Origin: a virus
Virus record (IMG/VR): IMGVR_UViG_3300025300_000036
Location: 1-38,539 of that record
DNA: 38,539 bases
Direction: 5' to 3' (one strand)
A program made the translations under genes and the position numbers. A model generated the notes under the pieces. The model saw only the letters and a program-made list of their open reading frames with translations. It did no database searches and was not told the DNA's origin. Below, piece by piece: positions 1-38,539 of this stretch. Position 1 is the stretch's first letter. The number at the start of each line of letters is the position of its first letter.

Positions 1-66
1 GTGCATACAATCACTTATTGTTATATCCATATGCGCTTATTGGCGGACGTATACTCGGGCGGTGGG

Positions 67-158
67 TTAAGACTATTACTGTCTTAAGTGGTGGTGGGGA
101 TAAAAGATACAGACTTTTTAAGAAGAACCCTTAAAGAGATGAAGACTCCTATTGTCTT
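67..158. promoter_or_regulatory. Two matched palindromic operator-like sites
   Basis: A perfect inverted repeat TTAAGAC-N7-GTCTTAA lies at 67-87. A second, slightly shorter copy (AAGAC-N7-GTCTT) lies at 142-158 with the same 7-base spacer, and their centres are 73 bp apart (about seven helical turns). Both lie upstream of the first gene and I saw no other copy in the window. This arrangement is typical of paired sites for a dimeric DNA-binding regulator. The regulator is unknown and no strong sigma-70 promoter was recognised between the sites, so the regulatory role is inference. Confidence 0.5.
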
Positions 159-241
159 AAAGAGCAATCACCGTGCCACGTTTGAATTTGACAGAGAGCC
201 TGAGCCTGTGGGATAGTATCCATGGATATAGAGGAGAGCCC

Positions 242-952
242 ATGAAGGAATCGGATCAGGCCCGTCAATCGTTTGAGCCGTACGACCTGCACCATCGCTG
301 CCAAGCATTATCGAGGCGGACGAAGAAGCAATGTGGACGCTCTGCGACTGTCGGCAAGTTCACCTGCAAATTTCACGGGGGGTCGCCACGCCAGCCTGTG
401 GGCGCGAATCACCACAGTTTTACGAACGGGCGCTACTCCAAAGCGTTGCCCCAGCGGTTGGAAACCCGTCTAAAAGACGCGCAAGCCGACCCTGCTACCC
501 TCACCACAAATCGCGAATTGGGGCTCGTGACGGCACGGCTCTCGGAACTGCTCGAGAAGCTCACCGAATCTGACAACGAACAAAAATGGAAAGATGCCGC
601 CGACAGTTTCGCGACGTACCGATCTGAGGTCGAGGCAGGTACGGCCGATAGTGACGCTGCGCGAGAACATGCGACTGCGCTGATGCATTATTTTCAGTCT
701 GGCCAAGATGAGTGGTCAACCTGGCGCAGTATCTACGAAGTCATGCACGTCAAAACCAAATTGGCGGACAGCTATACCAAGCGCATTTCTGCCATGAATC
801 AGGTTTATTCTTCGGCAGAAGTGAGTGCTTTGCTCACCTCCATTTTACACACGATTGACAGTCTTGTTGATGATCCTCAAACCAGGACGAAGATTCTCGG
901 ATCGATCCACCGTACGATCAACATTTCCGCGAGCGATTATGAGGCGAGGTGA
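242..952 (+). CDS. HGG-motif zinc-binding-like phage protein
   Basis: A 236-residue soluble protein. Near the N-terminus it has a Cys/His cluster, with two Cys, then CKFHGG followed by P, as in small phage proteins often found close to terminase genes and sometimes annotated as HNH-like or small-terminase candidates. The rest is charged and probably helical, without a recognised domain. The frame is open from a GTG at 173, but ATG 242 is preceded by a good ribosome-binding site (GAGGAGAG), so 242 is preferred. It stands alone on the plus strand, separated from terL by a minus-strand operon and two repeat arrays. If it is the small terminase subunit, the arrays would be natural binding sites, but nothing in the sequence proves that. 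The gene is likely real; the function is unknown. Confidence 0.75.
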   Translation: MKESDQARQSFEPYDLHHRCQALSRRTKKQCGRSATVGKFTCKFHGGSPRQPVGANHHSFTNGRYSKALPQRLETRLKDAQADPATLTTNRELGLVTARLSELLEKLTESDNEQKWKDAADSFATYRSEVEAGTADSDAAREHATALMHYFQSGQDEWSTWRSIYEVMHVKTKLADSYTKRISAMNQVYSSAEVSALLTSILHTIDSLVDDPQTRTKILGSIHRTINISASDYEAR

Positions 953-956
953 ATAT

Positions 957-1098
957 GTTTCGCACCTTTCTTCGAGCTTTCTTCGAGCTTTCGCAAATAT
1001 GTTTCGTAACTTTCTTTCGCATCTTTCGCATCTTTCGCAAATATCTTTCGCATCTTTCGTAACTATCTTTCGTAACTTTCTTTCGTAACTTTCGTAAA
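957..1098. repeat. Degenerate CTTTCG(C/T)A repeat array
   Basis: About thirteen short units built on CTTTCGCAT, CTTTCGTAA or CTTTCGCAAATAT follow each other directly after the stop codon of the first gene. Both strands have open frames here, but these merely mirror the repeat and are not convincing genes. Reverse-complement units (GGCGAAAG) follow at 1125-1154, so the two sides could pair in single-stranded form. Role unknown; an origin or packaging-associated element is possible. Confidence 0.7.
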
Positions 1099-1120
1099 TT
1101 CGGGCCAAAAAAAGCCCGAA
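1099..1120. other. Perfect 7-bp hairpin between the two repeat arrays
   Basis: TTCGGGC (1099-1105) pairs with GCCCGAA (1114-1120) around an 8-base A-rich loop. Downstream on the plus strand there is an A run, not a T run, so it is not a canonical intrinsic terminator for the first gene. It sits exactly between the TTTCG array and its inverse GCGAAA array. Confidence 0.5.
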
Positions 1121-1124
1121 AAAA

Positions 1125-1154
1125 GGCGAAAGGAAGGCGAAAGGAAGGCGAAAG
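1125..1154. repeat. GGCGAAAGGAA direct repeats
   Basis: Two exact 11-base copies of GGCGAAAGGAA (1125-1135, 1136-1146) and a partial third (GGCGAAAG). They are reverse-complementary in core sequence to the preceding CTTTCG units, making the whole block an inverted array centred on the hairpin at 1099-1120. Confidence 0.65.
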
Positions 1155-1170
1155 CGAAGAAAAACCGGTT

Positions 1171-1262
1171 ATATCCGGATGATATCGATATATCCAGACG
1201 ATAATATCCAGACGATATATACCGGGATGATATAAAAAATTGACAGGGTATATCGAGCTGAT
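1171..1262. repeat. Iteron-like ATATCC(A/G)GA(C/T)GAT repeats
   Basis: Exact 13-base copies of ATATCCAGACGAT lie at 1190-1202 and 1204-1216, with variants at 1171-1183, 1218-1231 and 1249-1262. Spacing is 14 bases between adjacent exact copies. Short, directly repeated, AT-rich units in a gene-free region resemble replication-initiator or partition binding sites. A TTGACA hexamer lies between the last two units (1240-1245) with a poor -10 at 1262-1267, so a plus-strand promoter is possible but weak. Confidence 0.6.
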
Positions 1263-1273
1263 ATGAGAGAGGA

Positions 1274-1304
1274 CAAAAAAAGAGAGGGGAAAAATCCCCT
1301 CTCT
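1274..1304 (-). terminator. Intrinsic terminator of the left minus-strand operon
   Basis: A perfect 10-bp stem, AGAGAGGGGA (1281-1290) with TCCCCTCTCT (1295-1304), closes a four-base loop. Read on the minus strand it is followed by an uninterrupted T run from about 1281 down to 1275. It begins 8 bases after the end of the Gp88-like gene. This is a textbook Rho-independent terminator. Confidence 0.9.
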
Positions 1305-1311
1305 TATGGGC

Positions 1312-1992
1312 CTAGTGAATCGGGTAGCTCACATTGACGTCTGGCTGTGTCCAGCATACGCGACACGGGCCACAGCTGCCCCCACGAGTATATGCTTTAC
1401 ACTCCACAAAGCCTTGTGGGGGCTTATGTCCGGCTGTATGTACTGCAGACAAGCCACAATTTTTAAGCGGTTTAGGCGCTTGATTGAGTAGTGGGGCGGA
1501 TAATCGGATTGTTATATTGTCTGGCTTTGACTCGACGTCAAGCGCTTGTTTGACAAATTTCCGCTCCTTTGTTGGGAGCCAGAATTTTAGACGTGGGGCC
1601 GATCGCGCAATATCAAACCATGCGCCTATCTGTTGAGGGGACTGAACGTCTCCTGAATCATAAGCGCGAAAAAAGCGCTGACCGTGGGATACCAGACCCC
1701 GTGCTATTGTGGACATATGACCGGACCATGCAGGCAAGTCAGCCATAAGGATATTGAAGCGCTTCTGTTGAGCATTTTGGACGCAAGGAAAGACGTAGTT
1801 ACCCTTCAATGCGTAGCAAGTACTGCAGACACTATTGGGGACAGTACGTAGCTTTGACCCCGTTTTACAGTGCCGCGCTGGAACCCCGAAAGCAAAACCA
1901 GGCATTTTAGCCGGATTAGAAAGCCCGCCTACAGTCAATTGAGCATACGTTTTGACCGCATTCAAACTTGAAAATCTCTTCTTTTTGGACAT
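1312..1992 (-). CDS. Gp88-like phage protein
   Basis: A 226-residue protein resembling the Gp88 family of phages (function undetermined). Typical features: an N-terminal segment with NPAKMPG, then CKTGSKL, then CSTCYALKG, and a Cys-rich C-terminus (CGPCRVC). The conserved cysteines suggest a bound metal or Fe-S cluster, which is inference. The longest frame starts at a TTG (2037), but ATG 1992 (MSKKKR) has a purine-rich GGGGGAA upstream and matches the natural start of the conserved part. It is the last gene of a minus-strand operon and runs straight into a strong terminator. A weak hairpin with a T run separates it from the preceding gene, so its level may differ from that of the rest of the operon. 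Confidence 0.85.
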   Translation of the reverse strand: MSKKKRFSSLNAVKTYAQLTVGGLSNPAKMPGFAFGVPARHCKTGSKLRTVPNSVCSTCYALKGNYVFPCVQNAQQKRFNILMADLPAWSGHMSTIARGLVSHGQRFFRAYDSGDVQSPQQIGAWFDIARSAPRLKFWLPTKERKFVKQALDVESKPDNITIRLSAPLLNQAPKPLKNCGLSAVHTAGHKPPQGFVECKAYTRGGSCGPCRVCWTQPDVNVSYPIH

Positions 1993-2035
1993 GGTACAAT
2001 TCCCCCGTGTGGTTGTGTGTGTGGTGTTAACAATC

Positions 2036-2052
2036 AAAAAGCCTACTAGGCT
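2036..2052 (-). terminator. Weak hairpin with T run between operon genes
   Basis: Read on the minus strand, AGCCTAGTAGGCT is followed by TTTTT. The effective stem is only 4-5 bp, so it may be a partial terminator or attenuator directly after the stop of the small membrane-protein gene. Confidence 0.4.
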
Positions 2053-2280
2053 CTACCAGTTGCACCAGATCTCGTTACCCGTGCGGTTTAAGAACATCTG
2101 ACCCGCGCTAGTGTGGCACGACTCATAGCGGGTCAATTCCGCTCGGATCTCCTCCAATTCCGCGATTTTCTGTTGCTGCAGCTGCCAGACATGCAGGGAC
2201 GCCATGCCTAGCCAAAACGAGAATGCAGCCACGATAGCAAACGCAAGACGCCGTGGTGCGGTCTGCTCGTAGTATTTCAT
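2053..2280 (-). CDS. Small single-pass membrane protein
   Basis: A 75-residue protein with a short polar N-terminus, a hydrophobic segment at about residues 12-30 (LAFAIVAAFSFWLGMASL), then a charged, helical, coiled-coil-like stretch and two cysteines near the C-terminus. It is translationally coupled to the upstream SWIM gene (ATGA overlap at 2277-2280). No family was recognised. One transmembrane helix followed by a helical external domain would fit a superinfection-exclusion or lysis accessory protein, but nothing specific supports either. Confidence 0.7.
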   Translation of the reverse strand: MKYYEQTAPRRLAFAIVAAFSFWLGMASLHVWQLQQQKIAELEEIRAELTRYESCHTSAGQMFLNRTGNEIWCNW

Positions 2281-2546
2281 GCAACCTCCCTTTTCAGCTC
2301 AGCGAGGGCCAAGCGCAAAAAGTGAATATGTTTACACGTAATTCCATCAACTGAACGATAGTAAAAATCGGGGCAGGAACAAAACGTATCGGTCACCGTG
2401 TAGGAATTCCGATCGGATCGAATTACAGCAATGTCGTCGTCAAGCGCATCGATGAAAAGTGTGGATTGCTGAAACGCTAGCTCTGCTTTTTTGACTCTCT
2501 CTGCTTGCGCTTTTGCCAACTTGTCGCCTATTAATAGCTTGCCCAT
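2277..2546 (-). CDS. SWIM-type zinc finger protein
   Basis: An 89-residue protein whose C-terminal half carries the SWIM pattern C-x-C...C-x-H: CSCPDF at about residues 56-61 and CKH near residue 72. SWIM fingers bind DNA or protein partners in transposases, nucleases and recombination factors. Here the finger stands almost alone with an N-terminal helix rich in Lys and Ala, so it is probably a small DNA- or protein-binding adaptor. The start is fixed by a strong AAGAGGAGG site. It is the first gene of the left minus operon, about 50 bases below a consensus -10. Confidence 0.85.
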   Translation of the reverse strand: MGKLLIGDKLAKAQAERVKKAELAFQQSTLFIDALDDDIAVIRSDRNSYTVTDTFCSCPDFYYRSVDGITCKHIHFLRLALAELKREVA

Positions 2547-2592
2547 GTCTGCCTCCTCTTGTTAGGGTTTTGGTACTCACTCACCCTACCAG

Positions 2593-2629
2593 ATACAAGC
2601 GATTATACAAGCGGTTAATGGCGAACCAA
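2593..2629 (-). promoter_or_regulatory. Promoter of the left minus-strand operon with direct-repeat operator
   Basis: On the minus strand a consensus TATAAT (plus positions 2602-2607) lies 16 bases downstream of TTGGTT (2624-2629). Transcription would start near 2595, about 50 bases before the SWIM gene. The 9-base sequence ATACAAGCG occurs twice on the plus strand (2593-2601 and 2605-2613), overlapping the -10 and the start site, and looks like a repressor or activator site. Confidence 0.6.
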
Positions 2630-2645
2630 TACGACTATTATTAGC

Positions 2646-2765
2646 ATAAGACTAATTCATAATGAGAGTCTATGCATAAGAAATACTAATATCCTACCAT
2701 GCGGTATAAGACTAATTCATGATGCAAGCCTATGCATAAGAAATACTAATATCCTACCATGCGGT
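2646..2765. repeat. 60-bp tandem duplication
   Basis: Two adjacent 60-base units (2646-2705, 2706-2765) differ at only four positions, all clustered between bases 16 and 24 of the unit. The rest, including the palindrome TATGCATA and the AT-rich ATACTAATATCC, is identical. No open frame runs through it. It lies between divergent transcription units, upstream of the late operon. Confidence 0.9.
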
Positions 2766-2780
2766 ATAACGATTTGTGAC

Positions 2781-2835
2781 ACCTGGTTTCGACCTGGTGT
2801 CAACCTGGTGTCAACCTGGTGTCAACCTGGTGTCA
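2781..2835. repeat. Five tandem 11-bp repeats ACCTGGTGTCA
   Basis: Four exact copies of ACCTGGTGTCA (2792-2802, 2803-2813, 2814-2824, 2825-2835) and one variant (2781-2791). The array is bracketed by ATTTGTGA at 2772-2779 and again at 2841-2848. An 11-base period puts every unit on the same face of the helix, as expected for cooperative protein binding. The position just upstream of terL suits a packaging (cos/pac) or origin site. Confidence 0.9.
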
Positions 2836-2851
2836 AAACCATTTGTGATAT

Positions 2852-2897
2852 CGAGGGGCCGGTTACCTAAGCGGCCGATCGGGCCTTTTTCCCCTCG
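2852..2897. other. Nested inverted repeat upstream of terL
   Basis: CGAGGGG (2852-2858) is complementary to CCCCTCG (2891-2897); between them GGCCG...CGGCC (about 2858-2876) forms an inner stem and a further GGCC follows. It could fold as a branched cruciform. It directly follows the 11-bp array and precedes the late promoter candidate. Not a canonical terminator on either strand. Confidence 0.5.
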
Positions 2898-2927
2898 TCC
2901 CAGCCATTTTTTAAAAAAATAAAACTT

Positions 2928-2941
2928 TGCTATATTGCCCT
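2928..2941 (+). promoter_or_regulatory. Candidate extended -10 late promoter
   Basis: TGC followed by TATATT (2931-2936) forms an extended -10 element just after an A/T-rich run (2907-2924) that could act as an UP-like or bent segment. No good -35 was seen. The predicted start site, about 6-7 bases downstream, coincides with the ATG of the small zinc-ribbon frame, which lacks a ribosome-binding site and so could be leaderless. Confidence 0.4.
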
Positions 2942-3031
2942 ATGGGCCGGTGTCCGATTTGCGAACAATGGGGGGTCATCCGGATACGGGGCAAACAGTA
3001 CTGTCGGCTCTGCGGGTACGTCCAAAGTTGA
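2942..3031 (+). CDS. 29-residue zinc-ribbon microprotein
   Basis: A very short frame encoding two CxxC knuckles: C4-P-I-C7 and C21-R-L-C24 followed by G, the classic zinc-ribbon layout with a basic strand between them. There is no Shine-Dalgarno sequence upstream; the start may be leaderless because an extended -10 lies 6 bases before it. It precedes terL in the same direction, with a 66-base gap. The short length leaves room for chance, but the motif spacing is exact. Confidence 0.5.
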   Translation: MGRCPICEQWGVIRIRGKQYCRLCGYVQS

Positions 3032-3097
3032 CATGACGGCGGGTGCTAGGCTGGCATCTTCCCCCTTGTCCGGAACAATCGTGTAGACTGCATAACG

Positions 3098-4636
3098 ATG
3101 TCCTCCGTCCAACTCCAACCGGGCCGCAATAAGTATCATTCTCTTGCCAACCTGGTCGCGGTAGACACGGAAGTGAGCGCGCCGTTATGGGAGCCCCAGG
3201 ACGGTCCCCAGGCGCAGGCGTACCACAGCGCGGCATTTGAAACGCTGTACGGCGGGGCGGCGGGAGCGGGGAAGTCCAGTTTAATTCTCGGGCTCGCCCT
3301 CACGGCGCATAAGCGGACAAAGATTTTCCGGCGTGAACTGACGCAATTGAACGGCATGATTGATGAATTGCATGATTTGTTGGACCCATTGACGGGCAGT
3401 GGACGGGAACAGCCGAAGTGGAACGGCCAACGGTTGTTTTGGCGCGATGTGCCGGGACGGCGGATGATCCAGTTGGCGGCGATGAAGGAAAGTGACGACT
3501 GGAAGAAGCATAAAGGCCAGTCACACGACCTGTTTGCTTTTGACGAGCTCACGGAATTCGAGGAGCGGCAATACACCCAGGTGATCGGCTGGGCACGGTC
3601 CACATCGCCAGCGCAGCGGGTCCGCATTATCGGGGCAACGAACCCGAATCCTGATGCAGCCGGGGAGTGGGTCATTCAGCGCTGGGCTCCGTGGCTTGAT
3701 CCCGAGCATCCGAATCCAGCAGCCCCCGGCGAACTCCGCTGGTACTGCATGGAAGACGGCGAAGAGGTGGAACGGCCGGATGGCGACCCGTATGATTTTA
3801 CCACCGCCACAGGCGAGGAAGAACGCCTCACCCCCCGCAGTCGGACGTTTATCCCTGGCCGGTTGAAAGATAATAAATATTTAGCGGGGACGGATTACGA
3901 AGCCAACCTGATGAACCTGCCCGAACCGTTGCGGAGCCAGTTGCTGAAAGGCATCTGGACCTTTAGCCGCAGTGACGGGGAATATCAGGTGATTCCGAGT
4001 GCCTGGGTCCAAGCCGCCATGGATCGGTGGAAGCCGCATAATCCGGACGGCTATCCCCTGCATGCGATGGGGGTGGACCCGAGTCGCGGTGGCCGGGACG
4101 CCACGGTGATTGCCAAACGGCATGGGCCGTGGATGGACGAGTTAATTACCTATGCCGGGAGTGAGACGCCGGACGGGCCAGCGGTGGTGAAATACATTGC
4201 CGATGTGTACCAAGATCAGGCGCTTATTAACCTGGACATTATCGGGGTCGGCAGTTCAGTGTATGACAGTTTGCTAGGCACGGACGGCTTTTCGCACGTC
4301 AATCCGGTGGTCGCCTCAGCGCGATCCGACGAGACCGACAAGAGCGGACTGCTGAAAATGCGGAACAAACGGGCGGAGTTGTGGTGGATGATGCGGGAGC
4401 TGCTGGACCCCGATAGCGGGACGGAGCAAGTAGCCTTGCCCCCGGACCCGCAGTTGAAGATGGACCTGACGGCCCCACAATACCGTAATACGCTCGGCGG
4501 CATTACGATTGAAAGCAAGGACGACGTGCGGAAGCGGCTGAAAAGATCGACGGACATGGGCGATGCCTGTGTCATGGCATTTGCAGACATCAGCGGCGGA
4601 TTCCGTCCCGCCCAGATCGTGTCGGTGCAGTGGTGA
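3098..4636 (+). CDS. terL: Terminase large subunit
   Basis: The 512-residue packaging motor ATPase and nuclease, which pumps phage DNA into proheads and cuts it. Visible motifs: Walker A GGAAGAGKS (residues 52-60), Walker B LFAFDE (145-150), coupling motif TNP (181-183), and an RNase H-like nuclease domain with acidic residues at D327 (GVDPSRGG), about D380 and D489 (MGDA). Length is normal for the family. No clear ribosome-binding site precedes ATG 3098, but the frame has no earlier start, so expression may depend on the upstream transcript. No adjacent small terminase gene is recognisable; the HGG protein at 242-952 is one candidate. It begins the late operon. Confidence 0.97.
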   Translation: MSSVQLQPGRNKYHSLANLVAVDTEVSAPLWEPQDGPQAQAYHSAAFETLYGGAAGAGKSSLILGLALTAHKRTKIFRRELTQLNGMIDELHDLLDPLTGSGREQPKWNGQRLFWRDVPGRRMIQLAAMKESDDWKKHKGQSHDLFAFDELTEFEERQYTQVIGWARSTSPAQRVRIIGATNPNPDAAGEWVIQRWAPWLDPEHPNPAAPGELRWYCMEDGEEVERPDGDPYDFTTATGEEERLTPRSRTFIPGRLKDNKYLAGTDYEANLMNLPEPLRSQLLKGIWTFSRSDGEYQVIPSAWVQAAMDRWKPHNPDGYPLHAMGVDPSRGGRDATVIAKRHGPWMDELITYAGSETPDGPAVVKYIADVYQDQALINLDIIGVGSSVYDSLLGTDGFSHVNPVVASARSDETDKSGLLKMRNKRAELWWMMRELLDPDSGTEQVALPPDPQLKMDLTAPQYRNTLGGITIESKDDVRKRLKRSTDMGDACVMAFADISGGFRPAQIVSVQW

Positions 4637-4648
4637 GGAGCGGCGAAT

Positions 4649-4942
4649 ATGCATGTGAACGAAGCGCAAGAGAGCAGGATGCTCATACGGGTGATCGTAT
4701 GTGCGACGATTGTCGCGATGGTCTTAGTCGGCTGTAGCGCCGTAATTGATCGCTGGTCCCAAGTGGACGGGCGCGGCACGGTGGCGCAGGCGGCGTATAT
4801 GGCGGCATTCCGGAAGATCCAGGAAAGCGTCTGTTCCGGCGATTCACTCCTCGTTGCGCGTGCCCGTAAAGTGCGCGAAGACAACGGCGTGTATCTCCGC
4901 TTTGACTGCGCACGGGCCGCGATAGAGGTATCACTCCCATGA
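4649..4942 (+). CDS. Predicted lipoprotein, possible outer-membrane spanin
   Basis: A 97-residue protein with an N-terminal hydrophobic segment (about residues 13-28) ending in a lipobox-like LVGC, so the mature protein would be lipidated at Cys 29. ATG 4649 has a GAGGAG site upstream; ATG 4679 would give a more standard signal length. It overlaps the next gene by ATGA. A lipoprotein followed by a membrane-anchored coiled-coil protein and a nearby endolysin recalls Rz1/Rz spanin pairs. However, the mature domain is not proline-rich and the gene order is unusual, so the spanin role is only a hypothesis. Confidence 0.75.
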   Translation: MHVNEAQESRMLIRVIVCATIVAMVLVGCSAVIDRWSQVDGRGTVAQAAYMAAFRKIQESVCSGDSLLVARARKVREDNGVYLRFDCARAAIEVSLP

Positions 4943-5199
4943 CGAAACAGGGGCAGTTGGCGGTGGCGGCCGGATTGTTGGCGATTATCGGCGTGGTGTT
5001 GGCGGTGGCGCTCGGTCAGGTCGAACATCATGCGCTCGCGGAGAATCCGCATCCGGCCAGTGCGAGTATTCGAGATGTCGATGTGGTCCAGTCCCAGGTG
5101 GACCGGATTGAAAATAAACTCGACACGGTGCAAAGCAGCATTACGGACAATTCGGAAGAGATCTTAGGTGCCTTGAGGGAGTTGCAGTATGGCCGATGA
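4939..5199 (+). CDS. Membrane-anchored coiled-coil protein (holin or inner-membrane spanin candidate)
   Basis: An 86-residue protein with one hydrophobic helix at about residues 8-27 and a C-terminal heptad-like region (residues 46-80: DVVQSQVDRIENKLDTVQ...). Few basic residues precede the helix. This N-terminal anchor plus coiled coil is what inner-membrane spanins look like; a single-helix holin is the alternative. It is coupled to the lipoprotein gene upstream (ATGA) and overlaps the DUF1353 gene by 11 bases. No family was recognised. Confidence 0.75.
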   Translation: MTKQGQLAVAAGLLAIIGVVLAVALGQVEHHALAENPHPASASIRDVDVVQSQVDRIENKLDTVQSSITDNSEEILGALRELQYGR

Positions 5200-5554
5200 T
5201 TTTTCGAGCCCTGTGTTTACACAAACGACAGAAAGGGGCGGACGCTCGTTCGTCCTGGTGGAGCCCTATCGGTATGGTCACGTGCGTGCGCCTGTGGGCT
5301 TTGCGTGGGATGGGGCCAGTGTCCCCCGTACACTCTGGACTCTCGGTGGACTGTCACCCGGCCAGTATCTGGGGGCGTCCTGTATACACGATTATTGCTA
5401 TGCCCGTGCAGATGATGACCTGGCAACGCGGAAGGAGGCAGACCAATACTATTACGAACTATTATTACGCGATGGAGCGCGACGTGTGCAGGCATATTTA
5501 GCCTGGTGTTGTGTGCGGTCTTTTGGCTGGCTGCTCTGGCGACAACGGCTCTAG
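5189..5554 (+). CDS. DUF1353 family protein
   Basis: A 121-residue protein matching the DUF1353 pattern found in many phages: GFAWDGASVPR (residues 38-48), LGASCIHDYCY (about 61-71), then a helix with EADQYYYELLLRDG and a hydrophobic C-terminus. Function is unknown; members commonly sit near lysis or tail genes. GAGGGAG upstream supports the start, inside the end of the preceding gene. Its last 49 bases are overlapped by the nuclease gene in another frame. Confidence 0.85.
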   Translation: MADDFSSPVFTQTTERGGRSFVLVEPYRYGHVRAPVGFAWDGASVPRTLWTLGGLSPGQYLGASCIHDYCYARADDDLATRKEADQYYYELLLRDGARRVQAYLAWCCVRSFGWLLWRQRL

Positions 5555-5901
5555 CACATGAACCGGGCTGCACCATTCCGGTGGTGCGCGTCATTGACGG
5601 CGATACGTTTAAGATCCGCGAACTCGTGATCTTCGGGGAAGGACATCTGCCGATTATCTCCACCACCTCGGTTCGCCTGTTGCGGGTGGATACGCCGGAG
5701 CGTGGGGAGCCGGATTATCAACGCGCCAAAAAGATGCTGGAAACATTGGTCTCCAAAGGGGTCGCCCTTGCCGTCACCAAGCGGGATTCATTTGGACGGT
5801 GGCTGGCCGAAGTCTCGCTGTGTATGCAAGGTGAAACCGGTATCGTACAGCGCTCGATTAACGACATGATGATCGAGCAAGGATGGATATATACAAAATG
5901 A
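5506..5901 (+). CDS. Secreted staphylococcal-nuclease-like thermonuclease
   Basis: A 131-residue protein with an N-terminal signal peptide (hydrophobic residues 2-17, likely cleaved after ALA) and an SNase-fold domain. The catalytic set is complete: D31-G-D33-T, R57, VDTPE with D62-T63 and E65, and FGR with R98. Such enzymes cut DNA and RNA using calcium. The signal peptide implies export, where it could act on nucleic acid in the periplasm or outside the cell. The start is a GTG within the end of the DUF1353 gene, with no clear ribosome-binding site. Position beside the endolysin suggests late expression. Confidence 0.9.
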   Translation: MLCAVFWLAALATTALAHEPGCTIPVVRVIDGDTFKIRELVIFGEGHLPIISTTSVRLLRVDTPERGEPDYQRAKKMLETLVSKGVALAVTKRDSFGRWLAEVSLCMQGETGIVQRSINDMMIEQGWIYTK

Positions 5902-6392
5902 GTAGTCCGATACATCAATGGTCTGCCGTCAATCTCCGCACCGCGAATATTTTGTGTGAGGCGCGGAACCAAGGACTGCTGGGCATGGAGGCGGTCGATT
6001 GGGTGGTCTATAATCGTTCCCACCGGCGCGGCTGGCCGGATACGATGCGCGGCGTGATTCTCCAACGCCTCCAATTTAGCTGGACGCGCCAAGTGGACCC
6101 GAATTTTCAGTGGGTGTTGGGAGCCGTGGGGTCAGAGGACCGATTGGTCCACAAAGAAAACTGGCAGGATTTTGTCCACTGGGTGCGCGTGTGGGACGTA
6201 TGGCGTACCGATGGCGCGGCGGCGCGAGACTATAGCGGGGAGCCGCATCTCGACCCCACGCACGGGGCCGACCACTACCTCAATGTTCCGCTGGTCAAAA
6301 AATGGCGGAATGGATCACTGCCCCGGTGGGCGAATGAGCAAAAGATCACAGCGGTGATTGGCGATCACACGTTTTACAAACTGAGGGCCTAA
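5898..6392 (+). CDS. SleB-type cell-wall hydrolase, endolysin
   Basis: A 164-residue protein of the cell-wall hydrolase family related to SleB (Hydrolase_2). The fold signature is visible in order: catalytic-site E21-A-R, AVDWVVYNR, WPDTMRGVILQRLQFSW (about 46-62), GADHYLN, and the ending IGDHTFYKL. These enzymes cleave the glycan strands of peptidoglycan. There is no signal peptide, so a holin is probably needed. ATG 5898 is chosen because it overlaps the nuclease stop as ATGA; an in-frame ATG at 5883 is possible but poorly spaced. It is the last gene of the lysis block between terL and portal. Confidence 0.92.
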   Translation: MSSPIHQWSAVNLRTANILCEARNQGLLGMEAVDWVVYNRSHRRGWPDTMRGVILQRLQFSWTRQVDPNFQWVLGAVGSEDRLVHKENWQDFVHWVRVWDVWRTDGAAARDYSGEPHLDPTHGADHYLNVPLVKKWRNGSLPRWANEQKITAVIGDHTFYKLRA

Positions 6393-6394
6393 TT

Positions 6395-7861
6395 ATGCCA
6401 GTCCAGACACCTGATAAAAACGTATATTATTGGCTTCCCATCTGGCAGCGGTGCCGCGATGCGGATGCGGGACAAGATGCCGTCAAACAGCGGGGAGTGC
6501 GGTATCTCCCCAGCCCCCCTGCCATGCAGGACGATGCGGTGTACGGATTTTATCTGGAGTCCGCGACCTTTTTCGGCGCGACGGGACGGACCCTGCGCGG
6601 TCTCACCGGCACGCTCTTCCGCCGCCCTCCCATGGTCCCGCCATTAACGCCGCGCTTCGCGGAACGGCTGAATAATTTTGACCGGCAAGGCACAGATATT
6701 CTGCGCTTCTCGCAGCAAGTGGGGCGCGAACAGATTTTGATCGGCCACCACGGCGTGTTAGTCGGCAAGGGTGACGGCGGACCGGAACAAATTCCCTATG
6801 CGACCAACTGGACGGCAGAACAAATCCTCGGGATACAGGATGATGTCGGCCCAGACGGACAACGCCGAATCCGGCAAGTCCGCCTCCGTGATGCTATCCC
6901 GCAGATGGACCCCCAGGACGAATTCCAGGTGACGTATCGCGGCCGGGTCCAGGTCTATGACCTCGATGCGGACGGTTTGCTGATCAAACGCGTCTTTTTG
7001 GAGCTGCCCACAGAGAATCAGGCCATCGAACGCTATCAGGAAGAAGAATCGCTGCGTGAATTTCCCACGCGCAATGGCGAGCGGCTGGATTTCGTTCCTT
7101 TTTACCTCTTCCAATCGGGCGATCATCCGTCCTCGGACATCCAAACGCCGCCAATACTTGATCTTGTCAACGAAAACATGGCCCATTACCGCGCCTCAGC
7201 GTCGTATGAACGCGCACGCTACCGCCTCTCGGACCCTACACTCGCCATTTTTGACGATGCGACCAAACGGGACGTCGATAAAGGCAACATTCAGGCGATT
7301 CGGCTCGGCGGGGACAAAGCCATCATCCTGGGCAGTCAAGGAAAGATGGAAATCGCCGGAACGGACCCGCAATCGCTCATTGCACTCCGCGATCCGCTGA
7401 ATATGCGCCGAGAAAACATGGCGTTATTGGGATCGCGACTGCTGGAGACGCCACGGAAGCTCGTGGAAGCGACCGAGACCCATATGCTGCGTGCCAGCGG
7501 CGAAAATGCGACGTTGGTGGACATTGCGAACGCCCACGAGAAGGGGATGACCCAGGTCTTGCAATGGATGCTCTGGTGGGCGGGAGAAAGCCCGGCTTTT
7601 GTGGCGGATCAACATTTTGTGATGGAAAAAGACTTTGTCCCAGTCGGATTAGACCCGAATGCCCTGCGCGAGCTCGTATCTGCCTGGCAAAACGGGGCAA
7701 TCTCCCACGAAACCCTTCTTTTTAACATGAAAAAGGGCGAAGCGTTGCGCCCTGATAAGACAGTGGAGCAGGAGTTGGATGCGGTGCGGGGAGCAACCGC
7801 CCCCCCATCAGAGGCAAATCGTAGTATAACGGGAGTGGAAGGAGTTAATGATGGCGATTAG
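6395..7861 (+). CDS. Portal protein (DUF4055 family)
   Basis: A 488-residue protein of the DUF4055 portal type. The family pattern is visible: W..C.DADAG....K..G.RYLPSP near residues 18-42, ESATFFGATGRTLRGLTG (55-72) followed by the FRRPP segment, and a long helical C-terminal half with LLGSRLLETP. Twelve copies form the ring through which DNA enters and leaves the head and to which the tail connectors attach. It overlaps the scaffold gene at its 3' end, as usual for head modules. Confidence 0.93.
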   Translation: MPVQTPDKNVYYWLPIWQRCRDADAGQDAVKQRGVRYLPSPPAMQDDAVYGFYLESATFFGATGRTLRGLTGTLFRRPPMVPPLTPRFAERLNNFDRQGTDILRFSQQVGREQILIGHHGVLVGKGDGGPEQIPYATNWTAEQILGIQDDVGPDGQRRIRQVRLRDAIPQMDPQDEFQVTYRGRVQVYDLDADGLLIKRVFLELPTENQAIERYQEEESLREFPTRNGERLDFVPFYLFQSGDHPSSDIQTPPILDLVNENMAHYRASASYERARYRLSDPTLAIFDDATKRDVDKGNIQAIRLGGDKAIILGSQGKMEIAGTDPQSLIALRDPLNMRRENMALLGSRLLETPRKLVEATETHMLRASGENATLVDIANAHEKGMTQVLQWMLWWAGESPAFVADQHFVMEKDFVPVGLDPNALRELVSAWQNGAISHETLLFNMKKGEALRPDKTVEQELDAVRGATAPPSEANRSITGVEGVNDGD

Positions 7862-8600
7862 TTCTAGGTTTCCGGACGAACAATCGGTCCCAGAGTGGGC
7901 CAAGGATAGTGTGGTTAAAGATGAGCGCAGCGGCGAGTACGTCTTGCAGGTGCAAGGCTTTGTCGATGGCACCCGGTTGAATGAGTTTCGGAATTCGAAC
8001 CGCGATCTGAACTCCACCGTTGCGAAACTGAAGGACGAGATCGATAGTAAACGGGAAATCGATCCAGATCAGTACCGGAAGATGCAAGAACAGATCCAGC
8101 AACAGAGCACCAACGGCAGTAAGGAATTGGAAGCGCAAGTCCAACAACTCCGCTCCCAATTCGACACGTACCGAGAACAGGCGGGTGCCAGAGAAAAGGA
8201 ACTGGAGGCAGAGCGGACACAGGCCCTGCGGGACCTGGATCAACAGCGGGTGAAAGCCTCTGTCGCCTCGGCGTGTACGGAAACCGGTGTCTCGGACTCC
8301 GGTGTGACGGATGTGCAGCTCCGTGCGGAACGAGAATTGCGATTTGTCGATGGGGCAACCGTGGCTGTCGATGACCAGGGGAACCCGCGCTACAGCGAAC
8401 GGGAACCGACGAAATTAATGACCCCACAAATTTGGATACAGGAACAACTGCTGCCACAAGCACCGCATTTGTTCAAGCGCTCGAAGGGCGCAAACGCCGC
8501 GAACGAAGGGATTCAGTCGCAGAAAATCGATGCGAACGATCCCCTGACATTCGGACGGAATCTTGAAGCGATTGCGAAAGGACAAATAACGGTCTCGTAA
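7851..8600 (+). CDS. Head scaffolding protein
   Basis: About 249 residues, highly charged, with a long coiled-coil centre (residues 45-135, rich in Gln, Glu, Lys, Arg) and a C-terminal basic region. Position between portal and coat plus this composition are the standard signs of a scaffold that guides coat assembly and leaves before packaging. Two adjacent ATGs exist (7848, 7851); the second has better spacing to GGAAGGAG. It overlaps the portal end by 11 bases. No protease gene was seen, so release without cleavage, as in P22, is likely. Confidence 0.85.
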   Translation: MAISSRFPDEQSVPEWAKDSVVKDERSGEYVLQVQGFVDGTRLNEFRNSNRDLNSTVAKLKDEIDSKREIDPDQYRKMQEQIQQQSTNGSKELEAQVQQLRSQFDTYREQAGAREKELEAERTQALRDLDQQRVKASVASACTETGVSDSGVTDVQLRAERELRFVDGATVAVDDQGNPRYSEREPTKLMTPQIWIQEQLLPQAPHLFKRSKGANAANEGIQSQKIDANDPLTFGRNLEAIAKGQITVS

Positions 8601-8776
8601 TCAATCTATTAACCGCCTGATAAGGTAGCTGTCGGAGGAGCGCCCCGCCCGTCGCGCAGACGGGGATCACGTTGATCGGGAACTGGGGCTGCCGCTTTAG
8701 ATGTCTACCACCCCCCTCTGGGTAATGCCCGTGGTGTTGTTGAGGGTCAGCTCAACGAATCCCAGGAGGATTTATC
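8601..8776 (+). other. Leader of the coat gene with a GC-rich hairpin
   Basis: A 176-base non-coding gap precedes the coat gene. It contains a perfect 6-bp hairpin CCCGTC-gcgca-GACGGG (8648-8664), not followed by a T run. No convincing short gene was found. It could stabilise a processed coat mRNA or host a promoter, but no clear promoter was recognised. Confidence 0.4.
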
Positions 8777-9886
8777 ATGGCGAATACCCTGACCGAAGTC
8801 ACCCCAAAACTCCTCGCGCAAGGCTTATTGGCCCTCCGCGAGAATTCCATTATGCCCCGCCTCGTGAATCGAGGCTACGAATCCATCGCTGGAGAACGCG
8901 GGAAGGCAGTCGATATTCCGATTCCTTCTTCGATCACCGCTGCGGCGGTCAGCCCTGGGGCGACCCCGCCTTCAACCGCAGACGTAACGCCGACATCCGT
9001 CAGCGTGAATTTGGACCAGTGGTATGAAGCGCCGTTCCATCTGTCTGACAAGGAACTGGGCGAAGTCATGGCTGGCACCATCCCGATGCAAGCGTCGGAA
9101 GCCATCAAGGCGCTGTCGAACAACATCGATAGCTACATTCTTGGCAAATACAAAGGTATTTACGGCTACGCAGGAGTTGCCGGGACGACTCCCTTCGCGT
9201 CCGCGTTGACCGAGTACACCAATGCGCGGAAAACACTCAACACCCAACTCGCCCCGCTGGATGATCGTCGGGTTGTTCTCGACCCGTCGGCGGAAGGCAA
9301 CGCCCTCCTGCTCCGTGCGTTCCAAGACGCGAGTTTTGGCGGCGGTGCTGGCGTGATCATGCGCGGCAATATCGGCACCAAGGTTGGAGCTGATTGGTTC
9401 ATGGACCAGAACGCGCCGACCCACACGAACACCGGCACCGGCACCATCTTGGTGAACGACGCCTCCGTGTCCGTGGGCGATACAACCCTGACCTGGGATG
9501 GTGGCGGCACCGCTCCAGCGGAAGGTGATGTGTTTACCGTCGCGGGCGATACGCAGACCTATGTGGTGGCGTCTTCGACTGCCACGGTGATCACCATGTA
9601 CCCGGCGGCCAAAGTGGCCTGGGCCGATAACGCAGCCGTGACGTTCAAAGCGACACACGCTGTCAACCTGCTCTTCCACCGCGATGCGTTCGCGTTTGCA
9701 ACGCGCCCGTTGGCTGGCATTGAAGATGGCCTGAACGGAATTGCCCGAACCGCCGTTGATCCGGTGAGCGGATTGACGCTTCGGCTGGAAGTCTCACGCG
9801 AGCACAAACGGACCCGGTACAGCTTTGACGTGCTGTACGGTGCCACGCTGGTGCGTCGTGAGTTGGCGTGTCGGATTGCCGGATAA
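8777..9886 (+). CDS. Major capsid protein, P22 coat-like
   Basis: The 369-residue coat protein of HK97 fold, of the P22 gp5-like family. The N-terminus ANTLTEVTPKLLAQGLLALR, then PIPSSITAAAV and LDQWYEAPFHLSDKEL, match that family. A beta-rich insertion of about 80 residues (roughly 215-295, with ILVNDASVSVGDTTLTW) corresponds to the extra domain seen in P22-type coats. The C-terminus has TRYSFDVLYGATLVRRELACRI. A strong AGGAGG site 6 bases before ATG 8777 fits the very high expression needed. Confidence 0.95.
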   Translation: MANTLTEVTPKLLAQGLLALRENSIMPRLVNRGYESIAGERGKAVDIPIPSSITAAAVSPGATPPSTADVTPTSVSVNLDQWYEAPFHLSDKELGEVMAGTIPMQASEAIKALSNNIDSYILGKYKGIYGYAGVAGTTPFASALTEYTNARKTLNTQLAPLDDRRVVLDPSAEGNALLLRAFQDASFGGGAGVIMRGNIGTKVGADWFMDQNAPTHTNTGTGTILVNDASVSVGDTTLTWDGGGTAPAEGDVFTVAGDTQTYVVASSTATVITMYPAAKVAWADNAAVTFKATHAVNLLFHRDAFAFATRPLAGIEDGLNGIARTAVDPVSGLTLRLEVSREHKRTRYSFDVLYGATLVRRELACRIAG

Positions 9887-9910
9887 CAGAAACAGTGAGG
9901 GAGGAGACGT

Positions 9911-10084
9911 ATGGCTGAAGCAAAAACCGTGAAGGTGCAAAATGGGCAGGGCTATATGCTGATTAATGAATCGGACTATGACCCTGCCGTCCATACAAAG
10001 TACGACGAACGGCCACCTGCTCGGTCAAAAGTCTCCTCCGCACTGTCTCGCAAACGGAAAGCGGATGATAAATCCCGCATGTAA
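9911..10084 (+). CDS. Small basic-tailed protein after the coat gene
   Basis: A 57-residue frame (MAEAKTVKVQNGQGYMLINE...) with a strong GGGAGGAG site before ATG 9911. The first half is polar with the short motif INESDYDP; the second half is basic (SRKRKADDKSR). Small proteins with the same 'MLINExDY' opening are frequent directly downstream of coat genes in phages and may decorate or complete the head. Function is not known. Tight spacing on both sides supports a genuine operon gene. Confidence 0.8.
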   Translation: MAEAKTVKVQNGQGYMLINESDYDPAVHTKYDERPPARSKVSSALSRKRKADDKSRM

Positions 10085-10096
10085 AGGGGTGAGAGT

Positions 10097-10660
10097 GTGG
10101 CGATTACCCTTGTGGTAGAAACGGGGAGCGTGGTGGCCGGTGCGAATACCTTCGTCACGGAGGCGCAGCAACGGGACTGGCTCCTCAATTCGACATTATA
10201 TACGGATCTTGCGGAAGACGTGGACCAAGCCACCCTCTTGCGGTACATGGTACGGGCAACCGAGATCATGACGCGCTGGGGCGTCTGGTGGGGCAGTCTC
10301 GTAGAGACCACCCAGTCCTTGTCGTTCCCAAGGTCCGGTCTGATTGACCGCAACCGAAACTCCGTCGATTACACCACCATTCCCACGGACGTGCAGTCCG
10401 GGCAGAAAGAAATGGTCGGCGCAATGCTGCGCGTGGCGTCACGGAGCGTGGGCATCGACGGGGAGATCTACGACCCGGTTGATGTCGCGGAACGGGAAGA
10501 TCGCATCGACCAACAGACGAGTCGCGTGAAAGTTGCGAATAACCCCCTAGATCGCACGGACCCGCTGCGTGGATCGGTCACGCCGGATGTCCAAGCCTTG
10601 TTTGCCCCCTTTGGGTATATCGAACTCGGGCAGCATAGCGTGGGGATTATCCAAGGATGA
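10097..10660 (+). CDS. Head-tail adaptor (DnaT-like phage family)
   Basis: A 187-residue protein starting at GTG 10097. The N-terminal pattern (VETGSVVAGANTFVTEAQ, then AEDVDQATLLRYMVRATE) and LSFPRSGLIDR are those of the phage proteins annotated as DnaT-like ssDNA-binding. In structural operons these occupy the first connector position (HK97 gp6-like adaptor), with alpha-helical bundles that sit on the portal. The location two genes after the coat supports the connector role over a replication role. It overlaps the next gene by ATGA (10657-10660). Confidence 0.8.
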   Translation: MAITLVVETGSVVAGANTFVTEAQQRDWLLNSTLYTDLAEDVDQATLLRYMVRATEIMTRWGVWWGSLVETTQSLSFPRSGLIDRNRNSVDYTTIPTDVQSGQKEMVGAMLRVASRSVGIDGEIYDPVDVAEREDRIDQQTSRVKVANNPLDRTDPLRGSVTPDVQALFAPFGYIELGQHSVGIIQG

Positions 10661-11043
10661 GCTTATTAGGGTTGCAGAGCGGCACCCAAGCGGCAGCGCG
10701 GCGTGTCTTTACCGCACATCGCGGCCATGTCTCAGCTGCCGTGTTCCGCCGAGTCGTGGTGGGCGCGAATAACGCCACGACGGGCAATGTCACGCGCAGT
10801 GAATCGACCTGGACCGTGCGGATGATGCGAGCGACTGCCCGGCAGGACGGGGACGAGAGCACGACAACGGCCCCCCACACGGGACGGGAACGGCGGATTT
10901 ATCTACTGGCCGAAGATCTGCCAGGGGTGCGTATTCGCCCGAATAAAGATCGCATTGAGGACGACGGCGTGACGTGGCAGATCCGCGAGGCCCACTTGCT
11001 CGGCGGAGACGCGATTTGGTCATGTCATGTGGTCTTGGTGTGA
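10657..11043 (+). CDS. Head-closure or neck protein
   Basis: A 128-residue, beta-rich protein with the ending RPNKDRIEDDGVTWQIRE, which resembles stopper/head-closure proteins that plug the portal after packaging. The central segment is basic and polar. It is coupled to the adaptor gene by an ATGA overlap and followed by further neck genes. The assignment rests on gene order and weak sequence resemblance. Confidence 0.7.
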   Translation: MSLLGLQSGTQAAARRVFTAHRGHVSAAVFRRVVVGANNATTGNVTRSESTWTVRMMRATARQDGDESTTTAPHTGRERRIYLLAEDLPGVRIRPNKDRIEDDGVTWQIREAHLLGGDAIWSCHVVLV

Positions 11044-11054
11044 GAGGAGGAGTG

Positions 11055-11465
11055 ATGGATATAGAAATGCTACATGGACTAATGTTAGCGTTGGCGGATC
11101 GTCTGCCGGGAGAGGATAAATGGTCGGATGACCGGATTTGGCTGCGCTGGGCGGTGCGACTCGCGACGGACAAGAAAGAAATGGATGAAAAAGAGTGGGA
11201 GCGTCGGTGGGGCGCGGGGATGCAGTCGGGCGAACAACGGCTTAGTGCGCCGTCTGTCGGTGCTGCCCATAGTCACGCCTACCGTGCCGGAATGAGCTAT
11301 TATCAGTCGATGGACATGAGCCTCCTAGCCTCAGATCGGGAAGAGCACGTCAAGGAAGCCATCGCAGGAGTCTCTGCTGCCCTGGCCGCGCTGAAAAGCC
11401 CCGCCCCAGCAGCAGACGACGCACGCGACGTTTCCGTGCAGTTGGTTGACGAGGAAGAGGATTGA
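11055..11465 (+). CDS. Hypothetical structural-module protein
   Basis: A 136-residue acidic protein with many Trp and charged residues (KKEMDEKEWERRW) in its first half and an Ala-rich, acidic C-terminus ending VDEEED. The frame is open earlier, but AGGAGG directly before ATG 11055 decides the start. No family was recognised. It lies between head-closure and tail-completion genes, so it may be a virion assembly factor. Confidence 0.75.
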   Translation: MDIEMLHGLMLALADRLPGEDKWSDDRIWLRWAVRLATDKKEMDEKEWERRWGAGMQSGEQRLSAPSVGAAHSHAYRAGMSYYQSMDMSLLASDREEHVKEAIAGVSAALAALKSPAPAADDARDVSVQLVDEEED

Positions 11466-11467
11466 GG

Positions 11468-11821
11468 ATGGGTGATAGCCGCACCAACAGGACTTTTTTT
11501 GATGCGACGACACCGCCGTGGCGGTTGGCTGTCTTCCGCGATATGGCAGTGGTCCCGGCGTTTTTGCGAGGCCGTGACATCTTCGTGCGGACGCTGAAGC
11601 CCATCTGGACGGAAGGCTCCCATCCGATGTCCGGTGAGGCAACGGACGGGGCGTGGTGCTACGTGACAAATCTGGAGCAATGGGAAGGGAAACTGGCGCG
11701 GACCCAAGTGGAAACCGTTCAACTCTGCGATGAATACGCCCATGACGTGGCGCTGATCAAGGCGGCGACCTGGCTTCCCCAGGCATACCCGATACGCAAC
11801 TACGCGGGAGGTGCGTCGTGA
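11468..11821 (+). CDS. Hypothetical neck-region protein
   Basis: A 117-residue protein with aromatic and beta-prone segments (WRLAVFRDMAVVPAFLRGR, WCYVTNLEQWEG). ATG 11468 follows an AGAGGA site. The gene ends within the GTGA start of the tail-completion gene, so the two are translationally coupled. No family was recognised; gene order suggests a connector or tail-completion role. Confidence 0.75.
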   Translation: MGDSRTNRTFFDATTPPWRLAVFRDMAVVPAFLRGRDIFVRTLKPIWTEGSHPMSGEATDGAWCYVTNLEQWEGKLARTQVETVQLCDEYAHDVALIKAATWLPQAYPIRNYAGGAS

Positions 11822-12312
11822 TCGAATTTGATAATTTTAAAAAAGCCACGGAACGTCTCTTGAAACAGGCGAAAGATTTACCCGGTGGGGTCAGGCGGCA
11901 GGCAGGTCTCACGGCAGCAGACCTCTATGGGAAGATCGTGTCACGGACCCCATACAACGTCAAAGGAACAGACTACGAGTTTTCTGGGAACGCCCAGCAG
12001 TCGTGGTATATTGATGTGGGGGCTGGGAGTGGGGATGACCTGCTCAATATCGAGGTCTTTGGCGGCGGCGTTGAGACTGACCGGACAGGCAGTAGTCCCA
12101 TTAGTTATCATGCAGCACGTAGTGAGGCTCGATCTGCTATCGGGGATTTGTACTACCTGGAAGGGGCAAAGATCCAATTCGTCTCTGATATTGAATACAT
12201 GGCAGATCTGGAAGATGGGTATAGTAATCAAGCGCCTGACGGCTTTATCCGGCTCGCTGCCCACGATGCCGTGGACGAACTCCGTGCGAAAATAGAGCGA
12301 GGGCGTGGCTAA
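11818..12312 (+). CDS. Tail completion protein, HK97 gp10-like
   Basis: A 164-residue protein with the HK97 gp10-like pattern: N-terminal helix, AADLYGKIVSRTPYNVKGTD, the segment SGNAQQSW, and ISDIEYMADLEDGYSNQAPDG-like text near residues 125-145 (here VSDIEYMADLEDG). These proteins help join the tail to the head. It starts at GTG 11818 overlapping the previous stop and ends at TAA overlapping the next ATG by one base. Confidence 0.85.
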   Translation: MIEFDNFKKATERLLKQAKDLPGGVRRQAGLTAADLYGKIVSRTPYNVKGTDYEFSGNAQQSWYIDVGAGSGDDLLNIEVFGGGVETDRTGSSPISYHAARSEARSAIGDLYYLEGAKIQFVSDIEYMADLEDGYSNQAPDGFIRLAAHDAVDELRAKIERGRG

Positions 12313-12770
12313 TGCCGTTAAGCGCGGACACGATTCTTTCTTTTGAACGACAAGCCGTCGAAGGCCACTTCCTCACGCAGTGGGGCACCACCACGGCGGT
12401 GCAAATGGTCAACGTCCCAGAGATCGATAAGGTCGATGACACGGGACGTGCTATCAATTGGTGCTGGTTCAGGGTCGAGTGGGGCGAAGAACGTCAGGAG
12501 AGTATCGGGTCCAGTAATCCCCGCTTCCGAGCCAATGGGCTTGCCACCTGCGTACTCTACGTTCCCCGTGAAAGTGGGCGGGACACCATTAACCTCCTTG
12601 CCTCGAAAGCCGCCCGTATCTTGCGGATGACCGATTTGACCGTCGGCTCACAAACGGATTGTCAGATTACGTTTGACCGGCATGTCGATATCGGCTCGGA
12701 ACGGGAAGAGGAGAGTTGGCTGCAACAAGCCATCCGCTCCCGGTTCACCGCACAACGTCGGTACACGTAA
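12312..12770 (+). CDS. Tail terminator protein (DUF4128-like)
   Basis: A 152-residue protein resembling the DUF4128/tail-terminator group: an N-terminal helix with QWGTTTAVQMVNVPE, then a strand-rich core including WCWFRVEWG and a C-terminal strand ending near FTAQRRYT. Tail terminators cap the tube at the head-proximal end once the tape measure length is reached. The position directly before the tail tube gene fits. Start overlaps the preceding stop. Confidence 0.8.
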   Translation: MPLSADTILSFERQAVEGHFLTQWGTTTAVQMVNVPEIDKVDDTGRAINWCWFRVEWGEERQESIGSSNPRFRANGLATCVLYVPRESGRDTINLLASKAARILRMTDLTVGSQTDCQITFDRHVDIGSEREEESWLQQAIRSRFTAQRRYT

Positions 12771-12778
12771 CCGCATCC

Positions 12779-12985
12779 ATGTCTGCCAAAGTGACCCGTT
12801 TGGACGAACACAGGCGGGAACACGTCCCGCGCATCCAACTCGAACGCCGCTACGTCCAGGACGTCGATGCTGAAATCTGGGTGGCCAAATGTCCCCAGTG
12901 CGGACGGGTCTGCGCCTATCAAAATTCCAACGAGATTTTGGCCGGTAGGTTTCGGTGCCGATGCAAGAAAGTCTTCGAGGTGTAA
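12779..12985 (+). CDS. Small zinc-ribbon-like protein in the tail module
   Basis: A 68-residue protein starting at ATG 12779. The second half contains CPQCG (C-x2-C) and, about 22 residues later, CRC followed by KK, a plausible zinc ribbon. The first half is basic and polar. There is no obvious ribosome-binding site, but the gap to the tail terminator is only 8 bases. Similar tiny Cys-rich genes lie between terminator and tube genes in some phages; role unknown. Confidence 0.7.
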   Translation: MSAKVTRLDEHRREHVPRIQLERRYVQDVDAEIWVAKCPQCGRVCAYQNSNEILAGRFRCRCKKVFEV

Positions 12986-13126
12986 ATCCTCCCCCCTCCC
13001 GCGTCCGTATCTGCTATCCTACACGGTAGGCAACGCTCCGATTCGGCGCGACCTCCGTCTCCCCCGATTGTGGGAGCTACTCTACCTATGCGATTTGATA
13101 TCGCGGACTGAGGAAGGACGTGCAGT

Positions 13127-14332
13127 ATGCCAGGCGAAACCAATCGAGTGTCCGTGCAATTTGAGCGTGAAGCGGATTTCAACACGATTCCCGGCGCGCC
13201 CGATATGACCACCAAAGAAGTGGTATCGGAGAGTCTCACCCATAACAAAACAACCTCACGATCCCAGCGGATTCGGAGTGACGCACAGGTGCCGGACTGG
13301 ATAGAAACCGCGGTCCAAGCCACCGGTGGGCTCAACGATGAGCTGAGTTATGCCGCTCACGATGATTTCATTGAATCGAGCATGCGCGGCACGTATGCGG
13401 CTACCGCATTAACGGGGATACCCGGCGGAATTATGACTGCCTCGACACGGCGCATAGATAACACCGGCACATCGCCATCATTTAATACGACGGGAAATAT
13501 TGTCGCGGGACAGGCCATCAATATTTCGGGATTTTCGAATAGCGCCAATAACGGCATCAAGATGGTCAAAACCGTGACGGACAGCGAGATTTTTTTAGCG
13601 GAAGAAGAAACCGACTTGGTGAATGAATCAGGGGCTACGCTTGCTGTTGCGACAGCCAAGCGGGTCATTAACGGCACCACGGCGCGGTCTTACTACATCC
13701 AGAAAGAGCAAGCCGATACGGCAGCGAACTCATTTCAACGCTTCACCGGGATGCGTGTGAATAGTTGGAATTTGAACTTCGCCGCTGGTGCCGTCATCGA
13801 GTCGAACTATGACTTCATGGGCACGGCGATGACCACAAGTGACACTGATTTGGATGACGCTCCGACTGCCGCATCATCGAATACGGTGATGTCCGCCTCC
13901 GCGAATGCGGGAGCCGTGCGGCTAGACGGACTAAAGCTCTCCGCTAGTTCGGTGCAGGTGCAATCGGTGAACCTCACGGTCAATAACTCGATGCGCGGAC
14001 CGTCCGTGATCGGGCAAAAGGGCGCAGGGTTCATTAACGCGGGTTCGTTTGAGGTCACCGGGACACTGGGGATCTTCTATAGCCGGTTGGATGAAGTCAG
14101 TGACTTCGTGGCACACACGTCTCGGCGTCTGCATTACAACGCCCAGGATGCTGCCGGGAATGCCATTTTTGTCGAACTCCCCGCGTTCTATTTCCTAAGT
14201 GACGGAACACCGCAAGCGGGTGGCATTGATGACGATATTCTCGTCAACTTCAACATCGGCTGCAAACTCAAAGCAGCAGCCGCCGGGATTCCATCGACAT
14301 ACACAATGTGCGTGTCCATGGTTGACGCATAA
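13127..14332 (+). CDS. Major tail tube protein
   Basis: A 401-residue protein matching the phage tail-tube family found in long-tailed siphoviruses. Visible features are an N-terminal segment with SESLTHNKTTSRSQRIRS and VQATGGLNDELSYAAHDD, a large central insertion (about residues 95-185) that is likely a surface Ig-like domain, and the RVNSWNLNFAAGAVIESNYDFMG core. Hexamer rings stack to form the tail. AGGAAGG precedes the ATG. The gap before it holds two short hairpins (CCTAC/GTAGG near 13020 and CTCCC/GGGAG near 13067). Confidence 0.9.
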   Translation: MPGETNRVSVQFEREADFNTIPGAPDMTTKEVVSESLTHNKTTSRSQRIRSDAQVPDWIETAVQATGGLNDELSYAAHDDFIESSMRGTYAATALTGIPGGIMTASTRRIDNTGTSPSFNTTGNIVAGQAINISGFSNSANNGIKMVKTVTDSEIFLAEEETDLVNESGATLAVATAKRVINGTTARSYYIQKEQADTAANSFQRFTGMRVNSWNLNFAAGAVIESNYDFMGTAMTTSDTDLDDAPTAASSNTVMSASANAGAVRLDGLKLSASSVQVQSVNLTVNNSMRGPSVIGQKGAGFINAGSFEVTGTLGIFYSRLDEVSDFVAHTSRRLHYNAQDAAGNAIFVELPAFYFLSDGTPQAGGIDDDILVNFNIGCKLKAAAAGIPSTYTMCVSMVDA

Positions 14333-14344
14333 ACGGTGTGGGCA

Positions 14345-14459
14345 GGTGGGGTTCTTTCCGAACTTGCTGCGCCCCACCGCCACATGGAGGGGGGGGATTA
14401 GACTCCCTCTCCCCCTCACCACTTGCTGAGGGAAATAACGCAAGTGACAATGGGAGTCT
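14345..14459 (+). promoter_or_regulatory. Structured leader hiding the chaperone ribosome-binding site
   Basis: Three inverted repeats lie between the tube and chaperone genes: GGTGGGG/CCCCACC (14345-14351, 14372-14378), CACTTGC/GCAAGTG (14420-14426, 14440-14446), and an outer AGACTCCC/GGGAGTCT (14400-14407, 14452-14459). The last enclosing stem contains the GGGAG Shine-Dalgarno of the gene starting at 14463. Pairing would lower chaperone translation relative to the tube, which fits the low amounts needed. Function is inference. Confidence 0.55.
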
Positions 14460-14462
14460 GGT

Positions 14463-15017
14463 ATGGCAGCAAAAAAGAAAGTGGAGCCTATGGAGACGCT
14501 TGAAGCCGTAGATGCAGATCTGCAGAAATTCGAGGAAGGGAAGCATAAAGTTACCAAGGACGGAAAAACCTTCGAGGTCTTCTCTCTCGGTGACAATGTT
14601 TTCGATCAAGGGAAAGAGGATGACGGGGTATGGTGTCCGCTCGATGAAGGTCGGTATGGACCGGATGGCCCCTCACTGAAAGTGCGGCGAGCGGGATGCG
14701 AGAAGTCGATGGACGTCAATAAGCGCATGGAAGATTTTCTCGTGGATCGGTTCGGGTCTAACTACCAACTCGACAATATCCCCGAAAAAGTCCAGAACTA
14801 CGTCACCGCGAAACGCTCACAAGCACTCGTGTCCGACTGGAAGAATATTAAGTTCACAAGTGAAGATGGATCACGGGAAGATCGCCCTTTTGACGAGAAT
14901 AATCTCTGGAAGGCGCTGATTAGTGCGGACCGCACCCTCCTCGCGTTCATCATGCAACAGGCCCTTAATCAGGAAAACTTCCGCAAGGAAGAGATTGAGG
15001 AAATGGAAAAAAACTGA
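14463..15017 (+). CDS. Tail assembly chaperone (lambda gpG-like)
   Basis: A 184-residue protein in the position of lambda gpG, between tube and tape measure. It is charged and helical, with EENNLWKALISADRTLLAFI-type text near residues 145-165, typical of tail chaperones of this class. It ends at TGA immediately after GAA AAA AAC, a perfect -1 slippery site, so a fraction of ribosomes continue into the next frame. The chaperones coat the tape measure before the tube is built and are absent from the virion. Confidence 0.88.
   Translation: MAAKKKVEPMETLEAVDADLQKFEEGKHKVTKDGKTFEVFSLGDNVFDQGKEDDGVWCPLDEGRYGPDGPSLKVRRAGCEKSMDVNKRMEDFLVDRFGSNYQLDNIPEKVQNYVTAKRSQALVSDWKNIKFTSEDGSREDRPFDENNLWKALISADRTLLAFIMQQALNQENFRKEEIEEMEKN
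15008..15014 (+). other. Programmed -1 ribosomal frameshift site A AAA AAC
   Basis: The heptamer A AAA AAC sits in the correct zero-frame phase (codons GAA AAA AAC) and is followed directly by TGA. The -1 frame is open on both sides of the stop and reads CTG AGG GCG TTC onward into the second chaperone frame. A small GGTG-CTT-CACC hairpin lies about 26 bases downstream (15040-15050). This matches the conserved G/GT strategy of long-tailed phages. Confidence 0.93.
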
Positions 15018-15433
15018 GGGCGTTCGGCGAGTGGACGGAGGTGCTTCACCAGAAAAATGAAGCCACCGGGGAATTACTCATCGAACAGTTCCAACGTGAA
15101 TTGAGGTCCGAACTTGCTGACGCCGACGATCCCGAATCCGTCCCGATACGCAAGACGCTCCAAGGTCGGCCTCATCTTAATCCGTTCCAGGCGCAAATTG
15201 TGGGCGTCTATTATGACCTTCTCCCAGATGCCCAAGGCGGCATGGGCGAAAGTTTTATCCCGCATGCCACGATCCGCTCGTACCTTACCGACTATCATAA
15301 CGTCCATAATCGCAGCATGCTCGAACTCTACATTCGTGGGGTCCGCGCTATCGAAAATGGCAAGTTTGGGGCGAAGAATAAGCTGCGAGACCGAGAGAAG
15401 AAAGTTAAGACTGCTGCAAAACTTCCATCGTGA
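15014..15433 (+). CDS. Tail assembly chaperone T portion (made as G-T fusion by -1 frameshift)
   Basis: This 139-codon continuation is reached by slipping back one base at 15014. The fusion of residues encoded at 14463-15014 and 15014-15433 would be 323 residues. A separate start (GTG 15041) exists but has no clear ribosome-binding site, and the frame is open through the slippery site, so the fusion is the expected product. The T part is helical, with HLNPFQAQIVGVYYDLLPD and a basic C-terminus. It should bind the tape measure while the G part recruits tube subunits. Confidence 0.88.
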   Translation: MRAFGEWTEVLHQKNEATGELLIEQFQRELRSELADADDPESVPIRKTLQGRPHLNPFQAQIVGVYYDLLPDAQGGMGESFIPHATIRSYLTDYHNVHNRSMLELYIRGVRAIENGKFGAKNKLRDREKKVKTAAKLPS

Positions 15434-15446
15434 GAGGCTGCGCTAA

Positions 15447-18400
15447 ATGGCCGAATCCATACGCCTCAATATTGTCGTCAAGGGACAGAAGGAACTCAAA
15501 GATGTTGAGGCACTGTTCCGCCAACTCATCAAAACGATGGGGGGTGTGCAGGCGGCGACTCAGAAAGTCCAACGGGTTGAGAGTGAGGCCGTTAAGGCAA
15601 AGAAGCAGGGGAAGGCGGAACTTCAGAAAGAGATTGCTCTCCAACGGAAGCTCCAAATAGAAATAAAGAGTGCCCTCAGCAGCAAGAAGACGGAGCGGGA
15701 GCTGGCAGTTCAAATGCGACGGGTCACATTGCAGTCGAATGGGGCGTACCGGGCGCAAGCCGCGATATTGGCGCGATTAGAGGCGAAGAATAAAGATCTG
15801 CGAAATGCCCACCGACAATTATGGCAGGAGACGAAAAAAGGCACCACGGAAACAAGGAAATTCAATACCAAAATAAAACAAACCACCCAGTCGGTCAAAA
15901 AATTCAATAAGGAAGCCGTCACGATGAGTGGGCTCCTGAAGACGGGGCTGAAAATTGGCGCTGGGTTCGGGGCCTGGAAGCTCATAACGGGAATTATTCG
16001 ACTGTATGTTCGGCAGTTGCAAATGGCCCTACGGTTTATGACCAAGATGGTGAAGGAAACATTCAGCTTCCTTAACACTTTAGAACGGACCAGGTTCGCA
16101 ATGGCCGCTATTATGGGAAATGCCTCCAAAACAACGGAGCATTTCGCTTCATTAGGGGAGGCCACAAAAGTCTATAAGGCTAACTTAGGGCGAGCGGCTG
16201 CATTCCAGCGGGAAGTGCTGCTCTTATCGACACGGGTTGCCGGGACGGCAGAGGAGCTACTGGACGCCTCACAGCGGGTGTTGGCCTTTGGGTCACAGCA
16301 GATCGCCACTGACCGGGAACGGATCATATTGACTGCCAATCTCGTGCAGATGTCTAAAATGTTAGGGCTGCACGGCGAGAAGATGTTGACTGAAATTCGT
16401 CAGATCTTCGAGTTAAATCGAAGACAGGGTCAGACGATTCTGGAAACGATGGGCATCGATATCAAACGGTTACGTATCTATAAAAACCAAGGCATGTTGA
16501 TTCGAGAGATGAATAGGCAAGCCCTAGCTTTCCAGGCGGCGTCATTCGATATGGCGAATACCTGGACACAGCTATTAGACGCGATGAAAGTTTTTCGGAA
16601 TTTAATATTCGGGGATGACTTAACCCTGCCGTTTCAGGCACTCAAGCAGATTATCATCGGGGTGCGGGATGAATTAGGGGCATTTTTCCAGCTGCAGCGA
16701 CAGTTTGGGATGTCGGATGAGGAAAAGGCAGCGGCAAAGGCAGCGGGTAAATGGGAGGCTGTGGCGCTACCGGCGGGATGGCACGATAGCAATAAAACTG
16801 CACAAGAGACTTTCGGCTTCGCAGGGCTGATGTCCGCGTTTACAATACCAGAAGAGGATATGAAGAAGTTATCGGCAGCAATAGCGCAGTTGATAATACA
16901 ATTCGGAGATTTAGTAGGAGTAATAGCGGGGGAACTGGTGGAAGGGCTTGTGGGTCTTACGCCGCTTATTATCAAGTTCACAGCCATGATTATGACAATG
17001 ACTGCGAATATGGGGGGACTGAATCATCTGGTAGTGGCGATAGGGCATACCTACGCGGCTTTTGTGGCGTTTGGGAAACTTATCGTGGCGGCGGCGAAAA
17101 CAGCATGGCACGGCGTGATCAAGATCATGGCCCAGGTAGAGAAGGGGGCGCTAGAGCTGTCGCTCAAATTAGATAGTCTCCAAAAAACCAAAGAATTTTG
17201 GACAAATCTTGTAGCATGGTTCCCCGCAATTAGGTCACAGTTCAGGCAAGGATTTAATCCTGCGGAGTCTCTGGGGATGACTGAGAAGGAAGTAAAAGAA
17301 ACTTTAGCAAGGATAGACATTCTAGAGGGAAAATTAACGGAAACTGGTAAGAACGTGAAGAATGCCTTTGCTGCAGAGGCTCTCGAGGATTTCCGGACAG
17401 AGCTGACGAACATATGGGAAGAACTGAAAAAGATCCCAGGAGCACTTCCCCCTGGAACGCTGGAGGACTTAGAGAAAAACCTACAGAAGATGTTCAAACT
17501 ATTGGGCGAAACCGGGAAGGCGAACAAGGAATTAACAAAATCGGAAAAAGCTGCGATTTCCGCCTGGAATAAGCGAACGCAAGGCATAATAAAACAGACT
17601 AGAGAAATCGGGCTATATGGAGCGGCACTAATAGAGGCAAGAGTGGAAGAGGAAGCAACCATTGCTAATTTTGGGGCATGGAAGATTACGGATGAGCAAA
17701 AGGCACAAAGGACGGCTGCGTATACGGGGCTATTAAAGAAGCAAAATAGCGAGACATTGCGGAGGCGGAAGTTAGAGGAAGCCTATGAGATGGAGGCGAC
17801 GTTGCAGGAAAACGCCATTATGATGGAGATGCTCATCACCGAAAATGACATCAATAATGCCAAGGAATGGCAACTTGAATTGGATATGCGGCTGTACGAG
17901 ATGTCATTACGCCGTATGGAAGTTGAGGACGAGAAGGGGAGGATAATTAAGAAGTACCAAGAGCACCAAATACAAAATATGCTGCGGCAAACGCGATTGA
18001 ATAAGAAACTCAATAAGGATGTGCAGGATCATGTCGCCATTCTGGAAAGGAACACTATTGACCTCGTGAAGATCTTTGACAAGTCTTTTGAGTCTATCGA
18101 AAGTGGCGTTAAAGAATTGGGCGACGTGTTCGAGATGGCTGGCAAAAATATGGTTAAACAGTTCGCCCATTCGTTTCTTTTCGGGAAGCAGGTTGAATTT
18201 GATGCGGGGTTTACCGCAAATCTTAAGGACTTATTCGGAGAGACCGGGCTTCTGGGTATGTTTAAAGATGGTGGAATAGCAGGGGCCAAAGCGTTCGGAG
18301 ATAATTTTATCAAAGGGATTCGGAAACTGTTCGGCGGCGGTGGTGGCGCGGGTGGCGGTGGTGGTGCGGGTGTCTGGACACCGCCCTGGGGAGGCGGAGG

Positions 18401-21400
18401 CGCAGGCGGTGGTCCTGCCGCTCCTCAGTGGAGCAGCAGTCAGCATTGGAACAACATGCCGTTTGTTGATCCGGCTATGCGGGAGGCTATTCGTAGTGGA
18501 ACTCGCGCACCGGGTTCCTTTGCGTCGGGCACCGGCGGCATTGGCAGTTGGGGCGGTATTGGCGTGTCGGACATGCAGAATTTTTGGGGCGGTGCTGGTG
18601 GTGGCTCATCAGCGTATGCACAGAGCATGCAAAACGTGCAATGGGGTGCTCCGAAGCCTGGATGGCAGGGTAATATTATTAATCCCGGTGGTGCCGCTGC
18701 CGGTGGTGTCACGCCATGGGGCAGTGCAGGAATGGGCGGGGCAGCGGTTAGTGGCATTGCCAGCCTCGCCGGGTATAAAGGAACTGGCGGTCATATCGGT
18801 GCTACGGTTGGTACGATGGCGATGTCCATTAGTGCTATATCAAAACCAATCATTGCATTTCTCTCCAACACCTTTGGGCAGTTAGCTGGACAGTTGGCGA
18901 ACTACATTATCCCCGGCCTTGGGTTCCTCATTGGATTTGCGATGGAGGAACTGCTCGGGGCTCTATTGGCACCAGGACGGATCAAGCAAGATAAAGACGA
19001 GATTCGGGCCTTCGCAAAAGAAATCGGCCTCTCCGGTGTCGATCCGCAGGGCGGCAAAAGTCTGACGATTCGGCATCAACAGGCGGACGTCGAGTTCGCC
19101 GAACAACAAGGCGGCTTGGCGGCACTCTCGTTAATGTATGTGGATCTGGACGACAAGATTGAGCATGTATTCGGCACCATGAAGCGCTTTACGAATCAGT
19201 TCCAGGTCGGATTCCTCGAAGCGGGTCTGACGATGGAAGAAGCCAATGAGAAGGTGCTCGAACTCGCGGAAAAGATGGGGTTCACGATTGGGACAGTGGT
19301 CGAGCAAATTAACAAATTTGCGGAGGAAACCAATCTCGCGGAATTCCGCGAAGAGCTGGAAGAGACCGGGCGGTCAGGGAATGAGATGCTGTTCTTGAGT
19401 GAGATGCTCAAGGGGGGCATCGAGATTGCCACGAAATTCAACCCGCTGATCGATGCGACAGCACTCTCGAACCGCTATCTTGCGGACGCCTTTAGGGAAG
19501 CGGGGGAAACCGCTGGACTGCTTGATGAGGATCTGGCGAGTTTGGAAGATCGTATCCGTTCGGGTGATCTCAATATTGAAGACGCTATTGGCGCACTGCA
19601 CGATATCGGGATCACGTCTCTCCGTATCCAAAATATTGAGTTGGACGCAGATCAAATTGAAGAAGAACTCACACGGGCGATGGAACAGTCAGCCCAGGCA
19701 CTGAAGGGGATGAGTGCCGCCTTCGCCAAAGGTCTGGAAGCCGGATTAAAAGGTGGGGATGTCGCCGCCGCCGCAGAGGCCGGATTCAGAGAAGTCTTCC
19801 GTGCGGCGTTGCAAGAAAAGGCGATGGCGACCTTCATCGAGGAGAACCTGGCTGGGTTGTTTGAAGATTTTGACTTTACCAAGCCGATTGATATGTCCTC
19901 TGATGCATTTCAGGATCTCGCCAGCGGAATCGGGATCGCAGCGGAGCAACTGTACGCCCTGCTGGAAGCGGCTAATTTATTGCCTAACACGATTGGGGCC
20001 GCGAGTGCTGAGATGAACGTGCTGAACAACGCGCTCGTCGCAATCAAGCAGCAGATCATCGACGTGCAGCTCGCGTTTGCCGCAAATCTCGTGGCTATCG
20101 GTGCTGGCAGCGCCCTTGATCTTCAGCAGCAAAAACATGCTCGTACTAGCTCCCAACTTGGCATACATAGTGGTCTGAACCTGCACGAGGGCGGGGTGTG
20201 GGATCTAGAGCAAAGTTCGATGGAGGGGTTACACGCTTGGGCACAGGCGTTTGCTAATATGCGACAGGCGGAAGTTGATCTCTTCCAGGCGCGTGCCGCA
20301 GCGGAACAGCGTCGGCTGCAAGACGAGATCGACGGTATCAATGACCGACGGGAAGCCGACTTAGAAGCCAACGCAGAGTTGGTCAAGGCGGCGAATGACC
20401 GCCTTACACTGGCACGCGAGGAACGGGCTGAGATCGCCCAGCTCGCGCAAGAAGCTAAGGCACTCGCGAAAAATTTTGAACAGTCTGCTGATAAGATTGG
20501 CGATATGATCCGCACCATTGCCACCGGATCGAGTGCGTTCACTACCGGCGAACGGCTCGGGGTGCTCCAACTCCAAGAAGCCTCGCTTCGCACGGCGCTG
20601 GCAGGGGCAGGGGCGGAAGACCAACCCGAATTGTTCGATCAGCTCGCGGCCAATCTTGTCGCCCAGTTGAAAATGTCGCGGAACCAAGGATCTGCTCTCA
20701 CCGACGAGACCAATACCACGCTGCAAGAACTGGAAGACCTCCAAACCCAGGCGTTGGCGGCGGCGGTGGCCCAGCGGAACATCGAACGGGACATGAACAA
20801 CACCCTGACTTCCATCGATAATCGCATCGAAGCAGATACCGATTTGATCACGAGTTTGCAAGAAGAGGCGAACCGTATTAATAGCGCTGCTAAGATCGCT
20901 ATCGAAGCCGCGCAGGATCGGTCTACCGCTGCGGTGGATCAGATGCGTAGGGAGACAGTTGCGAGATTGCACGCACTCCACATCCGCGAAATGCAGGTCT
21001 GGAGGGGGATTGAAATTAAATCTCAGCAGAGATTCTTGGCAGAGCAGGACATGAATCAAAAATTGGAAGGTACTCTTAATAGCCTCGACGAGACGATTGA
21101 AACACTGAACATCCACCTTACCGACCTGACTAATCCCCCCGCGCCGAACGGGAATAACCAGACGGGTGGGAATAACTGGAATAACTGGAATAACTGGCAG
21201 GGATTCACGTCCGCAGCATCAGGGTACAGCGGTATGGTGTCACGACCAACCTGGTTTCAGGTCGCGGAACGGGGACCAGAGCATGTACAGGTTACGCCCG
21301 TCGGAGAGTCGGTGCCTGGGCCGCTGCATCTGACCATCGCCCCCACAATCAATGTTTCTGGTGCCGCAAATGGAAAAGCCGTCGGGCAGCAGGTGTACCG

Positions 21401-21473
21401 GCAAATCGAAGATGGTATCATCAGGTCGATGGAGAGCGGACGGCTGCGCGGCGTCCTGAAGAAAGGACATTAA
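15447..21473 (+). CDS. Tape measure protein
   Basis: A 2008-residue protein, the longest in the window, that sets tail length and is ejected ahead of the DNA. The N-terminal 160 residues are basic coiled coil. Hydrophobic helices occur at about 170-195, 510-565 and 1127-1170. A Gly-rich linker with Trp (about 963-1110, GGGGGAGGGG and WTPPWGGGG) separates two helical halves. Late coiled coils (about 1610-1900) precede an Asn/Trp repeat (NNWNNWNNW) and a short beta-rich C-terminus with WFQVAERGPEHVQ. No peptidase or lysozyme motif was spotted. By the standard scaling the tail would be near 300 nm. Confidence 0.96.
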   Translation: MAESIRLNIVVKGQKELKDVEALFRQLIKTMGGVQAATQKVQRVESEAVKAKKQGKAELQKEIALQRKLQIEIKSALSSKKTERELAVQMRRVTLQSNGAYRAQAAILARLEAKNKDLRNAHRQLWQETKKGTTETRKFNTKIKQTTQSVKKFNKEAVTMSGLLKTGLKIGAGFGAWKLITGIIRLYVRQLQMALRFMTKMVKETFSFLNTLERTRFAMAAIMGNASKTTEHFASLGEATKVYKANLGRAAAFQREVLLLSTRVAGTAEELLDASQRVLAFGSQQIATDRERIILTANLVQMSKMLGLHGEKMLTEIRQIFELNRRQGQTILETMGIDIKRLRIYKNQGMLIREMNRQALAFQAASFDMANTWTQLLDAMKVFRNLIFGDDLTLPFQALKQIIIGVRDELGAFFQLQRQFGMSDEEKAAAKAAGKWEAVALPAGWHDSNKTAQETFGFAGLMSAFTIPEEDMKKLSAAIAQLIIQFGDLVGVIAGELVEGLVGLTPLIIKFTAMIMTMTANMGGLNHLVVAIGHTYAAFVAFGKLIVAAAKTAWHGVIKIMAQVEKGALELSLKLDSLQKTKEFWTNLVAWFPAIRSQFRQGFNPAESLGMTEKEVKETLARIDILEGKLTETGKNVKNAFAAEALEDFRTELTNIWEELKKIPGALPPGTLEDLEKNLQKMFKLLGETGKANKELTKSEKAAISAWNKRTQGIIKQTREIGLYGAALIEARVEEEATIANFGAWKITDEQKAQRTAAYTGLLKKQNSETLRRRKLEEAYEMEATLQENAIMMEMLITENDINNAKEWQLELDMRLYEMSLRRMEVEDEKGRIIKKYQEHQIQNMLRQTRLNKKLNKDVQDHVAILERNTIDLVKIFDKSFESIESGVKELGDVFEMAGKNMVKQFAHSFLFGKQVEFDAGFTANLKDLFGETGLLGMFKDGGIAGAKAFGDNFIKGIRKLFGGGGGAGGGGGAGVWTPPWGGGGAGGGPAAPQWSSSQHWNNMPFVDPAMREAIRSGTRAPGSFASGTGGIGSWGGIGVSDMQNFWGGAGGGSSAYAQSMQNVQWGAPKPGWQGNIINPGGAAAGGVTPWGSAGMGGAAVSGIASLAGYKGTGGHIGATVGTMAMSISAISKPIIAFLSNTFGQLAGQLANYIIPGLGFLIGFAMEELLGALLAPGRIKQDKDEIRAFAKEIGLSGVDPQGGKSLTIRHQQADVEFAEQQGGLAALSLMYVDLDDKIEHVFGTMKRFTNQFQVGFLEAGLTMEEANEKVLELAEKMGFTIGTVVEQINKFAEETNLAEFREELEETGRSGNEMLFLSEMLKGGIEIATKFNPLIDATALSNRYLADAFREAGETAGLLDEDLASLEDRIRSGDLNIEDAIGALHDIGITSLRIQNIELDADQIEEELTRAMEQSAQALKGMSAAFAKGLEAGLKGGDVAAAAEAGFREVFRAALQEKAMATFIEENLAGLFEDFDFTKPIDMSSDAFQDLASGIGIAAEQLYALLEAANLLPNTIGAASAEMNVLNNALVAIKQQIIDVQLAFAANLVAIGAGSALDLQQQKHARTSSQLGIHSGLNLHEGGVWDLEQSSMEGLHAWAQAFANMRQAEVDLFQARAAAEQRRLQDEIDGINDRREADLEANAELVKAANDRLTLAREERAEIAQLAQEAKALAKNFEQSADKIGDMIRTIATGSSAFTTGERLGVLQLQEASLRTALAGAGAEDQPELFDQLAANLVAQLKMSRNQGSALTDETNTTLQELEDLQTQALAAAVAQRNIERDMNNTLTSIDNRIEADTDLITSLQEEANRINSAAKIAIEAAQDRSTAAVDQMRRETVARLHALHIREMQVWRGIEIKSQQRFLAEQDMNQKLEGTLNSLDETIETLNIHLTDLTNPPAPNGNNQTGGNNWNNWNNWQGFTSAASGYSGMVSRPTWFQVAERGPEHVQVTPVGESVPGPLHLTIAPTINVSGAANGKAVGQQVYRQIEDGIIRSMESGRLRGVLKKGH

Positions 21474-22204
21474 TGGACCTACGCTACGCGACAGAATTTT
21501 TGTCCTATACGGTGACAGCCAGTGATGCCGTCTCTGCGGACTACCCCGTCACGAATCTGAACAGCGATTCGGCCAATCCGATTTTAGAGCAGTATCGGTC
21601 TCTTAATGCGTCAGGCACAAAGACGCTGACATTGGATTTCGGGGCTGCGAAAACGATTGTCTTGACCGCCGTTCTCGGCACGAATTTCACGGCGATGACG
21701 CTCGCTGGCACCGCGAAGACGTTGACGAAGAATGCCCTCACCTCCCACTATGGCAATGCCCTCCTGCAAACCGTCAGCGCATCGAATACGATGGTGGTGG
21801 TGGTCAGCGTTGCCACGCCTATCGATAGTGCGGGGTACTTCAAAATCGGTCAGATTTTATGTGTCGAAACGGGCAAATTGAATGTCTTGAGCCGGGGGAT
21901 GCTGGCAGGGGCAACGATCAAGGTCATAGATCCCGTTTTAGAGGCCGGAACGGACGTACAAGACCTGATTCCCGGCGATGCCTACCGCACACTGCAATTT
22001 AGCGATGAGGTCGAATATGCGGCAGGAACGGGCGATTTTGATGCCCTCCGTGCAATCAGCCCGGCCACCAAAATTATGATCGTGGATCTGGATTCGCCAT
22101 CACAGCTACCCGTCTTTTACGGACGACGGATGTCGGCAGAGGAGAGTATTAGTCTCGGCAGCACCATGCAAAGTGGATCAATGGAATTTTTAGAATTGAT
22201 CTAA
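21473..22204 (+). CDS. Distal tail or minor tail protein
   Basis: A 243-residue beta-rich protein immediately after the tape measure (TAATG overlap), the usual place for the distal tail protein that begins the tip. It opens with a discoidin-like pattern (SADYPVTNL, then TLTLDFGAAKTIVLTAVLGTNF) often seen in minor tail proteins that bind sugars or structure the tip. The C-terminus reads VFYGRRMSAEESISLG. The assignment relies on gene order and this pattern. Confidence 0.75.
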   Translation: MDLRYATEFLSYTVTASDAVSADYPVTNLNSDSANPILEQYRSLNASGTKTLTLDFGAAKTIVLTAVLGTNFTAMTLAGTAKTLTKNALTSHYGNALLQTVSASNTMVVVVSVATPIDSAGYFKIGQILCVETGKLNVLSRGMLAGATIKVIDPVLEAGTDVQDLIPGDAYRTLQFSDEVEYAAGTGDFDALRAISPATKIMIVDLDSPSQLPVFYGRRMSAEESISLGSTMQSGSMEFLELI

Positions 22205-22220
22205 ACAAGAGGAGTCTACG

Positions 22221-22454
22221 ATGGCAGCGCAGTTAAACGGAGAAATGGGGTTATTGGACCGGATTCGGGCACAGTATACGACGACGGAAGATATCGACAT
22301 CCAGCTAAAAATATTAGAGATCCAGCAGCGCGAAGCCCAAGCGGCATGCCTGGCGGCACAAAAACAAGCTGAGACCTTAGCGTGGCAAATGGCCGTCTTG
22401 CAGGATCATCGAGGGACGTTGGGGCAGGAGGAGAACAATGGCGACAACACTTAG
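22221..22454 (+). CDS. Small coiled-coil protein
   Basis: A 77-residue, mostly helical protein (about residues 20-62: DIDIQLKILEIQQREAQAA...) with the features of a dimeric coiled coil. GAGGAG precedes ATG 22221. Its end overlaps the start of the fibre gene by 17 bases. It could be an assembly helper for the fibre, but no family was recognised. Confidence 0.75.
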   Translation: MAAQLNGEMGLLDRIRAQYTTTEDIDIQLKILEIQQREAQAACLAAQKQAETLAWQMAVLQDHRGTLGQEENNGDNT

Positions 22455-24474
22455 CAATCTCAACAGCCTCCCCATTGCGGACGTGGGGACCAAGACCGAA
22501 AACTGGGCGTTGATGATCAATAATCTGTTTTCGTACATCGACACGCTCGAAGCCGGAACTGCTGCCCACCCGAATGTTGTCACAGCGGCACTCAAGGTCA
22601 CGGCAGGGGCAGGGGCCAATAAGATCCTCCAGAGTGATGCGGACGGAGATCTCACCTATACGCTCACCCCGAATCTGACATCTCTCGAAATCGATACGCT
22701 CAAGGTCACCACCTCCGCTGGTGCCAATAAGCTCCTCGTTTCCGATGCGGATGGAGATCTGACATACACCCTCACGCCTAATTTGACTTCCCTTGAAGTT
22801 GATACATTAAAAGTCACAACTTCCGCTGGTGCCAATAAATTGCTCGTCTCTGACGCCGACGGGGATCTGACTTACACCCTAACACCTAATTTGACCTCAC
22901 TTGAGGTAGACACACTCAAAGTGACAACTGGTGCTGGTGCCAATTCCGTACTCGTGAGCGATGCGGACGGAGACGCATCGTGGACCCTGACCCCGAACCT
23001 GACCTCACTGGAAGTTGACACACTCAAAGTGACCACTGGTGCGGCAGCCAACAAATTGTTGAGTTCCGACGCGGACGGTGATTGCGCGTGGACTGCCACA
23101 CCAACTCTCACTACCTTGGAAGTCGGCACGGTCAAAATAACGGGCGGCTCACCGGGCGCTGGAAAAATCCTCCAAAGCGACGCCGACGGTGACGCGACTT
23201 GGGAGACGGCCTCAGGTGGAGGAGGGGGCGACTTCAGCAACGGAGGAGATGCGGGGGGCGCTGCTCGCACGCTAGGAAATACAGATGCCTACGACCTCGG
23301 GTTTGAAACAACCAATGTGACGCGCATGACGATTCAAGCGGCGGGCAGAGTGGGCATTGGTGCGGGTACGCCCACAGACGGGACACTGCATGTGATATCC
23401 GGCACGGCAGGAACTGTGGCCGCTGATGGCGGGGCGGACGAGTTAGTGCTAGAGGGGACGGAGTGCGGCATGACCATTTTATCCAACGACGATCAATCAA
23501 GCTCAATTTTTTTCGGCTCGCCGGGTGGCAGCTCTCGGGATGCGCGGATCGCATGGAATCATGATGGCGACCTTTTTAAGCTTGGATCAAACAAGGCCGG
23601 GGGCGTGCTCCAACTTACGTCGGGTAACGGCACGGTGGGATTGACAATTGATGCCGCGAGCGAGGTGGGGATTGGAACCGCTGCTCCTGCCGCGCCACTG
23701 CATGTGGTCGGCACAACCTATTTCTCGGACGACCAGGTGAATATTTTTGACACCAGCGCCAGCGGCGTGGTTGCGCCCGCAGGTAGTGGGATGCTCCATA
23801 TTGATATCGGCACGACTGCCACGTTCAGCCGCGCTATCACAGTCCACAGCGCACGCGCTGACGCCTATGGGCAGATGCACGCTTTTGACCAGCGCTCGGC
23901 TTCACCTGCAAACAACGATGTCGTGACGAGCTTTGATATGCGTACTGTCGGTGCTGATGATACGTACTATGTGTCGTCGGGCGCGATCAAACACCGCACA
24001 ACAAATATCGGATCACTGGGTGGAGACGGACTTGTGGATGGGTACTCAAGCGACTGGCTTTTTTACTGCTGCAACGGCGTTGACGCTGCGGGTGCTTATA
24101 ACGGGGCGGTAGCCCCAAATGTGTACGGGCAGCTAACCGCTGCTGGCGTGTGGACAGACTCCTCCGCTGGCATCAACAAACTGTTTGACGACAATTATAC
24201 AGACCGCTATGGCACCATTTGTGACACCCTCAGTGCGCTGAGAATTTGCACATACCGTGCAGCCAACGGGCCGGAGGATCGGCCCTATTCGTTCGGCACG
24301 TCCGCGGAAGAATTTTACGAGATATTTGGGATCGGGGAGGAGCCGAGGATGGTGACAAACAAGGACGGCGAGGGGGAATACCGGGCGGGTATCGCAGCCA
24401 AAGAGCCAGCCTTTCTTGCGCTTGCGGCGTGCCAAGAATTACACGCCCGTCTCAAGGCCCTAGAGGAGGAGTAG
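22438..24474 (+). CDS. Tail fibre protein with 36-residue repeats
   Basis: A 678-residue protein. A short N-terminal attachment region (1-50) is followed by five full 36-residue repeats (about 52-231) and one partial copy, each containing SDADGD, TLTPNLTSLE and LKVTT. A Gly-rich hinge (about 260) leads to a beta-rich receptor-binding region with repeated GIGxxxP motifs (RVGIGAGTP, EVGIGTAAP), as in trimeric fibres. The last 60 residues (EEFYEIFGIG..., ending in a coiled coil ELHARLKALEEE) resemble a short, degenerate intramolecular chaperone of the endosialidase type, but catalytic residues could not be confirmed. It probably binds the host surface. Confidence 0.85.
   Translation: MATTLSNLNSLPIADVGTKTENWALMINNLFSYIDTLEAGTAAHPNVVTAALKVTAGAGANKILQSDADGDLTYTLTPNLTSLEIDTLKVTTSAGANKLLVSDADGDLTYTLTPNLTSLEVDTLKVTTSAGANKLLVSDADGDLTYTLTPNLTSLEVDTLKVTTGAGANSVLVSDADGDASWTLTPNLTSLEVDTLKVTTGAAANKLLSSDADGDCAWTATPTLTTLEVGTVKITGGSPGAGKILQSDADGDATWETASGGGGGDFSNGGDAGGAARTLGNTDAYDLGFETTNVTRMTIQAAGRVGIGAGTPTDGTLHVISGTAGTVAADGGADELVLEGTECGMTILSNDDQSSSIFFGSPGGSSRDARIAWNHDGDLFKLGSNKAGGVLQLTSGNGTVGLTIDAASEVGIGTAAPAAPLHVVGTTYFSDDQVNIFDTSASGVVAPAGSGMLHIDIGTTATFSRAITVHSARADAYGQMHAFDQRSASPANNDVVTSFDMRTVGADDTYYVSSGAIKHRTTNIGSLGGDGLVDGYSSDWLFYCCNGVDAAGAYNGAVAPNVYGQLTAAGVWTDSSAGINKLFDDNYTDRYGTICDTLSALRICTYRAANGPEDRPYSFGTSAEEFYEIFGIGEEPRMVTNKDGEGEYRAGIAAKEPAFLALAACQELHARLKALEEE
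22591..23208 (+). repeat. 108-bp repeats inside the fibre gene
   Basis: Five 108-base units (22591-23130) and a partial sixth encode nearly the same 36 residues. Units 2 and 3 encode identical protein over 36 residues but differ at many third codon positions (for example CTCCTCGTT versus TTGCTCGTC). Confidence 0.9.
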
Positions 24475-24478
24475 GACA

Positions 24479-24916
24479 ATGCTAAAATTGAACACGCCTA
24501 TCACTGTGGGTGACAGAACGTATACGCACGCTAAACTGGTATCGGCAAGTTGGCGTGCAAACGCGGAATCGCTGGAGCGGCTACGGTATCAGCTTTGTAC
24601 TGTCGAGGGCGGAATCATCAGGATCGGGAGTATCGTTTACAACGATCTGGTTGACGCTGCGCCACCCGCGCAGCCTACTGTAACTGACGCACCGACGGCT
24701 TTTATCATAGACAGGGTCCAGAACAACGAAGGCTCCGCAGATATCTTTTCCGGCTTGCATGGGATCGATGCTCTGATCGATACTTACCTGGCGGACCAAC
24801 CGCCTCAAGTCTTCCAAGACGGGGAAACGACAACCGTGCTTGCGGCGACTGTCGAAGCTGCCCCTGCTGGCGAACTCCCAGCGCGTGAAATCATCGATAA
24901 CCGCACAGAGGACTAA
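24479..24916 (+). CDS. Hypothetical tail protein
   Basis: A 145-residue acidic protein with an N-terminal beta-rich part (ITVGDRTYTHAKLVSASW) and a Pro/Ala-rich acidic C-terminal part. AGGAGGAG precedes ATG 24479. It lies between the fibre and the hub gene, whose start follows its stop by one base. Its beginning resembles small tail-tip accessory proteins, but no family is certain. Confidence 0.75.
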   Translation: MLKLNTPITVGDRTYTHAKLVSASWRANAESLERLRYQLCTVEGGIIRIGSIVYNDLVDAAPPAQPTVTDAPTAFIIDRVQNNEGSADIFSGLHGIDALIDTYLADQPPQVFQDGETTTVLAATVEAAPAGELPAREIIDNRTED

Positions 24917-27900
24917 ATGGCAGACGCCCCACATCAACAAATCACGTTGACCGTCGATGGGACGACGTACAAGGCGGCGTTCAAACGCCATCCTGATGTG
25001 CCCGATTACCCGGCGCGGCTAATTGGTCCGTTCGGGGCATGGGAAGAAAGCCTCCCCTTACCAATGGACGGGTTTCTGCCGGAACGGTCTGTCGAAGTCC
25101 GGTTCCGTAATTACGATCAGGCCCCCACATATGGTCCACCGTCCGCATATGGCTTACCTACTCGATATTCCGGCGGCTTCGAGGCGACATTAGATGGTAT
25201 CCGTCTAGACGGGACGCTGATCGGACAAACGGCGATGGCGCGACTGCGTAATGTGTCCGGCGGAAGCGACATCCGGCGTATCGATGGTGTCGTGACGGAA
25301 GAGGGCGACACGGATAATACGTCTGGGACGTTTCGGATCGGGACGGTGGATACGGCTTTGTTTGAACAAGAATTACCGCGCCAAAAAATCAGAGATCTTT
25401 TCGACGCTGCCGTGCTGACCAGAGGGTCCATCGAAGAGGCGGACCCGCCAGTATACGTATGTTGTGGCGTGAGCCGAAAAGTGCCGCTTGTCCAACTCGT
25501 TGCTGATGGGACAAAGTGGGGCGTGGTACGGTCACCAGCGAGCGGCACGCTGACCTGGACAACTGTGTACCTCAACAAAGCGGTCCTCCTCCCCAGCGAA
25601 TACACCGTCACCACCGAGACCATTGACGGCAAATCGGTGAAGTACATCACACTCGATGATGAACCCAATGCCGATGAGCAAATCCTGATGCATGCGGATC
25701 TCACATCCACCGAATTCAGAAATACTCTCGAATTTGTGAAGTTCTTGTTATCGGACCCGGACTACGGCCTCTCCCCCGCACAGAGCGTGAATGCTGCGGC
25801 GTTTACGACGGAAAGTAATGTCCTCCATGCGTTATCCTATGCTGCGACAGGTGGTCTCTATGAACGGTTTCCCGCCCAGGATTTGTTCTTACAGCTCTTG
25901 GTGCGCGGCACGTATCTTTCCCGCAATACCTCAAATGAGTGGTATCCCGTCGTGGATCAAGCGTCGGCGCATCCTGCATCAAGTCTCCCTTTTCAGATGG
26001 GCGCATCAGGTGGTGTGCAGACCATCATTCCCGATTCTCTTGTCTCCCGGCGCGGCAACGTGCATGATCTCACCAAAACATTAGAGGTGGGTTTTGCCTT
26101 TGATCCTGGGTTTGACGGCAGTGGCAAATATCTCGGGCTTGCGACAAAAACCGTCACGCAACTCGGCACTGTCCGCCGATGGGACAATCCGTTTTTGGAC
26201 CGGACCACCGCCGAGAAAGAATGCGGCTATGCGCTCAGCGCACTGCGTCTACAGGATCGTGTCCTCGATTGTGACATCGATCTCCGTGGACAAGCGCTGG
26301 TCCTGGGAGAAGTGGTGACGGCCAATATCCCCCACCGGACCATTTCAGGATCACGGATGATCCGGTCTCTCGGCATGTCCTGGTCCGGCGATGAAGCGAG
26401 CGCCCACATATCCGGCGGATATTCGTGTAGTACCGTGCCGTATGATGCGTCAATTTATACGGCGACGGCGGACCCCGCCGATACCGTGCTGTTACCGGGC
26501 GCAGCGGAGGTCACTGATTATTCCCACACCGTGCCGGGGCCTGGGACCAGTTTTGCTGCGGCTACCACTACGACCAGGGCGACTGATGGGACCGTCATTG
26601 CCCATGTGACGCTGACGGTGACACCCCCTGCCGTCAATCGGACGGATATTATTTTTGTCGTGTATCCAAACGGAAGTGCGGTCAGCAAGGAGCGGCGGGT
26701 CATCGAGATAACAGGGGCAGGCGCACATACGACAACCTTCGACCTGGAGCCTGGTCTCACCCTCGATTATCAAGCCGTCATCCTCAACAGCAACAACGTC
26801 GATGGGAAGCGCAGCTCGACACCTGTGACCCTCAGTGCGCAATCGACAGGAGCACCGGTGGCTCCCGCTGTCCCTCAAAATCCCTCCGCAACAGCGGCTA
26901 TCGAATCTATTGTCTTGGATTGGGACGATAATACTGAATCGGATTTCAGTGAATATCAGGTCTTCCGTGCAAATGGGGATTCTTTTCCTGGCGGCACGCC
27001 TTTAGCTGAAGTACGGGCGTCTCAATTTATCGATGGCCTTGCTGGGACAACCCGGCGGTACTACTGGATTAAAGCCGTCAATACAACGGAGTTAAAATCA
27101 GCAGCAACATCGTCCGTTAATGCCACGGGCTCGGCGGGAGCATCGACTACTGCACCCAGCAACCCAGCAGCAATCTCAAAAAACGCCGAAGGCACGTACA
27201 ATGCCCTTGACGGGACGGCCTTTTCTTTCATCGTGGTGAACGTCCCCGGCATGCCAAGTGGGGCAAGTGTTATCAATATCTTGTACCGCAGAAATGGCAC
27301 ATCCCAATATCAAATTGCCGACCAGCTAAGTTCCGGCAGCGGGACTTCTCGGGTCGATGATCTCACGCCCGGCGTACAGTATGAATTTGCGGCACAAGCC
27401 TGGTCGAGCGGAGCAGGGGCGAGTGCGATTATAGGCGCGTCGGATGATCCCTATACGGCGGTAGGTGATACCACCGCACCCGGTACTGTCGCAAGTGTCG
27501 CAGCTACTGCTGGCACCGGTAAAAGCATTGAGGCGTCATGGACCGTGCTTGCTGATGCCACACTCGCGGAATATATCATTTACCGTAACACGTCCGCCAA
27601 CCCAGGGTCCGACAGTGATCCGGCAGTTCACGAGCATGCGCGGGTGCGGACCAATCGGTTTACCGATACCAATGTCGCCTATAGCACGACCTACCACTAC
27701 CGAGTGAAAGCCATCGACCACAGCGGCAACGTGTCTTCGGCTTTTAGCAACAACGCCAGCGCTGCCGTCACAAAGGTAGACACCCCCGATATCGAAGATG
27801 GGGCCGTGCAGAACTTGCAAGTGCATAACGACCTGAGTGCGGCGAAAATCACAACAGGTGACCTGACGGTCACTTCCGGTAATGTCCGAATTTCAGCAAC

Positions 27901-28294
27901 CGGGGATTCCGCTATTAGCATCAACTTCGGCTCAAGTTTCGCAAAGATCAAGTGGTGGGCGAGCGCGTTTTCCGGTGACGAGGCAGCACATATCGGTGCG
28001 GGTGATGTCTTTGCAACTCATGGGTTTAAGGGAATGCAACTGGTTGTACGAAACACCAGCTATGATATACGACTCGGCACTTCAGGTGAGCGGTTTGCAA
28101 ATTTGGGGCTGTTTTTTGACGGGGACATTAAAGCGTCTGAACATATTTTCGACGGGACAACTGCCGCCGCAAGTAGTTCCACCGTCACCGTGACTACGCC
28201 GAGTGGAACAACCGCGCTCGCACTCCCTAACCGCCGCATCAAGATTGATACAACGACGGGTGGACCGTATTATATTTGGTGCTCCGAGTCGTAA
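24917..28294 (+). CDS. Tail tip/hub protein with fibronectin type III-like domains
   Basis: An 1125-residue protein. The N-terminal half (about 1-520) looks like a baseplate hub or tail-tip attachment protein: beta-rich sections and long cores including EFVKFLLSDPDYGLSP and LDCDIDLRGQALVLGE, the kind of text found in tail-associated proteins. From about 530 to 955 there are four beta-sandwich units; the clearest FN3-like ones are at about 645-741 and 851-953 (WTVLADATLAEYIIYRN, YHYRVKAIDHSGN). The C-terminus has ITTGDLTVTSGNVRI, as in central tail fibres. It is probably the J-like host-contact protein. Confidence 0.87.
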   Translation: MADAPHQQITLTVDGTTYKAAFKRHPDVPDYPARLIGPFGAWEESLPLPMDGFLPERSVEVRFRNYDQAPTYGPPSAYGLPTRYSGGFEATLDGIRLDGTLIGQTAMARLRNVSGGSDIRRIDGVVTEEGDTDNTSGTFRIGTVDTALFEQELPRQKIRDLFDAAVLTRGSIEEADPPVYVCCGVSRKVPLVQLVADGTKWGVVRSPASGTLTWTTVYLNKAVLLPSEYTVTTETIDGKSVKYITLDDEPNADEQILMHADLTSTEFRNTLEFVKFLLSDPDYGLSPAQSVNAAAFTTESNVLHALSYAATGGLYERFPAQDLFLQLLVRGTYLSRNTSNEWYPVVDQASAHPASSLPFQMGASGGVQTIIPDSLVSRRGNVHDLTKTLEVGFAFDPGFDGSGKYLGLATKTVTQLGTVRRWDNPFLDRTTAEKECGYALSALRLQDRVLDCDIDLRGQALVLGEVVTANIPHRTISGSRMIRSLGMSWSGDEASAHISGGYSCSTVPYDASIYTATADPADTVLLPGAAEVTDYSHTVPGPGTSFAAATTTTRATDGTVIAHVTLTVTPPAVNRTDIIFVVYPNGSAVSKERRVIEITGAGAHTTTFDLEPGLTLDYQAVILNSNNVDGKRSSTPVTLSAQSTGAPVAPAVPQNPSATAAIESIVLDWDDNTESDFSEYQVFRANGDSFPGGTPLAEVRASQFIDGLAGTTRRYYWIKAVNTTELKSAATSSVNATGSAGASTTAPSNPAAISKNAEGTYNALDGTAFSFIVVNVPGMPSGASVINILYRRNGTSQYQIADQLSSGSGTSRVDDLTPGVQYEFAAQAWSSGAGASAIIGASDDPYTAVGDTTAPGTVASVAATAGTGKSIEASWTVLADATLAEYIIYRNTSANPGSDSDPAVHEHARVRTNRFTDTNVAYSTTYHYRVKAIDHSGNVSSAFSNNASAAVTKVDTPDIEDGAVQNLQVHNDLSAAKITTGDLTVTSGNVRISATGDSAISINFGSSFAKIKWWASAFSGDEAAHIGAGDVFATHGFKGMQLVVRNTSYDIRLGTSGERFANLGLFFDGDIKASEHIFDGTTAAASSSTVTVTTPSGTTALALPNRRIKIDTTTGGPYYIWCSES

Positions 28295-28303
28295 AGGAAT
28301 CCG

Positions 28304-28702
28304 ATGAGCAATACTTGTCCCGATGGCCACAAATCTCAAACCGCCGAGCATGCGAAGGTGATGGCGATCATTGACGCGGACGGCGAGCCGCAGAAGGTCA
28401 CTCGGGGGTATTGGGTGGTCTGGACGTGTCAAATCAATACGCTGCAACATGTGATCGAGATGGGACTCACGTCGTGTTACCATCTCGACGCTGACGGGTG
28501 TCATCCAAACCTCACCGATTCCGACCCGCAAATGACGCACGTCACACTCGTGGATGCAGTCGATGAGGCATACGGCAAGAACCCGTGGGTCGAGCTGCTC
28601 GCAATGGTGGATGGGAACCCCTTCGCCATCTCACCGCAGGTGGTGATCGATTACGTGGCGAATGCCGGGATTCTCCCCACGGTCCCTGAGGAGGCTGAAT
28701 GA
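28304..28702 (+). CDS. Hypothetical late protein
   Basis: A 132-residue protein with several Cys and His residues in the first half (CPDGH, CQIN, CYHLDADGCHP) and an acidic C-terminus. AAGGA lies before ATG 28304. Its stop overlaps the start of a 31-residue frame (ATGA). No family was recognised; position suggests a tail-related or late accessory role. Confidence 0.75.
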   Translation: MSNTCPDGHKSQTAEHAKVMAIIDADGEPQKVTRGYWVVWTCQINTLQHVIEMGLTSCYHLDADGCHPNLTDSDPQMTHVTLVDAVDEAYGKNPWVELLAMVDGNPFAISPQVVIDYVANAGILPTVPEEAE

Positions 28703-28794
28703 CACACGTACACGCAATCCAAGTACACATCGCTGGCGCGAAGAAAACACAGGTCCATACAGCGGGAGTCATCGCAACACAGGTGCTCACATGA
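28699..28794 (+). CDS. 31-residue microprotein joined by stop-start overlaps on both sides
   Basis: The frame starts in an ATGA overlap with the previous gene (28699-28702) and ends in an ATGA overlap with the next one (28791-28794). The peptide (MTHVHAIQVHIAGAKKTQ...) has a regular alternation of hydrophobic and polar residues and repeated V-H and TQV motifs. Double coupling is unlikely by chance and suggests it is translated, at least to deliver ribosomes to the next gene. Function unknown. Confidence 0.6.
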   Translation: MTHVHAIQVHIAGAKKTQVHTAGVIATQVLT

Positions 28795-29195
28795 CACTCA
28801 CAATTGATACAACACCAGGCCCCACGGAAAGCGATTCAACCGGGTATGCCGGACGGGGATTTACTATTCTCGCACGGATCGTAGGACACGACGGTGCCGC
28901 CATCACACAGAGTGCAACCTCTAGCATTACGTATGCCGTCTATGACCGCACCAGTAACGCCCCGCAGACAGCCACCACCACCGGCTCGATGACGGTAGCC
29001 AGCGTGGTCTTTGATACGCTCCAGACGGACGCACGATGGATAGCCGATACCACTGGATACAATTTTCGATACGATGCGGTAGGATCAATCGTCCCAACAG
29101 CCGGACGAGTCTATCGGCTGATTGTGACCTTCACGCCATCATCGGGACAGGCATTCCAGGCGGTGTGGGACCACGCGACACTGAGCAGCTATTAG
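28791..29195 (+). CDS. Beta-sandwich-like hypothetical protein
   Basis: A 134-residue protein rich in Thr, Ser and Val with alternating strands (SITYAVYDRTSNAPQTATT, VYRLIVTFTPSSGQAFQAVW). The opening AGRGFTILARIVGHDGAAITQ and the ending resemble small tail-associated proteins that occur after hub genes. The frame is open upstream, but ATG 28791 overlapping the microprotein stop is preferred. No family was assigned. Confidence 0.75.
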   Translation: MTLTIDTTPGPTESDSTGYAGRGFTILARIVGHDGAAITQSATSSITYAVYDRTSNAPQTATTTGSMTVASVVFDTLQTDARWIADTTGYNFRYDAVGSIVPTAGRVYRLIVTFTPSSGQAFQAVWDHATLSSY

Positions 29196-29207
29196 GGGGA
29201 GTACAAT

Positions 29208-29474
29208 ATGTTACGAGTGATATCCGATGCGGTAACGCACCAGTACCGCGCACCGGACGGGCATGTATTCGATTCACTCGCCGAAGCGGAGCGTCACCAC
29301 GCCGCCGCTATTATTTTGACAATCATCATGGACGGAGAAAAGTCATCCAAAAAGCAAAAGATCTTTGCTGACCGGGTGGCGCAGCAAGCCGCCAGACTGA
29401 TGCCGATATTGCAGCATCTCGCGGAGGCTGAACATGACGAAACTAGCGGACCTGATACTAGCAGCGAACAATGA
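29208..29474 (+). CDS. Small hypothetical protein
   Basis: An 88-residue helical, charged protein. A short beta opening (LRVISDAVTHQYRAPDGHVFDS) precedes a helix of Ala, Lys and Gln. GGGGAG precedes ATG 29208. Its last 41 bases overlap the next gene in another frame. No family was recognised. Confidence 0.7.
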   Translation: MLRVISDAVTHQYRAPDGHVFDSLAEAERHHAAAIILTIIMDGEKSSKKQKIFADRVAQQAARLMPILQHLAEAEHDETSGPDTSSEQ

Positions 29475-29757
29475 GGGCCAGGAGGAATCGTCGGATGACG
29501 AAGAAATCAGTGAAGAAGTCAATGAAGACATGTGTGAAGTCCACTATGTCCAGTGGATCGATTCCGCCTCCCTCACAAGCCCGTGGAGTTCTCCGCAAGA
29601 CATTGCGGATTTAGAACCCGCCATTGTCCATACCGTCGGGTTTCTCGTCAACGAAACCAATGATTTTATCACCCTAGTCTCGTCCGTGACGGACGACGCT
29701 GCTGGGGGCGATGTCACCATCCCGAAGGTCTCTATCAAAGACCGCCGCGTGGTGTAG
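29434..29757 (+). CDS. Small acidic protein of a widespread phage type
   Basis: A 107-residue protein. After an acidic N-terminus (EESSDDEEISEEVNED) comes the pattern VQWIDSASLTSPWSS...TVGFLVNETNDFITLVSS, seen in small phage proteins near late accessory genes. Function unknown. The start lies inside the previous gene. Confidence 0.7.
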   Translation: MTKLADLILAANNEGQEESSDDEEISEEVNEDMCEVHYVQWIDSASLTSPWSSPQDIADLEPAIVHTVGFLVNETNDFITLVSSVTDDAAGGDVTIPKVSIKDRRVV

Positions 29758-29785
29758 CCGAAAGGGGAGTCGGAAGGGGGGAGTT

Positions 29786-30607
29786 ATGCTCCTCGCATTT
29801 TTATCAGATATCCATTTTGATCACGAATGCCCCTACGCCTGGGCACTTACAAAAGCGATCCTGAAAGATCTGCCCATCGATCATGTCATCCTGGGCGGGG
29901 ATGTTATTGACCTGGGACCACTTTCTATTTTCAAAGCCGCCCCGCATGAGAAACTCGCGTTAGGGGATCAGATCCGACACTCCCGCAAAGAACTCCGCGC
30001 CCTGCGGAACACTGTGGGTGATATTCCCATCACCTATTTTAACGGCAATCACGAAGAGCGACTGGAATATCACATCTGGCAACGCACGCCAGAACTGGCC
30101 GCGCTACAGGAAGAGGATCTCAACATTCTCACCATGAATCATCTGTTTCAATTTGACGCGACGGATATCCTCCATGTGCGACAGACACCCATGCGTGTCA
30201 AAAAGATGTGGTTTTTCCACGGGCATGAAATCAACACACGAGCGGCCCATGTGGCAAAAATGAATTTTATGCATCGGAGCGGCAATTCGATGTGTGGTCA
30301 TCACCACCGCTTTGATTCGTACTATCATCAGGAATTTTCTCACAGTCAGTCGATCCTGGGCAGTTTTGTGAATGCGACGTTAGAACAGATCCCCGCAATC
30401 CATGATGTCCGCAATACGTCGCGGTGGATTGGGTACAGTAAATGGCAAAACGGATTTAGCCTGATTGATTTCTCTGAAGGGGGATATTTTCGCGTCGAGC
30501 AGCTTCTCTATATCAAGGAAGCGGCTTCGCGCATGCGGACGCACGTGTACGGGAAGGTCTATCGGGCAGTACGGAAAAAGAACAAAATCGACGTGGTCAC
30601 CCTCTAG
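29786..30607 (+). CDS. Calcineurin-like metallophosphoesterase
   Basis: A 273-residue hydrolase with the two-metal signature in order: SDIH (D8, H10), GGD (about 37-39), GNHE (87-90), then FHGHE and CGHHH further on. The substrate could be a nucleotide, a nucleic-acid end or a phosphoprotein; phages encode such enzymes for DNA end processing or for countering host signalling. GGGGGGAG directly before ATG 29786 decides the start, although the frame is open earlier. It is near the end of the late operon, away from the replication genes, so a virion or host-takeover role is possible. Confidence 0.92.
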   Translation: MLLAFLSDIHFDHECPYAWALTKAILKDLPIDHVILGGDVIDLGPLSIFKAAPHEKLALGDQIRHSRKELRALRNTVGDIPITYFNGNHEERLEYHIWQRTPELAALQEEDLNILTMNHLFQFDATDILHVRQTPMRVKKMWFFHGHEINTRAAHVAKMNFMHRSGNSMCGHHHRFDSYYHQEFSHSQSILGSFVNATLEQIPAIHDVRNTSRWIGYSKWQNGFSLIDFSEGGYFRVEQLLYIKEAASRMRTHVYGKVYRAVRKKNKIDVVTL

Positions 30608-30633
30608 GTGCGGAGTCGTAATGATACAAACAT

Positions 30634-30873
30634 ATGGTTGACGAAGAGTGCGCCGTCCATATCATCCGGGGACCATTGTCCTGCCTGACATGCAAAGCCC
30701 ATTTGCAAGAATTCGATTGTACCTTCCTGATCGATGGTATGGGGGAGTGCGAGAATCTGGTCTCGACTGTCGGTCCGCGAGACGTGATGGTGCTGCGGTG
30801 TACGTACTGTCATAGCATATTCCATTTTATCGCAGGTATCGAGTTCCGTGATTTCTCCCACACCGTACACTAA
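30634..30873 (+). CDS. Small CxxC/CxxC protein
   Basis: A 79-residue protein with CLTC (about residues 17-20) and CTYC (about 56-59), a split zinc-ribbon layout. A minus-strand frame covers almost the same bases, but the plus frame carries the zinc pattern, follows the direction of the late operon and ends just before the convergent genes. No good ribosome-binding site is visible; a GGAG lies about 20 bases upstream, before a 6-codon frame. Confidence 0.55.
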   Translation: MVDEECAVHIIRGPLSCLTCKAHLQEFDCTFLIDGMGECENLVSTVGPRDVMVLRCTYCHSIFHFIAGIEFRDFSHTVH

Positions 30874-30900
30874 TAACAATCGCCTCGAGCACCTCTTTTA

Positions 30901-30920
30901 AGTCCCTGTTTTTACGGACT
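30901..30920. terminator. Weak hairpin between convergent operons
   Basis: AGTCC/GGACT (30901-30905, 30916-30920) with a T-rich loop, in an AT-rich gap of about 70 bases where the plus and minus operons meet. A second inverted repeat ATTCAA/TTGAAT follows at about 30921-30945. Neither has a clean T run, so termination here is likely weak or factor-dependent. Confidence 0.35.
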
Positions 30921-30944
30921 ATTCAAATTAATACGATAATTGAA

Positions 30945-31307
30945 TTAATATGACCCTTTGACATCGGGGAGCATTGCTGAGTGGTTGAGCGGGACGACGG
31001 GCTCTGCCGCCCAATACGCAGTCCGAGTATAGCCGGGAGAAAGGCCCAAGACCTCACAGCACCAACAAAACGAAAACGCAGCGCGGCTCTCTGAACGCAC
31101 CCACTGTCGGTCAACCCGGTGCTGTGTTTTTGTTTTTCGCCCTCCGTCGTAATGACATTGGATGAGTCGGTAACGGAGGAAAAAAGCGTCGTACATCAGA
31201 CGCTGCACTAGACGATATTCGCCCATGTCCTGCCAGGCAGGCGAAGATGGGCGGGAGGCATCCTCGACAGCAGGGTCAATAAAGCTCGGGGCCACAGCTA
31301 CCCCCAT
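30945..31307 (-). CDS. Putative regulator with FSF..CEVLGLSP motif (copy 1)
   Basis: A 120-residue protein with a helix pattern RQWVRSESRAAFSFCWCCEVLGLSPGY followed by basic and aromatic residues. Similar text (A-x-W-I-x-S-x-F-S-F-x-x-V-C-x-x-L-G-L-D-P) is common in small phage proteins of unknown role and may be a helix-turn-helix-like unit. The next gene upstream carries a diverged version, pointing to an old duplication. GGAGG lies ahead of ATG 31307, and the start overlaps the upstream gene by 10 bases. Last gene of the minus-strand early arm; a late-gene regulator is possible but unproven. Confidence 0.75.
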   Translation of the reverse strand: MGVAVAPSFIDPAVEDASRPSSPAWQDMGEYRLVQRLMYDAFFLRYRLIQCHYDGGRKTKTQHRVDRQWVRSESRAAFSFCWCCEVLGLSPGYTRTAYWAAEPVVPLNHSAMLPDVKGSY

Positions 31308-31693
31308 GACCTCCGCCGCACACGGGTGAGAATGTTTCGGGCTGTTCGATTCTGGCGAGTGCTAGGCTGAAGGAATCCCTGGAATAACTTCCGGATATAG
31401 GAGGGCTCTACTCCCGCAAACTCACAGACTGAGGGGAACCCCTCTTCGTCTGAATTGACCCAGGCAATCGCTTCGTCCCGTAACCGCATTCGGCCAGCGG
31501 GACGGTCTTGTGAGACACGATCTCTCACATAGGCACCCATCAGCACGCAACGCAATGCTTCCGCGAGAACGGCTTGCCAAAGATGTTGTTCCGGCGACGT
31601 GGCTTGGAGAGGGGCAACTCCGGCAATGTCGAGTACGTCGATGGATGGTCCTCGGCCTTGCCACGCTTTAGTCGGCCATGCCGTGAGGCCCAA
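31298..31693 (-). CDS. Putative regulator with FPSVCEFAGVEP motif (copy 2)
   Basis: The conserved part contains RDEAIAWVNSDEEGFPSVCEFAGVEPSYIRK, matching the motif of the neighbouring gene, followed by a basic tail (RTARNILTRVRRR). The frame is open to ATG 31798, but that would overlap the RusA gene by 131 bases with sequence that is only an out-of-frame reading of RusA. TTG 31693 (131 residues, 26-base overlap) is therefore preferred; neither start has a clear ribosome-binding site. The basic tail suggests nucleic-acid binding. Confidence 0.7.
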   Translation of the reverse strand: MGLTAWPTKAWQGRGPSIDVLDIAGVAPLQATSPEQHLWQAVLAEALRCVLMGAYVRDRVSQDRPAGRMRLRDEAIAWVNSDEEGFPSVCEFAGVEPSYIRKLFQGFLQPSTRQNRTARNILTRVRRRSWG

Positions 31694-32099
31694 CAGTGGT
31701 GATTTCCGCCGCACGTATCGTGACCCAGACCCCTGACTTTTCTTTGTCAGGGGTCGGGAACTCGTCTGTAAATCCGCATACGTACCGCCTTGTATCATCC
31801 GGCATCACACCTCTATCCACCAACCCATCAATGATAATCTTGCGACCTCCGGCGGCGACGTTATCCAAATCCCGTCTTCCGTGTTTTTCTATCCACCGGA
31901 ATATCAGTATAACAGGATACGCTGGGGGCGCGATAATCCGTGCCTCTATTAGCGCAGCCATCACCCGTCCTTTATGGGCGTCATGTTCCTTTTTGTAGAC
32001 GGACCAATGTTTCTTCGCCCAGCCCAGCCATTGGTTTTCTGACGGAAAAACGCCGGGGATAAAAAACTGCTGATCCTTTGGAGATGCCGCTTGGCTCAT
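31668..32099 (-). CDS. rusA: RusA-like Holliday junction resolvase
   Basis: A 143-residue protein with the RusA pattern: PSENQWLGWAKKHW near the N-terminus, then the catalytic core RRDLDNVAAGGRKIIIDGLVDRG-type text (residues 75-97), and DD at the end of VMPDD. The aspartates coordinate magnesium to cut branched DNA. It should clear junctions made by RecT/exonuclease recombination or replication before packaging. It is coupled to the zinc-ribbon gene upstream by ATGA (32096-32099). Confidence 0.93.
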   Translation of the reverse strand: MSQAASPKDQQFFIPGVFPSENQWLGWAKKHWSVYKKEHDAHKGRVMAALIEARIIAPPAYPVILIFRWIEKHGRRDLDNVAAGGRKIIIDGLVDRGVMPDDTRRYVCGFTDEFPTPDKEKSGVWVTIRAAEITTVGPHGMAD

Positions 32100-32302
32100 T
32101 CAATAGACCAGCCGATATACAGACTACGACACGGGTCGCATCTCCAGGATTTGTGCTGTGGCGTGTCCATTAGATACATCGCCTGGTTGCACGCTGGGCA
32201 CGGGCGTCTTACTCGTTCCCAGTTTCTGATTTTTGTCGCGTGATATTTTGTCCCTGACCCACTGCCGTCGCCTTTGTTCCCATCTGCGATCTTGACCTTC
32301 AT
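32096..32302 (-). CDS. Small zinc-ribbon protein overlapping its neighbour
   Basis: A 68-residue protein with CPAC (about residues 35-38) and CDPC (about 55-58) and aromatic residues in the classic zinc-ribbon layout. GAGGAG precedes ATG 32302 at about 10 bases, and the stop overlaps the RusA start. It lies largely inside the 3' part of the 162-residue gene in another frame, an overlap of 179 bases. Confidence 0.75.
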   Translation of the reverse strand: MKVKIADGNKGDGSGSGTKYHATKIRNWERVRRPCPACNQAMYLMDTPQHKSWRCDPCRSLYIGWSIE

Positions 32303-32612
32303 GGATTTGCAGCTCCTCGAATGCCGTATGTTGCGTGCGCTGGAGACTCGGACGGGGTTCGGGATACTCTGCGCCTACAATGGTTTCAATGGCCTCATAC
32401 ATGTTCGCGGGTCGCACATACCGGGAGAGGCGGTGGAATTCCTCCATAATAGCGTCCCAGTAGTCCGTCGATACTTCCAGGAGCGGCCGATAGTAGGCGC
32501 GGAGGATAGTCCCTCGTTCCAATTTCGAGAAGCCTTTTGTAATATGCGGATACACGCACCGAATTTCATCGGAAATCCCCTGCACCCGTGCGTTTGTTTT
32601 TTGGACTTTCAT
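32124..32612 (-). CDS. Hypothetical early protein
   Basis: A 162-residue protein with a helical core (KGFSKLERGTILRAYY, EVSTDYWDAIMEEFHRLS) and a strongly basic part (RRWEQRRRQWVRDKISRDKN). AAGGAGAG before ATG 32612 gives a clear start. The last third overlaps the zinc-ribbon gene, so that part may be shaped by the other frame. It is a possible nucleic-acid-binding protein; no family was recognised. Confidence 0.7.
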   Translation of the reverse strand: MKVQKTNARVQGISDEIRCVYPHITKGFSKLERGTILRAYYRPLLEVSTDYWDAIMEEFHRLSRYVRPANMYEAIETIVGAEYPEPRPSLQRTQHTAFEELQIHEGQDRRWEQRRRQWVRDKISRDKNQKLGTSKTPVPSVQPGDVSNGHATAQILEMRPVS

Positions 32613-32621
32613 AATCTCTCC

Positions 32622-32825
32622 TTACGCGAATATGAGATAGGCGATCGTCATCCCACTGAACAGGGTAAACAGGAATCGCCACCCTCGGTTCTCTGTTTCC
32701 ACCCTATACATATGACAGTCGCGGCAATACCCATCCTCCCGTGCAGCGACGAACGTGGGGTGGTGGTCATTTTTGCACGCCACACGGCGGAATTCGTTGA
32801 GTGTCTCAGCGCGGTTACTATTCAT
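32622..32825 (-). CDS. Small Cys/His protein with a C-terminal membrane helix
   Basis: A 67-residue protein. A Cys/His set (C-K-N-D-H-H, then C-R-D-C-H) could bind zinc, and the last 18 residues (FLFTLFSGMTIAYLIFA) form a hydrophobic helix. ATG 32825 overlaps the stop of the XF1762-type gene (ATGA), which decides the start over the upstream ATG at 32840. A zinc finger with a tail anchor could place a partner at the membrane. Confidence 0.72.
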   Translation of the reverse strand: MNSNRAETLNEFRRVACKNDHHPTFVAAREDGYCRDCHMYRVETENRGWRFLFTLFSGMTIAYLIFA

Positions 32826-33283
32826 AGTATACTTTCCCATCTGATCTTAGATTCAGCCGGAAACAATCCAATCTGTCGAGGGCGACTAGGGCAATCCCAT
32901 TCCCCTCTCATTTTCAGGGGCGTTGATTGCCATCCCGCTGCTTTCAGCGAGGTGCCTGGCTCTGACGCCAGCGTGTAGGTGATAATAAGTCTATAGCCCA
33001 TCGCCTTAGCGGCACGACGCGCTGCACCATACAACATAGAGGCGGCGTTGCGCCGTCCATTAGTACAGCAGCGGGTAGCTTCTGCTGTCCAGCCATTGTC
33101 TAGATTACGGGCTACGGGACGACCTACGGTAATTACACCCTCCAAAGAAGTTCCATCCACCACTCCAATAGAGAATTTATGTCCGATAGAGGGTTTATGG
33201 TGTCGGTGATAAGCCTTAACGTAAGCACTAGCTTCTCTCAGCGTGATAGGCTTGAGACGCAAGTGACCGTCCTCATTAGGCAT
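32822..33283 (-). CDS. XF1762 family protein (GNAT-like)
   Basis: A 153-residue protein with the characteristic XF1762 text: LKPITLREASAYVKAYHRHH, GHKFSIGVVD, VGRPVARNLD, TRCCTNGRRNAASMLYGAA and LASEPGTSLKAAGW. The family is common in phages and mobile elements, and the fold is considered related to GNAT acyltransferases. The substrate is unknown. It overlaps the helicase gene end by 8 bases and is coupled to the small Cys/His gene. Confidence 0.92.
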   Translation of the reverse strand: MPNEDGHLRLKPITLREASAYVKAYHRHHKPSIGHKFSIGVVDGTSLEGVITVGRPVARNLDNGWTAEATRCCTNGRRNAASMLYGAARRAAKAMGYRLIITYTLASEPGTSLKAAGWQSTPLKMRGEWDCPSRPRQIGLFPAESKIRWESIL

Positions 33284-34586
33284 AGTCCATCTCCTCTACG
33301 GCGGCGAGATTATCAAATCGTGTCCACACCGGAGTGAATCGGACTTTGACTGATCCGGTTGGGCCGTTGCGATGTTTGGCAACGATCAACTCTGCGATAC
33401 CAGTGTCCAGACTGTCAGGATTGACCATCTCATCGCGATATAAAAAAATCACGAGATCCGCATCCTGCTCGATCTGGCCAGACTCACGTAGATCCGCCAA
33501 TACCGGCCGTTTATCTGTCCGCAATTCGCTCTGGCGGTTCAACTGCGCGAGAGCGACAATGGGAATATCGAGTTCTTTTGCGAGGCCCTTCAGACCACGC
33601 GAAATCTCTGCAATTTCTTGTTGCCGCCCATCTCGCCGCTGACCGCGCATCAGTTGGAGGTAGTCGATCACGATTAACGACACCTCTTTTTCTCGTGTCA
33701 GTGATCGCGCCATGGCGCGGATATTGTCGAGGGTGAGATCACTCCGGTCTTCAATGACCACGGGGAGCGGTGAATTCCGCAGGGCGGATTCTGCTAGACG
33801 ATTACGCTCTTCCGCATTCATGCGCCCAGCCCGAACCACGTTCGAGTCAATACGGGCATCACTGCAGAGGATGCGTTGTGTAATCGCTGCCCGTGCCATT
33901 TCCAAGGAGAAAAAGGCGACCCGTTTCCCCGTCTCGCGTGCGGTCCGTATCGCGATTTGTAAGGCGAGTGATGTCTTCCCGAGCCCTGGTCGCGCAGCAA
34001 TCACAACGAGCTCGGAATCCTGAAATCCGCAGGTAATGCGATCCAGATCAATCAGTCCGGACGGGAGTCCGGTCAGCTCTCCGGTATGGCCATCAAGCGC
34101 ATCGACTTTCTCTAACGTCTCACGAATCGACTGTTCCAGCGTCCAGTAGGTTGGACGGCCGATAGTCGCCCGGTCTCGGACAATGTCCTCAATCGCCCCC
34201 AGCGCATCGAGTTTTCGATCTCCATCTGCGACTTCCAGCACTTTCTGCGCCTGACGATCTGCCGCTCTGCGCTTCGCGTCTTCCAGTGTGAGCTTGAGGT
34301 AATCCCCGTAATTAGCCGCACTCGGGACGGCCTCCTGTACGGTGAGTAGATAGGTGACCCCGCCAATGCTGTCTAACTCTCGTGCCGTGCGGAGCCCATG
34401 CTCGACGGTCACCAGATCGATAGCATCGCGTTGGTCGCCTAACTGACACATCGACTCCCATATTTTACGATGCGGTAGATAGCCGAAATCATCGGGTTCG
34501 ACTTGCGTGCGGCACGCATCCAGGACCGTGTTGTCCATCAGGATGCACGAGAGGAGGGCAGCTTCGTGGCTATACGTCTCCATGGC
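33276..34586 (-). CDS. dnaB: Replicative DNA helicase, DnaB family
   Basis: A 436-residue helicase that unwinds the phage fork. The N-terminal helical domain (EAALLSCILMDN, RKIWESM, IDLVTVEHGL) and the RecA-like domain are complete: Walker A ARPGLGKTS (197-205), catalytic Glu in FSLEM (about 225-229), Walker B LIVIDYLQLM (303-312), GLKGLAKELDIP (331-341) and the GQIEQDAD region with the arginine-finger-like RD later. GGAG eight bases before ATG 34586 sets the start. It overlaps the initiator gene upstream by 17 bases, as expected for a loader-helicase pair. Confidence 0.96.
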   Translation of the reverse strand, partial: AMETYSHEAALLSCILMDNTVLDACRTQVEPDDFGYLPHRKIWESMCQLGDQRDAIDLVTVEHGLRTARELDSIGGVTYLLTVQEAVPSAANYGDYLKLTLEDAKRRAADRQAQKVLEVADGDRKLDALGAIEDIVRDRATIGRPTYWTLEQSIRETLEKVDALDGHTGELTGLPSGLIDLDRITCGFQDSELVVIAARPGLGKTSLALQIAIRTARETGKRVAFFSLEMARAAITQRILCSDARIDSNVVRAGRMNAEERNRLAESALRNSPLPVVIEDRSDLTLDNIRAMARSLTREKEVSLIVIDYLQLMRGQRRDGRQQEIAEISRGLKGLAKELDIPIVALAQLNRQSELRTDKRPVLADLRESGQIEQDADLVIFLYRDEMVNPDSLDTGIAELIVAKHRNGPTGSVKVRFTPVWTRFDNLAAVEEMDYA

Positions 34587-35361
34587 ACGCTCCACCCACC
34601 TCACCCACTTTAGCCACGTCGGTCATCTCATCCTCAATATCGAGATCGTCGTCTATCTCGTCCACGATATGTTCGGTCATGGGCGGTTGGGGCGTATCCA
34701 GGTAGATTTTACACAATAAGAAGTCGGCGATGCGGGGGATGTACTGCCCGTCATCCGCCGTCCAGTTAGGCGAAGCCAGCCACCGTGCGATTCCGGATAG
34801 GATTGGCACCGTATGATTCCACCCCTGAATCTTATTCCACGCCCGTTCGGCATCACCCATCCGCACCCGCTTGCCGATAGGGTATGCCTCCCATACGGGG
34901 ATGAATCGTTCGGGATAAGCCGCAATTGATGTTTCTCCCGCGCCCACCACACTTTCTTTGTTGGTTTTCTCTTGGTGTATAGTCTTGTCTTGTATAGTCT
35001 TGTCTTGTTGTCGCCGCCGTTTTTGTTTTTTGGCTATTTGGTTTGTATGATATTCCGGGTACTTAACTACGAGAACAGACCCACTTTGTCGTGTAATCCA
35101 TTGACGTTCCTCCATGAAATCCAGCGCATTTCGGATACATTTCACTGCTGTACTGGGCCGCTTTGAGTTGGAAATGTACGCCAATTGTAGCGCGATCTCG
35201 TCGTAGGTGCCTTTGATGACACCTTCGTGCCGGTCAGCCTGGGAGAGCATTTCGATCCAGACCAGCGCCATCCAGTCGTGGTACTGCTCACGGAGAGATC
35301 GGATTTCAGGATCGCGGTTAAACTCGTGGGATATGCGGTGCCAATTATATCGTAGCGCCAT
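34570..35361 (-). CDS. Replication initiator / helicase loader
   Basis: A 263-residue protein. The N-terminal 100 residues look like the winged-helix part of phage replisome organisers (RYNWHRISHEFNRDPEIRSL...WMALVWIEML...). A basic, Gln/Lys-rich linker (KKQKRRRQQDKTIQDKTI) follows, then a C-terminal unit WEAYPIGKRVRMGDAERAW...GIARWLASPNWTADDGQYIPRIADFL of the type seen in loaders, and an acidic end. It should bind the origin and deliver DnaB, whose gene follows directly. GAGGAG lies upstream of the ATG. The linker holds a near-exact repeat of DKTI. Confidence 0.85.
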   Translation of the reverse strand: MALRYNWHRISHEFNRDPEIRSLREQYHDWMALVWIEMLSQADRHEGVIKGTYDEIALQLAYISNSKRPSTAVKCIRNALDFMEERQWITRQSGSVLVVKYPEYHTNQIAKKQKRRRQQDKTIQDKTIHQEKTNKESVVGAGETSIAAYPERFIPVWEAYPIGKRVRMGDAERAWNKIQGWNHTVPILSGIARWLASPNWTADDGQYIPRIADFLLCKIYLDTPQPPMTEHIVDEIDDDLDIEDEMTDVAKVGEVGGACHGDV

Positions 35362-35399
35362 GCTCGTGGTACTCCTCAGTGCAAAATGAACTTCCTATC

Positions 35400-35540
35400 A
35401 GGTTGTTGTACGGGCCAGAGGGCCGAAAGGATGTAAAGCCCTCTGGTCCCGTTATGGCGGACGACAAGGAGGCGGGGGAGATGAAACCGACCCCCGTCGT
35501 CCGCTCCCCAGGCATCCGAGAGGGGTACTCGGGGTGCCGT
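35400..35540 (-). other. Three hairpins in the leader of the replication genes
   Basis: The 206-base gap between the SpoVG-like and initiator genes holds three consecutive inverted repeats. They are GGCCAGAGGGC-type arms (35412-35423 with 35438-35449, one imperfect pair), GCGGACGAC/GTCGTCCGC with an inner GGGGG/CCCCC (35457-35504), and CCGAG/CTCGG with flanking GGCA/TGCC (35511-35538). They would form in the minus-strand mRNA. No T run follows, so they are not plain terminators. No riboswitch class was recognised. Confidence 0.55.
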
Positions 35541-35567
35541 GAGATGCAATCATTGTGACCCCTACAG

Positions 35568-35897
35568 TCAGAACGGGATGTCATCGGATGGGGCTTCCGT
35601 CCCATGATCACCGAGAGCTTCTAATGCCCGTTCCGCCTCTTCATTGCAGGCGTCCATCACGGCTTTATCCTCAATCCATATATACCGCTGACGCTTCTCA
35701 TCGCCGTTTTTATCGGTGTAGACTTCCCCCTCCGGGAAGCCAACAAATGGTCCATGCATACCATCAACGATCCGACAATTATTGATTGTGACCGGCCCGA
35801 TGGTGACATTGCAAAATGCTTTAAGTTTTGAGCCCTCTTTCCCCTTGTACGGACGCACCCGCCCCGGATCGATGGACACATCAATTTCGGTCGCCAT
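35568..35897 (-). CDS. SpoVG-like DNA-binding protein with SSB-like tail
   Basis: A 109-residue protein resembling SpoVG: RVRPYKGKEGSKLKAFCNVTIG, INNCRIVDGMHGPFVGFP. SpoVG proteins bind nucleic acid. The C-terminus is acidic and ends DDIPF, the tip with which bacterial SSBs recruit partner enzymes. Directly downstream of RecT and without any recognisable SSB gene in the window, it is a candidate functional SSB. GAGGAGG precedes the ATG; 17 bases overlap the RecT gene. Confidence 0.85.
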   Translation of the reverse strand: MATEIDVSIDPGRVRPYKGKEGSKLKAFCNVTIGPVTINNCRIVDGMHGPFVGFPEGEVYTDKNGDEKRQRYIWIEDKAVMDACNEEAERALEALGDHGTEAPSDDIPF

Positions 35898-36606
35898 TTG
35901 ATCCCTCCTCTGCTATGTGGTTGATAATGTCATCGGCCTGGTCGCCGGAATGTTCCCGATATGCCATGTTATCATGTTCTTCCACAGTTGCTAAGAGTGC
36001 GTTCCCTTTTTTCCGGGGTAAGACCTTCATTAGTCGTTTTAAGACGGTCTTTTTTGCCATCTCGTCAAAATGGTTCCGCCAAGCGGTGCTCTTCCCGCCG
36101 GGCGCTAAATTTCGGATCTCCTCGATTTCCTCGACGGTCATCGACTCCCAGAGTGTCCGCCCACTGCCCTCCAAGATCGCGAGGGCGTAATAGTCGGTGA
36201 TCTCGCCGCGCTCTGGGCCCATTGCAGGTTTGTGCCGAATGAATGCCTGTGATCCGCGATCACAGTCCCACTCGTCTCCCTCCCGCCGTACGCCAGCGTT
36301 AATCGACTCGATGACCGCTCCACGGTATAAGGCACCAATCATGCCCTTGTAGCCGACCTCAAGGGTGAGGGTTTTTCCTCGCGGCACCAAATAGACTTCT
36401 CCGTCCCGCAGTTCAAACCCGAGTGTGGCAAGCTGGACAGCGACCTGCCCAACAGACCGCCCATCGCATTGCGCGATGCGGGGGTTATTCCGGGCTGCGC
36501 CCAGTAATTGCTGACAGAGGCGTTTAGCTTGTTGTTCGCTCCCGTCCTCCATGGATTCCACGAGTGTCGGAACTAAGCCGTGTAAAAATTCGCTGAGACT
36601 AGCCAT
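35881..36606 (-). CDS. recT: RecT-family single-strand annealing protein
   Basis: A 241-residue annealase. Family features are LVPTLVESMEDG-like start, RLCQQLLGAARNNPRIAQCDGRSVGQVAVQLATLGFEL, VPRGKTLTLEVGYKGMIGALYR, and the W-R-N-H-F-D-E-M-A-K-K-T-V-L-K-R core. It anneals strands exposed by the exonuclease. GGGAGG before ATG 36606 decides the start against an in-frame upstream reading; the ATG overlaps the exonuclease stop region by 8 bases. Confidence 0.95.
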   Translation of the reverse strand: MASLSEFLHGLVPTLVESMEDGSEQQAKRLCQQLLGAARNNPRIAQCDGRSVGQVAVQLATLGFELRDGEVYLVPRGKTLTLEVGYKGMIGALYRGAVIESINAGVRREGDEWDCDRGSQAFIRHKPAMGPERGEITDYYALAILEGSGRTLWESMTVEEIEEIRNLAPGGKSTAWRNHFDEMAKKTVLKRLMKVLPRKKGNALLATVEEHDNMAYREHSGDQADDIINHIAEEGSNGDRN

Positions 36607-37555
36607 TGATATCCTCCCTGAATTTGAGTGCAATACGACGTGTTCCTGGGGTTTCTGTGGTGTGGCGTTGGACAAGATCTGCAGTTTTGTCCTGCCCTAA
36701 GACATCCTCTACTGAGGCAACAAATGTGCGTATGTCGATCTTCTGAGACGGCTTTGTCCGTCGATACGTCAGGACGAATTCCTCACTTTCAAATCCTGTG
36801 GCGTCCCCTATCTTTTTGGCAAATCCTTGTTTGAGATGCTCTTTTTCGGTTTTCAGATCTCGTTCCTCCGCAAGGATATCGCGGTAGCGACGGGCATCGA
36901 CGGTGACCGCCTCGGGGGGGACCAACATTTCCTCCGTGATGTCCTCGAATAGGTTTGAGAGATAGGCGGATGTTTGCGGCGATCCGTCAAGATCGGGCTC
37001 TTCATCGCCAAGGATGTAGCGGTCCAGATAGGCTTGACACTGGTCAACCAAGGTTTTGTGGAGTTCTGCGTTGGCGACGAGGTTATATTCATAGTAGCGG
37101 TTGCCCACCCAGGCGGCGATATCCCATCGTGGGATTTGCATCGCAATCATACACCAGTGTGCCTGCAGAAAAGCGTGGTTGGCAGGTTTCTCTTCGGACC
37201 AGTAGCGTTGACTGCCAAGGACGTATTTGCACTCCAGACCGCAGGAGCGATCGGCATAGACACGGTCAGGGGTACAAGCGATCCAGGGGTGCTGGGGATG
37301 GGTCACCAGCTGGTATCGGCCAGGATCGATCAACTCGACACCGTCATGTCTGCTGACGTAATCGTCCACGATGCGCGGCTCCATTTCCACGCCGAGACGC
37401 ATAGCTGGGCTGGGCGGACCATCTTCCTCTCGGCCCAATTTATCGCGCCAAACAGAGTGGGGTGATCCCCACGGGGCCAGCCCTAAGATTTTTGCCACAT
37501 CGGTTGCGGTAATGCACTTACGGCGTTGTGCTAACCAGGTCTCTTTCTGTTCCAT
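36599..37555 (-). CDS. YqaJ-type (lambda Exo-like) exonuclease
   Basis: A 318-residue nuclease of the PD-(D/E)xK superfamily. Recognisable are WLAQRRKCITATDVAKILGL at the start, ME-P-RIVDDY (about 58-66), ACTPDRV with D97, and LECK with E108 and K110. C-terminal sections are helical. It degrades one strand of double-stranded DNA ends and works with RecT, whose gene follows at once. GGGAG precedes ATG 37555; its first 38 bases overlap the Cys-rich gene. Confidence 0.94.
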   Translation of the reverse strand: MEQKETWLAQRRKCITATDVAKILGLAPWGSPHSVWRDKLGREEDGPPSPAMRLGVEMEPRIVDDYVSRHDGVELIDPGRYQLVTHPQHPWIACTPDRVYADRSCGLECKYVLGSQRYWSEEKPANHAFLQAHWCMIAMQIPRWDIAAWVGNRYYEYNLVANAELHKTLVDQCQAYLDRYILGDEEPDLDGSPQTSAYLSNLFEDITEEMLVPPEAVTVDARRYRDILAEERDLKTEKEHLKQGFAKKIGDATGFESEEFVLTYRRTKPSQKIDIRTFVASVEDVLGQDKTADLVQRHTTETPGTRRIALKFREDING

Positions 37556-37796
37556 CGGTACTCCCTTCGGTGATGACGTCCAGTAACGGGATTGCGTGTT
37601 CGCGGCGGTCCTCCATCAATTGCCGTGGGGGACTGGATGCCGGAATCCACATCGATATCGGGTGGGACGTGTAGCTCCCACATCCAGGACAACACGGATC
37701 GTTAATGTCGTAGATTTCCTGGCAAACGTCTGCAGGATTTTGACAGATCGAATTGCCGCATAAGACGGCTGTTGCGAGATGTAAACGAGTGGTCAT
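37518..37796 (-). CDS. Small Cys-rich protein
   Basis: A 92-residue protein. Cys residues in the first half (LCGNSICQNPADVC, then CCPGCG) suggest a zinc site; the rest is acidic and Pro-rich. ATG 37796 overlaps the methyltransferase stop as ATGA, with GGAGG about 15 bases upstream. No family was recognised. Confidence 0.72.
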   Translation of the reverse strand: MTTRLHLATAVLCGNSICQNPADVCQEIYDINDPCCPGCGSYTSHPISMWIPASSPPRQLMEDRREHAIPLLDVITEGSTDGTERDLVSTTP

Positions 37797-38539
37797 TTCT
37801 TTACGTCCTCCATGTCGGTTAATATACGCCATGCTGCTGCTGCCACTGCCGGTACTTGTCCATTCCCAAGGGCTTTAAGTCGGTCCACCCGAGCGGCCAC
37901 CCCATGAGCCACTCGACCCACGGCGGGTTCAGTTGCCCACCAGTTTGGTCTATTAGGCTTTCCCCGGTATGCGCCCCTCTCGCTCTCTTGTCGTCGGCTG
38001 TCTCCGGCGAGCCCCTGGTCGCATCGCCCGTGTTCGGTGTCGCCCATAGAGCCGTTATGCCTCTCAGATTCTTTTTTCGGTTGTCGTGTATTTGGCTCTT
38101 GCTGCCAACTGGTCCCGTCCCCTTGGAGTCGCTGGCCTTGGGGCTCGGCCACCGCACCGCATCCTGCAGGGTGATCTGCCGCTTGTGACCGCTGGGCCGA
38201 AGACGGCTGGGTGGAGTGGCTTCCGCCCCCCCGGCGGTGACCGCTTGGCGTCGGCCACATGTTCTGACGGGCCATCGTGTCCAGAGACGCAGCGGCCCTG
38301 TCCGCCCCATGCCCCCGCCCTGATTGGTGCCGTAGCTCACCGCACTCGGCGTCGGTAGCGAGTATCCAGAGCCGGTTCCGCTTATGCGGGGCACCAACAT
38401 GGTGCGCTCCCAGCACTGTCCATCGTGCATCATACCGGATTTCGGCCAGGTCACGGAGGATCGTGTCAAAATATCCGCTGGAAATAAGTCCAGGGACGTT
38501 TTCCAAGAATGCGTAGCGGGGTCGAACGAGACGAATGGT
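37793..38539 (-). CDS. C5 cytosine DNA methyltransferase, C-terminal part (frame A, cut by window edge)
   Basis: The frame runs off the right edge, so the N-terminal part with the catalytic PCQ motif is outside the window. Visible are motif IV RPRYAFLENVPGL, motif VIII VGAPHKRNRLWILA, and a motif X-like LKALGNGQVPAVAAAAW near the end, with a long variable region between that should include target recognition. The text WWATEPAVGRVAHGV is typical of phage Dcm-type enzymes. It would methylate cytosine in phage DNA, perhaps as protection from host nucleases. It is coupled to the next gene (ATGA). The same DNA carries another recognisable frame. Confidence 0.85.
   Translation of the reverse strand, partial: TIRLVRPRYAFLENVPGLISSGYFDTILRDLAEIRYDARWTVLGAHHVGAPHKRNRLWILATDAECGELRHQSGRGHGADRAAASLDTMARQNMWPTPSGHRRGGGSHSTQPSSAQRSQAADHPAGCGAVAEPQGQRLQGDGTSWQQEPNTRQPKKESERHNGSMGDTEHGRCDQGLAGDSRRQESERGAYRGKPNRPNWWATEPAVGRVAHGVAARVDRLKALGNGQVPAVAAAAWRILTDMEDVKK
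37819..38538 (-). CDS. Overlapping methyltransferase-associated reading frame (frame B, +1 relative to frame A)
   Basis: This frame is open from the window edge to a TAA at 37819. It reads PATHSWKTSLDLFP, VTWPKSGMMHDGQCWE, LVPRISGTGSGYSLPTPS, AVSYGTNQGGGMGRTG, WPSPKASDSKGTGPV, LWATPNTGDATRG and ends LNPPWVEWLMGWPLGWTDL plus KYRQWQQQHG. These are typical of a family of phage methyltransferase-like proteins. It is encoded by the same bases as frame A's motifs IV, VIII and X. One typical piece, SLDTMARQNMWPTPSG, is in frame A instead (38240-38287), next to a G7 run (38226-38232). A TTG at 38469 is one possible internal start. Either dual coding, frameshift-made isoforms or accumulated frameshifts would explain this. 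Confidence 0.5.
   Translation of the reverse strand, partial: PFVSFDPATHSWKTSLDLFPADILTRSSVTWPKSGMMHDGQCWERTMLVPRISGTGSGYSLPTPSAVSYGTNQGGGMGRTGPLRLWTRWPVRTCGRRQAVTAGGAEATPPSRLRPSGHKRQITLQDAVRWPSPKASDSKGTGPVGSKSQIHDNRKKNLRGITALWATPNTGDATRGSPETADDKRARGAHTGESLIDQTGGQLNPPWVEWLMGWPLGWTDLKPLGMDKYRQWQQQHGVY

Follow-up and report, generated by a model that had tools for sequence, protein, structure and literature searches.

Overlapping frames of a phage C5 cytosine methyltransferase gene and their probable division into a catalytic and a recognition polypeptide

Does a phage methyltransferase gene in which two frames can be read over the same bases encode one protein or two? The question comes from the right end of a virus record of 38,539 bases, which at its full length is referred to as the window. 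Two open frames on the minus strand enter the window from the contig end: frame A, with 248 residues, and frame B, with 239 residues, which lies one base downstream of A, i.e. in the +1 register, see Table 1. A first-pass annotation, made from the letters alone, had described two superimposed coding frames here; both are present on the minus strand and the strings that it quoted are found in them.

The two frames match viral protein families separately. Frame A matches the Pfam family DNA_methylase (PF00145, 9e-11) and phrog_363 (1.8e-30). Frame B matches phrog_1008, annotated as "DNA methyltransferase" (1.2e-23), in agreement with the earlier impression of phage methyltransferase-type text, and more weakly phrog_26627 and phrog_35493, two families of unknown function; it has no family match in Pfam or NCBIfam. 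The window contains the 3' two thirds of the C5 cytosine methyltransferase, as codons 1-105 of frame A lie beyond the contig end. The upstream DNA is available from near-identical contigs. Three contigs (L091-L093) share the same 2,744 bases with the window, with 0-2 differences. Two of them, retrieved as L119 and L135 too, extend over the 5' end that the window lacks. In L135, the whole of frame A is 353 residues long and runs from the start through FPCQPF, ENV and motif VIII, while frame B is an open reading frame of 324 codons, bounded upstream by a stop at A-codon 19 and closing 26 bases short of the A stop. From the window and L135 together, motifs I-VIII, including PCQ and ENV, are located in one chain, and motif X (RLKALGNGQVP) is found in the same frame. 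The target-recognition domain (TRD) and motif IX are not part of this chain, as both are under selection in frame B, discussed below. Of the motif labels proposed earlier for frame A, those of VIII and X stand; FLENV, labelled motif IV, contains ENV, which is motif VI; motif IV is PCQ, which is located upstream of the window.

Table 1. Features of the methyltransferase locus in window coordinates.
Feature	Position	Strand	Basis
Frame A, putative large (catalytic) polypeptide of a C5 methyltransferase, 3' part	37793..38539	-	PF00145, phrog_363, full copy L135
Frame B (+1), putative overlapping polypeptide with target-recognition region and motif IX	37819..38538	-	phrog_1008, stop counts, substitution pattern
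Frame A FLENVPGL, motif VI (ENV)	38486..38509	-	sequence text
Frame A motif VIII (GAPHKRNRLWILA)	38357..38395	-	sequence text
Frame B first PTPxA unit (SLPTPSA)	38341..38361	-	B alignment and sequence text
Frame-slipped-looking stretch of B	38191..38286	-	by eye; family text (SLDTMARQNMWPTPSGHRRGGGSHS) in frame A at 38287-38213
Frame B second recognition unit (..WPSPKASDSKGTGPVGSKSQIHDNRKKNLRG)	38059..38190	-	similar text in L003, L010
Frame B third unit (WATPNTGDATRG)	38011..38046	-	sequence text
Frame B motif IX (LNPPWVEWLMGWPLGWTDL)	37876..37932	-	invariant core in 79 B sequences; B-coded substitution pattern
Frame A motif X (RLKALGNGQVPAVAAAAW)	37829..37882	-	A alignment, A-coded substitution pattern

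In the slipped-looking stretch, which belongs to the first recognition unit of B, the family text (SLDTMARQNMWPTPSGHRRGGG) shifts to frame A and then back to B. Both frames are open there and this shift is common to the contigs L091-L093. In L110 the same family text (SLDTMARQNMWPTPSGHRRGGGSHS) is read in one frame.

The overprinted arrangement is common in related phages. A scan of viral contigs with frame B gave at least 597 relatives; of the best 80, which were kept, 77 show a motif X pattern in frame A across the central part of the match. In bacterial and archaeal genomes, 79 loci were found with B, and 58 of them have the arrangement of the window, as judged by pattern, five have X in B, one is in frame and 15 are partial or other. 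However, the 80 viral relatives were chosen by B, so the openness of B in them proves nothing. Three sets of loci were hence fetched by motifs I-VIII of frame A only: set W with a window-like query (29 loci, including the two copies of the window itself), set Ac with a query from an Acinetobacter phage (the best 80 of 577) and set Lb with a query from a Lacticaseibacillus phage (the best 80 of 596). With one partial W locus removed by hand, the three sets contain 188 loci, and the 150 that have a complete frame A and a motif X by pattern were used for counting stops.

The number of stops expected in B was obtained by permuting the synonymous codons of A within each gene. Between motifs VIII and X, the 150 loci contain 17 B stops against 274.8 expected, counts that are not independent since the sets contain near-duplicates (e.g. 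L131-L133), so that the 21 disjoint pairs described below are the better-controlled test. No B stop is found in this region in 144 of the 150 loci, and all 17 occur in the other six. An intact A with a B full of stops, which the first-pass annotation had named as the mark of a shadow frame, is thus not what is seen in loci fetched by A. Frame C in the same loci shows no depletion (1161 stops against 1098 expected), and in the 45 loci with less than 45% GC, B contains three stops against 100.7.

The onset of the depletion differs between the sets. In Lb, B is at the neutral level over the first part of A (221 stops, 187 expected), up to a point 101 codons short of where motif VIII ends; between this point and a position 80% of the way towards X, three stops are found against 342. 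In Ac, B is open from just after the start codon of A, with five stops against about 206 between the second bin of ten codons and VIII. In W, the open stretch of B begins some 130 codons ahead of where VIII ends. The reverse count was made by permuting the codons of B in the 122 loci where B has the IX text and A has X. The TRD contains a single A stop against 411 expected, i.e. 121 of the 122 loci have none. Few B stops when A is permuted and few A stops when B is permuted show that both frames are held open. In L135 alone, the stretch between A-codon 60 and nearly the end has no B stop, against 4.4 expected (p = 0.002 by codon permutation); the sub-regions are not significant by themselves (VIII-X, 0 against 1.6, p 0.14; IV-VIII, 0 against 1.7, p 0.12), and the main evidence against chance is that of the relatives. 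As controls, twelve other long open reading frames of the window were treated alike: nine have no deficit of +1 stops at p 0.05, three have a mild one (92 against 105, 7 against 10.5 and 6 against 10.4; p 0.005-0.04), and none comes near zero.

Which of the two open frames is read by selection can be seen from the positions of substitutions. In a +1 overlap, position 1 of an A codon is position 3 of a B codon, and position 3 of A is position 2 of B. Protein conservation between random pairs is uninformative in the TRD, as the TRDs of most pairs are unrelated, with a mean identity of 0.24-0.31 in either frame. Random pairs were therefore replaced there by close pairs, 74 of 1,263 candidates and none of them from W, and then by 21 disjoint pairs. 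In the 74 close pairs, changes in motifs I-VIII are mainly at position 3 of A, those in the TRD are at position 3 of B (0.438 against 0.136 in Ac and 0.374 against 0.111 in Lb), those in IX are also at position 3 of B, and in X they are back at position 3 of A. The disjoint pairs favour position 3 of B over that of A by 21:0 in the TRD and by 0:21 in motifs I-VIII. For motif IX, the ratio is 18:1 with two ties, and for motif X it is 6:13, which is not significant by itself (p 0.17). In an anchored comparison of all pairs, position 3 of A leads at X and position 3 of B at IX, in W, Ac and Lb alike.

Similarity beyond what the other frame dictates gives the same picture at motif IX, where B exceeds the level dictated by A with a median z of 6.5-7.0 and A is only little above the level dictated by B (1.9-2.4). 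Over I-VIII, the corresponding medians are 4-5 for B and 14-15 for A. At motif X, however, B too exceeds the level dictated by A in Ac and W, a point against the explanation proposed below. Purifying selection on residues switches frame along the gene: it acts on A for I-VIII and X, and on B for the TRD and IX. Long-standing overprinting, as proposed in the first-pass annotation, is thus strongly supported by the stop depletion, its onset, the wobble switch and the A frame held open.

The alignments locate the conserved residues accordingly. In 69 aligned A sequences, no residue reaches a majority between motif VIII and the WW..EP..GRVA block, and G330, N331, Q333 and V334 of motif X are invariant. 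The 79 aligned B sequences all contain PTPxAxD units and share an almost unbroken invariant core, LNP.WVEWLMGWP. The PTPxAxD units stand in tandem and their number varies, which suggests several target-recognition units per enzyme. Several such units per enzyme are a feature of multispecific phage methyltransferases.

The text of B has a counterpart in conventional genes. In the mycobacteriophages Moonbeam, Filuzino and Batiatus, the array, a motif IX-like stretch (FPEWMMGWPAGW) and motif X are in one frame with I-VIII. The PTP array of B aligns with a three-sequence alignment of such mycobacteriophage methyltransferases over 76 columns (hhalign, 97.4%, E 1.2e-11); as judged from this profile comparison, the array is homologous to in-frame methyltransferase sequence. 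Even in three mycobacteriophage loci of the in-frame class (L111-L113), frame B has the first PTP units after VIII, and frame A those that follow.

The AlphaFold model of the complete A (mean pLDDT 69.7, pTM 0.64) is confident for most of residues 1-170, at about 90 pLDDT, and lower for residues 171-200 (57-70, one helix). Residues 201-330 have almost no secondary structure and a pLDDT of 35-58, followed by the helix of motif X at about 80. The predicted A aligns with M.HhaI over 184 residues (VIA-align, Z 20.8), as is expected for the large domain alone. Frame A alone is thus predicted to have the large-domain fold without a small domain. The model of B alone (L025, with a 79-row alignment) is poor, with a pLDDT of 54, so that the small-domain fold of B is putative. 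The B profile found no C5 methyltransferase in the PDB, its two matches (E 0.28 and 5.3) being to proteins other than methyltransferases, and the in-frame counterpart of motif IX is colinear with residues 272-291 of M.HhaI, but at a negative score.

Other arrangements are found among the relatives. In the Arthrobacter phage DrYang and in L070, L107, L138 and L141, I-VIII are in A, and the TRD, IX and X are in B; in these split relatives, frame A stops a short and variable distance past VIII. Existing annotations differ as well. In several annotated phages the single annotated gene is A, in L008 and L006 the annotated methyltransferase is B, and in the Xanthomonas phage PhiXhv-5 both frames are annotated. 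Phages of Paenibacillus larvae have an annotated "internal gene" in this +1 frame; in Shelly (gp56) and Diva (gp50), the +1 frame inside the methyltransferase gene is annotated as DNA methyltransferase, a likeness at the level of annotation only. In L077, the TRD contains two A stops, and four loci (L160, L169, L185 and L191) have other frame combinations of IX and X as judged from the pattern alone. In three loci (L236, L241 and L265), IX is read in A and the third frame carries X, so that three frames would be needed, and L242 has IX in C and X in B. Possibilities for the combinations in these last four loci are decay, phase variation or sequencing error.

The start of B can be proposed from the full-length copy of the window gene, where an ATG at A-codon 26 is preceded by GGAGGT. 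We infer the starts from such contexts, and this ATG is the likeliest one. In set W, 11 contexts have Arg at the codon that forms the site. The seven that contain GYVE or GYIE, the text that supplies the candidate ATG of B, use AGG or AGA, and the four without it use CGN, a contrast noticed after the fact; gene-wide, AGG or AGA account for 143 of 432 Arg codons. The ATG itself is present in six of the seven and absent in L123. In L130, a member of the W clade without Arg at the site, B has a stop right after the proposed ATG, which counts against this start. In Ac, an ATG is located four bases after the A start in 65 of 70 loci, where 31 are expected, although ATG is above expectation at other positions of B too and the enrichment is not confined to the proposed starts.

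In enzymes of the M.HhaI type, the large domain consists of motifs I-VIII and X, and the small domain of the variable region and IX (PMC3404938). With I-VIII and X in A and the variable region and IX in B, the two frames divide the enzyme at the domain boundary. We suggest that the gene most probably encodes a two-polypeptide C5 cytosine methyltransferase by overprinting, A being the catalytic and B the recognition part of an active heterodimer. Frame A would be translated through into a large domain, i.e. I-VIII, a long unconserved disordered linker and then motif X, which would pack back on the large domain. B would be a separate translation product, initiated inside the gene in the +1 frame, and would form the small domain, containing the target-recognition region and motif IX. 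The two could then associate into an active heterodimer that would methylate the phage DNA, most likely against host restriction. The translation of B from an internal start, the assembly, the methylation and its purpose are steps that we infer. Counted against the heterodimer are the slipped-looking stretch of B, the relatives with odd frames, the A stops of L077, the poor model of B, the lack of C5 methyltransferases among the PDB matches of its profile and the negative score of the IX match to M.HhaI.

The same DNA could be read in other ways. As selection follows A for I-VIII, B for the TRD and IX, and A again for X, which is the conventional order of a C5 methyltransferase, one polypeptide could be made through two programmed frameshifts, from A to B after VIII and from B to A before X, giving a conventional monomeric enzyme; frameshifting had also to be considered since X stands in B in L070, L107, L138 and L141. 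However, such a monomer needs neither a B kept open over the roughly 100 codons that lead up to where VIII ends (3 stops against 342 in Lb from there on) nor an A that is open through the TRD (1 against 411), and in the relatives with X in B the ends of A lie at variable distances after VIII. Frames open only where the joined product needs them, as programmed frameshifting would leave them, are thus not what is found, and we consider this explanation quite unlikely. It was rejected as the main model on the openness of the two frames. The same openness, of B far upstream of the switch and of A through the variable region, speaks against the earlier proposal of C-terminal variants chosen by frameshifting. 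Internal starts, proposed as the other source of such variants, are probably right for B; B is, however, not a variant of the A C-terminus but carries a different part of the enzyme. It is also unlikely that A alone is a working methyltransferase with its own variable region and a substitute for motif IX, B being a separate overprinted protein with another role. This would agree with I-VIII and X in one open frame and with the phages in which A is the only annotated gene, but the variable region of A has no majority residue in 69 rows, is predicted to be disordered and evolves at the wobble position of B, and the text of B is in-frame methyltransferase sequence in mycobacteriophages.

That B is a shadow, a by-product of the conserved motifs and codon usage of A, is suggested by SWKTS and WPKSGMM, which lie opposite conserved motifs of A, by the upstream part of B, which by eye differs more than A between L091 and L092, and by an excess of B over I-VIII (z 4-5) that is far below that of A (14-15). 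For much of the B text opposite motifs IV-VIII, shadow is a fair description. For the region from the TRD to IX it was rejected on the stop counts (17 against 274.8), the sharp onset in Lb and the positions of substitutions (21:0), with a z of about 7 at motif IX, and as an account of B it is barely credible. Alternatively, the arrangement could be a fossil of an ancestral in-frame methyltransferase, decaying through compensating frame slips while the old frame lingers. The slipped stretch in the B of the window, the odd frames of L236, L241, L265 and L242 and the interrupted A of L077 would fit. Against this, both frames are open and the residues of B are conserved over a large divergence in three separately fetched sets, including the loci below 45% GC, which makes decay very improbable.

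The predicted heterodimer has known parallels. The small subunit of M.EcoHK31I is reportedly read from another frame inside the large gene (Lee et al., 1995). Such a small subunit fits motif IX lying between VIII and X, and the predicted product of B resembles it in frame geometry and openness, as a second frame inside the first gene. M.EcoHK31I and M.AquI are described as C5 methyltransferases of two polypeptides, the small subunit of M.EcoHK31I containing only motif IX (PMC3404938), and M.EcoHK31I (YGGCCR) has been termed "naturally split" (PMC3439449); in the part of PMC6456624 where EcoHK31I occurs, it is merely listed in a codon table. Compared by description, the large polypeptide of the window type carries I-VIII and X as in M.EcoHK31I, and IX is on a second polypeptide, here at the level of coding and selection (18:1, two ties). 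The variable region differs: here selection places it in B, whereas in M.EcoHK31I the target-recognition domain is predicted in the large polypeptide (PMC3404938). The name M.EcoHK31I does not occur among the 40 listed of 384 plasmid records matching a Salmonella phage A protein. M.AquI, with its alpha/beta split, likewise has two polypeptides with I-VIII in the larger, but its motif X is in the small subunit, while that of the window is in frame A. The M.AquI kind of split is found as overlapping frames in DrYang, L070, L107, L138 and L141.

Overlapping methyltransferase frames have also been described. C5 methyltransferases of the 5093 group of Streptococcus thermophilus phages are reported to be in "total overlap" in different frames, with a pneumococcal phage and Tn5252 cited as further cases (PMC5601072). 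By description, these share with the window two methyltransferase-like products from the same DNA, although the section on the overlap gives no motif assignment, selection test or mechanism. An out-of-frame HNH endonuclease is described in phage methylases, the ShiLan domain (PMC11855218). It resembles B as an alternative-frame product in a phage methylase gene, in a part where the methylase-frame reading is poorly structured, but according to that description it is a mobile endonuclease insertion and not a part of the methyltransferase. Similar in spirit is L110 (2-730), in which the PTP and IX text of a related methyltransferase is followed by what looks by eye like an HNH endonuclease, and this in turn by motif X in a different frame. 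Within the literature searched, two-polypeptide C5 methyltransferases and total overlap are thus known; the breadth, the two-way evidence for selection and the assignment of the variable region to B are new, as motif or domain assignment, a selection test and breadth were not found there for overlapping C5 methyltransferases.

We lean towards the view that a large share of the phage orphan C5 methyltransferases annotated as single genes are obligate heterodimers, with the recognition subunit overprinted on the disordered linker of the catalytic one, in phages and genomes from Acinetobacter, Pseudomonas and Lacticaseibacillus to Verrucomicrobia. If so, the evolution of target specificity would take place in the B subunit, which has the tandem PTPxAxD units, and the annotated frame of many phage methyltransferases would be wrong exactly where specificity is encoded. 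The annotated frame expressed alone would then fail or mislead, and prediction of specificity would have to use frame B. The gene would also be a clean natural overprinted pair, whose switch of the selected frame coincides with the border between two protein domains.

Beside the methyltransferase, the minus strand of the window contains an early module (33279-37555) with genes for a DnaB helicase, RecT and a YqaJ recombinase and a sub-threshold match to a replisome organiser; with these neighbours, the methyltransferase looks like a phage orphan enzyme. Further along the same strand (32825-33283), a 153-residue open reading frame has a weak match to the Mom family (Pfam 3.6e-5, below the cut-off) and is possibly a second DNA-modification gene.
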